This document shows positions 1-41,893 of a stretch of 41,893 nt of DNA, piece after piece. The notes under the pieces are model-generated. The model did not search any database and had not been told where the DNA came from. It saw nothing but the letters and a program-made list of their open reading frames with translations. The DNA is from Candidatus Methanofastidiosum methylothiophilum. GTDB lineage: Archaea; Methanobacteriota_B; Thermococci; Methanofastidiosales; Methanofastidiosaceae. The first letter of the stretch is position 1. Every line of letters begins with the position of its first letter. The translations under genes were made by a program, and so were the position numbers. The stretch is taken from the NCBI GenBank assembly GCA_001587595.1, contig LNJB01000001.1:101213-143105 (forward strand). The letters are read 5' to 3'.

Positions 1-347
1 CTTACAACTGATCTTATCCCGACTTCATATCCATTTTCTCCTTGAATTCCGTCAGCCACAATTACTTGAGGTACCTCTCTCAAATAGTCCATTATTATTT
101 TATAAATTTCTTTTCCAATTTCAATATCAAATCCTTTTTGGCCCACCCCAAGTTTGTAATCTTTGGGAACCATATAATGAACTTGGTCTGGCATCCTACC
201 TTTTTGAGTTGATGCAAAAAGATATTGGCCATCTTTAGTAATGACATAATATGGCTTCAAATAGTCAATGTAGAACTCTTCAGAAGGATTGAAAAATACT
301 CGATCTTCTGGGATAGTAAGATGTTTAAAAATACAAAAATTATTCAT
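1..347 (-). CDS. ATP-dependent phosphoenolpyruvate carboxykinase-like protein, N-terminal part (cut by window edge)
   Basis: This frame starts at ATG 345-347 and stays open to the window edge, giving about 115 residues. Two stretches resemble the N-terminal domain of ATP-type PEP carboxykinase: a GRMPDQVHYMV segment, comparable with the family's GRSPKDKYIV, and a later VADGIQGENGYEVGIRSV segment, comparable with the VVDAFCGANPDTRLSVRF region. The P-loop and metal-binding half of the enzyme would lie outside the window. The family converts oxaloacetate and ATP to PEP, CO2 and ADP. The start lies 9 bp after the stop of the upstream nuclease gene, so it is probably the last visible gene of the uvrC-nuclease transcript. 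The family call rests on two short segments and is only moderately secure. Confidence 0.5.
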   Translation of the reverse strand, partial: MNNFCIFKHLTIPEDRVFFNPSEEFYIDYLKPYYVITKDGQYLFASTQKGRMPDQVHYMVPKDYKLGVGQKGFDIEIGKEIYKIIMDYLREVPQVIVADGIQGENGYEVGIRSVV

Positions 348-356
348 AAAAGCACC

Positions 357-1745
357 TTATATGCAGCTTGCAATATTCTCTTCAAATATGTGTAAAAACT
401 CTGTTAGTTTTTCAATTGGCACAAAAGCCCCACATGCAGGTGGGTGGCCTCCACCTTTTCCCCCCACTAATTCTGCACTTTTCTTTATTTCTTTCCCTAA
501 ATTTAAGCCTTTAAGCACCAACAATCTTGAACAGCGTGCAGAGATTTTATAAACATTTGGGTCATTTGGCAATGTTGTAAAAGCGACAATAGGTAAAAAA
601 GGATCTGTATCTCTATTTCCAAGAACTAAACTTGCTACAGTCCCTACAATTGTATCGTTTATCCCACTTCCATCAAAATACTGAAACTTTTCTTTCACTA
701 CTACTCCCCTACTCTCAACAAGACTCATGCTTCTGGCAATATTCTGTCTGTGTTTTCTAAGTAGTCCTAGCAAAATATCATAGTATATGCCCCTGTTTCC
801 CTTGCATACATAAAAACCAACTTCCGGCCTACCGTTTTTTCCACAGGCATTAAGGCATGTTGCAAATTCTGAAGCATCCCTTAATGGACTTCTCTCTTCC
901 TCATTTATGAGCGAGTAAGATTCCCCCATAATCATCTGGGGTATAAAAGAAACATATTCTTGTGGTACAGCCATTATTGTTTTTCTTATGATTTCTGTTG
1001 CTAGTCGCCTCTTCTCATCCCACGTCAGATCAGATACTGTTCTCCAATTTCCCTCATAGCAGGGGATACCCAAGCTATTAAGTAGAGCCATGGCATTAGA
1101 GTCACTTCCAGTGACGCCAGGGATTGGTGGATCAGAGAAAAATTGTAATGACTTATAAATCGGTCTTGTTGAACGCCCATATAAAAGTAAATCTTCTTGG
1201 GCTTTAACTAAACCTGATTCAATGCTATCAAGAAGAATGTCTCTATTTATTCCTTTTAATCCTCCCCAAGAACCTTGCATATCCCCTACCGCCCCAACTA
1301 GAGCAATTGAGGATAGATTCTTATTTTTACAATCAAGTTCTAACGATAAAAGATATGCTAATCCAGAGCCACTTACTTCTTCAGAACCACTATACCCATA
1401 CTTATTTGGATTTACTTCTAAAAAGTTTGATTCGGGGTATTCCCCTTGGTGGTGATCTAAGATAATTATCTCTCTGTCTTCGTATTTTGACATAAGATAA
1501 TCAATTTGTCCACTCCCCATGTCAAGAAATATCGTAAGTTCACCTAAATCAGAAGAAGGGATGCCATCAAGAGAAGTAAAATGAACATCGTGATTGATAT
1601 TTAGTCTGTCCAAGGCAAGAGATAAAATAGATGCAGAAGAAATGCCGTCTGCATCTATATGAGAAATAATTTTTATTTTAGAGCCTTTAGAATGTAATAT
1701 TTTGTCCTTTGCAGCACTTAATAGGTCAGCAAAATCAGAATCCAT
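357..1745 (-). CDS. Archaeal RecJ-like DHH-family single-strand nuclease (GAN type)
   Basis: The protein has the DHH phosphoesterase motifs in order: a SHIDADGISSA segment near the N-terminus, an LDMGSGQ segment, DHHQGE, GAVGDMQG, and a C-terminal DHHA1 motif of the GGKGGGHPPACGA type. These are manganese-dependent exonuclease signatures. The archaeal homologue GAN binds GINS in the replisome, so a role in replication or repair is likely from the family. The frame could extend to a GTG at 1796, but I chose ATG 1743-1745. From there the sequence (MDSDF...) matches where archaeal homologues begin, and a TATA-like stretch at about 1764-1775 sits just upstream. The gene follows uvrC on the same strand with a short gap, so the two DNA-repair functions may be co-transcribed. 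Confidence 0.85.
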   Translation of the reverse strand: MDSDFADLLSAAKDKILHSKGSKIKIISHIDADGISSASILSLALDRLNINHDVHFTSLDGIPSSDLGELTIFLDMGSGQIDYLMSKYEDREIIILDHHQGEYPESNFLEVNPNKYGYSGSEEVSGSGLAYLLSLELDCKNKNLSSIALVGAVGDMQGSWGGLKGINRDILLDSIESGLVKAQEDLLLYGRSTRPIYKSLQFFSDPPIPGVTGSDSNAMALLNSLGIPCYEGNWRTVSDLTWDEKRRLATEIIRKTIMAVPQEYVSFIPQMIMGESYSLINEEERSPLRDASEFATCLNACGKNGRPEVGFYVCKGNRGIYYDILLGLLRKHRQNIARSMSLVESRGVVVKEKFQYFDGSGINDTIVGTVASLVLGNRDTDPFLPIVAFTTLPNDPNVYKISARCSRLLVLKGLNLGKEIKKSAELVGGKGGGHPPACGAFVPIEKLTEFLHIFEENIASCI

Positions 1746-1814
1746 ACCCGTATTTAAAGCATACCATATATATAGTTTATTGTTATGGGTTTCCACTTTC
1801 GCCTACCGATATCC

Positions 1815-3539
1815 TTATTTTAATGTTTTAACATAATTAAATATTGCTTCAGAAAGAGATAGATTTTTTATAACTTCATCAATCTCTTCAATTTTAGCTT
1901 TCTTAATCTTTTCAATTGTACCAAACTTTTCGAACAATTTGGCTTTTCTTTTAGGGCCAAGTCCGCTTATGCTGTCTAAAGGGGAATTCATACTTGATTT
2001 TCTTTTCATGTTTCTCATGCTTTTAATGGCAAATCTGTGTGCTTCATCTCTCACCCTAATTAGTAAATTTTTGGAATGGGGATTCATTTCTGGATTTATA
2101 CCATCTTTAAAATATAAGTCTTCTTCTTGTTTTGCAAGAGCAACGGTTGGTATAGTTAGGCCAATCGATTCCAATATGGATAATGCTGCATTAAGATGCC
2201 CCTTACCTCCATCAATTAATATCAAGTCAGGGAGTATTTCTCTGTGTTTAAATCTTCTAGACAACATTTCTTTAAGGGACGCTACGTCATCCTGTTCCAA
2301 AACTGTTGTAATTTTATAAATTCTATAATTTTCCTTTGAAGGCTTACCATCGATGAAAGTAACTTGGGATCCTACTTTAATTTCAGAGCCTATGTTGGAA
2401 ATATCATAACCTTCAATTCTTCTAGGAAGGGCTTCGAGTCCAAGAGAAATCATAAGATCCTCTAAGGGTAATTTCTCTTTTGATGTTAAAAAAAGTTCAG
2501 CATTTTTTGTGGAAAGAAGGACTTCTTCTTTTTCACGTTGAGTCAATGCCGGAGTAATTGTTAAATCATTGCCCTCATTTGATAAAAATCTTTGAATTTC
2601 TTCCCTATCTGAAATATCAAAAGGCAAGATAATTTTGTTAGGTAAAAAACCATTTTTATAATATTGTTTTAGAAAAGAAGATAAAATTTCTTCTTTTTCA
2701 AATAAAGCTTCATCAATAATATAATTTTTTGTTCCGGTTAAGACACCTCTTCTTACTATGGCAATGCAAATACATATTGATTCCTTTTCATAGTAACCTA
2801 TGACATCTTTATTTATTGGGGTATCTAGGAAGATTTTTTGTTGTTCCATAGATTTTCTTATTGCATCTATTTTGTCCCTTATTATTAACGCTTTTTCATA
2901 TTGTAAATCTTTTGAATAAACGCCCATTTCTATAGTTAATCTTGAGATTAGCTCTTCCCCCTTATTTTCAAAGAACATCAATAATTCATCTACCCTTTTA
3001 TTGTATTCTTCTTTTGAGTTTGGATCCGAACAGGGGGCAGTACACCTATTAATGTGAAAGTTGAGACAGGGAATTTTATTCATTTTTTTACAGCTTCTTA
3101 GTTTGAATATATTTCTAGCAAGTGCTAGCATTTTTCTTGCTGCACCAACATCCGAATAAGGGCCAAAATAATGTGCCCCATCTTCTTCAATCTTTCTTGA
3201 GATAATAATTCTTGGAAAACTTTCATTAGTTATTTTAATATAAGGGTATCCTTTATCATCTCTAAAGTGAATGTTATAGCGCGGTTTTAATTTTTTTATG
3301 AAATTATATTCAAGTAAAAGTGCCTCTGTTTCGGTATCAGTAGCAATATACTCTATATCTTCAACACGACTCATAAGAAATGATACCCTATCGGGAATGT
3401 TTTTTTGAAAATAGGATGCCAATCTTTTTTTTAGAGATTTGGCCTTGCCTACATAAATAACGTTACCTTTTGAGTCTTTCATAAGATATACGCCAGGCTC
3501 TTCAGGGAACTTTATTTTAAGGTATAACTCATCACTCAT
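1815..3539 (-). CDS. uvrC: Excinuclease ABC subunit C (UvrC)
   Basis: UvrC makes the two incisions in nucleotide excision repair with UvrA and UvrB. All its domains can be seen: an N-terminal GIY-YIG nuclease (PGVYLMKDSKGNVIYVGKAKS, about residues 15-35), the cysteine-containing linker around 155-175, a UVR motif (EKALIIRDKIDAI, about 215-230), the RNase H-like nuclease (IEGYDISNIGS onwards, about 375-400), and a C-terminal helix-hairpin-helix (ISGLGPKRKAKLFEKFG, about 525-545). At 574 residues it is near the usual family length. This bacterial-type system occurs in some archaea, generally explained by transfer. uvrA and uvrB are not in the window. A TATA-like box lies about 25-35 bp upstream of the ATG. 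Confidence 0.97.
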   Translation of the reverse strand: MSDELYLKIKFPEEPGVYLMKDSKGNVIYVGKAKSLKKRLASYFQKNIPDRVSFLMSRVEDIEYIATDTETEALLLEYNFIKKLKPRYNIHFRDDKGYPYIKITNESFPRIIISRKIEEDGAHYFGPYSDVGAARKMLALARNIFKLRSCKKMNKIPCLNFHINRCTAPCSDPNSKEEYNKRVDELLMFFENKGEELISRLTIEMGVYSKDLQYEKALIIRDKIDAIRKSMEQQKIFLDTPINKDVIGYYEKESICICIAIVRRGVLTGTKNYIIDEALFEKEEILSSFLKQYYKNGFLPNKIILPFDISDREEIQRFLSNEGNDLTITPALTQREKEEVLLSTKNAELFLTSKEKLPLEDLMISLGLEALPRRIEGYDISNIGSEIKVGSQVTFIDGKPSKENYRIYKITTVLEQDDVASLKEMLSRRFKHREILPDLILIDGGKGHLNAALSILESIGLTIPTVALAKQEEDLYFKDGINPEMNPHSKNLLIRVRDEAHRFAIKSMRNMKRKSSMNSPLDSISGLGPKRKAKLFEKFGTIEKIKKAKIEEIDEVIKNLSLSEAIFNYVKTLK

Positions 3540-3649
3540 GTTAGTATTAGATTTGTTAGTTACAGTTTATAAGTTTTTAAAAAAATAAATATTATAAATG
3601 GTCTACAGTCCTTTTTGTAGGTAAAAGTCTGTTTGATGTCTCTTGTGTT
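3540..3649 (-). promoter_or_regulatory. uvrC promoter and MFS downstream region
   Basis: This 110-bp gap lies between uvrC and the upstream MFS gene on the same strand. On the minus strand an AAACTTATAAACTG stretch at about 3562-3575 is a good archaeal TATA-box candidate for uvrC, with the ATG about 25-30 bp further on. The half nearer the MFS gene holds a weak hairpin (CTACA 3603-3607 paired with TGTAG 3616-3620) that could be part of the 3' end of the MFS transcript. No small gene was seen. Confidence 0.4.
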
Positions 3650-4933
3650 CTAATCGCATGTCATTGTTTCTTTAATGAAAAAAGACATGATGTACACTAT
3701 AATTATACAAGCAAAGACAAATTTGAATGCCAAGCTATAAGCTTCAACTGGATAAACGCCTTCAAATCCCCCTACTAGATCTAAAATATATCCTAAAAAT
3801 GTCTGAAAGATAGCTGCGCCAACAAATGGAAAAACATTCACTATGCTTTGAGCTGTACCAGTTATTTCAAGAGGAAATTGCTCTTTAATTATGGCAAATA
3901 CTACAACATTTCCGCATCCAAAAAAGCCCATCCAAAATGAAAGAATGTACAAAAGAGTAATATTTATGCTTGCTGTAAAAAAGGAAATCAAAATCCAGGG
4001 TAATGAAAATAAAGAGAGCCATAATATAAGAACTTTTTTTCTACATTTCATTATTTTATCCGAAAAGTATCCGATTGATGGCGATCCTAGAAGCATTCCA
4101 ATACTAACAAACATTAGTATGAATCCGGATGTCGCTTTTGATAGATTATAAACATCTCTAAAGTAAGGATATGCCCATAAACCTTGATATGCTAACAAAG
4201 CCCCATAAGCAACAAACAACCAAATAGAGAGTATCCATACATCTTTATTTTTAAAGATTAGTTTTATATGTTCTCGGGAGAGGTATTGTTTCTTTGAAAT
4301 TGATTTCGGCCCTTCTACTTCTTTATTTTTATTGAGGTAGGCCTCTGGAGAATCTCTTATGAAAATCCAAGATATAACAGCTAGAAATATCGAAATTATC
4401 CCAATGACATAAAATGCATATCTCCACCCAAAATCATTTACAATTAAAGCTAGAGGATAAGATGCAGAAACAGCGCCTAAGTTACCAACTGCAAGCAATA
4501 TCCCAACAATTGTAGCATATTCTCTTTTAGAATACCATACAGAAAACAATTTTAATGCAGGGATCCATACCCCTGAAACACCAATGCCGATGATGAGTCG
4601 TGCAAAGAGTGCCATATTGAAATTCAATGCCATTCCAAATAAAAAAGACCCTATAGCTGAAAATATGGTTAAAAATGCAATTGTTTTTCTTGGGCCAATT
4701 GTATCAGAGAATATCCCTACAGGTATTTGAAATAAAGAATATGAATAAAAATACATTGAAGACAGAAGACCTAGAGATAACGCGGAAACTCCGAATTCAT
4801 GCAACAGATCCTTTGAGATTACTGCAGATGATACTCTATGAAAATAAACAAAAAAATACACAAGGAGGAGGGTAAATAAAAGAATCCACCTATATTTTTT
4901 CTCAGATAGCCCAAAAATAATATCTTTTACCAT
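3650..4933 (-). CDS. Major facilitator superfamily (MFS) transporter
   Basis: This is a hydrophobic protein of about 427 residues with roughly 12 membrane segments in two six-helix halves. The first cytoplasmic loop carries a recognisable MFS motif A (GIFSDTIGPRKT), with a related GYFSDKI stretch in the second half. A long hydrophilic loop (EAYLNKNKEVEGPKSISKK...) separates the halves. The substrate cannot be told from the sequence; organic-anion or sugar-phosphate porters share this general layout. The frame could start at a GTG at 4942, but that GTGAT is better read as the Shine-Dalgarno site for ATG 4931-4933. The gene sits between uvrC and the secreted TIM-barrel gene, all on the minus strand, and no functional link to either is evident. 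Confidence 0.85.
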   Translation of the reverse strand: MVKDIIFGLSEKKYRWILLFTLLLVYFFVYFHRVSSAVISKDLLHEFGVSALSLGLLSSMYFYSYSLFQIPVGIFSDTIGPRKTIAFLTIFSAIGSFLFGMALNFNMALFARLIIGIGVSGVWIPALKLFSVWYSKREYATIVGILLAVGNLGAVSASYPLALIVNDFGWRYAFYVIGIISIFLAVISWIFIRDSPEAYLNKNKEVEGPKSISKKQYLSREHIKLIFKNKDVWILSIWLFVAYGALLAYQGLWAYPYFRDVYNLSKATSGFILMFVSIGMLLGSPSIGYFSDKIMKCRKKVLILWLSLFSLPWILISFFTASINITLLYILSFWMGFFGCGNVVVFAIIKEQFPLEITGTAQSIVNVFPFVGAAIFQTFLGYILDLVGGFEGVYPVEAYSLAFKFVFACIIIVYIMSFFIKETMTCD

Positions 4934-4998
4934 AGCAATCACATAAAAATTTTTTAAAGATATATCAGTAAGAAATAATTAATATTTAAACTTATCCT

Positions 4999-7497
4999 TC
5001 AATATCTATTTGAATAATAAATAAGGAATAAAAATATAACAAATATAATGATTATGGTAAATCCAATAAACATTCTTGAAGAATAAACTTTATCAATTTC
5101 TATTTGAAGTGCATAGTTAATTTGTCCCAATACTATTTCTGCATTATCCGATTTGTCAAGAGATTCCCTATACCTCCCTTCTATAAAAGAATTTTTGGAA
5201 AGGCTATACTCTCTTTTACCAAATTGCAATTTTTCTGCTAGAAGAGAGTTATCTGATCCCAAATTTTTTGTGATTGTATATTTTGAATCTATGTCCTGGA
5301 TTAATTTATCTAGATTTCGGATTTTAAGTATTGATTGAGCCCTTAGGTTTGTTGTTTCTTCTTCTTTAATCTTTTTTATTTCTTGGATTTTTTCTTTTAA
5401 GAAATCATAATGGCCTTCATTATAAAGATTAATTAATTGGGCATCATCTATCCCCACTATTTCTTTATAGAGAGATAGTTTTAGAACTGAATCCCACATC
5501 TCTTCGTTAATTAGGTAGTTAGAGGATAAGGTCGTATATTTTGTTCCCCCATCTATTGAGTTTTGAATAATTGACTCAAATTCTTCATTTGTTAAAGGGG
5601 TACTTACTCCTTTGACTAAAGGTATGTCTAATACATAGGATATGCCTAATTCACGTAAGTTGTCGGCAAAATTTTTATTTTTTACAGCTATGTCTTCTGT
5701 AACTGGGGCAGTAACGACACACCTTGTTGCATAATTACCCAACATATTTAGATCTTGGCCATACTTCCTTGAGAAATTATTTGGATCCTTTTCATCAGTC
5801 TTAGCAGAAATCCATAATTCGACCTCATAATTAACTATCCTATTCTTGAGTGCTGAATAAAATTTTTCCATTTCATAGTTTTGCCAATTTGTAATTGTGC
5901 CGTCATCAATGTTAACGATTAGATTTTTTTTTGGCCATTCATAGATTAGAATTCCTCTGGAATTCATATATTTTAAGTATTCCGCTTCAGATTTAGAGTC
6001 ATAACTATATTCGTAAAAGTCTCCATTGGTAACTAAAATGGCATCTACATCGTAATTTTTTATTAAGTGCTCAACAGTATCTATATAGTATTTACCATAA
6101 TTACCTTGGGTAATCTCAATCATCGAAACTTTTGAAGTGCTTCTAGAAAATACATAGTCAAGCGCTGCAAAACTAGGATTAGCCTGTATGTATTCAGGGC
6201 TATTTAAGCTAAAACTAACTACAACTTTAAATCCTTCTTTTTTCAATTTATCTATCATTTTCTCTAAAGGATCGCCATTTGATAATTGGACTATATTACT
6301 ATATTCTTTTTCATGCCCCGCCCATCTAAAGTTGATCCAATATGGTCTTCCTGCACTAATTATTACTGTGTTGATATTACATTTCTTCCAAATAGGAATA
6401 TAATGGTCAAGATCAAGATTAAAGTATTCTCTAGAGTCAACTCGAACTGCCCAAATGTTTGTTGATTCCGCCCTTGATTTATTGATTCTTGAAAAACTCA
6501 GTGCTGTCCATGGCTCTCTTTGAAAATAAATAATCCCCTTGGTATAATCAGCACCGGAATAAACTAAATTTAAAAGGCCTATATCTTTATTCTCAACAGT
6601 AACGTATATGTCTCCATCATACTGAAGACTGTAACCATTTGTAGCATCTGAAACATATTCTAATGGTAAACCTTGACGTCTAAAAATAATAAAATCAACG
6701 TAATTTCCTATTTTTTTCACATCAATTCCAAAATCAGTATTCTCAAAATAATTTCTATACGTAGTGGGAGGAATAATAATTCCTAATTTAATTTTTTTAT
6801 TAATTCGGATATCCTGTGAAAGTTTGTTTAGATATTTAGCAAGCTCTTCCGATCTAAATATATTCCATTTAATCCATAATTCAGAATCATTTTGCTTTTC
6901 TATTTCTAAATTTAATCTTGAAGCAGACACACCATATTTTTTTGAAAATTCATTAATGCATTCAGGGCATTGGCAGTTCAGATTGTTTGCATATCCAAAA
7001 TACTCTAAAACTATACCATCTACTTTGTACCCATTTATTATCTCATCAATTATACTTTTTTCATAACTAAAACCTGTTTTTGGACACACCCAACCTTCTG
7101 ATTGTGGTCCGACAGATGCATAACCTTTATTAGCAGCAATAACATCATAAAATACTGGAATTATTGCATAAACTTTAATACTTTTTTTATGAGCCTCTTC
7201 TATCATTACAGAGAGTACGTCAAAGTTATAAAATGTGGGGGCTATTTTGCTGTTATAAAAGACTACCCCCGGAGAAGGATTTGTTCCAGTTCCTCTCTTT
7301 ACGTGCAAATAAATCGTATTAACGTTATTTTTTGAAGCAAGATCTATAAGGCGTGGTATGTCTTCTTGCGTCGCTATAGAAAATGAAGGTAAAATTTCAA
7401 TTGCATACCCACTACTCTGTCCAAAAATAGGGCTGAAATTTGAAAATAGGGGCACAAGCAAGAATATTACTAACAGAGTTTTTGAGATATTATTCAT
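4999..7497 (-). CDS. Secreted, membrane-anchored tandem TIM-barrel (glycoside-hydrolase-like) protein
   Basis: The protein has about 832 residues, with an N-terminal signal segment (TLLVIFLLVPLFSNFSPIFG) and a C-terminal membrane anchor (MFIGFTIIIIFVIFLFLIYY). Most of it should therefore sit outside the cell. Two similar halves each look like a glycoside-hydrolase-type TIM barrel. Each has an early strand (VNTIYLHVKRG; INTVIISAGRP), a helix with EEAHKKSIKVYAI or DKLKKEGFKVVVS, and a strand ending in VDGIVLEYFGY or VDAILVTNGDF. The first half also has a CQCPECINEFSKKYG segment typical of GHL10/DUF4015-like barrels. A charged coiled-coil stretch precedes the anchor. The substrate is unknown and may be a cell-surface glycan. 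The start is ATG 7495-7497, preceded by a GAGGT Shine-Dalgarno site; the frame also extends to a TTG at 7509. Confidence 0.7.
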   Translation of the reverse strand: MNNISKTLLVIFLLVPLFSNFSPIFGQSSGYAIEILPSFSIATQEDIPRLIDLASKNNVNTIYLHVKRGTGTNPSPGVVFYNSKIAPTFYNFDVLSVMIEEAHKKSIKVYAIIPVFYDVIAANKGYASVGPQSEGWVCPKTGFSYEKSIIDEIINGYKVDGIVLEYFGYANNLNCQCPECINEFSKKYGVSASRLNLEIEKQNDSELWIKWNIFRSEELAKYLNKLSQDIRINKKIKLGIIIPPTTYRNYFENTDFGIDVKKIGNYVDFIIFRRQGLPLEYVSDATNGYSLQYDGDIYVTVENKDIGLLNLVYSGADYTKGIIYFQREPWTALSFSRINKSRAESTNIWAVRVDSREYFNLDLDHYIPIWKKCNINTVIISAGRPYWINFRWAGHEKEYSNIVQLSNGDPLEKMIDKLKKEGFKVVVSFSLNSPEYIQANPSFAALDYVFSRSTSKVSMIEITQGNYGKYYIDTVEHLIKNYDVDAILVTNGDFYEYSYDSKSEAEYLKYMNSRGILIYEWPKKNLIVNIDDGTITNWQNYEMEKFYSALKNRIVNYEVELWISAKTDEKDPNNFSRKYGQDLNMLGNYATRCVVTAPVTEDIAVKNKNFADNLRELGISYVLDIPLVKGVSTPLTNEEFESIIQNSIDGGTKYTTLSSNYLINEEMWDSVLKLSLYKEIVGIDDAQLINLYNEGHYDFLKEKIQEIKKIKEEETTNLRAQSILKIRNLDKLIQDIDSKYTITKNLGSDNSLLAEKLQFGKREYSLSKNSFIEGRYRESLDKSDNAEIVLGQINYALQIEIDKVYSSRMFIGFTIIIIFVIFLFLIYYSNRY

Positions 7498-7512
7498 GGA
7501 AGACCTCAAAAA

Positions 7513-7740
7513 TTATCTAATTAACACATCCTTTCCAATAAAACTATTTCTATTTTTTATCTCCCTTCTAGCGACAATCTTGATGTAAGGATTTTCAACT
7601 GGACCGAATAACTCGATTATTTTGCCAACTTTTTTGTCGCCAACGTATGCTTCGACTCCAATATCTCTAATTTTAACTTTTTTTGATCTTAAGATAAAAA
7701 GCGGACCAATTGAATGAAGAATCCTTCCGATTGACTTCAT
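7513..7740 (-). CDS. gar1: H/ACA ribonucleoprotein subunit Gar1
   Basis: This 75-residue protein matches archaeal Gar1 along its length. It has an MKSIGRILHSIGPLFILRS start, a VKIRDIGVEAYVGDKKVGKI segment, the diagnostic FGPVENPYIKI motif, and a tail ending near FIGKDVLI. Gar1 is the small beta-barrel subunit of the H/ACA guide-RNA pseudouridylase, where it works with Cbf5, Nop10 and L7Ae. The frame runs further upstream to 7812, but that part overlaps the divergent gene and lacks similarity, so ATG 7738-7740 is the start. The gene is transcribed away from the gamma-lyase gene from a compact shared promoter. The stop lies 15 bp before the start of the TIM-barrel gene. Confidence 0.85.
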   Translation of the reverse strand: MKSIGRILHSIGPLFILRSKKVKIRDIGVEAYVGDKKVGKIIELFGPVENPYIKIVARREIKNRNSFIGKDVLIR

Positions 7741-7796
7741 AAAAGATACTTTTATAATGTTCTTTATAAATATTTGGAATATATTGAGGTGATATG
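7741..7796. promoter_or_regulatory. Compact divergent promoter (gar1 / PLP gamma-lyase)
   Basis: Only 56 bp separate the two start codons. A self-complementary TTTATAAA at 7763-7770 is a TATA-box candidate readable in both directions, about 25-30 bp from each expected transcription start. Another TTTTATAATG stretch at 7750-7759 is an alternative for the plus strand. A strong GAGGTGAT Shine-Dalgarno site at 7786-7793 serves the plus-strand gene. Confidence 0.55.
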
Positions 7797-9029
7797 ATGG
7801 AAAAAGATACAATTGTTATTAGCAAAGGTTATGACCCATTGAAATATAACGGGGCAGTTAAACCACCCATATTTTTAACAAGCACTTATAAGTTCAAAAG
7901 TGCTGAAGAAGGAGAATCTTTTATTAGAGTTGCACTAGGACTTGATAAAGGAGAAGGCGGTTTCGTATACTCGAGATTCTCAAATCCAAATTTTGATATT
8001 GTTGAGGAAAGGCTTTCATTGTTGGAAGGTGCTAAGTCAGCAGCAGTGTTTTGTTCAGGCATGGCTGCAATTACTTCAACTTTGCTAGCTTTTGTAAAGA
8101 ACGGGGATTATATATTTTATACAAATCCTTTGTATGGTGGGACAGAATTTCTTTTTAAAGAATTCTTTGAAAAAATGGGCGTTTCTACCTTACATGTAAA
8201 TGCAGGTTCAGAATCACCAAAATTGATGGAATCGATGATTAATTCATATAAAGGAAAGTTGAAAGGGAAATCTGTTATTTTATACATTGAAACTCCTGCA
8301 AATCCCAATAATGTTATGGTTGATCTTGGAGCTATAGTAAAAATAAGAGACAAATTAATAAAAGAAGGAATAAACGCTAAAGTTTTTGTTGACAATACTT
8401 TTATGGGCCCTATCTTCCAATCTCCTTTGGAACAAAAAGTAGATATAGTTCTTTATTCTGCAACTAAGTTTATTGGTGGTCATTCCGATGTTATAGCTGG
8501 GGCTGTACTCGGTTCAGAAGAGGACATCTCTAAGATTAAGGGAATTAGGGGAATGATCGGAACAAACGGAAATCCATTTGATTCTTGGCTTATGGCAAGA
8601 TCTTTAGAAACTGTCCATATCAGAATGCAGAGACAGATGGAAAATGCAAAAAAAATAGCTGAGTTTTTATCAAAGCACCCTAAGGTAGATAGGGTAATTT
8701 ATCCGGAGTTATACGATAAGAAGAGTGAACAGTATAGAATATATAAAAAGCAGTGCAAGGGCCCAGGATCATTGATGTCCTTCTATATAAAAGGGGGGAA
8801 AAAAGAAGCATTCAAATTTTTGAACAATATTAAACTATGTAAATTAGCTGTTAGCCTTGGAGGCACAGAATCCTTAATCGAACATCCAAAAGCAATGACA
8901 CATTCAGAAGTTGATGAAAATACCTTAAAAGATGCAGAAATAACGGATAATATGATAAGATTATCTGTTGGAATAGAGAACTACCAAGATCTTATTAACG
9001 ATCTAAAATCAGCATTAGACAAAATTTAA
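7797..9029 (+). CDS. Cys/Met-metabolism PLP enzyme, methionine gamma-lyase / cystathionine gamma-synthase family
   Basis: This is a fold-type I PLP enzyme of about 410 residues. The PLP lysine sits in SATKFIGGHSD (about residue 224), with YSRFSNPN, FCSGMAAI, NPLYGGT, ETPANP and FVDNTFMGP upstream and SLGGTESLIEHP near the C-terminus. These are conserved marks of the cystathionine gamma-synthase, cystathionine gamma-lyase, methionine gamma-lyase and O-acetylhomoserine sulfhydrylase family. The cysteine typical of well-studied methionine gamma-lyases after the active-site Tyr-Gly is glycine here, so the specificity is open. If it is a methionine gamma-lyase it would release methanethiol, 2-oxobutyrate and ammonia. 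Start: GAGGTGAT ends at 7793, which favours the second of two tandem ATGs (7797); 7794 is also possible. Confidence 0.88.
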   Translation: MEKDTIVISKGYDPLKYNGAVKPPIFLTSTYKFKSAEEGESFIRVALGLDKGEGGFVYSRFSNPNFDIVEERLSLLEGAKSAAVFCSGMAAITSTLLAFVKNGDYIFYTNPLYGGTEFLFKEFFEKMGVSTLHVNAGSESPKLMESMINSYKGKLKGKSVILYIETPANPNNVMVDLGAIVKIRDKLIKEGINAKVFVDNTFMGPIFQSPLEQKVDIVLYSATKFIGGHSDVIAGAVLGSEEDISKIKGIRGMIGTNGNPFDSWLMARSLETVHIRMQRQMENAKKIAEFLSKHPKVDRVIYPELYDKKSEQYRIYKKQCKGPGSLMSFYIKGGKKEAFKFLNNIKLCKLAVSLGGTESLIEHPKAMTHSEVDENTLKDAEITDNMIRLSVGIENYQDLINDLKSALDKI

Positions 9030-9047
9030 TTAAAAAATAAATTTTTT
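9030..9047. terminator. T-rich convergent terminator region
   Basis: The gap between the convergent gamma-lyase gene and the small unknown gene is 18 bp. It is almost entirely A/T, with a run of seven T on the plus strand (9041-9047) and TTTTTTAATTAA on the minus strand. Archaeal intrinsic termination depends mainly on such T-runs, so this short gap could end both transcripts. Confidence 0.45.
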
Positions 9048-9389
9048 TTAAATATCGTCAGTAAATTCTATATCCATTTTGGACTTCCCAACGTCTATTA
9101 TCTTTTCAGATTTAAATCGGATTAAGAAAAAAGCTTCACATAAACCTATGTGATCATTGCCTATTGTTAAGGATAACTTGCCTTCAAATGGATTGTATCT
9201 TTTTACTATGAGGGGTACAAATAATTCAGAAAGTACTTGTACATGTAGCTCTCCTTCCTTAATCAAATTTCCCCCTTCATCTCTTAATTCTAATTCAAAA
9301 TTCGCATAGTTACCCAAAAATTTAGTTGAATAAATGTCTGAAAAAACATCAATCTTATTTGCTTTAAATTCAAAATGTTCAGGTTTCAT
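9048..9389 (-). CDS. Hypothetical protein, probably beta-rich
   Basis: I do not recognise this 113-residue protein. It has no signal peptide, membrane segment or cysteine cluster (one cysteine in all). Alternating hydrophobic residues (ANFELELRDEG, GELHVQVLSEL, FFLIRFKSEK) suggest a small beta-sandwich. The ATG at 9387-9389 has an upstream GAGGA Shine-Dalgarno site. The upstream gap of about 50 bp is very AT-rich, with TTTAAAT stretches that could be a promoter of its own, so it need not belong to the HdrD/GlcD transcript. No function is proposed. Confidence 0.6.
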   Translation of the reverse strand: MKPEHFEFKANKIDVFSDIYSTKFLGNYANFELELRDEGGNLIKEGELHVQVLSELFVPLIVKRYNPFEGKLSLTIGNDHIGLCEAFFLIRFKSEKIIDVGKSKMDIEFTDDI

Positions 9390-9439
9390 AAAAAAATCCT
9401 CTAATAAAAAATTTAAATAAAAAATAAAATATTATTAAT

Positions 9440-10717
9440 TTATTTCTTTAGAGCTTGGTCGACTAACTGAATAAGGTCAACTACTTCTACTTTAGAACCA
9501 AGTGCTTTTGTAGCATCACCAAGATTTGTAACGCAAAATGGACATGGTGTTACCATTTTCTGTACCCCATCAAGGCCTTCTGCTTCTTTAATCCTTGTTT
9601 TTGCAGTCTCAAGAGCTACATCGGGGTAAGAAGCTTTGATACCTCCACCAGCACCACAGCAGAATGAATTGTCTCTGTTTCTGTACATTTCCTTAAATTG
9701 TATGCCTGGTATAGCTTTAAGAACATTTCTTGGTGTTTCATAAAGACCTGGCTTATCAATTTGTATATATGAGCCCTTCCATTGCTTCTTTCCTTCCATG
9801 TCGACTTCGTAGTGATTCATGTGTCGTCCCATGTGACATGGATCGTGGTATGTAACTGTTGCAGGTACACTGCTTAGCTTTAGTTCACCTTTTTTCATTT
9901 TTTCTTCAAGGTATTGTGATGTGTGTAAGACTTTTGCTTTAAGCTTTAAGCCCCACCATTTTTCATACTCTTTTGCAAGAACTTTGTAACATCCTGCACA
10001 AGCGGTAACGATTGTCTTAAATCCATGGTCGTTGAGATAGTCAACATTGTGTTCAGCAAGCTTCTGTGGCTCTTCTCTTAGACCCGCTCTTAGAAGTGGT
10101 GAACCACAGCAGTATTCGTTCTCTCCCATTACTGCCCAGTCTTCACCAAGTTTTGTCAAAACGCTGGCTGTTGACTTGGCAATTTCAGTTCTTCTGTAAG
10201 ATGCTGTACATCCTGCGAAGTAAACTGTGTTACCGTCTGTCTTTAAGTTTCTTACGTCCTTTAACCAATTGAATCTTGAAGAGTGTGTTTCTCCATATGG
10301 ATTGTGATCCTTTATTACCTTTTCTTGGTATATTTTTTCTGCTTTTGTTGGCCCAATCCCTCTGTTAACTAAATTATGTCTCATTTCTTCAATGTAGTCA
10401 ATTATCCATGGTTTGTAGTCAAGCTGACATTGTGTCTGGCATCCACCACATACTGTACATGAGAAAACTGCCTTTTGCATATCTTCTTGTATAGCTGGAT
10501 CAGTTAAATCGACTCTGTTTTCTAAAATTGCTTGTCCAAGGAATGATTTTGCTCTTGATCCGTAGTAAGAGTCTAATTTAAAGTATTCTCCCTGAGGACA
10601 TATTGTAGCATTTGTTGGAGGTGGCCCGTAAGAATATGCTGACTTACATGTTCCACATTTAGAACATTTTCTAAAAAACTGAGAATACCACTTAAGGTCT
10701 TTAAAGTTATCTGCCAT
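9440..10717 (-). CDS. HdrD/GlpC-like iron-sulfur protein with two CCG domains
   Basis: The protein has about 425 residues. The N-terminus carries cysteines for two iron-sulfur clusters: C18, C21, C24 with C40, then C87, C90, C93 with C97. Two complete cysteine-rich CCG motifs follow. The first runs AGCTAS, EYCCGSP, ACAGC; the second runs DPCHMG, FCCGAGGG, TPCPFC. This is the layout of HdrD, the non-cubane-cluster subunit that reduces CoM-S-S-CoB, and of the related GlpC, LutA and GlcF electron-transfer subunits. The flavoprotein gene ends 5 bp upstream of it, so the two probably form a complex in which electrons pass from flavin to the iron-sulfur protein. Start: AAGGTGAT lies just before ATG 10715-10717. 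Whether it acts on heterodisulfide is not proven. Confidence 0.85.
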   Translation of the reverse strand: MADNFKDLKWYSQFFRKCSKCGTCKSAYSYGPPPTNATICPQGEYFKLDSYYGSRAKSFLGQAILENRVDLTDPAIQEDMQKAVFSCTVCGGCQTQCQLDYKPWIIDYIEEMRHNLVNRGIGPTKAEKIYQEKVIKDHNPYGETHSSRFNWLKDVRNLKTDGNTVYFAGCTASYRRTEIAKSTASVLTKLGEDWAVMGENEYCCGSPLLRAGLREEPQKLAEHNVDYLNDHGFKTIVTACAGCYKVLAKEYEKWWGLKLKAKVLHTSQYLEEKMKKGELKLSSVPATVTYHDPCHMGRHMNHYEVDMEGKKQWKGSYIQIDKPGLYETPRNVLKAIPGIQFKEMYRNRDNSFCCGAGGGIKASYPDVALETAKTRIKEAEGLDGVQKMVTPCPFCVTNLGDATKALGSKVEVVDLIQLVDQALKK

Positions 10718-10722
10718 TTGTA

Positions 10723-12162
10723 TCACCTTACGCCCCATTTACCTGGATTCATAATTCCGTTTGGATCAAGCATATCTTTAATATCACAGATAAGATCTAT
10801 CCATCCGGGATCTGCTCTCTTGTTAATTTCTCTTGCAAAGTCTGTTGGGGGCTTATATGGAATACCTCCAGCATCAATTAAAACTTTTGCAGCTTCTCTG
10901 ACACACCATGCAGCGTTTGCTTCTTCTTCAGGTCTGTCTCTTGGGAATGGAGTCATAATTCTTAACATACCATAGTGACATCCACGATACATTGTAACTC
11001 TTGTTGATGGTGACAATGGAATCTTAGCTTTCTTTGTGTAAATTTCTTTCCACAAATTATAAACAGCTACCCATCTGTTTGAAGGGGTAAATGTTCCGGG
11101 CCAAGCTATTCCTCCCCCACCCATCTTACAGTAGTTCTTTGTTGAGCCTACTATCTGAGAAGGCAATTGAGTTCTTCCTCTCTTTGATTCTTCAGGAACA
11201 TCTGTAGATTTAATAGTGTTGCCTTGTTTACCTAAATCTTTTATAACCTTGTTGAAAACATCTATCTTATTCTCTAATTCCTTCTCAGTAAATGCATATA
11301 GGACGGTATATCCAGTCCATTCTGGAGCACCTTTTGGTTTTTCAACGTAAGGATAGGGAATTGGTACTTGGCTTAGCCACCATGAGATTGCAGTAAGGTC
11401 ATCTGCATATTCATATTTACTGAATGTTCTCATGAATTTTTCCATGTCAGTTAAGTTTTCTGCAGCAAAAGTTCCTATATGTACATAGTCAGGCACTGGA
11501 GGGATAAAAACTCCAAGCTTTGTTACAACACCTGTTGTTCCAAGAGTACCTGTAAAAAGACCGTCAAATCTTGGAAGGGGCATACAGCTCTGCCATGAAT
11601 CTCTTCTAATTGCAGGAGATCCACACATTAATATTTCTCCAGTTGGCCTTACTACTTCCATACCGGTAATGTGGTTACTATTAAGCCCATATCTGCCACT
11701 CATTCCACCGATTCCGTGGTGTATTGCACATGCTAATACTGAAGCAGATGGTGGACCTACTGGCCATCCAAATCTGTATCCTCTCTTGAAAAGTTCTTGT
11801 GCAAACTGAGCCTGGCTCACACCTGGCTCTATAACAGCAAATCTTACTTCTTCATTAATTTCGAGAATTTCATCCATTCTCTTGAGATCCATCAAGATAC
11901 CGCCTTGTTCTGGAACACAAAGACCACCAATGTTTGTACCGGCTGTAAACGGTACTACTGGTATCTTTTCTGCATTCGCAAGTCTGAGAATTGACTGAAT
12001 TTCCTCAGGCGTTTTTGGGAGAACAACATAATTTGGCATCTGTGGTCTCTTGTATGTCATATCGTAGGAATAAGCCCAACAATCAACAGGACTGTTAGAA
12101 ACCCATTTTTCATCGCCTACGATTTGGCTTAATGTCTTATATATTCTTTCTTTTTTGTCCAA
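10723..12162 (-). CDS. FAD-binding oxidoreductase, GlcD / vanillyl-alcohol-oxidase (PCMH) family
   Basis: This is a flavoprotein of about 479 residues. An FAD_binding_4-type PCMH domain includes VPFTAGTNIGGLCVPEQGG and GPPSASVLACAIHHGIGGMSGRYG, followed by a DGLFTGTLGTTGVVTKLGVF segment and a C-terminal cap domain ending with DPNGIMNPGKWG. Relatives oxidise 2-hydroxy acids (GlcD, D-lactate dehydrogenase) or phenols. The electron donor here is unknown. Its partner is almost certainly the HdrD-like protein 5 bp downstream. The frame extends to an ATG at 12237, but I favour TTG 12160-12162. GGAGGA sits 5 nt before it, homologues begin about here, and the ATG abuts an AAAAATATATAA stretch that is more likely the promoter's TATA box. 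Confidence 0.85.
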   Translation of the reverse strand: MDKKERIYKTLSQIVGDEKWVSNSPVDCWAYSYDMTYKRPQMPNYVVLPKTPEEIQSILRLANAEKIPVVPFTAGTNIGGLCVPEQGGILMDLKRMDEILEINEEVRFAVIEPGVSQAQFAQELFKRGYRFGWPVGPPSASVLACAIHHGIGGMSGRYGLNSNHITGMEVVRPTGEILMCGSPAIRRDSWQSCMPLPRFDGLFTGTLGTTGVVTKLGVFIPPVPDYVHIGTFAAENLTDMEKFMRTFSKYEYADDLTAISWWLSQVPIPYPYVEKPKGAPEWTGYTVLYAFTEKELENKIDVFNKVIKDLGKQGNTIKSTDVPEESKRGRTQLPSQIVGSTKNYCKMGGGGIAWPGTFTPSNRWVAVYNLWKEIYTKKAKIPLSPSTRVTMYRGCHYGMLRIMTPFPRDRPEEEANAAWCVREAAKVLIDAGGIPYKPPTDFAREINKRADPGWIDLICDIKDMLDPNGIMNPGKWGVR

Positions 12163-12488
12163 AAAGATTCCTCCTGGATTAATTAGATAAGGTTTAAAAT
12201 TAGATTGCCTTATCCGATTGTCATCAGATAAGACCATTTATATATTTTTCGGTATTAAATGTTTGACGATATAATAATTTATTAGTAATAAATTTAAACG
12301 ATGAATATATATTTAATCTAAAGGAAATATATACATATCATTTTTTGAAAATTGTTTTTTTCTATTAATAGATTATTATAAACAAAGACATATTTTAAAA
12401 TTAGTTTTCTAATATGACATATTCCGAAAGATTAAAAAAGGGATATCCTACTCATAAGATTTGAATTATTATTATTTGGGCGAATAAT
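12163..12488. promoter_or_regulatory. AT-rich divergent intergenic region (GlcD-like / RamA-like)
   Basis: This 326-bp region separates two divergent units. For the minus strand, AAAAATATATAA at about 12238-12249 is the best TATA candidate. It would give a leader of roughly 50-60 nt ending in GGAGGA before the TTG start. For the plus strand no clear Shine-Dalgarno site precedes ATG 12489, so a short or leaderless transcript is possible. The octamer GACATATT occurs twice, 29 bp apart (12387-12394 and 12416-12423). I saw no gene or RNA in this gap. Confidence 0.4.
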
Positions 12489-14117
12489 ATGTCAATGGGC
12501 ATTGCATTTGATATAGGCACAAGTGGATTTAGAGTCCAGCTTGTTGATTTAGAAACTAAAAAAGTATTGAGAACTGCAATTACATTAAGACACCCATTGC
12601 CTGGTGCTAATGTAATGGATCACCTTAACTTTGCTATTAGAGTTGGTGAAGACATAGCGCATAAATTAATGATTGATGCATTTGAAAGAATTTTAAGTCA
12701 AATGAGAATAGACCGTGAAACTATTGAAAGAATTGCCATTTGTGGTAATCCAATTCAGCTCTCTTTATTTGAGGGTATAAGTATCAAGGATTTGGCTTAT
12801 GCAGACCCCAAATACCTTGAGGCTGAAAAAATAAAGATTCAATCAAGAAATGCTAAGGTGATTTCTTCAAAAGATTTAGGTATCAGAGGAATTAACGCCG
12901 ATATTTTAATTCCGCCTGCAATAAAGCATGAAATTGGTGCAGATGCCCTTGCAATGATGTTGAAAAGTAATTTTTTAGATAATAAGGAAATTTCCTTAGT
13001 CACAGATTATGGAACAAATGCAGAAATGGCATTGAAAGTAGGGGATAAGATATTTACTGGCTCGGCAGCATCAGGCCCTGCACTTGAAGGCCAAGAAGTA
13101 TCTTGTGGAATGCTTGCTTCTCCAGGGGCAATTTCTGATATTGTCCTTGAGTTTGGATGGCATACATTGGTACTTGATGAGAATATGCTACCCCAAAGCG
13201 TTAGAGTTTTAGACCTATGGAAGGAAGAGTTTAGGGGAAAGAAATTATCTAATGTTGAAGTGAGAGGCATAACAGGTACTGGCGTAGTATCTGTAATTTA
13301 TGCAGGCCTTGAAACTGGAGTAATTGAACTTCCTTACATCTATACAAAAACTAAGAGATTGAGACTTGATGAGAATATTTATTTCACTGAAGAAGATCTC
13401 AAAGAAGCTGGAAAGGCAATTGGTGCTATCAGAGCTGGTCACCTTACTCTAGCCCAAGAGGCAGAGATACAACTTGAAGATGTTAAGACTATGTACATGT
13501 GTGGGGCATCAGGCACTTATGTCGATGCTACAAAATCAAGAAAAATAGGGCTTATTCCGCCCACAATACAAAAAGTATACCAAGTTGGGAATACTTCATT
13601 ACTCTTAGCTTTTGATGTTTTAGTTAAAAACTATACCTTAGAAGAATTGCAGAAACTTGCAGATAAAATTAGAAGTAAACATATTATGTTTGCAACTTCA
13701 AAAATATTCACTGATGTATATGTCCAAGAGCTTGCATATTGGGAGCAAGGAATGTCTTTTGAAAAATATAATGAAATGCTTGTCTTAAAAAATATTCAGA
13801 CTTTACCTCCTGTAAAGGGCGACTTAGAAGTCAATAAGATAGTTAAGAGAGATATCCCTGATATAGGTCAAGAATTAAAGGTAATTGATCATATTGGCGT
13901 TGAATTAGTTGCGGAATTTGAAAATTGTCAGGGTTGTGGAAAATGTGAAAGGGTATGCCCCGAAAGAGCTTTAAAGGTAGAAGCATTAAAAGGAGGGAAT
14001 TTCAAAATAAGAATATTATCTGAAAGATGTAATGGCGAAGCGTGTTTAAGGTGCCAATCTTCGTGCCCATATAAAGTATTTAAGTTTGAAAAGCTTACAG
14101 AATCAATTGATAGGTGA
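12489..14117 (+). CDS. RamA-like ASKHA ATPase, corrinoid-protein reductive activase
   Basis: This 542-residue protein has an N-terminal ASKHA (actin-like) ATPase fold: phosphate-1 motif IAFDIGTSGFRV at residues 5-16, VTDYGTNAEMAL near 171-182, and YMCGASGTYVDA near 336-347. The C-terminus carries two ferredoxin-type [4Fe-4S] motifs, C480, C483, C486, C490 and C514, C519, C522, C526. The length and the C-terminal cluster position match RamA of Methanosarcina. RamA uses ATP to reduce inactive Co(II) corrinoid proteins to Co(I) for methyltransferase reactions; bacterial RACo proteins carry their cluster at the other end. No corrinoid methyltransferase is in the window, so its client protein is unknown. 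The stop TGA overlaps the ribosome-binding site of the next gene. Confidence 0.85.
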   Translation: MSMGIAFDIGTSGFRVQLVDLETKKVLRTAITLRHPLPGANVMDHLNFAIRVGEDIAHKLMIDAFERILSQMRIDRETIERIAICGNPIQLSLFEGISIKDLAYADPKYLEAEKIKIQSRNAKVISSKDLGIRGINADILIPPAIKHEIGADALAMMLKSNFLDNKEISLVTDYGTNAEMALKVGDKIFTGSAASGPALEGQEVSCGMLASPGAISDIVLEFGWHTLVLDENMLPQSVRVLDLWKEEFRGKKLSNVEVRGITGTGVVSVIYAGLETGVIELPYIYTKTKRLRLDENIYFTEEDLKEAGKAIGAIRAGHLTLAQEAEIQLEDVKTMYMCGASGTYVDATKSRKIGLIPPTIQKVYQVGNTSLLLAFDVLVKNYTLEELQKLADKIRSKHIMFATSKIFTDVYVQELAYWEQGMSFEKYNEMLVLKNIQTLPPVKGDLEVNKIVKRDIPDIGQELKVIDHIGVELVAEFENCQGCGKCERVCPERALKVEALKGGNFKIRILSERCNGEACLRCQSSCPYKVFKFEKLTESIDR

Positions 14118-14121
14118 GTTG

Positions 14122-16170
14122 TTGGACACTTGGGAAAAAGTAAAAGATTTATCTAGTAAACAGGTAGAAAACGCTCTTAGAGTGTGGGGAATTGATATTA
14201 CGACGCCTAAGGAGCAATCCATTGACTTTCTAAAAGTAGCCATGGAAAATGAAAATATTATTGAATCTGTTTTTAATTCGTTATCGCTCAAAGAAAAAGA
14301 ATTTTTAGGCATCTTGCTTATGGCCGGAGGAGTTAAAAAACAACAAGATGCTCAAAATATTTTTATAGAAAAATACAGCTTCTGGACATTTGAAGAGGTT
14401 ATTAAAACTCTTGAAACTGATCTGTTAGTTTTAGAAGGGGTGGATGGATTAATTAAGACATATGCTGTCAATCCTAATTTAAGGGAAAAATTGATCAATA
14501 TTTTTAAGAAGGTACCAGAAGAGATCTCTTTTGATAATTTACAGATTAGAAAAGACAAAAATTTACTTATATCCGACTTAATTATTTTTTTATCGTTTAT
14601 TGCAAAGGAAGAATTGAAACTTACTGCAAAAAAAGAGATATCTAAAAAAGATCAAGAACGATTCATAGAAAAACTTCATATTAAAAATGAATCTAGATCT
14701 CAATTCATCGAAAGCCTTGCTCTTGATTTTGGATTAATTAAGATATCGGGTGATCAGTACATTCTTACGGATAAAATTAATGAAATTTTGCCAATTACTG
14801 ATGAAGATCTGATTCGACTGTTCTTTAAGTACATATTTTTTGGTTTAGAAAGTATTGAGGGATTTAAGAGAAAAGAGATTTTCATAAGTAGAGTAAATGA
14901 ACTTAATATTAGGATTATTCTTGATGCCATAAAAAAAGTCGAAGTTGGAAAGAATATCTACATTAAATCCTTTATTAAAAGATTACAAAATATGTTGTTT
15001 GATGAAAAAGATGAAAATCGTTGGATATATTTTGATGATAAATTCTTTGAAAAAGTTATTTCTGACTATCTATTATGGCTTGGCATTGTAGATGGGGGAT
15101 TTATTGAGGGGAAGATGACTTCTTTTTCGCTTACTGAATTCGGTAGGGAACTTTTAACATCGGAAAGAAAAGCATCTAAAGAACCCACAATATATTTTGA
15201 TAAGAGCAGTAAAGTAAAACAGAAAAAAATTCTCTTCATGACGCCAAACTTTGAGATATCCGTCCTGTCAGAAGAAATTGATAAAATTGCACTTTTTGAT
15301 TTAAACAGATTTGCGGATATCCAGAAAGCAGATATGGTGAGTTTGTATCAAATAACGTCAGAAACTATTATGAAGGGTATTGAATCTGGATTTTCTCTTG
15401 ATAAAATAATTAACTTCTTAAAAAAATATTCTTCTAATGATATACCCCAAAATGTTATATATCAATTGAGGGATTGGGCTTCTAAATATGGTAAAGTCAG
15501 GGCTTTCAAAGGAACGTTTATTGTAGTAAATGACATCCCCTTGTTTTTAGAAATAAACAAGAGAATAAGTAGTTATATCGAACAACCAATTGAACCAAAT
15601 ATTATTTTAATTAAAGAAGAGAATATACCCAAAATAAGGGAAATCTTAGAAAAGAATGGAATATTCATCCAAATACATATCGAAGGCTATGATGAAAAGA
15701 AAGAATCTTTTCTAGAGAAATCTTCTGAGAATATTGATTTAAAATCCGAAATTAAGTCAATTAAAGAAGGATACTTAACAGGCTTAAAGAAAGAAGACAC
15801 GGAATACTTCTTCAGAGAAGAAGGATTTGAAAGAAGTATGGATATTCGGCCAAACATAACTAGAGACCTACTCGAGGCGTCAAAGAAAAGAAAATCTGTT
15901 TTGTTATCTTACTTTGATCTTGATGACAAAGTATCTAGAACTTCAAGAATTAATCCATTGGGGGTTGTTGTTGCTGAAAAAAGATACCTAGTGGGATACG
16001 ATACTGCAGAGAAATGTATCAAAGCGTTAAGAATCGACGTCATCTCTGATATTTCGATAGAAAACAACGAATTTTTAAGACCTGACAATTTTACTGTTAA
16101 AAATTGGTGGAAAAAATATGGAAGAGATTATTCCGACTCTAAGAAAAAATATATCTCAATTCCTCAATAG
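14122..16170 (+). CDS. Helicase_C_3-like (XPB/Ssl2-type) protein with C-terminal WYL-like domain
   Basis: The protein has about 682 residues. The N-terminal half is helical and unassigned. Around residues 370-500 it resembles Helicase_C_3 (PF13625), a domain found with XPB-like proteins: ILFMTPNFEISVL, LNRFADIQKADMVSLYQIT and then IPQNVIYQLRDWASKYGKVR. Residues about 585-660 look like a WYL domain (INPLGVVVAEKRYLVGYD, then KALRIDVISDI), a ligand-sensing module common in regulators. No helicase Walker motifs are present, so it is probably not an active helicase but a DNA-binding or regulatory protein. Start: the previous gene's TGA lies within a GGTGA Shine-Dalgarno site, followed by two TTG codons; the second (14122) has the better spacing. 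No upstream ATG is available, which suggests translational coupling to the RamA-like gene. Confidence 0.65.
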   Translation: MDTWEKVKDLSSKQVENALRVWGIDITTPKEQSIDFLKVAMENENIIESVFNSLSLKEKEFLGILLMAGGVKKQQDAQNIFIEKYSFWTFEEVIKTLETDLLVLEGVDGLIKTYAVNPNLREKLINIFKKVPEEISFDNLQIRKDKNLLISDLIIFLSFIAKEELKLTAKKEISKKDQERFIEKLHIKNESRSQFIESLALDFGLIKISGDQYILTDKINEILPITDEDLIRLFFKYIFFGLESIEGFKRKEIFISRVNELNIRIILDAIKKVEVGKNIYIKSFIKRLQNMLFDEKDENRWIYFDDKFFEKVISDYLLWLGIVDGGFIEGKMTSFSLTEFGRELLTSERKASKEPTIYFDKSSKVKQKKILFMTPNFEISVLSEEIDKIALFDLNRFADIQKADMVSLYQITSETIMKGIESGFSLDKIINFLKKYSSNDIPQNVIYQLRDWASKYGKVRAFKGTFIVVNDIPLFLEINKRISSYIEQPIEPNIILIKEENIPKIREILEKNGIFIQIHIEGYDEKKESFLEKSSENIDLKSEIKSIKEGYLTGLKKEDTEYFFREEGFERSMDIRPNITRDLLEASKKRKSVLLSYFDLDDKVSRTSRINPLGVVVAEKRYLVGYDTAEKCIKALRIDVISDISIENNEFLRPDNFTVKNWWKKYGRDYSDSKKKYISIPQ

Positions 16171-16975
16171 AGACTACAAGTTATTTTTTGTCAACTCCGC
16201 TACTTTTGGACTATTTTCTATCTTATTTGATTCCAGCATCAATAAGATTGGAATACCTGATCAAGGTGGTTTCAAAGGATTTATTGAAATGCCAAATCTT
16301 CTAAAAAAGGAGTATATTGAAATCCCTACTGATAAAGGGATTATAGTTCCTAAGTTCAAGAAAGATTTCGATGTTTTTTTATTTACTTCCCTTTCAGGAT
16401 ACATCAGTTCAAATCCTTCCAAACTAATATGTCAAGAAACAAAGAAAATAGGAATTGTATCGATTGAAGACATATCTGGAACATTTCCTGATAAAGATTT
16501 TGGGTGGGCGGATATAATATACTGCTCAACGGGAAGTCCAAAAATTCTAGAGTGTGGATATGGTGGATTTGTTGGAATTTCTACAGAAATAAATCTTAAA
16601 GAATCTGAAAAAGTACTATCATTTTCTCATCTACCTAAAAGCTATTATGAAAAGCTTTACACTGAACTTGAAAATTCAAATAAAAAATTAAATAAACTAA
16701 GAGACATAGCTCAAATATTCTACAAATCTTCACTTGACATACCCTATAAAGATCCCAAATCATTATCTATCTTTGTAAAACACGTGGCCCCAAATAAATC
16801 ACTTGAACGTTTAAACAGAGAAATACGGCCTAAAATGGGAAAATCATTATTTACTAAATGTCCTAGATACGATAGAATAAAAGAAAGTGGTTTTGTGATT
16901 GAATCAATCAAACTTTATGGAATGGGGACTGAAGAGATCAAAGAGATTTCAGAAAAAATAGAAGAGCTTATTTAA
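16118..16975 (+). CDS. Small DegT/aspartate-aminotransferase-fold PLP-binding protein
   Basis: The 285-residue protein resembles the large domain of DegT/DnrJ-type PLP enzymes. It has an IGIPDQGGFKGF segment, a TSLSGYI strand, the VSIEDISGTF segment with the aspartate that pairs with the PLP ring, and an STGSPKILECGYGGFVG segment whose lysine sits where the PLP Schiff-base lysine is expected. The family is usually 350-400 residues, so the C-terminal domain is short. The substrate is unknown. The start ATG lies 53 bp inside the preceding gene, with GGTGG about 8 nt upstream. The three plus-strand genes overlap or are coupled in series. The 3' end overlaps the convergent small membrane protein gene by 8 bp. 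Confidence 0.6.
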   Translation: MEEIIPTLRKNISQFLNRDYKLFFVNSATFGLFSILFDSSINKIGIPDQGGFKGFIEMPNLLKKEYIEIPTDKGIIVPKFKKDFDVFLFTSLSGYISSNPSKLICQETKKIGIVSIEDISGTFPDKDFGWADIIYCSTGSPKILECGYGGFVGISTEINLKESEKVLSFSHLPKSYYEKLYTELENSNKKLNKLRDIAQIFYKSSLDIPYKDPKSLSIFVKHVAPNKSLERLNREIRPKMGKSLFTKCPRYDRIKESGFVIESIKLYGMGTEEIKEISEKIEELI

Positions 16976-17453
16976 AGAGTTTATATAAAACTACCCCTAT
17001 TGGTACCAATAATAAAATTAAAAAGTGATATGGGTATTCCTTCCCAAACTTATTTTCTATTAGAATATTAAGATTTTTAATATTGTTTGAGGGAGAATTA
17101 AAAACATATATTTTGTTATTGTCTTTTAGGACATATCCTGCACCCCATGTAGTTGTAAAATAGTAACCATCAATATTTCTATAAGAATAAGGGCTATACT
17201 CTTGAAGTTTGTATCCTCCCCTTGAGTTTATGAATTCACCCAAAAGAAGGGAAGCTGAATTTTCATCATAACATATGAATTCAATTAAGTTTTCTTCAAA
17301 ATCTTGAAAATATATTCTGTAACCTTCTTTTAGTAAAGGCTTAATCTCTTTAGGAATATCGCTATCATTTAACGGAACAATAAGAGTGCTAAATTCACAA
17401 GAAATTGGAAAAATCACAATTAAAAAAAGTATAAAAGCAGTTAGTGTTTTCAT
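16968..17453 (-). CDS. Small exported or membrane-anchored hypothetical protein
   Basis: The product has 161 residues with an N-terminal hydrophobic signal (LTAFILFLIVIFPISCEF). A cysteine follows PIS, so a lipoprotein-like cleavage site is possible. A second hydrophobic segment lies at the C-terminus (YHFLILLLVPIGVVLYKLF). The middle is hydrophilic and predicted to be outside the cell. No family is recognised. The same frame continues upstream to 17792, but that part is antisense to the Lrp-like gene and is not credible; ATG 17451-17453 directly precedes the signal peptide. It is convergent with the PLP gene and divergent from the Lrp-like gene. Confidence 0.6.
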   Translation of the reverse strand: MKTLTAFILFLIVIFPISCEFSTLIVPLNDSDIPKEIKPLLKEGYRIYFQDFEENLIEFICYDENSASLLLGEFINSRGGYKLQEYSPYSYRNIDGYYFTTTWGAGYVLKDNNKIYVFNSPSNNIKNLNILIENKFGKEYPYHFLILLLVPIGVVLYKLFK

Positions 17454-17560
17454 AAATAAAATTAAAATTTTTAGTTTAAAAATTATTTGGCTAGTATTCG
17501 CATAATATTTAATGTTTAAAAATAAATTGGTAATATAAGAATTATGGATCTTTAAAATAC

Positions 17561-17604
17561 GAAGTTTTAAATATATAAAATCCATAATTGGTATGGGTGA
17601 TATA
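17561..17604 (+). promoter_or_regulatory. Promoter and ribosome-binding site of the Lrp/AsnC-like gene
   Basis: A TTTTAAATATATAAAA stretch at 17565-17580 is a strong archaeal TATA-box candidate. It is followed by GGTGAT at 17596-17601, a few bases before ATG 17605. The transcript leader must be very short. The rest of the divergent gap back to 17454 is AT-rich with no other recognisable signal. Confidence 0.55.
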
Positions 17605-17832
17605 ATGGTTGTTGCTTTTGCCCTTATCGTAGGGGATGCAGGAAAAGAAAAGAAAATTCTAGAGAGTTTAAAAAGTATGAAAGAAGTTGAAGAAGCATAT
17701 ATTGTATATGGCGAATATGATATTGTTGTTAAAGTTAATGTAGAGCAGTTAAAAGATCTTGACCCCTTCCTTACTGAAAAGATTAGGAACATTGACGGGG
17801 TTCAAATGACTTCAACAATGATTGCTCTATAA
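17605..17832 (+). CDS. Stand-alone Lrp/AsnC ligand-binding (RAM) domain protein
   Basis: This 75-residue protein consists only of the Lrp/AsnC effector-binding RAM domain: a first strand VVAFALIVGD, helix KEKKILESLKSM, VEEAYIVYGEYDIVVKV, then a helix and the closing strand VQMTSTMIAL. It has no helix-turn-helix. Such small proteins form oligomers, bind amino acids and can modify full-length Lrp proteins. An upstream ATG at 17593 is in frame, but GGTGAT lies between it and ATG 17605, so the latter is the start. The ligand is unknown. A GC-rich inverted repeat follows the gene. Confidence 0.85.
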   Translation: MVVAFALIVGDAGKEKKILESLKSMKEVEEAYIVYGEYDIVVKVNVEQLKDLDPFLTEKIRNIDGVQMTSTMIAL

Positions 17833-17840
17833 AAAAATAA

Positions 17841-17887
17841 AGAACCGGTCTTTGCTAGGTAATTATTTTATATATACGGCCGGTTCT
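17841..17887. repeat. GC-rich inverted repeat in an AT-rich gap
   Basis: AGAACCGG at 17841-17848 is perfectly inverted as CCGGTTCT at 17880-17887, with a 31-nt loop and A-runs on both sides. It follows the Lrp-like gene by 8 bp and could be a 3'-end structure, an operator or part of a small RNA. The rest of the gap (17888-18044) is AT-rich and holds the regulator gene's AGGTAAT ribosome-binding site just before ATG 18045. Confidence 0.5.
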
Positions 17888-18044
17888 AAAAAAGTTGATA
17901 TTAAATAATTATTGAATTTTTTAATTGAATTCTAAGAATCAATTTATCTAAAACCTTATATATAATTTTATATCAAAAAATATATATTTTTGCAAATTGA
18001 TAATCGGTTAAAATTTAATACTCAATCTCATCTTAGGTAATGTT

Positions 18045-18968
18045 ATGGTAAAAAAAAGAAAGGGAATCCCTAAATTTCTCTTTATGGCTTCAATCTTCTT
18101 TTTTTTAGTGTTATCTTTTCCTAATATGTTCATCTCTGCAGATACTCAGATTGAAATCACCTACTTAAAAATAGATGTTGAACTGATGGAAGACCGCTCA
18201 TTTAAAGAGACAATTGATATGATTATCTTTCCTAAAGAAGAAATAAATTTTAATCTTCATCTTCCCAAAGAATACAAAAATTTAGAGTTAATGCATAATG
18301 ATATGAAAATAGAATTTTCTGATGGAAAGACAATTAAATTAACTGCAAATGAATTAAATAGTATAAAGATAAGCTATACTTCTTTAGACTCTATAGAAAA
18401 AAGGAAAAAAGACTTTATATATGTAAGGGAATTAGTTTATCCAAATGTTAAAAATCTTATTTTCAGAATAAAACTTCCGCTGGCATATGGTATCAACAAT
18501 GAAGATATCTCTTCAATTATTCCAGAACCTACCTACCTACAAAGTGATGGAAAAAGAATCATTGTTTTATGGGAAATGAAATCGCCTCAAACACCGACAA
18601 TGTTTAGAGTAAAGTACAACTCTCTAGTAACAAATAATAAATTTGATATTAATATTTTTGTTCCCTTTGCCATTTTTTCAATATTATTAATATTATCAGG
18701 AATATTGATTTTTAATAAAACTTACAAGAATAAAGAATCTGAATTAAAAATTCCGTCTTCTCTCCTCTCAGAAGATGAAAGAATTATATGTAACATACTA
18801 AAGAATGAGGGTGGAACTATAAAACAAAAGAAGTTATCTAATTTAACAGGTTTTTCTAAAGCTAAAATTACTAAAATTCTCACAAATCTTGAGAAGAAAG
18901 AAGTAATTACACGAGATCCCATTGGTAGAACGTTTATTGTTACTTTAAAAAAGAAAATTAACCATTAG
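18045..18968 (+). CDS. Membrane-anchored winged-helix transcriptional regulator with external sensor domain
   Basis: The protein has 307 residues in four parts. They are an N-terminal signal or anchor (FLFMASIFFFLVLSFPNMFI), a beta-rich domain of about 165 residues that should face outside, a membrane helix (IFVPFAIFSILLILSGILIF) near residue 215, and a cytoplasmic C-terminal winged helix (ERIICNILKNEGGTIKQKKL, then LTGFSKAKITKILTNLEKK). This layout is common in archaeal one-component membrane regulators. The external ligand and target genes are unknown. The start ATG is preceded by AGGTAAT. It reads in the same direction as the SRP54 gene 39 bp downstream, so the two may share a transcript. 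Envelope or secretion stress sensing is one possible job, not demonstrated. Confidence 0.7.
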   Translation: MVKKRKGIPKFLFMASIFFFLVLSFPNMFISADTQIEITYLKIDVELMEDRSFKETIDMIIFPKEEINFNLHLPKEYKNLELMHNDMKIEFSDGKTIKLTANELNSIKISYTSLDSIEKRKKDFIYVRELVYPNVKNLIFRIKLPLAYGINNEDISSIIPEPTYLQSDGKRIIVLWEMKSPQTPTMFRVKYNSLVTNNKFDINIFVPFAIFSILLILSGILIFNKTYKNKESELKIPSSLLSEDERIICNILKNEGGTIKQKKLSNLTGFSKAKITKILTNLEKKEVITRDPIGRTFIVTLKKKINH

Positions 18969-19007
18969 TTTTTTATAAGAAAATTAGTTTTTTTAGTTAG
19001 TGATTTT

Positions 19008-20363
19008 ATGGTCTTAGATTCTCTTTCGGGTGCTTTAAGTGGTGCATTGAGAAAATTGACAAAGGCAGGGGTAGTTGACGAATCTCTGATAAAAGAACTT
19101 ATTAAGGATATCCAAAAAGCACTTTTGCTCTCTGATGTGAATGTAAAACTTGTTTTTGAACTATCAAAAAATATTGAATCACGGGCTATGGATGAAAAAT
19201 TACCAAAAGGTGTATCAAGAAAAGAGCACATTATAAAAATAGTTTATGAAGAACTTTCAAAATTTATGGGCTCTGATATTAAAAAAGAATATCTTCCAGA
19301 TAAAAAAGGAAAAGTAATTTTAATGGTGGGTATCCAAGGAAGTGGTAAGACTACAACTACGGGAAAACTTGCCAGATTCTATCAAAAAAGAGGATTTAAA
19401 GTAGGTGTCGTTGGGGCAGATACATGGAGACCTGGGGCTTTTGAGCAATTGAAACAATTTTGTTCTGAGAACAATATACCTGTATTTGGAGATCCTAACG
19501 AGAAGGATAGTATCAAGCTAGCAAAAGAAGGGGTAAAATACTTCAAAGAAAAAGTATCAGACATAATTCTTGTCGATACTGCAGGGAGACATAAAGAGGA
19601 AAAGGGATTAATAGATGAAATGAAGAAAATATCAAATACTATTAATCCTGATGAAGTCACGCTAGTTATTGATGGTACAATTGGCCAGCAAGCCTTCGTT
19701 CAAGCTGAAGGGTTTGCAAACGCGACTAAAGTTGGATCTATTGTTGTTACAAAACTTGATGGCTCGGCGAAGGGAGGGGGGGCCCTATCCGCTGCAGCTG
19801 CTACAGGTGCACCTATAAAATTTATAGGAACTGGAGAAAAAATTGATTCTATTGAACCATTTGATCCAAAAAGATTTGTCTCACGATTACTAGGACTTGG
19901 AGATCTTGAAACTCTATTAGAAAAAGTTAAGGAAGCTTCAAAAGCTGAAGAATTTTCTAAACTCGACAAAGATAAAATACTTTCTGGTAAATTTGATCTT
20001 TATGACATGTACAATCAGCTTGAGATGGTAAGTAAGATGGGGCCATTGAAACAAGTCCTGTCCATGATACCTGGAATGGGATCAAATCTACCAACAGATA
20101 TGGTTGAAGTTGGAGAAGAAAAACTTACAAAGTTTAGAATAATTATGGATTCAATGACTATGCAAGAAAAAAAGAATCCTAAATTGATTAATCATGAACG
20201 TATAAAGAGAATATCGAGGGGTTCAGGCACAAATCAGGGCGAGGTAAAAGAATTATTAAATCAATACTCAATGATTAAGAAGTTCCTAAAGGGTATGAAC
20301 AAACGACAGCTTAGGGGAATGAAAGGTAAAATGCCAGTGATGCCTCCTGGCTTTGAAATGTAA
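19008..20363 (+). CDS. ffh: Signal recognition particle GTPase SRP54 (Ffh)
   Basis: This 451-residue protein is the GTPase subunit of the signal recognition particle, which binds signal sequences and 7S RNA and docks with FtsY. It has an N-terminal helical bundle, then the G domain: G1 GIQGSGKTTTTGKLA near residue 110, the insertion-box region TWRPGAF, DTAGRHKEE, and TKLDGSAKGGGAL. A methionine-rich M domain follows, with an SMIPGMGSNLP segment and a SMTMQEKKNP helix, and it ends in MKGKMPVMPPGFEM. The length is normal for archaeal SRP54. GTGAT lies just upstream of the ATG. It is convergent with the cfb operon, with only 3 bp between the stop codons. Confidence 0.97.
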   Translation: MVLDSLSGALSGALRKLTKAGVVDESLIKELIKDIQKALLLSDVNVKLVFELSKNIESRAMDEKLPKGVSRKEHIIKIVYEELSKFMGSDIKKEYLPDKKGKVILMVGIQGSGKTTTTGKLARFYQKRGFKVGVVGADTWRPGAFEQLKQFCSENNIPVFGDPNEKDSIKLAKEGVKYFKEKVSDIILVDTAGRHKEEKGLIDEMKKISNTINPDEVTLVIDGTIGQQAFVQAEGFANATKVGSIVVTKLDGSAKGGGALSAAAATGAPIKFIGTGEKIDSIEPFDPKRFVSRLLGLGDLETLLEKVKEASKAEEFSKLDKDKILSGKFDLYDMYNQLEMVSKMGPLKQVLSMIPGMGSNLPTDMVEVGEEKLTKFRIIMDSMTMQEKKNPKLINHERIKRISRGSGTNQGEVKELLNQYSMIKKFLKGMNKRQLRGMKGKMPVMPPGFEM

Positions 20364-20366
20364 ACA

Positions 20367-21725
20367 TTAGTATACATTTTCTAAGAAGGAAGATGCCCAA
20401 GAAGGTGCTCCACCGATATGTATGTGCAGATAAGACCCAATACATTTATTTTTTATTAAACCATCCCTCCCATTACTAATGCCTTTGCCCCTAAGAATCT
20501 TGTAAACAAAATCCTTTTTTTGAGGTGCAGGCTCTATTTTAGAATAATGAAATTCATGACCTTTGACGATATCTTTTAAGAAAAAATGTTTCTCTGTGGG
20601 TTGAGCGATAACATAACTTAAACCTTGCTTAGTTTTTTTCATTACAGTGCCCTCATCAAATATACCTGCCATTGGATATTTCGTATTCTCAACTTCTATG
20701 TACTTAGACAATACCATTAGGCCACCACATTCTCCATATATTGGTTTACATTCTTTAGAAGCTGACTTTAGATTGTTTAAAAAATCAGTGTTATTTGAAA
20801 TTTTTTCTGAGTAAACTTCTGGATACCCCCCACCAATATAGTAGCAGTCCGCCTCGGGCAAATCTTCGCCTTCAGTAGGTTTGAAATAAATAATTTTTGC
20901 ACCGTTTTCTTCCAAAGCCTCAATATTTTCCCTATAATAAAAGCTAAACGTCTTATCAAAAGGAATGCCCACTGTGATCCTATTATTTTTTAGTTCAGAA
21001 TTAACTTGAAATAAGAAACCTTCCCTTTTTTCCAAATTAGTTGCTTCTTTGGCAATCTCTTTTATCTTATCAATATCAAGAGAAGCTTCAATTTGCTTTC
21101 CAAGACCTTCCATTATTTCTTCTCTATCTTCTTTTTCAATCAAAGGTACAAGCCCAAGATGTCTTGAGCTAAGAGATATTGCACCTCTTTCAATACTTCC
21201 GATAATTTCAATGTCGGTAAAAGTTTTAATTGCCTTTTGTAACTTTTTAAAATGAGTATCATCTCTAACTTGATTTAGAATGACGCCCCTTATTTTAACA
21301 TTAGGATCTAGAGTTTGAAATCCCTTAATATAAGCCGCTGCACTTTTTGTCAATGAACGGACATTCATAACTAGAATAACTGGGGAATCCAATAATTTAG
21401 AAACATGTGAGGTCGATCCTATTTCATCGATAGGGTCAATTCCTTCATAAAGTCCTCTAACTCCTTCTATAATCGCAATATCTTTTTTTGAAGCGCCTCT
21501 TAAAAAATTTTCAATTAATGCGTCTTTTTCCATAAAAAAAGTATCTAGATTTCTTGAAAAGTTATCCGTAGCAAACCTATGGTAAATAGGATCAATAAAA
21601 TCCGGACCAACTTTGAATGGGGCAACATTATTCTTTTTAGATAAAGCTTTCATTATCCCACAAGAAATTGAAGTTTTACCCACTCCTGAGGCGGTTCCAG
21701 CAATTACGACCCTAGGGATATTCAA
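20367..21725 (-). CDS. cfbB: Ni-sirohydrochlorin a,c-diamide synthase CfbB
   Basis: This is a CbiA/CobB-type amidotransferase of 452 residues. It converts the a and c acetate side chains of Ni-sirohydrochlorin to amides using ATP and glutamine, the second step of F430 synthesis. The N-terminal ATPase part has the P-loop GTASGVGKTSIS, and the C-terminal glutaminase part has the nucleophile in YGECGGLMVL and the partner histidine in SYLHIHIGG. Alone it could be mistaken for a cobyrinate a,c-diamide synthase; the cfbA-E-D-C neighbours decide it. The start is TTG 21723-21725, which overlaps the cfbC stop (TTGA), with GGAGG 6-7 nt upstream, so the two genes should be translationally coupled. It is the last gene of the operon. 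Confidence 0.93.
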   Translation of the reverse strand: MNIPRVVIAGTASGVGKTSISCGIMKALSKKNNVAPFKVGPDFIDPIYHRFATDNFSRNLDTFFMEKDALIENFLRGASKKDIAIIEGVRGLYEGIDPIDEIGSTSHVSKLLDSPVILVMNVRSLTKSAAAYIKGFQTLDPNVKIRGVILNQVRDDTHFKKLQKAIKTFTDIEIIGSIERGAISLSSRHLGLVPLIEKEDREEIMEGLGKQIEASLDIDKIKEIAKEATNLEKREGFLFQVNSELKNNRITVGIPFDKTFSFYYRENIEALEENGAKIIYFKPTEGEDLPEADCYYIGGGYPEVYSEKISNNTDFLNNLKSASKECKPIYGECGGLMVLSKYIEVENTKYPMAGIFDEGTVMKKTKQGLSYVIAQPTEKHFFLKDIVKGHEFHYSKIEPAPQKKDFVYKILRGKGISNGRDGLIKNKCIGSYLHIHIGGAPSWASSFLENVY

Positions 21726-22513
21726 TAAAATCCTCCGAGTATTGATCTTATTTTCTCATCTATTGTTGGGGTCGGAACTTTAGCTTTTTTATTTTGTAGT
21801 ATTTTTGATCCAATACTTTTAAATTTCAAATTAAGAGGATCATTTGGATATCTCTCAAGAACTGTTTTACCTTCAATTTCACTTTCATGTATTTTAGGAT
21901 TTCTTTCAATTGCTCCCATCAAGCCTGAATCTATCTCTTTAGCATAAGATTCAATCTTCTCTTCTTCTTTTGCTATACCTCTCATATTTCCTATTATTCC
22001 ACCTAACTTTACATTTAAGTTAAATAATCCTTTAACAATATTATTTGCTGCATAAATTGAAAGATATTCTCCACTGGTAACTATATATATTTCATCCGCA
22101 TATCCTTCCCTAGCTGGACCTGCAAATCCTCCGCAAACAACATCCCCTGGAACATCATAAATAACAACATCAAATCCTTTCTCAAGATAGTAATCCTTAT
22201 TAAGCGTTTTTAATGCAACTAGTATTCCTCTGCCTGCACATCCAACTCCCGCAGCAGGACCCCCTACTTCTACGGCTTTTACTCCATTATATCCTTCAAA
22301 AACAAGTTTGTCTGGATCTGTAATACCTTTTTTGTAAAGATCTAGTGCCGTATCTATCCTTTTCCCTCCAAATAGGTTAATTGTACTATCGCTCTTCGGG
22401 TCACATCCAACAAGTAAAACTTCAAGGCCATTTGAAGCCAAATTAACAGAAAGATTTGAAGATATCGATGACTTCCCTATTCCACCTTTTCCGTATATGG
22501 CAATCTGTTTCAT
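21722..22513 (-). CDS. cfbC: Ni-sirohydrochlorin a,c-diamide reductive cyclase, NifH-like subunit CfbC
   Basis: This 263-residue NifH homologue has the P-loop YGKGGIGKSS at residues 7-16. C92 (GCAGRG) and C127 (VVCGGF) are the two conserved ligands of the [4Fe-4S] cluster that bridges the dimer. It hydrolyses ATP and passes electrons to CfbD, which reduces Ni-sirohydrochlorin a,c-diamide by six electrons with lactam ring formation. The gene overlaps the end of cfbD by 4 bp and the start of cfbB by 4 bp. It lacks any NifK-type partner nearby, consistent with the F430 system rather than nitrogenase. No odd residues were seen. Confidence 0.96.
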   Translation of the reverse strand: MKQIAIYGKGGIGKSSISSNLSVNLASNGLEVLLVGCDPKSDSTINLFGGKRIDTALDLYKKGITDPDKLVFEGYNGVKAVEVGGPAAGVGCAGRGILVALKTLNKDYYLEKGFDVVIYDVPGDVVCGGFAGPAREGYADEIYIVTSGEYLSIYAANNIVKGLFNLNVKLGGIIGNMRGIAKEEEKIESYAKEIDSGLMGAIERNPKIHESEIEGKTVLERYPNDPLNLKFKSIGSKILQNKKAKVPTPTIDEKIRSILGGFY

Positions 22514-23586
22514 TGAATCCCCGCGATATTCCTTATCGCTTCACCAAGTTCGCTAAGAACAATTTCTCTCGTACCCATTACTGTAGAGTGTGAAGCTATT
22601 TCAACTGTCACATATTTGTATCCTGCATCCTCTAAAGGATGGACTTCCCTTGGGCCATTTGTTATGGCAATGGAATCTTTTTTTATAGTTGGCAATGCTT
22701 GTGGTATCCCTACTGCAACAAGGAGATCAAAATCTCTATCTTTTAGGTATTCTATTGCTTTTTTTCCTGCTATAGGATATTCATCCACGCCACCAGAGAT
22801 ATAATCAATTAAAATTCCACTAGATTCAAAATTATTGATAATATCTTTTGCATATCTCCTGATTCGTGACAATCCAATATCTGTAGAAAGATTAGCAATG
22901 TTAATAATTGAACCTCCATACTTTTTAGAAGCGAGATTAATTGCTAAAGGTATATCTGCAAAAAGATATGCAGTTTCTTTTTTTGCGTTTAGAACAACGG
23001 CTATTTTTTTATTTTCTTTTAGTTGACTGAGAATATATTCTGCAACAGTCTTAAGGTCTGCCCCTCTTGAAGGTCTCGTATATTTTGATTTTGCCATACC
23101 CTTGTTTAACTCAACTTCTGTAGCTAAGAGGAGCATCTTTTCCTGCCTTTGGAACTCTTTATCATCTATTAGGCCAAAATCTCTTGCAGCTTTTAGAGTC
23201 TCTATTGCACCCCTTGTATTTGCCCCCATGCAACCATGAATTTCTATAAAAAAAGCTTTATTGCTTAATCCAGAATCAATTATGGCTTTTTTGACGTTTT
23301 CACCAATTATCATACTAACACATGATCCAACTACGCCTATTATATTGGGAGAAAAGAGAGCGTCAACTTCTTTTAATACTTCAATTAATTTATCACTAGC
23401 TCCAAAAATTAAATCTTCTTCAGACATTGAAGTTGTGACCACTTTCATTCCATCTTCTTCGAGTAGTCTAGCTGCTCGAAATCCACAACCGGAAGGGCCA
23501 TGTAATACTGCGACATCAACATCAAGATCTCTCAAAGTATACAAAGCTGCAACAATCGGATTAGGTCTAGGAGTTAATATATTCAT
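22510..23586 (-). CDS. cfbD: Ni-sirohydrochlorin a,c-diamide reductive cyclase, NifD-like subunit CfbD
   Basis: CfbD is the catalytic subunit of the F430 reductive cyclase and is a NifD-like protein that works as a homodimer. The 358-residue protein contains LHGPSGCGFRAAR near the N-terminus, VVGSCVSMIIGEN and EIHGCMGANTRG, whose cysteines are candidates for binding the iron-sulfur cluster. The length fits the family, shorter than nitrogenase NifD. The frame extends to a GTG at 23601, but the GTGAT there serves as ribosome-binding site for ATG 23584-23586. It begins 4 bp after the cfbE stop and overlaps cfbC. Confidence 0.95.
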   Translation of the reverse strand: MNILTPRPNPIVAALYTLRDLDVDVAVLHGPSGCGFRAARLLEEDGMKVVTTSMSEEDLIFGASDKLIEVLKEVDALFSPNIIGVVGSCVSMIIGENVKKAIIDSGLSNKAFFIEIHGCMGANTRGAIETLKAARDFGLIDDKEFQRQEKMLLLATEVELNKGMAKSKYTRPSRGADLKTVAEYILSQLKENKKIAVVLNAKKETAYLFADIPLAINLASKKYGGSIINIANLSTDIGLSRIRRYAKDIINNFESSGILIDYISGGVDEYPIAGKKAIEYLKDRDFDLLVAVGIPQALPTIKKDSIAITNGPREVHPLEDAGYKYVTVEIASHSTVMGTREIVLSELGEAIRNIAGIQ

Positions 23587-23590
23587 ACTA

Positions 23591-24865
23591 TCACTTACCA
23601 CACTCTATTAAAAGATCCCCGTTATGTATATTAAGCTCAGCACTGTTTTTTAGGTATTTAAAGGTTTCAAAATCATTATTACCTATTAAAAATGCATTAT
23701 CAATAATATTGCTAAATTCTCCGACTGCTTTATCTAAGGAATGTAAATCTATTTTTTGGCAATGAGAAGTGTTAGTTAAATTAATAATTAAATTAATGTT
23801 TTTATAGAACATATCATAATTCTTTTTTAAAAGTGATAATGTGTATCGCAAACTATCTTCAGAAAAACCCCCCGATTTATCAATAATTTTTGTATAATTA
23901 GTTTCTTTTATAACTGATAATCTATTTGGAACCCCTCTAAAGTCATTAAGGTAATTAGATTTAATTAGTGAAATTTTATTGAGTATCTTTAAGGCCATAG
24001 TGCTAAATAAAATGGGATTTAAATAACCTACTGCTAGGTAACTTCCATGTAGCTTTGAATTAATCTCTAAATTTTCAGAATAAATTGTGGAATTAATATC
24101 ATTTCCGATTTCTAGATGGTCTGGCAAATCGATTTTGATATCCTCCCAAATTCGGAATATTTCTTTGTTGTAATTGTTTGCCAGTTCATTTGCAATCTTA
24201 TCTTTTGAATCAATTATTATTGCTCTATCTGATAATTTGAAAAGCTGTTTTTTTGCTTCTAGGGAAGTGGAGTTTCCTCCTTTTATTGGGTAAATAGGAT
24301 AAGTACTTGTTAAAATAGATATATCGGATATACCACACACACCCAAACTTTCCTCTAGAATCAAGTATTCAGTATGGGGTTCTGATAATATTTTTGCCGT
24401 ATATCCCGCCGATATTGAATTATTTGAGAAAATTTTATATGGAGTACCTTTGTGAAACTTTTCAAATCCTACAGAAGAGTTTAACAAGATATCCTCTTCA
24501 AATGATAGAAGAAATGCCAATAAATGCGCAGTGGTAGTTTTTCCTTTTGATCCCGTTATTTCAACAACATTTTTTTTATTTTTAAAATGGAGTTTAATTA
24601 ACTCATGATGAGTTAGTTTCTTATTTTTAGAAAAAGAAGAAAGAAAAAAATCTGGGCAATGTATGGGATATGATATTATGTAGTCTGTATAGTCTGCCCC
24701 ATCTAAAGAATCTAATACTTTAATATTTTTATTTTCAAGTTCTTGTCTAATTATTCCGCCTTTTTTGTATATGTCGTAGACAATTACTTCGTAGCCACAA
24801 TTCTTTAAAATTGCAGCTAGGTAGTTTCCTCCATGATTTATATCGAGAACAATGAATTTGTTCAT
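23591..24865 (-). CDS. cfbE: Coenzyme F430 synthase, Mur-ligase-like CfbE
   Basis: CfbE is a MurF-like ATP-dependent ligase that closes the carbocyclic F-ring of 15,17(3)-seco-F430 in the last step of F430 synthesis. The 424-residue protein has an N-terminal Rossmann-like part (NKFIVLDINHGGNYLAAIL), the ligase P-loop EITGSKGKTTTAHLLAF near residues 112-128, and a C-terminal ligase domain with LSVIKETNYTKIIDKSGG. It lacks the UDP-MurNAc context expected in bacteria. The start ATG 24863-24865 overlaps the cfbA stop as TAATG; the longer frame to 24892 runs into cfbA and is rejected. Sequence divergence in this family is high, so context adds much to the call. Confidence 0.92.
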   Translation of the reverse strand: MNKFIVLDINHGGNYLAAILKNCGYEVIVYDIYKKGGIIRQELENKNIKVLDSLDGADYTDYIISYPIHCPDFFLSSFSKNKKLTHHELIKLHFKNKKNVVEITGSKGKTTTAHLLAFLLSFEEDILLNSSVGFEKFHKGTPYKIFSNNSISAGYTAKILSEPHTEYLILEESLGVCGISDISILTSTYPIYPIKGGNSTSLEAKKQLFKLSDRAIIIDSKDKIANELANNYNKEIFRIWEDIKIDLPDHLEIGNDINSTIYSENLEINSKLHGSYLAVGYLNPILFSTMALKILNKISLIKSNYLNDFRGVPNRLSVIKETNYTKIIDKSGGFSEDSLRYTLSLLKKNYDMFYKNINLIINLTNTSHCQKIDLHSLDKAVGEFSNIIDNAFLIGNNDFETFKYLKNSAELNIHNGDLLIECGK

Positions 24866-25248
24866 TAGTATTTTTCCTGCACTCTGTCCCAAAGTATTTC
24901 AGCAATTCTTCTGTCGGGACCAATGGGTTCACAGTAAATTAATTTTACTTTCTTTCCATCTACATCAATAATACTTTTGCCATTTTGAAATCCACCGACT
25001 TCATTAGGGATATCTTCTGTTGTATGGACGCCCTTAGCAAGAAATACTGGAATTATATATAATTCATCAGCACCCTTCTTAGCAGCACTTCTTACCGCAT
25101 CCATTATTTTAGGGGTATTCATTTCCATGAAACCAATTTCAATGATTTTTCCATCGAAGTATTCTTTAAAAATTTCTGATAGCTTTATTAGAAGCTCTTT
25201 GTTATAACTTAGTCTACTTCCATGTCCAACTAATATTGCACCTTTCAT
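24865..25248 (-). CDS. cfbA: Sirohydrochlorin nickelochelatase CfbA
   Basis: CfbA is the short CbiX-type chelatase that inserts Ni(II) into sirohydrochlorin to begin F430 synthesis; it can also insert cobalt. At 127 residues it is the short form that dimerises. The metal-binding histidines are seen at H9 (LVGHGSR) and H75 (GVHTTEDIP). No histidine-rich loop is present. It is the first gene of the operon in the order A-E-D-C-B, with every junction overlapping or within 4 bp. The ATG is preceded by GAGGTG and by the tandem GTGTTAC region described separately, so nickel-responsive control is predicted. Confidence 0.96.
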   Translation of the reverse strand: MKGAILVGHGSRLSYNKELLIKLSEIFKEYFDGKIIEIGFMEMNTPKIMDAVRSAAKKGADELYIIPVFLAKGVHTTEDIPNEVGGFQNGKSIIDVDGKKVKLIYCEPIGPDRRIAEILWDRVQEKY

Positions 25249-25330
25249 TTATTACACCTCAAATATATCGTGTTACTTAATTGATTATATGTGTTACTTT
25301 ATCTAGTCCTAGTAACTTTTAAAGGTTTTG
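25249..25330 (-). promoter_or_regulatory. cfb operon promoter with tandem GTGTTAC operator
   Basis: Two GTGTTAC motifs lie at 25270-25276 and 25291-25297 as direct repeats with a 21-bp period. A partial inverted half, GTAAC, lies at 25312-25316, again at a 21-bp step. Read on the gene's strand, an AGATAAAG TATA-like element abuts the distal motif, and GAGGTGTAATAA precedes the cfbA ATG. The layout is nearly the same as upstream of the ABC importer's binding-protein gene. GTGTTAC with a 13-14 bp spacer and GTAACAC has been reported for a NikR operator, from memory, which supports a nickel regulator. Binding is inferred. Confidence 0.6.
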
Positions 25331-25451
25331 TTGAATGATAATTTTCAATTTGAATAATTAAAAATCAATTAAAAAACTATCGTTTTTTGTAATAAAGTTT
25401 TTATATTATAAACAAATAAATAAATGGGGATTTTGATAATAGCGTGATTTT
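25331..25451 (+). promoter_or_regulatory. Response-regulator promoter
   Basis: The half of the divergent gap nearer the receiver-domain gene is AT-rich, with a TTTTTATATTATAAAC stretch at about 25396-25411 as a TATA candidate. GTGAT at 25444-25448 is the ribosome-binding site directly before ATG 25452. No GTGTTAC motif lies in this half. Confidence 0.45.
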
Positions 25452-25802
25452 ATGTCTAAAATCTTAATAGTTGAAGATTATAAAGATTTATCGGATTTTT
25501 ATCAAGAATTTTTAGAAGGTGATATATTATTCACAGCTTCAGATGGAGAAACTGCAGTTTCATTTTATAGAGAATATAATCCAGACGTAGTGCTTATGGA
25601 TCTAAAACTCCCAAAGAAAAGCGGTATTGATGCAATTAAAGAGATTTTACAATTTGACCCTAAAGCAAAGATAATTGCTATAACAGCTTATGGCTCTACT
25701 ATTGGTTCTAAGGCTTTAGAAGCTGGAGCAAAAGAAGTTTTAAGAAAACCGATTAGATTTAATGAATTAAAAGATATTATAGAAAAATATAAATCGTATT
25801 GA
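25452..25802 (+). CDS. Single-domain response regulator (CheY-like receiver)
   Basis: The 116-residue protein is a receiver domain and nothing else. The acidic pocket is at E8 and D9 (VEDYKD), the phosphoacceptor is D50 (VVLMDLKLP), with T78 in IAITAYG and K99 in VLRKPIRF, so all the phosphorylation machinery is intact. There is no output domain and no histidine kinase in the window. Its partner may be the TPR protein 28 bp downstream on the same strand. GTGAT lies just before the ATG. Whether it serves cell signalling, motility or nickel or F430 control cannot be told from the sequence. Confidence 0.92.
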   Translation: MSKILIVEDYKDLSDFYQEFLEGDILFTASDGETAVSFYREYNPDVVLMDLKLPKKSGIDAIKEILQFDPKAKIIAITAYGSTIGSKALEAGAKEVLRKPIRFNELKDIIEKYKSY

Positions 25803-25830
25803 ACTTATTTAGAATTATTGAGGTAATAAA

Positions 25831-26994
25831 GTGATTTCTAAAAATCAAGATGATTCTTTTAAGGTACTCTGGGATAACACCACATATAAAGCAATTACAT
25901 ATTACAATGAAGGGAAATACAATGAAGCATTAGCGCTTGCAAAACTTTCAATTGACATTGCAAAAAAAATATACGGTAGGGAAAGTACTAAAGTTGCTAT
26001 TTCTATGAACAATCTTTCATTGATATATGATGCTCAAGGAAAATTTGAAGAAGCAGAATATCTCTCAATTGAATCACTTAAAATATGGAAAAATCAATTA
26101 GGCCCAGACGATCCGAATATTGCTACCTCTTTGAACAATCTTGCAGGTATTTACGTATCTAGGGGTAAATATAAAGAAGCTGAATCACTGTATGAGAGAT
26201 CTTTAGAGATTAAGCAAAAAGTTTTTGGTGAAAATCACGTTGAAATTGCTACAAGTTATAATAACTTAGCCGATCTTTATCGCTTAGAGAAGAAATACAA
26301 TGAGGCAGAATCTCTTTATAACAAAGCTATTGGGATATTTGAAAAAACAAAAAATAATAAGAATCCGGACATTGGATCATCTTTTAACAATCTTGCAGAA
26401 ATACTTAAAATTAAGGGCCAGTACGATGAAGCATTGAAGTTGTATAAAAAAGCCTTTGAAATATGGAAAACATCTTATGGCCCAGATCATCCAGACATAG
26501 CTACAGCAATAAATAATATAGCTGGAATTTATTATCTCGAAGGGAATTATGCTGAAGCTGAAAAACTTTACAAAGAAGTACTAAAAATTGATGAAAAAAT
26601 ATATGGCCAAAATCACCATTACAATGCAATGACCTTCAATAATATTGCTTTAGTTAAAGAGGGAATGGGGCAATATGAGGATGCTGAAAAGTATTTTAAA
26701 GAAGCTATTGAAATATCTCAAAATACTTTAGGAAAAACACATCCTTCTCTAGTAATCTATTTGAATAATGTTGCAGGTTTATATAGGGCAAAAGAAAGAT
26801 ATAAAGAAGCAGAATTTTATTTTAAAAGGGGACTTTTAGTTCTGGAAAAAGCATTTGGCACTTCTAGTCCTGATGTAGCAATGGCATTATTAAATCTAGC
26901 TGAAATGTACGATTCAATTGGAAGAGTTGAAGAAGCAAAAAGATTTTCTGAAAGTGCAAAAAGTATATATAAAAAAGCTTTTAAAAATAGTTAA
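25831..26994 (+). CDS. Kinesin-light-chain-type tetratricopeptide repeat protein
   Basis: The 387-residue protein is built almost wholly of about eight 42-residue TPR units of the kinesin-light-chain or NB-ARC-associated type. Examples are IATSLNNLAGIYVSRGKYKEAE, IATSYNNLADLYRLEKKYNEAE and IATAINNIAGIYYLEGNYAEAE. There is no signal peptide, membrane segment or enzymatic domain, so it is a cytoplasmic protein-binding scaffold. The start is GTG 25831 with GAGGTA about 5 nt upstream. It follows the receiver-domain gene by 28 bp, which makes a signalling partnership plausible. The repeats have diverged in sequence, so they are not a recent duplication. The binding partner is unknown. Confidence 0.85.
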   Translation: MISKNQDDSFKVLWDNTTYKAITYYNEGKYNEALALAKLSIDIAKKIYGRESTKVAISMNNLSLIYDAQGKFEEAEYLSIESLKIWKNQLGPDDPNIATSLNNLAGIYVSRGKYKEAESLYERSLEIKQKVFGENHVEIATSYNNLADLYRLEKKYNEAESLYNKAIGIFEKTKNNKNPDIGSSFNNLAEILKIKGQYDEALKLYKKAFEIWKTSYGPDHPDIATAINNIAGIYYLEGNYAEAEKLYKEVLKIDEKIYGQNHHYNAMTFNNIALVKEGMGQYEDAEKYFKEAIEISQNTLGKTHPSLVIYLNNVAGLYRAKERYKEAEFYFKRGLLVLEKAFGTSSPDVAMALLNLAEMYDSIGRVEEAKRFSESAKSIYKKAFKNS

Positions 26995-27002
26995 TCACAA
27001 TT

Positions 27003-27650
27003 TTAATTAAAATTACATTTTGAAGCCAGAGGACAACTTATACATTTAGGATTCTTTTTTTTACATAAATTTTTTCCTAGTAAAACTATAAGCCCATGAA
27101 ATTCTTGATATAATTTTAATTCTTCAGGAATTTCTGTTATAATATATTTTTTTAAATCATCATATTCAATATTCTCTTCAACATTCCCTAGTCTAGAGTA
27201 TAGCCTTTTAGTATAAGCATCAACAACAAATTCATTTTTCTCTGCAGCATAAAGAATAATACTATCCGCAGTTTCTTTTCCTACACCTTTAAATTTTAAA
27301 AGTTCTTCTCTAAGTTCAGCTTTATTTTTAGATAATAGTAAATTTATATCTCCTTTATAATTCTTTAATATATATTCTGATATTCCCTTTAATCTTTCTG
27401 CTTTTTGATTAAAAAATCCACTAGGTTTAATTAAATGCTTTAATTTATCTAAGGGTATTGAGGATATATCTCTTGGAGTTAAAATATTCTCTTCTTTGAG
27501 ATTTTTTATTGCTTTTTCCACATTGGTCCATGTTGATTGCTGAGTTAATATTGCTCCAATCACCACTTCAAAAGGACTATCCTTGGGCCACCAACTGCCT
27601 ATTTCCCCAAAATGATTTTTCAAAATAATATAAATTTCGAAGCTTTTCAT
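27003..27650 (-). CDS. Endonuclease III / MagIII-like HhH-GPD DNA glycosylase
   Basis: The 215-residue protein has the HhH-GPD fold. It shows [23 protein letters not shown] near the N-terminus, the helix-hairpin-helix [16 protein letters not shown], the catalytic aspartate in [14 protein letters not shown], and a C-terminal [4Fe-4S] loop with the C-x6-C-x2-C-x5-C pattern. The lysine of bifunctional endonuclease III in the hairpin (GVGRKTA type) is not in its usual place here. A monofunctional glycosylase of the MagIII type, removing alkylated bases, is therefore more likely than an AP lyase. The start overlaps the hemB stop (ATGA), so it is the last gene of the met8-hemA-hemB transcript. A metabolic reason for that link is not evident. 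Confidence 0.85.
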
Positions 27651-28585
27651 AACGATGCGTAGTCCAATGCAAAGTACGATATAATAAAATCTGCTCCAGC
27701 ACGTTTTATGGCCAAAAGTAATTCATCAATTACTTTTTTTTCGTCTATCCACCCCATTTTTGAAGCAGCTTTCACCATTGAATATTCTCCGCTAACGTTA
27801 TATGCTGCAGTTGGCATTTCAAACTTTTCTTTTACTCTAAATATAACATCGAGATAAGCTAGAGCAGGTTTCACCATAATTATATCTGCACCTTCTTGTA
27901 TATCAAGCTCAACTTCTCTCAAAGCTTCTAGTATATTTGCAGGATCCATCTGGTAAGTTCTTCTATCCCCAAATGTGGGAGCAGAATGTGCAGCTTCTCT
28001 AAAAGGCCCATAAAAAGAAGATAAGAATTTTGCAGCATAAGACATAATTAGAATATCCTCAAATGAATTTTTGTCTAATTCGCTCCTTATGGCATTTACC
28101 CTGCCATCCATCATATCAGAAGGAGCAACGATATCTGCACCTGCTTTTGCATGGGAAAGTGCAATTCTAGACAGCAAATTCAATGTATCGTCATTTTTTA
28201 TTATACCATCGCAAACTACTCCACAGTGCCCATGTGAAGTATATTGACAAAGGCAGATATCTGTAATTACTAGAAGATTAGTATTCTCTTTTATAGTTCT
28301 TATTGCTTTTTGAACAACTCCCTTTTCGTTAAATGATTCACTACCTAATTCGTCTTTTTTTTCTGGCATGCCAAATAATAGGATACCGGGTATTCCAAGA
28401 TCTTCAACTTTTTTAGTTATCTCTTTTAGTTTAGAAATAGGATACCTGAATTGTCCAGGCATAGATTGTATTTCTTCTACTTTGTTTTTTTCATGGACAA
28501 AAATAGGATATATTAAATCTTTTGAGGTTACATTATACTCTTTAAGTAATTCCCTAAGTTTTTCATTTTTTCTTAATCTTCTCAA
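27647..28585 (-). CDS. hemB: Porphobilinogen synthase (delta-aminolevulinic acid dehydratase)
   Basis: HemB joins two 5-aminolevulinate molecules to porphobilinogen. The 312-residue protein has the zinc-site cysteines C111, C113 and C121 ([14 protein letters not shown]). The two active-site lysines are K186 ([15 protein letters not shown]) and K239 ([12 protein letters not shown]). [10 protein letters not shown] is also conserved. It is the zinc-dependent type. The start is TTG 28583-28585, which overlaps the hemA stop as TTGA; the residues that follow (RRLRKN) match the usual HemB start and no nearby ATG is available. It feeds uroporphyrinogen III synthesis for sirohydrochlorin and thus F430 and corrinoids. 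hemC and hemD are not in the window. Confidence 0.96.
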
Positions 28586-29811
28586 TCTGACTTCTGGAAA
28601 GATTCTACCGCCTCCAAGTTATTGTATACTTTTTCCCTTAAATCTTTGACAGGCTTATGAAGAACTTTAGAAACAATCGCTTTTGTTAAATCCTCTATAA
28701 TCATTATTTCTTTTTCATTATTTAAATTTAGCATTTTTAAGGCTCTATCAAGCTCTGTTTTTCGAATATCCTCTGCTTTTAACCATACGTCGGCAATATA
28801 AGGTTCTATATACATTCCTCTAAGACTATTCCCAAGTTTTTTTATCTCATCTTCAACTATTATTGAGGCCTTTTCTGCCTCCTCTCTTCTTAGCTCCATG
28901 TTTTCTTTCGCTATTTCCGAAAGAGAATCGATATTGTAAAGATGTACTCCATCAATATCTCCTACAGATTGATCTACATCTTTTGGTATTGCAATATCTA
29001 TAATCACTAAATCCTTGTTTCTTTCCTTGATTATTTCTCTAATATCTTTAGTATGAATTATAGTGTGAGGAGCAGAAGTTGCAGTAATTACTAGATCAGA
29101 AACTTTGATATGGTCCATTAAATAATCAAATTTTAATGCTTGGCCTCCAACGGTATTCGCTATATTTTTTGCAGTTTCATAATTTCTATTTGAAACATAT
29201 ACGCCTTCAACACCTTTTGAGGATAATGATTTTGCAATAAGGCAGCTCATCTCCCCTGCTCCAACAATCAATATTTTTTTGTCTACTAAAGAACCAAATA
29301 TCTTCTCTGCCAGTTTAACTGCAGCACTTCCAATTGAGACTCCACCTTTAGATATATCTGTACTCGTTCTTACAAGTTTTCCAACTCGTATAGCTTGATT
29401 GAAAATAATATCTAATAGTGAACCTGTTAAGCATTCATTCTTACATTCAAAATAATTATTTTTCACTTGAGCTAGAATTTGATTTTCTCCAATAATGAGA
29501 GATTCCAGACCAGATGCAACTCTAAACAAATGCCTTATTGCTTCATCACCACTAGATATTTCCAAATAACTCTCGACATCCGGGCTAATGTTTTTTAAAA
29601 GAAGAATAATGCCTTCTATGGATTCTCCTCGATCTGCCACAGCATATATTTCAGTTCTATTGCATGTATTTAGGATAACACATCCTTTTGCACTTGTTTC
29701 ACAACATATCTGTTTCATGAGATCATTTCTATGTTTTTTTGAAAAGGAAAATTTTTCCCTGACATGCTCAGGAGCATTTTGGTAAGTAATCCTAAAATTT
29801 AATAAGAACAT
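28582..29811 (-). CDS. hemA: Glutamyl-tRNA reductase
   Basis: HemA reduces glutamyl-tRNA to glutamate-1-semialdehyde with NADPH, the entry to C5 tetrapyrrole synthesis. The 409-residue protein has the catalytic cysteine C50 in [10 protein letters not shown], the [17 protein letters not shown] segment near residues 100-120, the Rossmann motif [17 protein letters not shown], and a C-terminal dimerisation helix. The start ATG 29809-29811 follows the stop of the precorrin-2 dehydrogenase gene with no gap, and GAGGAG lies in the end of that gene. It is coupled to hemB by a 4-bp overlap. The length and motifs are normal. Confidence 0.97.
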
Positions 29812-30345
29812 TTATACTCCTCTTTTTATTTTTTCATATGTTCTTTCCATAGAATTTTTGTTTTTTCTAGCATCAATTAATAATTTTGCTTCTCTGTCTT
29901 TACTATCAATAAATTCAATGAGCTCTTCTTTAAGTCTTTTGGAATAGTAAGGACACTCTCCTTTGGTGGATATTGCCAGTAACAAATTCTCTTTTTCAAT
30001 AATCGCAGGGAATATAATGTCTGATAAATCTTTATCATCAACAACATTTACCATAATCCTATAATTTTTACAAATGTTAGATAACTTTCTATTGAGTTCT
30101 TTATCATTTAGGGACATTATCACAAAACTAATTTCATCTGTTAATAGATCTCTAAAATTATTTTCACTAACTTCCATTTTAACTTTTTTGATATTTAAAT
30201 TCTCAAAATCTTTATGGAATTCAGAGGATACAATTTTAATATTTTCTGTGAACTCAAGAAGTTTTTTTGCTTTCCTTAATGATACATTGCCCCCTCCTAT
30301 TATGAGAATCTCTTTATTTGTGTTAAGAATTATTGGAAAGTACAA
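29812..30345 (-). CDS. Precorrin-2 dehydrogenase / sirohydrochlorin synthase (Met8/SirC-like)
   Basis: The 177-residue protein resembles the NAD-binding CysG-N/Met8 family that oxidises precorrin-2 to sirohydrochlorin. Its Rossmann motif is EILIIGGGNVSLRKAKKLL near residues 12-30. The VNVVDDKDLSDIIFPAII segment carries the aspartates typical of the active site. A short C-terminal helical domain follows. Its product is the direct substrate of CfbA, encoded 5 kb away. The start is TTG 30343-30345 with GTGAT just upstream, and no ATG precedes the Rossmann motif. It leads the operon met8-like, hemA, hemB, glycosylase. Whether it also has ferrochelatase activity cannot be judged. Confidence 0.9.
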   Translation of the reverse strand: MYFPIILNTNKEILIIGGGNVSLRKAKKLLEFTENIKIVSSEFHKDFENLNIKKVKMEVSENNFRDLLTDEISFVIMSLNDKELNRKLSNICKNYRIMVNVVDDKDLSDIIFPAIIEKENLLLAISTKGECPYYSKRLKEELIEFIDSKDREAKLLIDARKNKNSMERTYEKIKRGV

Positions 30346-30552
30346 TTTATCACGAAGTAAACAATGTGATTATCTTATAAATGCTTTTCCAAAAATATCA
30401 TGACTATATAGGCTGTGATATAGATACAGTATGCATACTCTTATTTTTTTACATATATCATTAACACAATTTGTCATGCTTTTATACAGGGAATACTTAA
30501 CAGAAACTTTTGTTAAGATCTTGTGTAATGAAATATATGTATTAAAAATATA
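30346..30552 (-). promoter_or_regulatory. Promoter region of the met8-hemA-hemB operon with palindromes
   Basis: This 207-bp gap lies between the NSS transporter and the tetrapyrrole operon. A CATTTATAAG stretch at about 30371-30380 on the minus strand is the TATA candidate. Upstream of it are a perfect 12-bp palindrome AGTATGCATACT (30428-30439) and an inverted repeat CTTAACA/TGTTAAG (30496-30502 and 30511-30517). The minus strand here also has AATTGTGTTAATGATATA, 17 of 18 bases identical to the nik-type promoter around 37831-37848. Any of these could be operator sites. No gene was seen. Confidence 0.4.
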
Positions 30553-31872
30553 TTATAAAAGCCCTATTCCTGCTAAGAATATCAAGAATATTGAAATCGG
30601 TGCAATAGTTCTGCATATCCATATCCAAGACTTTTCGAATTTAAATTTTCCCTCTAGATTAATCTCTTTGAGGGCTGTATCTTTAATAACCCATCCTACA
30701 AATAAAGTTACAAATATTCCCCCAAGGGGGAGAAGTATGTTAGAGGACAAATAATCCATTGCATCTAAGAATTGCATCCCAAATAGATTAAGAGAAATTG
30801 TCCCATTTGATAAAGCTGACGGAACTCCTATAATGAAAGCCGTAGTTCCTAAAGCTAATGCCGCTTTTTTTCTTGACCAATTTCTTTCATCTTTCACGTA
30901 GGCCACAGATACTTCTAGTAATCCTATCGCCGAAGTAAGCGCAGCAATGAATAATAATAAAAAAAATAAAGCAGACCAAATTTGCCCAAACGGCATTAGT
31001 GCAAATATTGAGGGTAGTGTAATAAAAATAAGTCCTGTTCCGGCTCCAGGCTCAATTCCAAAAGTAAAAGCTGTTGGGAATATTACAAATCCTGCTAAAA
31101 GTGCAAGTAACATGTCGAGAAAAGTAACGATAAATGCAGATTTAGGTAATGATATTTCTTTTGGTATATAACTTCCATAGGTAATCATTGCTCCCATGCC
31201 TAGGGAAAGTGAAAAGAATGCTTGGCCCAAAGCTGCCAAAATAGTTCTCCCAGTTACTTCTGAAAAATTAGGATTTAAATAAAATCTAATTCCATCTGGT
31301 GCACCGGGCAGGGACACTCCTCGAATGACTAATAACAAAAGAATCAATATAAGTATCGGCATTAAAATTTTAGACCAAGTTTCAATCCCTTTTTCAACAC
31401 CTAAGTAAACAACATAAATTGTAATCAAAATAAAAATTGCTTGAAAGAAAATATTTTGTAATCCATTTGAGGTAAATTGATTAAAGTAGGTGGTAGTGTT
31501 CACATTAGGCGAAATCAATCCTGTAAATGAACTTATGAAGTACTTAATTGTCCATCCGGCAATTACGGAGTAATAAGATAGTATAATAAATCCTGCAATT
31601 ATACCTATCCATCCTACAACCGGCCATTTTCCCCCTTTAAGTTTTTTAAATGCACCTACTGCGTTTAGTTTGGAAGATCTACCGACTGCAAATTCTGCTA
31701 ACATTACTGGTACTCCTATGGAAAATACTATAATAAAGTATATTAAAACAAAAGCGGCTCCACCATTTGCTCCTGTGATATAAGGAAAACGCCAGACATT
31801 TCCTAATCCCATAGCAGAGCCTGTAGCAGCTAACAAGAAACCTATTTTACTATTCCATACTTCCCGTTCCAT
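30553..31872 (-). CDS. Sodium-dependent neurotransmitter:sodium symporter (NSS/SNF) family transporter
   Basis: This is a hydrophobic protein of about 439 residues with 11-12 membrane segments. The first helix carries the NSS signature LAATGSAMGLGNVWRFPYITGANGGAAF, which forms the sodium and substrate sites. The core shows the LeuT-type five-helix inverted repeat in outline. Family members import amino acids or related amines with sodium; the substrate cannot be predicted here. The frame reaches a GTG at 31878, but ATG 31870-31872 is preferred. A TATA box is at 31904-31917, so the leader is only about 10-15 nt. It appears to be transcribed on its own. Confidence 0.92.
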   Translation of the reverse strand: MEREVWNSKIGFLLAATGSAMGLGNVWRFPYITGANGGAAFVLIYFIIVFSIGVPVMLAEFAVGRSSKLNAVGAFKKLKGGKWPVVGWIGIIAGFIILSYYSVIAGWTIKYFISSFTGLISPNVNTTTYFNQFTSNGLQNIFFQAIFILITIYVVYLGVEKGIETWSKILMPILILILLLLVIRGVSLPGAPDGIRFYLNPNFSEVTGRTILAALGQAFFSLSLGMGAMITYGSYIPKEISLPKSAFIVTFLDMLLALLAGFVIFPTAFTFGIEPGAGTGLIFITLPSIFALMPFGQIWSALFFLLLFIAALTSAIGLLEVSVAYVKDERNWSRKKAALALGTTAFIIGVPSALSNGTISLNLFGMQFLDAMDYLSSNILLPLGGIFVTLFVGWVIKDTALKEINLEGKFKFEKSWIWICRTIAPISIFLIFLAGIGLL

Positions 31873-31951
31873 GCCCACACTCTCAACTAATTGATTTCTA
31901 ATCAGTATATAAATTTCCCCAATAAAGAATAGAATATTATGGTAGCTATAA
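31873..31951 (-). promoter_or_regulatory. NSS transporter promoter
   Basis: On the minus strand GAAATTTATATACT (31904-31917) is a clear TATA box, with a predicted transcription start near 31885. No Shine-Dalgarno site of the usual GGTGAT type is seen between it and ATG 31872. The remaining bases to 31951 are the 3' end of the ABC importer transcript, without an obvious hairpin. Confidence 0.5.
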
Positions 31952-32716
31952 CTATTTATAGCCTATAAAGTTATTTTTATTTTTTAAAGAATTGAATTTA
32001 GTAAATTCTTTCGTATCTCCTTGAAAAATAATTGATCCCTTATCTAAAACGACTACCTTATCAGACATAAATTCGATTAAAGGTATGTTATGAGATATCA
32101 AAAGATATCCAAAATTATTTTCCTTTTGTAGATTATTCAAAAGTTCAAGTATCTGAGCCTGGACTGCAATATCCAGAGCTGAAGTTGGTTCATCCAAAAT
32201 AACATATTCTGGTTTTACTAAAAGTATTCTTGCAAGCGCCACTCTTTGATTTTGCCCTCCTGAAATTTGATGTGGGTATCTGCAAAAAATATCAGAGGAA
32301 AGCCCTACCCTATCAAGTAATTCAAGTATTAAGGATTCCCCTTTAAATACGTCCAATCCCATCAGATTTGCTGTTTCGTAAAGGGATTGTTTTATGGTTT
32401 TTTTCGGATTTAAAGATCCTTGAGAATCTTGGAAAACCATTTTAATTTTTTTCAAAGAGATATTCCTATCTTCTGAAGAAATATGCCATATATCAGTTCC
32501 TTCTATTAAAATTTTACCAGAGGTTGGCTTTTCCAATCCCATAATTATCTTTGCAAGTGTTGTTTTCCCTACACCAGATGGGCCTATCAAGCCAACTGTT
32601 TTTCCCTTTGTGATTTCTAAAGATATATCTGAAAGGATTTTATCATATCTTTTAGAAAATAATCCATAAGAATAAGATTTTGAAACACAATCAACGACTA
32701 CTGAAATAAGTAACAC
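31952..32716 (-). CDS. Opp/Dpp/Nik-type ABC transporter ATPase, second subunit (NikE/OppF-like)
   Basis: The 254-residue ATPase has Walker A GPSGVGKTTLAK near residue 43, a Q-loop in VFQDSQGSLNP, signature ISGGQNQRVALARIL, Walker B YVILDEPTSALD and a switch histidine in LLISHNIPLIEF. The SLNP after the Q-loop is typical of the oligopeptide/nickel subfamily. Its start is GTG 32714-32716, inside the end of the previous ATPase gene (19-bp overlap), with GGGGA upstream. It is the last gene of the importer operon. The substrate cannot be read from the ATPase; see the promoter and binding-protein entries for the nickel argument. Confidence 0.88.
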   Translation of the reverse strand: MLLISVVVDCVSKSYSYGLFSKRYDKILSDISLEITKGKTVGLIGPSGVGKTTLAKIIMGLEKPTSGKILIEGTDIWHISSEDRNISLKKIKMVFQDSQGSLNPKKTIKQSLYETANLMGLDVFKGESLILELLDRVGLSSDIFCRYPHQISGGQNQRVALARILLVKPEYVILDEPTSALDIAVQAQILELLNNLQKENNFGYLLISHNIPLIEFMSDKVVVLDKGSIIFQGDTKEFTKFNSLKNKNNFIGYK

Positions 32717-33636
32717 CTCACATCCCCTTCATCAATAGAATAAATAGGCGGTGTTTTTTCACTGCATATTTTCTTTTTATGTGGACATCTTGGATGAAAT
32801 TTACAGCCCTTTGGTATATTTACCATAGAGGGGGAATTACCTTTAGGGGGATTAAAACCTCTTTCAGGTAAACTATTTAAAAGAATCTTTGAGTATGGGT
32901 GAAGAGGGTTTTTAAAAAAAGACTCTGTTTTCGTAATTTCAACTATGTCCCCTGAATACATTATAATAATTCTATCAGATAATTCTCTTGCAATGGATAG
33001 ATCATGTGTTATTAGAAGAAGGGAAGAATTATTAATTTTATTTACAGTTTTAAACTCTTCAATTATATCTCTAACAAGTTCGTTGTCAAGACCTTTTGTT
33101 GGTTCATCTGCAATAATAATTGAAGGATTTAATGTCAAGGAAATAGAAAGAAGAACTCTCTGATTCATGCCCCCTGATAATTGGTGTGGATACATTCCGG
33201 TAAACTTTGAAGGATTTTGAAATCCCATTGTTTTTAACAATTTTTTTGTTTTGGTGAAAGCTTCTTTTTTATTTATTTTTTTGTGCACTAATAAGGGTTC
33301 TGAAATCTGATCGCCAATTTTGTATAAAGGATTTAAGGACAAAGTAGGATTTTGGAATATTATGGCTATTTCTTGCTGTCTTGTCTTTTCCATTTCACGA
33401 TCAGACATTTTTAATAAATTATTTCCTTTATAAAATATATTTCCAGAGATCTCTGCATTTTGAGGCAATAGCCTAATTATAGTATTTGCAATGACTGATT
33501 TACCACATCCTGTTTCGCCCACTAAAGCAAGTGTTTCATTAGCATTAAGGCTAAATGAAGCATTATTTACCGCATAAACTTCCCCGATTGGGGTAGTGAA
33601 CTTAACATTTAAATCTTGAATCTCTAGTATTTTCAT
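32698..33636 (-). CDS. Opp/Dpp/Nik-type ABC transporter ATPase, first subunit (NikD/OppD-like)
   Basis: The ATPase has about 312 residues. Walker A is GETGCGKSVIA near residue 40, the Q-loop is IIFQNPTLSLNP, the signature is LSGGMNQRVLLSISL, Walker B is IIIADEPTKGLD and the switch histidine is in LLITHDLS. The C-terminal oligopeptide-transporter extension has the usual cysteines (GCKFHPRCPHKKKICSEKTPP). The start is ATG 33634-33636, with GTGAT just upstream; the frame also opens at a TTG at 33648. It overlaps the second ATPase gene and lies 4 bp after the stop of the permease gene. Confidence 0.9.
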   Translation of the reverse strand: MKILEIQDLNVKFTTPIGEVYAVNNASFSLNANETLALVGETGCGKSVIANTIIRLLPQNAEISGNIFYKGNNLLKMSDREMEKTRQQEIAIIFQNPTLSLNPLYKIGDQISEPLLVHKKINKKEAFTKTKKLLKTMGFQNPSKFTGMYPHQLSGGMNQRVLLSISLTLNPSIIIADEPTKGLDNELVRDIIEEFKTVNKINNSSLLLITHDLSIARELSDRIIIMYSGDIVEITKTESFFKNPLHPYSKILLNSLPERGFNPPKGNSPSMVNIPKGCKFHPRCPHKKKICSEKTPPIYSIDEGDVRCYLFQ

Positions 33637-33640
33637 TCTA

Positions 33641-34489
33641 TCACTCAAGCCCCAATACTATATTCTCTTTCTCTTCAAGTGAGAATCCTATTAGCATAAG
33701 TGAGAAAACAACTGCAACTATGCATAATCCAGGCGGTAAATACCACCACCACATTTCATTGATAAGGCCTCCCTTCATAAATGCAAAATTAAGCATCATA
33801 CCCCAACTCTTCATAGTGGGATCTCCCAGGCCTAAAAAGGATATTGATGCTTCCGAAAACATTGCGGATGCTATTGTCAACATAAACTTTGGGATAATAA
33901 CATGATTAATATTTGGCAAAATCTCAGATAAAATAATATGTTTATCGCTAAAGCCTAATGATTTTACACTCAAAATAAAAGAGGCGTCTCTTATTTGCAT
34001 AGTTGAAGATCTTACAACTCTCGCTGTTGTAGGCCACCACAAGAAACCTATTAATAGCATTATTAACCAAAAATTAGGCCTCATTAATGCTGCCAGAATT
34101 ATAATGAGGGGTATTCTTGGGATCATTAAGTATATGTCTGTGATGGCCATAAGTATCTCATCCATCATGCCACGATAATAACCTGATACAATTCCAATAA
34201 TTACTCCTAATACAGTAGCAATGATAGATGCACCAAATCCAACTATTAAACTGACTCTAGCCCCAAATAATAATTCAGATAGAATATCATTACCCATATC
34301 ATTTGTTCCTAGAAAATGAGAGCTATTTGGTGGAATATATGGTTCAAATCTTATCCAAGGATTGTAAGGTGAAATTATTCCTGCTGCAATAGCTATGAAA
34401 AGAAAAAGTAAGAAAATAGTAATACCAATTGCATTAAGATTGAGCTTAGAAATTGCATACTTCTTAAGCTCTTCTATGTGATGGGTCAT
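33641..34489 (-). CDS. Opp/Dpp/Nik-type ABC transporter permease (NikC/OppC-like)
   Basis: The 282-residue permease has an N-terminal membrane helix (AIGITIFLLFLFIAIAAGII), then the FLGTNDMGNDILSELLFGARVSL segment typical of OppC/DppC/NikC, about five more helices, and the cytoplasmic EAA coupling loop (SVKSLGFSDKHIILSEILPN) that contacts the ATPases. The start ATG overlaps the stop of the other permease gene (ATGA). No feature by itself separates peptide from nickel transport. Confidence 0.9.
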   Translation of the reverse strand: MTHHIEELKKYAISKLNLNAIGITIFLLFLFIAIAAGIISPYNPWIRFEPYIPPNSSHFLGTNDMGNDILSELLFGARVSLIVGFGASIIATVLGVIIGIVSGYYRGMMDEILMAITDIYLMIPRIPLIIILAALMRPNFWLIMLLIGFLWWPTTARVVRSSTMQIRDASFILSVKSLGFSDKHIILSEILPNINHVIIPKFMLTIASAMFSEASISFLGLGDPTMKSWGMMLNFAFMKGGLINEMWWWYLPPGLCIVAVVFSLMLIGFSLEEKENIVLGLE

Positions 34490-35433
34490 ACAGAATCACT
34501 TATCCTTGGATCAATTATGCCATACAAAAAATCAACGAAGGCATTTGCTAAAACTGCCATTATACTAATAATCATAAAAGAACCATATAAAACTGGATAA
34601 TCTCTAGAAAGTAACGCCTCATAAATAAGATTCCCCATCCCGTTCATTGAGAAGATGATCTCAATAAACAATGCACCGCTTAAAATGAAACCAAAATCAA
34701 GAGCAAGTAGTGTTAAAAGTGGCAACGATGCATTCTTAAAAATATGTTTGAATAAAACTTGCCGATCAGACAATCCTTTTGCTTTTGCGTATACTACGTA
34801 AAGTTTAGATTTTTCTTGAATTACACTACCCCTCATAATCATGTAATTTCTTGAAGTAAGGAATATGGTCATTATACTTATTGGAAGGAAGAAGTGATGT
34901 AGTATATCTAAGATGCCTCCTGAGTAATAAAATCCTTTAATTGGAAATAATCCTAATTTAAAAGAGAATATATACAAAAATATGAGAGATAAGAAAAAAG
35001 TAGGTGTAGAATAAAAAGCCAATTCTATTAATGTAAGTGTTTTATAGGAATTTGAAGAAGATTTTTGTCCAGATATTGAACCCATTAAAGAGCCAAGTAT
35101 TGCACTAAACAATATTGAAGGTATCAGTAACAGTAATGTCCACTTCATTCTCGAAAGGATAATAGAAGACACCGGTCCTTTAAAATGATAAGAATACCCA
35201 AAGTCAAATCTAAATACGCCATTCCAATAATTAAGATACTGTATTGGAAGGGATTCATCAAGCCCCATTTTTTCTCTCAATTCTTGCAATGATTCTTCAG
35301 TCATGACATAATCTTCACCTAAAAGATTTGTGATAGGATCCCCAGGCATTAATCTAGGGATAATGAAATTTAAAGAAAAAATGACAAACAAGGCAATCAA
35401 GTAACGTGCTATTTTTTTTGAACGCATTTTCAT
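34486..35433 (-). CDS. Opp/Dpp/Nik-type ABC transporter permease (NikB/OppB-like)
   Basis: The permease has about 315 residues. Its first helix IARYLIALFVIFSLNFIIPRLMPGDPI ends in the MPGDP motif that marks OppB/DppB/NikB. It has about six helices, an EAA-type loop (AKAKGLSDRQVLFKHIFKNA), and a FSMNGMGNLIYEALLSRDYPV segment at the last helices. I chose ATG 35431-35433, preceded by AAGGGATT; the longer frame to 35490 only adds residues antisense-like in character and overlaps the methyltransferase gene. It lies 17 bp after the methyltransferase stop codon. Confidence 0.9.
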   Translation of the reverse strand: MKMRSKKIARYLIALFVIFSLNFIIPRLMPGDPITNLLGEDYVMTEESLQELREKMGLDESLPIQYLNYWNGVFRFDFGYSYHFKGPVSSIILSRMKWTLLLLIPSILFSAILGSLMGSISGQKSSSNSYKTLTLIELAFYSTPTFFLSLIFLYIFSFKLGLFPIKGFYYSGGILDILHHFFLPISIMTIFLTSRNYMIMRGSVIQEKSKLYVVYAKAKGLSDRQVLFKHIFKNASLPLLTLLALDFGFILSGALFIEIIFSMNGMGNLIYEALLSRDYPVLYGSFMIISIMAVLANAFVDFLYGIIDPRISDSV

Positions 35434-35450
35434 ATAATCCCTTTGTGAAT

Positions 35451-36227
35451 TTATTTTATTAAATATAACAAAGCATCTTTTCTTTGGCAAAGAACTTCAT
35501 AGAAATTTTGTTTTTTGATTAGCCTATTATTCTCATTTAAATAGTTGAATATTTCATCTTCTGTTTTTATTGAATATGGATACGATCTATACACAAAAGG
35601 TAAAGGAAGTTTGTAATCAGAAGTAAAAATCTCTACATTAAATATATATCCCATTTCAGATAATATATTGTAAAGATGTAAAAAATCTACAGAGTTTTTA
35701 TTATTATATACATATTCTCTCAAAGGGTCACCCCTCCCTGCCCTAAAAACTAAAAAAATGCCTTTTGTGGCCACATATATTAATTTTTCAAGAAAAGAGT
35801 AAATGTCATCTTCAAAGAAGCTGTATGCAGCAAGAGAGTAATCTACGTGCCCAATTTCGTATTTAGACACATTTTTCCATTCTTTCTCAATATACAAAAT
35901 ATTGTCACATTTATCGGCTTCCGCTTTAGACTTCAGGATACTAAGCTGATAAGGGGAAGGATCTAAAGCTATCAATTTATTGGATATTTTTGAAAGGGGT
36001 AATGCAAAAGCACCTGCTCCCGATCCAATATCAAGTAAAATGTCTTCGGGAAAAATAAAAGTAGATATCCTGTCTAATATTTTTCCAGGATATCCGGAAT
36101 ACTTCATGAGTTCATCGTAATAGTCCAAATTTTTCCAAAAATCGTTGTTAGAGATACCTTTTTCGTTTAGTATCTTTAGATAGCTTGATTCTTTAATTGA
36201 ACTATTCCACTCTTCCGACCAATTCAT
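35451..36227 (-). CDS. Class I SAM-dependent methyltransferase in the ABC importer operon
   Basis: The protein has 258 residues from ATG 36225-36227, which overlaps the stop codon of the binding-protein gene as TAATG. Motif I is LLDIGSGAGAFALPLS at about residues 64-79, followed by the acidic LIALDPSPYQL and a motif-IV-like HVDYSLAAYSFF. It is a class I Rossmann methyltransferase. The N-terminal 60 residues are charged and unassigned. Its position between the binding protein and the permeases, tightly coupled on both sides, suggests it acts on the transported compound or its carrier, for example a metal-chelating small molecule. The substrate is not known, and it does not look like nicotianamine synthase. 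Confidence 0.8.
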   Translation of the reverse strand: MNWSEEWNSSIKESSYLKILNEKGISNNDFWKNLDYYDELMKYSGYPGKILDRISTFIFPEDILLDIGSGAGAFALPLSKISNKLIALDPSPYQLSILKSKAEADKCDNILYIEKEWKNVSKYEIGHVDYSLAAYSFFEDDIYSFLEKLIYVATKGIFLVFRAGRGDPLREYVYNNKNSVDFLHLYNILSEMGYIFNVEIFTSDYKLPLPFVYRSYPYSIKTEDEIFNYLNENNRLIKKQNFYEVLCQRKDALLYLIK

Positions 36228-37816
36228 TATGATGCCTTCTGAAGATTTAAGAAAGTTTCTGTGTTGTAGATTCCAAACAAAGGATCTACATACCACCCGC
36301 TGAATTTTTTGCTATATGGGGTTATATTCTCGTTCCAGTAAAGTGTTATGCCGGGTAAATTATCCGAGTAGTAGTCTTGTAAATCATAAGCATATATTTT
36401 CAGTTTACCAGAATCAGTTGTAGATAAAATATTATCACATATTTTTAGAAATTCTGGATCACTAAGATTATGCAAGACTCCTTCTCCTGTTCTCCTTGAA
36501 TCAAAGTACCCTGATCCCCACTGTGCATGCATTAGCATTCCCCAAGGTGTTGTTCTTGTTATGGTGAGGTCATAATAATATTTGTCTTTTAAGGATATCC
36601 ATGTGCTTGAGTCAACGGATTTTAGAGTAGTTTCAATTCCTACTTTCTTTAGATAATCTTGTACTAACTCCCCAGAACGGACATATTCTGGACGGAGAAG
36701 CATAATAAGTTTAATATCCTTTCCGTCAGTAGTTTCTAAGATTCCATTCCCATTGCCATCCTTGTAACCTGCTTCATTGAGCAATTGTTTAGCTTTTTCT
36801 AAATTATACTCTAATTTAGGCGTTTCTTTATAAAACTCCATTGTAGGGGGGACAAATCCTCTATTTGGTGCTGTACCGTATCCTAATGCATCAATTTTAG
36901 CTATTTCGTCATAATTAATTGCGTAGGATATTGCATTTCTAAAGTTTACGTCAGACATTGGTTGTCTCTGTAAATTCATTCCAAGGAATATTAAGCCAAC
37001 ATTCATTTTTTTAATGGTAGCATATTTTCCGGTATCAATCAATTTTTGTATATTGGAATAAGGATAGCTGCCAGCGTATTTGTAATAAACATCTAAGGTT
37101 CCGTTTTCAAGATCTAGTGCTAATGCGTCGTTAGTTTTATACATATGAATTTCTATTGTATCTACAACTGATTGTTTTCCTTTCCAATAAGGATTTTTTT
37201 TCAAGGTTACTATCTGAGAATCTAGATTTACATTAGATATAAAAAACGGGCCGCATCCGACATAGTTATCAATTTGAATATAGTTCATAGGGTCTTGAAT
37301 TGATTCCCAAACATGTTTTGGAAGGATATTATAGGTGGTAAATTCTAGATTAGTTCTTGTGTATGGCTCAGTAAATAAAATTTCTACAGCATTTTCTTCA
37401 GGAATTACAGTAACAGCTTTAAGACGTTGTTTAATCCAACCTGCATAAGGTATTTTATTTGCATAGTATTCTACAGAGAATTTAACATCCTCTGGAGTTA
37501 CTTTTTTTCCGTCACTCCAATATAGCTCAGGATTAATATAAAACTTCCAGACTTTGTCATTATTTGATGCTTCGTATTTTGTTGCCATATTTCCTATAAT
37601 TTTTCCATTTTCATCCATTTTAGTTAGAGTCAAATTAGAAATCTTTGAGAAAACGCCTAAATTTGTATCAAAGAAATTTGCAGCTTTAATTGTATTCGGG
37701 CTTCCTATTTTTATGGTAGTAGTAGTAGTTTTTTCTGGTGTACCTTGATTTACGCATCCAACTATAAGAGAAATGCATAGTATGGACATTAATACAATAC
37801 TTAAACCTTTATTCAT
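36227..37816 (-). CDS. ABC transporter substrate-binding lipoprotein, family 5 (NikA/OppA-like)
   Basis: The 529-residue protein starts with a lipoprotein-type signal (LSIVLMSILCISLIVGC, lipid cysteine C21), then a threonine-rich linker and a family-5 binding-protein fold with the VWKFYINPELYWSDGKKVTPEDV segment near residue 85. Family 5 members bind peptides, nickel complexes, haem or metallophores. The likely role here is nickel or a nickel complex, because its promoter has the same paired GTGTTAC layout as the nickel-using cfb operon. This is inference, and a peptide role remains possible. The ATG is preceded by GGAGGTG. It leads the operon binding protein, methyltransferase, permease, permease, ATPase, ATPase. 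Confidence 0.88.
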   Translation of the reverse strand: MNKGLSIVLMSILCISLIVGCVNQGTPEKTTTTTIKIGSPNTIKAANFFDTNLGVFSKISNLTLTKMDENGKIIGNMATKYEASNNDKVWKFYINPELYWSDGKKVTPEDVKFSVEYYANKIPYAGWIKQRLKAVTVIPEENAVEILFTEPYTRTNLEFTTYNILPKHVWESIQDPMNYIQIDNYVGCGPFFISNVNLDSQIVTLKKNPYWKGKQSVVDTIEIHMYKTNDALALDLENGTLDVYYKYAGSYPYSNIQKLIDTGKYATIKKMNVGLIFLGMNLQRQPMSDVNFRNAISYAINYDEIAKIDALGYGTAPNRGFVPPTMEFYKETPKLEYNLEKAKQLLNEAGYKDGNGNGILETTDGKDIKLIMLLRPEYVRSGELVQDYLKKVGIETTLKSVDSSTWISLKDKYYYDLTITRTTPWGMLMHAQWGSGYFDSRRTGEGVLHNLSDPEFLKICDNILSTTDSGKLKIYAYDLQDYYSDNLPGITLYWNENITPYSKKFSGWYVDPLFGIYNTETFLNLQKAS

Positions 37817-37880
37817 AAATTACACCTCCAAATTGTGTTACTGATATAGAATTCGTGTTACTTATAAAGTTTTGTATTTA
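37817..37880 (-). promoter_or_regulatory. ABC importer promoter with tandem GTGTTAC operator
   Basis: GTGTTAC occurs at 37835-37841 and 37855-37861 as direct repeats with a 20-bp period. On the gene's strand the distal copy abuts the TATA-like TTTATAAG (37861-37868), and GGAGGTG precedes the ATG of the binding-protein gene. The arrangement mirrors the cfbA promoter, including the leader sequence (GGTGTAAT before both ATGs). Repression by a regulator covering the TATA box is the simplest reading. Confidence 0.6.
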
Positions 37881-37960
37881 AGATAAAAATAAAAGTATAA
37901 TTAGAAAGTACCCAATAAAATCAGTTAGTTTTATATGTAATATACTAAATTATTAATCTT

Positions 37961-38578
37961 ATGACATACGTGATTAGAAGTAGTGGAAAAAAGGAAGAAT
38001 TTGATGGAGACAAACTAATTGCTTCAATTATGGAGGCAGCAAATAATGCAGGCATAATGAATCAAATGGGTATTGAAGACCTCATCAAAAGTATTTCATC
38101 CAACACCATTTCTTATGCACGAACTCAAAAAGAAGTTCAATCAAAAACATTGAGTGATGTTATATTGGCCCAAATATTGAAAATAGGAATCCAAATGGCC
38201 ATGCAAAAATTTGGGGCCAATGTATCTAAAGAAAATATATTACATGAACTAATAAATGCAGGATTACAAATATCTAATCAAAATACACAGTCTAATGATC
38301 TTCTAAGTCAACTACTAAGTGCAAGTACAGCTAAAAGCTCATCACAATCTAACGATCTTCTAAGTCAACTACTAAGTGCAAGTACAGATAAAAGCTCATC
38401 ACAATCTAACGATCTTCTAAGTCAACTACTAAGTGCAAGTACAGATAAAAGCTCATCACAATCTAACGATCTTCTAAGTCAACTACTAAGTGCAAGTACA
38501 AGAAAAAATAGTTCAAATCAAGATCTGGGTGAAATGTTAATAGCCGGCATGAAACTAGCTAATGCTTTGATGAAATAG
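37961..38578 (+). CDS. ATP-cone domain protein with a 19-residue tandem repeat
   Basis: The 205-residue protein begins with an ATP-cone domain (YVIRSSGKKEEFDGDKLIASI... to about residue 90). This is the nucleotide-sensing module of ribonucleotide reductases and NrdR, here without either partner domain. Residues about 111-180 are a low-complexity tandem array of a 19-residue unit (SNDLLSQLLSASTDKSSSQ and near copies), then a short helical tail. The function is unknown; it may be a nucleotide-responsive scaffold or regulator. A TATA-like TTTTATATG stretch about 30 bp upstream of the ATG and the lack of a Shine-Dalgarno site suggest a leaderless transcript. Confidence 0.7.
   Translation: MTYVIRSSGKKEEFDGDKLIASIMEAANNAGIMNQMGIEDLIKSISSNTISYARTQKEVQSKTLSDVILAQILKIGIQMAMQKFGANVSKENILHELINAGLQISNQNTQSNDLLSQLLSASTAKSSSQSNDLLSQLLSASTDKSSSQSNDLLSQLLSASTDKSSSQSNDLLSQLLSASTRKNSSNQDLGEMLIAGMKLANALMK
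38291..38500 (+). repeat. 57-bp coding minisatellite (3 full copies plus a partial fourth)
   Basis: Copies begin at 38291, 38348, 38405 and 38462. The second and third are identical, the first differs from them at two bases (AAT/AAC and GCT/GAT codons), and the fourth keeps 39 bases before diverging. The period is a multiple of three, so gain or loss of a copy preserves the reading frame. The near identity at silent positions shows recent expansion. Confidence 0.95.
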
Positions 38579-38691
38579 CAATGTCAAATATAAATTTTAA
38601 ACTTTTCAATATTTTGATTTCCCATTCCCATATATTTTTTTGAAAAAAGAAACATTATTATATACGATAGTACTATAGTATAAGTGATAGG
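38579..38691 (+). promoter_or_regulatory. Promoter of the small coiled-coil gene
   Basis: This 113-bp AT-rich gap follows the ATP-cone gene. ATTATTATATACG at 38654-38666 is a TATA candidate, and GTGAT (38684-38688) is the ribosome-binding site just before ATG 38692. No other element was seen. Confidence 0.4.
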
Positions 38692-38925
38692 ATGAAATCA
38701 ATTGATTTAGTATCTGGAACCTTAGCTAAAATAAAACATTTAGAAAATGAACTAATTGCACTTAAGAATGAATATCTAGCTAAACAAGACCCATTGATTA
38801 AGGAAAAGATAGAAGAAAAAAAGAAGGAACTTGAAAAATTAAGGGTCTATTATAAAGATCATGTCATGGCATCATGTAATGAAAGTTATGAAGCAAAAAG
38901 AAGAAGATTGTCTAAATATGATTAG
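38692..38925 (+). CDS. Small coiled-coil hypothetical protein
   Basis: The 77-residue, strongly charged protein is largely a predicted coiled coil (IKHLENELIALKNEYLAK, then KEKIEEKKKELEKLRVYYK) with a basic tail (KRRRLSKYD). No domain is recognised. It has its own promoter and a GTGAT ribosome-binding site. The neighbours (ATP-cone protein upstream, unknown gene convergent downstream with a 22-bp gap) give no clue to its function. It could be a small structural or nucleic-acid-associated protein. Confidence 0.6.
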   Translation: MKSIDLVSGTLAKIKHLENELIALKNEYLAKQDPLIKEKIEEKKKELEKLRVYYKDHVMASCNESYEAKRRRLSKYD

Positions 38926-38947
38926 TTTTTATGTTTGAGAGATATCC

Positions 38948-39529
38948 TTATCTCATTATTTCTTTTCTTAAATATTTTCTCAAAAATCCATAGAGTTTTT
39001 TATCCCAGTTTAGAGGAGGATCTTTTTGTTCAGTTAGACTCATAATATATGAAATGGACTTTTTATCTAAAAGATATTCAAATTCTTTATTTTCAATAAA
39101 TCGATAAATTGCATTGAAAACAGGTGAAGGTAAGGGCACTTTTAATTTTGATAGTTTTAAGTTTGTAAGCATTAAAGATTTTTTTAAATATTCTTTTTCT
39201 TTGTACGAAAGTTTATGATAGTTTATTTCGTCATTTCTTTTTTCCCAGTCCATTTTCATTTTCTCTTTAAAAAGTTCTAAGGTGTTATTGAGTTTAGGCC
39301 ATCTTTCAGGATATTTAAGAAGTAATCTTTGTATTGGAAGTATATTTTCTTGAACTAAAATAACTCTCTTTTTTACTTCATCTATATTACTTTGAGAATA
39401 ATTCGCTTCATACGTATCAAGTTGTTTCATTAGCCACAAGTCTCTTCTTCCAGACATATTTTTATTTTTAGGAATTGATATTTTGGGAGTATTATTAATT
39501 ATTGGTTTAGTTTTATCTTCATTCGGCAT
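38948..39529 (-). CDS. Hypothetical helical protein
   Basis: The 193-residue protein is not recognised. Its first 35 residues are polar and disordered-looking, and the rest is rich in helical, basic and leucine-containing stretches (KKRVILVQENILPIQRLLLK, KMKMDWEKRNDEIN, LYGFLRKYLRKEIM). There is no signal peptide, membrane segment or cysteine cluster. The start ATG 39527-39529 lacks a Shine-Dalgarno site, and a TTTTTATATTTAA stretch about 30 bp upstream suggests a leaderless transcript. It is convergent with the coiled-coil gene and follows CooS by a 42-bp gap. The gene looks real from its length and codon pattern, but its function is unknown. Confidence 0.6.
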   Translation of the reverse strand: MPNEDKTKPIINNTPKISIPKNKNMSGRRDLWLMKQLDTYEANYSQSNIDEVKKRVILVQENILPIQRLLLKYPERWPKLNNTLELFKEKMKMDWEKRNDEINYHKLSYKEKEYLKKSLMLTNLKLSKLKVPLPSPVFNAIYRFIENKEFEYLLDKKSISYIMSLTEQKDPPLNWDKKLYGFLRKYLRKEIMR

Positions 39530-39571
39530 TCATTAATTAAGGATAATTAAATATAAAAAATTAATTATTTA

Positions 39572-41476
39572 TTAAATGCCAAGTTTTTTTCTCTTTGATT
39601 CAATGTGAGAGAGCATTCCCTCAGCTGCTTTTACAGGATCTTTCTCAACATTTAATATTCCTCCAGTAACATCTTTGCAATCAACTGTCAAAAGTTTTAC
39701 TAAATTTGGGCCCCCAGTAACAGGAGGAACCGGATTTACATATGTATATAATCCAAATGCTAGGGCAAATATTGCATCTATAGTTGCTTTTTGTTCCATA
39801 TACTCTGGTGCAACTGCTACAACAGGTAAATCTTTTACAGATACATCCCCTAAAGCTTTTGAGATTACTCCAATTAGATCTGCAAGTCTACCAACATCAG
39901 TACAAGTTCCATAACTTAGCACAGGAGGTGTGTTTAAAATACTACATAATTTTTTTAATCCTGGTCCAGCTAAATCTTTAGCTTCTAGGCTACATAATCC
40001 ACCTACTTGCACAGCACTGTTTCCGCAACCTAAAGACAAAACTAATATATCTCTCTTGATCAACTCTTTAACTATTCTTATTGTATGAACATCTTGGCCA
40101 GAATCTCTTAAAGAAGTGCAAGAAACCATTCCTGCTACTCCCCTTATCGTCCCATCCTTTATTGCATTTAGAAGTGGCTCAATTGTTCCTCCTAAAGTTT
40201 CAACTATACTTTCAGTAGAGAATCCAACTATTGCCTCTTTTATTGGAAATCCTAAAACAGGCTTAATTGAGCTTCTTCTTTCTTTGAAGTTATCGATTGC
40301 CATCTGCAATAATGATGCAGCTTGAATCTCTGCTTCTTCTGGTAAATAGTTTATCCTTTCTTTAATACCTTCAAATGCCACAACTTCGCTTACAGGTATT
40401 AATTTGAATTTGTATTTTTCTGCATATATGGGATCAATTGGCATGGAACAATTCATATCTGCCACAAAAATGTCTATACATCCGCTTGCCATTATCGCTT
40501 CTTGCATTATCCAATTTCCTGTAAATCCGTAGAAAACATCATCCATCTCCCATCTTTGGATCATCTCTTGGCCCGTTTCAATATTTGCAATTATCCTAAG
40601 GCCTTTGGCCCCAACTTTTTTGGCTTTCTGTTGCCATTCTTCTTTTCTCGCAAGTTGAATCATTGCAAAACCCAAAAAAGGTTCATGCCCATTAGGTATG
40701 ACGTTTACATAATCTGGATCCAATACACCTAGGTCGACTCTCATTTTATGTGGTCTTGGTATTCCAAAAAGAATATCTTGTGAAAATTCATTAATAATCT
40801 GGCTTTGGTAAGCCATTGCTATTCCAAGTCTCATTGCTTTTAATGCTAAGCTTACATAATATCCATCAACATTAGTAAGACAAGAACTTGTAGAGAGCAT
40901 TATCTCTCCATGAATCCCTCCAGGAAATATCCCAATTTTCTTCCATGAATCTTTTCTTTCTTTTGGGGCTAATAACTCTACAATTTTACTTGGTTCGGAG
41001 TATTTTCTGTTAAAATCATCTTCAACAAAGTCACAGAAATCCAATGCTATTTCTTTAATGTTACCTTTAGAATCTATTCCAAGTCTTTCAGCAAATGATT
41101 TCAGTTTAGAAGATTCTTTTATTTGAAAAGGAGTTTCTCCCTTTGCCGTTGCTCTAAGAGTTTTTATTGTTTGCTCAGTATGGTATTGGTAAGTTGATGC
41201 ACCTAATACATTTCTTAGGAGCATCATTCTCATTGCCATACCATCTGCAGTAATTCCACAAGCTCCTCTTTTATCAATCGATGCATCAGAGCGGCATGGA
41301 CCGTTTGAACAAAGATCGCACCTTGTTCCTCCTTGGCAAAAAGGACATCTTTTATCAGGATCACCAGCGAATCCTTGAGACTCGTACCTATCCCATATGT
41401 TTGTTATTTTATCCTCTTTGATTTTTTCATACATTTTTTTTACAGATTCATGATATGATATTCTATCTCCTTCCAT
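39572..41476 (-). CDS. cooS: Anaerobic Ni-CO dehydrogenase catalytic subunit (CooS-like), with a variant C-cluster
   Basis: The 634-residue protein is a homologue of CooS, which oxidises CO reversibly at a [Ni-4Fe-4S] C-cluster. N-terminal cysteines for the B and D clusters are at C44, C47, C53, C56, C61 and C73. Of the six C-cluster ligands of the well-studied CODH-II, five align with H264, C343, C453, C484 and C525. The position equivalent to C295 aligns with glutamate E300 (IANIETGQE, where others have GICCTGNE). K563 matches the conserved acid-base lysine. The activity is therefore uncertain. No CooF, CooC or acetyl-CoA synthase subunit is visible. The start ATG has GAGGA upstream and a TATA box at 41501-41512. 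Confidence 0.92.
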   Translation of the reverse strand: MEGDRISYHESVKKMYEKIKEDKITNIWDRYESQGFAGDPDKRCPFCQGGTRCDLCSNGPCRSDASIDKRGACGITADGMAMRMMLLRNVLGASTYQYHTEQTIKTLRATAKGETPFQIKESSKLKSFAERLGIDSKGNIKEIALDFCDFVEDDFNRKYSEPSKIVELLAPKERKDSWKKIGIFPGGIHGEIMLSTSSCLTNVDGYYVSLALKAMRLGIAMAYQSQIINEFSQDILFGIPRPHKMRVDLGVLDPDYVNVIPNGHEPFLGFAMIQLARKEEWQQKAKKVGAKGLRIIANIETGQEMIQRWEMDDVFYGFTGNWIMQEAIMASGCIDIFVADMNCSMPIDPIYAEKYKFKLIPVSEVVAFEGIKERINYLPEEAEIQAASLLQMAIDNFKERRSSIKPVLGFPIKEAIVGFSTESIVETLGGTIEPLLNAIKDGTIRGVAGMVSCTSLRDSGQDVHTIRIVKELIKRDILVLSLGCGNSAVQVGGLCSLEAKDLAGPGLKKLCSILNTPPVLSYGTCTDVGRLADLIGVISKALGDVSVKDLPVVAVAPEYMEQKATIDAIFALAFGLYTYVNPVPPVTGGPNLVKLLTVDCKDVTGGILNVEKDPVKAAEGMLSHIESKRKKLGI

Positions 41477-41541
41477 TTTTATTCCTCACAAATTTATTAT
41501 TTATTTTTATACATTTGTTCCAATTTAAAAAAGAAATATAG
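41477..41541 (-). promoter_or_regulatory. CooS promoter
   Basis: GTATAAAAATAA on the minus strand (41501-41512) is a good TATA box, and GAGGA (41483-41487) is the ribosome-binding site. No GTGTTAC motif is present, so the nickel-regulon signature of the other two operons is absent here. Confidence 0.5.
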
Positions 41542-41853
41542 TTAGTCTGTTAATCCTAGTAGTATTGCTAGGTTATCTTTGGCTTTCAAAGAATGTGGAG
41601 CATTTTTAGGCATGAAAATAAATACTCCTGGAGCCATATCAATTTCTTCATCACCTAGCTTAAAAGTACCTGTTCCTTTTAGAACTTGTACTATCCCCGC
41701 TTTTGTTGAGGTATGTGTATCTATGTTTGTACCTGAAGATAGGCACATTAATGTATAGTTATACGTTTTTGACATTGCCAAAACTGTACTAAAAATGCCT
41801 TCTGTCGGAAATTGCATTGTTTTATTCAAATCTTTCCAAAATCCTTTTTCCAT
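41542..41853 (-). CDS. Small cupin-domain protein
   Basis: The product is about 103 residues and a single-domain cupin. Recognisable stretches are LMCLSSGTNIDTHTSTKAGIVQVLKGTGTF (motif 1, with H in DTHTS) and VFIFMPKNAPHSLKA (motif 2 with H). Only two clear metal-ligand histidines are seen, so the site may be incomplete or use other residues. Small cupins act as metal-binding enzymes, sugar isomerases or sensors; no role can be given. The start is ATG 41851-41853 with a strong GGAGGAG upstream; a GTG at 41862 is the alternative. The ATG overlaps the stop of the gene cut by the window edge. Confidence 0.8.
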   Translation of the reverse strand: MEKGFWKDLNKTMQFPTEGIFSTVLAMSKTYNYTLMCLSSGTNIDTHTSTKAGIVQVLKGTGTFKLGDEEIDMAPGVFIFMPKNAPHSLKAKDNLAILLGLTD

Positions 41854-41893
41854 TATATCCACTCCTCCGTTAGCACTTCTCCATTTAATCCAA
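41853..41893 (-). CDS. C-terminal end of an unidentified gene (cut by window edge)
   Basis: A frame entering from the right edge ends at TAA 41853-41855 and overlaps the cupin ATG as TAATG, the same coupling seen at other junctions here. Only about 12 residues are visible (GLNGEVLTEEWI). They cannot identify the protein. The overlap is the main reason to think this is a real upstream gene. Confidence 0.4.
   Translation of the reverse strand, partial: GLNGEVLTEEWI

Follow-up and report, generated by a model that had tools for sequence, protein, structure and literature searches.

The NikR signal predicted in delta-proteobacteria is GTGTTAC-[N13/14]-GTAACAC, with reversed half-site orientation reported for Desulfotalea as well as Desulfovibrio (Rodionov et al. 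2004, PMC545781). In E. coli, the NikR-nikABCDE operator is GTATGA-N16-TCATAC (as quoted in PMC7055735), and in the case of ParB/omega of pSM19035, a ribbon-helix-helix (RHH) protein, each dimer occupies a single heptamer, and direct as well as inverted order is tolerated (PMC9499535).

Here we analyzed a window of 41,893 nucleotides, the whole stretch of DNA under study, from an uncultured methanogen, a Candidatus Methanofastidiosum species with a 1.495-Mb genome, assigned to this genus by its cfbA relatives, which are 83-96% identical and named Methanofastidiosum or Methanofastidiosia. The window contains paired heptamers that are very probably operators of the nickel-responsive repressor NikR, controlling the cfbAEDCB operon and a NikA/Opp-type ABC importer. 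F430 is the nickel cofactor required by MCR, the enzyme that forms methane. A conserved operator of this kind would place nickel uptake and the insertion of nickel into F430 under a single metal sensor, addressing the question of how F430 synthesis is matched to nickel supply in cells.

The sequence-only reading of this DNA had pointed to a GTGTTAC pattern for NikR from another lineage; the pattern is real and is the delta-proteobacterial signal (PMC545781). The host resembles that case in its identical heptamer, 13/14-bp spacing, nickel transport targets and encoded NikR, whereas it is archaeal, has TATA promoters, carries head-to-tail pairs at cfbA and the importer, and has F430 biosynthesis as an apparent target. 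The E. coli nik operator likewise stands before a NikA-type importer and separates its two half-sites by about two turns of the helix, but its half-site is different, its arrangement inverted rather than direct and its promoter bacterial. ParB/omega of pSM19035 parallels the proposed NikR binding in being an RHH protein whose 7-bp repeats may be direct or inverted, but its heptads are contiguous, its dimers lack the tetrameric metal-binding core and its function is plasmid partition. Control of F430 synthesis by NikR would be new, as would operators built as direct repeats: in the literature we searched, nothing links NikR to cfb genes and no direct-repeat NikR operator is described, the latter counting against NikR as the reader.

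Paired heptamers before the cfb operon and an ABC importer

The cfb genes and their upstream region comprise the following features:

25316..25325, minus strand: putative cfb operon TATA box, CCTTTAAAAG (best archaeal TATA match, conserved in the genus)
25312..25318, no strand: GTAACTT, the third half-site proposed by the sequence-only reading, overlapping the promoter edge
25270..25297, minus strand: predicted cfbA operator, GTAACAC-N14-GTAACAC in cfbA sense (pattern match and genus conservation)
24865..25248, minus strand: cfbA, sirohydrochlorin nickelochelatase (NF033198, 137.4 bits against a cut-off of 120; PF01903)
23591..24892, minus strand: cfbE, F430 synthase, Mur-ligase-like (NF033197, 190.9 bits, best match, below the cut-off of 250)
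22510..23601, minus strand: cfbD, reductive cyclase catalytic subunit (TIGR03282, 456.7 bits against a cut-off of 268)
21722..22513, minus strand: cfbC, NifH-like reductase subunit (NF033200, 327.8 bits, best match, below the cut-off of 402)
20367..21725, minus strand: cfbB, Ni-sirohydrochlorin a,c-diamide synthase (NF033195, 552.7 bits, cut-off 560)

The set CfbA-CfbE is thus complete in one operon, cfbAEDCB, with CfbA and CfbD above their cut-offs and CfbB, CfbC and CfbE identified as best matches slightly to moderately under theirs. On the plus strand, the operator reads GTGTTAC at 25270-25276 and 25291-25297. The pair is exact in nine of the ten genus genomes, always at N14, and the tenth (G037) departs by one mismatch, reading GTAACAC-N14-GTAGCAC. 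Aligning the ten cfbA leaders, we found that the blocks conserved near the gene correspond to both heptamers, the Shine-Dalgarno sequence and the TATA box (TTTAAAA), while the spacer drifts. Family f2, from the same order, has CfbA-like homologues, and none of the loci taken for them has a pair within 2 mismatches.

Two further elements had been proposed in the cfbA leader. At 25312, GTAAC is indeed present, but a functional third half-site was rejected, as the nearest relative has GCTACT there and other relatives nothing alike; the resemblance is probably due to chance. The leader stretch GGTGTAAT, thought to be an element shared with the importer, proved to be the Shine-Dalgarno sequence (GAGGTG/GGAGGTG), which also precedes nikR, a gene without the operator, and we discarded it as a regulatory stretch. 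Divergent from cfbA, at 25452-26994, lie a response-regulator receiver gene and a TPR-repeat gene, an arrangement kept in the genus.

The importer operon carries the second pair:

37835..37861, minus strand: predicted importer operator, GTAACAC-N13-GTAACAC in importer sense (pattern match and conservation)
36227..37816, minus strand: substrate-binding protein of the NikA/DppA/OppA family (best NCBIfam model Opp5A_nikA, E=6e-37)
35451..36296, minus strand: SAM-dependent methyltransferase (PF13649)
31952..35490, minus strand: permease and ATPase block
34486-35490 and 33641-34489, minus strand: permeases (NikB/C/D/E- and Opp-like matches below equivalog cut-offs)
32698-33648 and 31952-32716, minus strand: ATPases (NikB/C/D/E- and Opp-like matches below equivalog cut-offs)

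On the plus strand the importer pair reads GTGTTAC at 37835-37841 and 37855-37861, so that all four copies reported by the sequence-only reading (starting at 25270, 25291, 37835 and 37855) are exact, with starts 21 bp apart (N14) at cfbA and 20 bp apart (N13) at the importer, as it had said. The pair is kept, always at N13, in all four genus genomes with a readable upstream region, that of a fifth importer copy being lost at a contig end. The best matches of the importer are nickel and oligopeptide models, and every nickel-specific family stays below its cut-off, a point against the proposed nickel regulon; the binding protein falls far below the cut-off of Opp5A_nikA, and its PDB relatives are a mixture of nickel-binding and peptide-binding proteins. 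Nickel specificity is suggested mainly by the shared operator. The methyltransferase gene is situated between the binding-protein and permease genes and is kept in a further genome of the genus (L116); a metal chelator is a possible substrate of its product. Divergent from the importer, at 37961-38578, is a gene for a short NrdR/ATP-cone-like protein that adjoins the importer in other genus genomes too. Further along, at 39572-41476, the nickel enzyme carbon monoxide dehydrogenase (CODH), of the CooS type, is encoded without a NikR-like pair, a point against NikR as the reader.

Both pairs lie at or just downstream of a TATA box, the usual place for archaeal repressors. The earlier statement that the distal copy abuts the TATA box holds at the importer (CTTTATAAG) and fails at cfbA, where CCTTTAAAAG ends 18 bp upstream of the distal half-site and the pair occupies the predicted region of the transcription start. 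By this distance, part of the cfbA pair may fall in the 5' leader, as it would if the heptamers acted within the cfb and importer mRNAs, as a riboswitch or leader hairpin, instead of as a DNA operator. We consider an RNA element of this kind extremely improbable: an Rfam search of 20000-41893 gave no match, and the heptamer is found on either strand at sister genes and, compared with cfbA, stands some 20 bp closer to the TATA box at the importer, both of which are at odds with a strand-specific RNA signal.

Frequency and spacing of the pairs

We then asked how often such pairs occur, using pattern searches for genome-wide counts and, for comparison, genomes that are largely metagenome assemblies. 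The window has 7 copies of GTGTTAC against 1.67 expected, and none of 100 shuffles reaches 7. The 1.495-Mb genome has exactly two direct GTGTTAC pairs with N12-15, one before cfbA and one before the importer, and the reversed-pattern control gave none. Twelve genome-sized Markov simulations with the same dinucleotide make-up contained no pair in any orientation. Across ten genus genomes, we counted 25 exact pairs at N13/14 (cfbA 9, THUMP/DUF192 8, importer 4, cbiM 4) versus 0 at the 30 other spacings from N15 to N44.

A short motif in an AT-rich genome invites the reading that the pairs are chance or a simple AT-rich repeat. The simulations, the restriction to two spacings and the genus-wide conservation refute it, leaving a probability we regard as negligible. 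The scans of genome and relatives that had been suggested as checks on the nickel regulon thus both came out in its favor: direct pairs are far above chance and in the host genome stand only before cfbA and the importer, and they are kept upstream of these genes across the genus. Half-site type and 13-14 bp spacing are those of a NikR operator. The inverted repeat of such an operator is absent from cfbA and the importer, both of which have direct repeats, as the sequence-only reading had already flagged; inverted heptamer pairs are present elsewhere in the genus.

NikR proteins and a model for operator reading

A search for the regulator, also suggested earlier, identified a canonical NikR of 139 amino acids (contig C4; PF08753, 99.2 bits; NF003381, 175.5 against a cut-off of 105) with an RHH domain and a NikR_C metal-binding domain. 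Its closest solved structure is P. horikoshii NikR (E=3e-43; PDB 2bj1), which has the same four ligand residues, and His79, His90, His92 and Cys98 are invariant in alignment with P. horikoshii-type NikR. No pair lies upstream of nikR in the host genome; we therefore rejected autoregulation of nikR, and its absence counts against NikR as the reader of the pairs. With pairs above chance and conserved in the genus, and NikR encoded, the earlier model of a NikR-like repressor over uptake and the chelatase pathway appears largely right.

The genome also encodes a second NikR-family protein (G000:C16:6604-6996, L095), whose gene closes a Znu-like ABC operon. This protein, perhaps responsive to zinc or another metal, could read the pairs in place of canonical NikR: it is present in all ten genus genomes, it retains the metal ligands, a related divergent site stands at a ZnuA-type gene, and in Methanothermobacter a NikR beside ZnuABC has been suggested to be zinc-responsive (PMC3087415). 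By analogy, it is possibly a zinc-type sensor. However, it lacks the RHH arginine and the RFGVSI strand, its own operon on contig C16 has no pair within 2 mismatches, and the same half-sites occur in family f3 and in Thermococcaceae, nearly all of which have one NikR match. We judge it unlikely to be the reader. Because the second operon has no pair and the Thermococcaceae, mostly with a single NikR, share the half-sites, canonical NikR is the likely reader.

Based on these features, we propose that a nickel-loaded NikR tetramer would contact both GTGTTAC copies, each through one of its RHH dimers, from a single face of the DNA and at a distance of two helical turns. Nickel-bound NikR would cover the promoters of cfbAEDCB and the importer and block transcription when cellular nickel is sufficient; under nickel shortage the repressor would come off, and uptake and the nickelochelatase/F430 pathway would rise together. 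Here nickel dependence, DNA binding and repression are what we infer from the genomes. The opposite sign, activation by nickel, is conceivable, and the promoter position would argue for repression.

The direct repeats may be accommodated by the symmetry of the protein. GTGTTAC and its complement GTAACAC have GTnnnAC in common, with the difference limited to the three central bases, and the RHH dimer has two-fold symmetry; at equal spacing, a head-to-tail pair should therefore be bindable much like an inverted one. The simplest account is that each dimer would read the quasi-palindromic heptamer GTnnnAC regardless of its orientation.

Related sites in the genus and in Thermococcaceae

To survey related sites, we searched 101 genomes of the host's class for pairs matching the degenerate pattern GTRWYAC at N13/14. 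Matches in the genus were nearly all exact GTGTTAC/GTAACAC pairs, and their orientation was gene-specific: cfbA and the importer have direct pairs, the cbiM-PDGLE-cbiQ-cbiO cluster is preceded by a convergent one, and a divergent one at N14 separates a THUMP-domain gene from DUF192-TatD genes, in the host genome too. The cbiM cluster encodes an ECF nickel/cobalt importer, and the site before it supports a nickel regulon. A divergent N13 pair, partly degenerate, precedes a ZnuA-type binding-protein gene in the genus, and exact divergent pairs precede the same gene in the sister family f3. This stand-alone protein (L078, L080, L086, L090, L092-L094) has a PGxCPxHFD motif and possibly belongs to a nickel-binding branch of the ZnuA family.

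The THUMP/DUF192-TatD site, GTAACAC-N14-GTGTTAC, was found in 8 of the 10 genus genomes (L076:1086-1113 on host contig C12, L077, L081, L083-L085, L087 and L091), and its leader contains a hairpin-like inverted repeat. The locus has no evident nickel link, which counts against NikR as the reader. It could instead point to an unrelated transcription factor that answers metal or cofactor demand, since this target has no known nickel role and NikR binding is deduced from sequence. We hold such a factor to be very unlikely: half-site and spacing equal the published NikR signal, the targets include CbiM, CooC-like and cfbA genes, and in three Thermococcaceae genomes a site adjoins nikR itself.

Returning to NikR as the reader, pair orientation, spacing and TATA distance each differ by gene and are all conserved across the genus. 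Within a single genome, one NikR might read direct, convergent and divergent pairs, with these gene-specific settings producing graded nickel responses that tune F430 synthesis separately from uptake; this extension is tentative, and we give it rather less than an even chance. With all three half-site orientations occurring naturally at a fixed spacing, the long-assumed inverted-repeat requirement of NikR becomes directly testable.

Thermococcaceae repeatedly show the form GTGTTAC-N14-GTGATAC, placed directly upstream of start codons. NikR operators of Thermococcales had no description in the literature we searched, and the sites given here are predictions of a NikR regulon. Their targets are FmdE-like genes, an iron/metal-type binding protein and ATPases resembling CooC, the nickel-insertion ATPase of CODH. 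Nearly all Thermococcaceae have a single NikR match, of the canonical type in those read, and the site separates nikR from its target gene in G044, G055 and G076. An exact direct pair precedes cbiM in one Thermococcaceae genome (L023), and the sites at the FmdE-like, CooC-like and binding-protein genes (L096-L115) overlap their Shine-Dalgarno sequences.

Follow-up and report, generated by a model that had tools for sequence, protein, structure and literature searches.

The window analysed here, a stretch of 41,893 nucleotides from Candidatus Methanofastidiosum methylothiophilum, carries a gene for a CooS-type protein of 634 aa (39572..41476, minus strand) that, judged by sequence, is a member of the known CooS-V/D-1 branch of the CODH-HCP superfamily. 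Our best reading is that the protein would act as an HCP-like reductase that deals with nitrogen oxides or related stress, with the substrate presumed. For the group as a whole, we lean towards the view that the D-1 'CO dehydrogenases' are a second, CODH-shaped HCP that replaces hcp, with the same FrdX donor, a cupin and NO/redox-responsive regulators; in Ca. Methanofastidiosum it would be the sole enzyme of the superfamily and would serve in defence against nitrosative or related stress.

Glu300 in place of a C-cluster ligand

The window protein (structural group D-1, CooS-V-like) scores above the TIGR01702 cut-off with 732 bits, matches PF03063 with 466 bits and has 7b7q as its best PDB match. 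A sequence-only reading had placed a glutamate at 40577-40579 in the position of the ligand Cys295, with the other five C-cluster ligands and Lys563 kept, and both claims hold. The minus strand over 40609-40550 reads att gca aat att GAA acg ggc caa gag, where GAA (40579-40577) encodes residue 300 of the 634-aa ORF. In the phmmer alignment against the PDB, Glu300 pairs with Glu295 of CooS-V (7b7q) with no gaps nearby; in alignments with Cys-type CODHs, its counterpart in the C-C-T/S-x-N-E segment is the second Cys. A residue check found His264, Cys343, Cys453, Cys484, Cys525 and Lys563 all present. Three additional changes, absent from the sequence-only reading, accompany Glu300. The first is Cys47, the second Cys of the D-cluster motif Cys44-x2-Cys47 (41336..41347, minus strand), where the Cys-type CODHs read have Gly; the motif is of type III, which holds a [2Fe-2S] cluster in CooS-V (PMC6344411 and PMC9311411). 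The second is Tyr96, which replaces the acid-base His of Cys-type CODHs, and the third is Glu561, two residues N-terminal to Lys563, in a site (39788..39796, minus strand) that was compared with the vulgaris HCP, its roles being taken from PMC9311411 and PMC6344411. With Glu300 the protein lacks the complete C-cluster ligand set that includes Cys295, and with Tyr96 it lacks the acid-base His of a functional Ni,Fe-CO dehydrogenase.

A scan of a genome collection found at least 390 relatives; the 80 with the best scores were kept as named loci. The peptide patterns used for the scan included the Glu561 segment and excluded the Glu300 segment, so that Glu300 was not directly selected for, though only the best 80 of at least 390 were kept. 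All of these best 80 of at least 390 carry the D-1 residues, including Glu, at 72-99% identity, as do, for Glu, all 8 Glu-type loci of the genus and order (L017-L023 and the window's own L001). Glu300 is thus not a single-genome error: the codon and the same Glu in 80 of 80 relatives (best 80 of at least 390) rule out a misalignment or frameshift, and the relatives likewise rule out a one-off mutation.

Membership in the D-1/CooS-V branch

Among solved structures, the nearest is that of Carboxydothermus hydrogenoformans CooS-V (7b7q, 691 bits by phmmer), with CODH-II entries at about 280 bits. An AlphaFold2 model of the window protein (mean pLDDT 81, pTM 0.86; residues ~38-72 poorly predicted) gave 7b9a/7b7q as the best Foldseek matches, at TM 0.93-0.94 and 49-50% identity, with Cys-type CODHs at TM 0.84-0.92. 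The window protein has the same residues as CooS-V at 17 of 17 checked positions, unlike 18 Cys-type CODHs and one truncated sequence. In a 34-sequence tree that left out D-2, D-3 and D-4 sequences, CooS-V joins the window group and a second copy from Methanoperedens (L150) in a single clade (FastTree support 0.995-1.0), which is separate from the Cys-type CODHs and from five HCPs and within which the window group and CooS-V are distinct sublineages. Both tree and structure therefore place the protein with CooS-V and apart from Cys-type CODHs. They also group it with CODHs rather than with HCPs, whose domain order and length of ~540 aa it does not share.

In PMC6344411, D-1 of clade D is characterised by a type III D cluster, the ligands H-E-C-C-C-C, Tyr, Lys and a Glu equivalent to HCP Glu494, and the window protein has every listed D-1 residue (Glu for Cys295, the CX2C D cluster, Tyr, Lys and Glu two before Lys). 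CooS-V is reported to have Glu295 and a redox-morphing [4Fe-3S-nO] hybrid cluster without Ni, and neither to oxidise CO nor to reduce CO2; a C295E variant of CODH-II is Ni-deficient and inactive with CO (PMC9311411). According to the same paper, Cys295-to-Glu is a derived trait that the CooS-V subclade has in common, and PMC9311411 and PMC10502027 disagree on the direction of the Cys/Glu change. The suggestion that the substitution may mark a CODH subclade with an altered metal site or a non-CO activity was therefore right in kind, but that subclade has already been published (PMC6344411, PMC9311411). Since the Cys295-to-Glu substitution is already known, the finding as first put forward is not new, and an undescribed CODH clade is rejected, the best PDB match having the same Glu. 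Nor is this a known active CO dehydrogenase with the glutamate, an outcome that the sequence-only reading had named as counting against it: the only group member that PMC9311411 assayed, CooS-V, shows no activity with CO.

Relatives and host genomes

The best 80 of at least 390 relatives come from archaea (Methanofastidiosia, Thermoplasmata, Asgard lineages, Methanosarcinaceae, Methanoperedenaceae, Methanophagales and Bathyarchaeota) and further from WOR-3, Chloroflexi, Actinomycetota and Deltaproteobacteria. Those at 99% and 89% identity belong to Ca. Methanofastidiosia / Ca. Methanofastidiosum methylothiophilum. Within the genus, 7 of 10 genomes have a PF03063 gene, the sole one in each of the seven, and three have none. 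In G004 and G008 the gene lies in two non-overlapping pieces, and Glu300 was read in six of the seven carriers, all except G004. The marker mcrA was found in 9 of the 10 genomes and CdhC (ACS) in 0 of 10; the window's own genome (87% complete) has no CdhC or second CODH, a context that is common for functional CODHs, though not strictly required. Taken together, the distribution of mcrA and CdhC and the lack of a second PF03063 gene make a role of the D-1 protein in acetyl-CoA synthesis or CO-based methanogenesis of the genus unlikely.

PF03063 and partner genes were searched for in 50 of the 80 named genomes. Thirteen of these 50 D-1 genomes have no other PF03063 gene (four of the 13 are 'chromosome' records; most are draft MAGs), and the label 'CooS' is therefore not safely read as CO metabolism. 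PMC9311411 states that genes of the CooS-V type are found only alongside other CODH genes; this 50-genome sample, made up mostly of draft MAGs, does not bear that out.

An operon across the window edge

Reading across the edge of the window (G000:C1:138000-150000, L111) gave, on one strand, the order [4Fe-4S] partner, cupin, CooS and a 193-aa ORF. The partner gene encodes 277 aa at 41853..42686 (minus strand; converted from L111 5066-5899), so that only its last 41 bases (41853..41893) fall in the window; it starts 793 bases past the window end. Its last 10 bases overlap the start of a small cupin gene (Cupin_2, GTG start; 41542..41862, minus strand), which is upstream of and co-directional with the CooS gene and has adjacent co-directional relatives in other loci. 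The N-terminus of the partner is a double [4Fe-4S] ferredoxin domain (Pfam Fer4 families, scored on the near-identical L031 gene). The earlier remark that cooF/cooC genes are not seen is true inside the window, but a co-directional [4Fe-4S] partner gene stands across its edge, and a verdict of 'no partner genes' would be right within the window and wrong past it. Divergent from the partner gene and 76 bases from it lies an HxlR-type regulator (42763-43128 in window numbering, beyond the edge), with PF01638 on the L031 copy and a below-cut-off similarity to the redox-sensing RrpA/RrpB. Full-length partner and HxlR both occur in each of the 7 carriers in the genus, and in none of its 3 non-carriers.

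The 193-aa ORF, which has no family (38948..39529, minus strand; 42 bases downstream of the CooS gene), was rejected as a conserved partner, its relatives being found in same-genus loci only. A peptide/nickel-type ABC transporter at 31952-37816 (minus strand; substrate-binding protein PF00496, NikA-like models below cut-off) was rejected as a Ni feeder because a plus-strand gene at 37961-38578 intervenes, so that transporter and CooS gene are not one operon. The 205-aa product of this intervening gene has an ATP-cone at its N-terminus and four near-identical repeat copies around 'QSNDLLSQLLSAST'. Amid the transporter genes, in a stretch of which only some ORFs were scanned, lies a methyltransferase-like ORF. 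Elsewhere in the window, 12489-14117 (plus strand) encodes a RACo-type reductive activator of corrinoid proteins (PF14574, PF17651), which fits a methyl-dependent methanogen.

A partner family shared by D-1 and hcp loci

We call the partner FrdX-like, a label that comes from a gene arrangement. One Roseburia plasmid is annotated with hcp, a Crp/Fnr regulator and a 4Fe-4S binding protein in that order, the last of which belongs to the partner family (37% identity over 279 aa); this is of the hcp - hcpR - frdX kind described in PMC545781, PMC1274295 and PMC12915319. C. difficile becomes sensitive to NO when frdX or hcp is knocked down (PMC12915319). An Acetoanaerobium record with a member of the partner family (L152, NZ_CP154629) showed no hcp in the 8.7 kb read; it is filed as a plasmid in PLSDB, and its size of 2.6 Mb suggests a chromosome.

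Among the best 80 of at least 390 D-1 loci, 24 have a partner-family gene at most four genes from D-1, co-directional in 24 of 24 (p 1e-7). Flanks of at least 1.5 kb on both sides are available for 60 of these best 80 of at least 390, and 19 of the 60 have the partner. Two thirds of the best 80 of at least 390 show no partner within four genes, some of the contigs being short. A gene of the same family immediately follows true hcp in 5 of the 12 class I-type loci read, all from Deltaproteobacteria (E ~1e-90 to 1e-98), and in 0 of 4 Thermococcus class III loci read.

Further support for the linkage is provided by the 50 genomes, in which a partner gene lies within 5 kb of 19 of 51 D-1 genes (18 co-directional) and 6 of 12 hcp genes (6 co-directional), as against 0 of 36 Cys-type CODH, long-frame CODH or CdhA genes (Fisher p 1.6e-6, uncorrected for relatedness among loci that are not independent). 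The 56 partner rows, minus 11 second pieces of split genes, gave 45 partner genes, of which 13 are on contigs without a PF03063 gene; in G015 and G012 the partner gene adjoins neither D-1 nor hcp. Left out of the linkage count were five untyped PF03063 fragments, short second Cdh pieces and a few other small pieces. The PF03063 types were set by frame length and score; 12 single Cys-type CODHs, three long-frame CODHs, two hcp and one D-1 were read residue by residue, and the 21 CdhA went unread. One Methanoperedenaceae genome (L150, G133:C98; L058) has two D-1 proteins, one of the window type and one of the CooS-V type, with an FrdX-like gene 1.4 kb from the CooS-V-type copy (L150) on the opposite strand.

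Regulators, cupins and other neighbours

Proteins 53-59% identical to the window-type HxlR (116 aa) are divergent from true hcp in three archaeal genomes, G012, G017 and G116. The first two belong to the same taxonomic order as the window, and there the HxlR is the sole match at E 1e-5 in each genome; in G116, a MAG from Thermoplasmata, D-1 with an FrdX-like partner is present as well. The HxlR link with D-1 is seen in one genus only. In G019, the HxlR gene lies at a contig end. Rrf2-family regulators are found directly upstream of D-1 or one gene further in 8 of the best 80 of at least 390 loci; the four tested all passed the Rrf2 superfamily cut-off and did not pass the specific NsrR/IscR cut-offs.

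By profile, an adjacent co-directional cupin occurs in 10 of the best 80 of at least 390 D-1 loci (L031, L032, L037, L040, L041, L048, L050, L064, L104 and L109, the last with a more distant type), and none was found beside the true hcp loci read. Cupins that may or may not be related to the window cupin are reported from Desulfovibrio hcp operons: Ddes_1828 accompanies hcp Ddes_1829, with strong induction by NO (PMC5701242), and a 'cupin 2' gene is named in a figure legend of PMC4287179. Flavodiiron proteins lie at most four genes from D-1 in 5 of the best 80 of at least 390 loci, and G017 has one above the NO-reductase flavorubredoxin cut-off, convergent with D-1. The 136 adjacent genes that passed the length and distance limits were scanned and include eight rubredoxin-reductase-like and three rubredoxin domains.

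Other arrangements were seen in parts of the set. In L114 (G015:C22, 5134-8861), a locus of a sister family, D-1 is directly behind two MinD-like ATPases with ferredoxin inserts, ~10 bases apart; the MinD-like names come from reading the sequence, and the arrangement may be chance. An E1-E2 (P-type) metal ATPase follows or is near D-1 in L044, L055, L057, L066, L099 and L100 (Methanolobus, Methanomethylovorans and relatives). The lokiarchaeal D-1 loci (L040, L041, L042, L070, L078, L079, L080, L084 and L092) have in common a wider neighbourhood of redox genes, named from their sequences as flavodoxin-like reductase, dihydrolipoamide-dehydrogenase-like and glutaredoxin-like.

Proposed function and alternatives

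The window locus has the hcp-type genomic module, with an FrdX-type partner and a related regulator, and we think it probable that the D-1 protein does the job of a hybrid cluster protein, using electrons from the partner to reduce a nitrogen oxide or related oxidant at a hybrid cluster. The protein would form a CODH-type homodimer that contains B clusters and, as its D cluster, a [2Fe-2S] centre. The redox-morphing [4Fe-3S-nO] cluster shown for CooS-V is expected here from the identity of all ligands, because Glu300 and Glu561 join His264 and Cys343/453/484/525. The dedicated FrdX-type [4Fe-4S] protein, encoded two genes upstream, would donate electrons, which may enter via the B/D clusters, and the hybrid cluster would then reduce a small nitrogen-oxide or related oxidant, presumably NO, hydroxylamine or a reactive by-product. 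Stress would be sensed by the divergent HxlR, which would switch the operon FrdX-like [4Fe-4S] protein - cupin - CooS(D-1).

Against an HCP-like job stand the assays of CooS-V, which reduces hydroxylamine slowly (kcat 0.13 s-1), shows no NO reduction above background and has potentials ~300 mV below E. coli HCP, its authors suggesting a physiology other than HCP's (PMC9311411). CooS-V was assayed without its physiological donor, reduced methyl viologen being used for hydroxylamine, and the missing partner is therefore a possible reason for the weak activity. The low potentials and undetected NO reduction are also what an alternative reading draws on, namely that the same module serves a low-potential reductase for substrates other than nitrogen oxides, such as reactive oxygen or sulfur species. 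Consistent with this are the rubredoxin-reductase-like and rubredoxin domains among the adjacent genes, but the partner family, HxlR and (in papers) cupin are neighbours of NO-responsive hcp genes (PMC5701242, PMC12915319), and we regard this alternative as unlikely. Restructuring of the CooS-V cluster on redox change (PMC9311411), and the regulators that adjoin D-1 in some loci, could instead point to a redox sensor or regulatory protein that is not a catalyst, as proposed for clade D (PMC13056359). This we consider quite improbable, as the catalytic and electron-transfer ligands are invariant in all of the best 80 of at least 390 loci across many phyla, and a dedicated electron-transfer partner that hcp has too is a better fit for an enzyme that turns over. 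That the protein is a true CO dehydrogenase, or scavenges CO, with an altered C-cluster is very hard to credit: the CODH scaffold, Lys563, five of six C-cluster ligands, the TIGR01702 score and the report that CooS proteins of M. acetivorans help remove CO (PMC4652020) speak for it, but CooS-V (50% identical, same ligands) has no Ni and is inactive with CO and CO2 (PMC9311411), CODH-II C295E is likewise Ni-deficient and CO-inactive (PMC9311411), Tyr stands at the acid-base His, and the host genus is without CdhC or another PF03063 gene. The report concerns two CooS proteins of Methanosarcina acetivorans (Rother 2007, as cited in PMC4652020 and PMC6344411), from a genus reported to carry D-1 genes, and PMC6344411 counts it as possible CO oxidation by D-1. 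It also speaks against the HCP-like job, as do the little or mild effect of deleting a clade D gene in Clostridium autoethanogenum (Liew 2016, cited in PMC13056359), the D-1 loci that lack the partner within four genes and the restriction of the HxlR link to one genus.

Recent work sees no clear genomic context for clade D and notes that a role in stress still lacks proof (PMC13056359). The tie between a large, uniform D-1 sublineage and the [4Fe-4S] partner family of hcp supplies a concrete donor to test, and in one genus the tie to an HxlR regulator of the hcp kind supplies a concrete inducer. A 'CooS' found in methylotrophic methanogens, Asgard archaea or WOR-3 calls for caution before CO metabolism is deduced. 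We found no link of D-1 with an FrdX-type partner, cupin or HxlR in the literature searched; subscription papers and supplements were outside its scope, so this negative is weak evidence of novelty, and the association of D-1 with FrdX, cupin and HxlR may be new. The excerpts of PMC6344411 and PMC13056359 make no mention of the cupin, partner or HxlR of the window operon. Within the same literature, HCP with HxlR gave no result, Methanofastidiosum with CO dehydrogenase and Methanofastidiosales with hybrid cluster gave nothing relevant, and CooS with cupin and frdX with CODH led to Desulfovibrio papers that tie hcp to cupin or frdX, none of them on D-1.

Comparison with known systems

CooS-V is nearest to the window protein in both sequence (50%) and fold, and shares with it Glu for Cys295, Glu two before Lys563, the [2Fe-2S]-type D-cluster Cys and Tyr for the acid-base His. 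The window protein differs in belonging to a separate, far more uniform sublineage (72-99% identity in the best 80 of at least 390) and in being encoded by the only PF03063 gene in its genus, whereas CooS-V occurs with four true CODHs and an HCP in the same organism (PMC9311411). It has all the residues listed for D-1 (PMC6344411; clade D in PMC13056359), but the neighbours given in those excerpts, COG1063 and HypA/HypB, are not those found at the window locus. CODH-II has the scaffold in common with the window protein, and also Lys563 and five of the six C-cluster ligands; as read on its Cys-type relatives, it differs in that the window protein has Glu for Cys295, Tyr for His93, Glu for the Ser/Thr/Ala before x-Lys and another type of D cluster.

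With class I hcp that has frdX, the window gene shares the superfamily, the [4Fe-4S] partner family and a closely related HxlR regulator, and the His, four Cys and Glu before Lys align. It differs in the CODH fold and dimer, the D cluster and a length of ~630 aa as against about 540-545. The HCP ligand Glu268, which we take to sit in YTHGEM, aligns by sequence with Glu304 of the window protein and not with Glu300, and Glu300 is therefore rejected as its counterpart. The same is reported for CODH-V in PMC10502027. Overall these comparisons indicate that the window protein is D-1/CooS-V by membership, with all testable features present, and not an HCP by fold, while its mode of working is most likely HCP-like.
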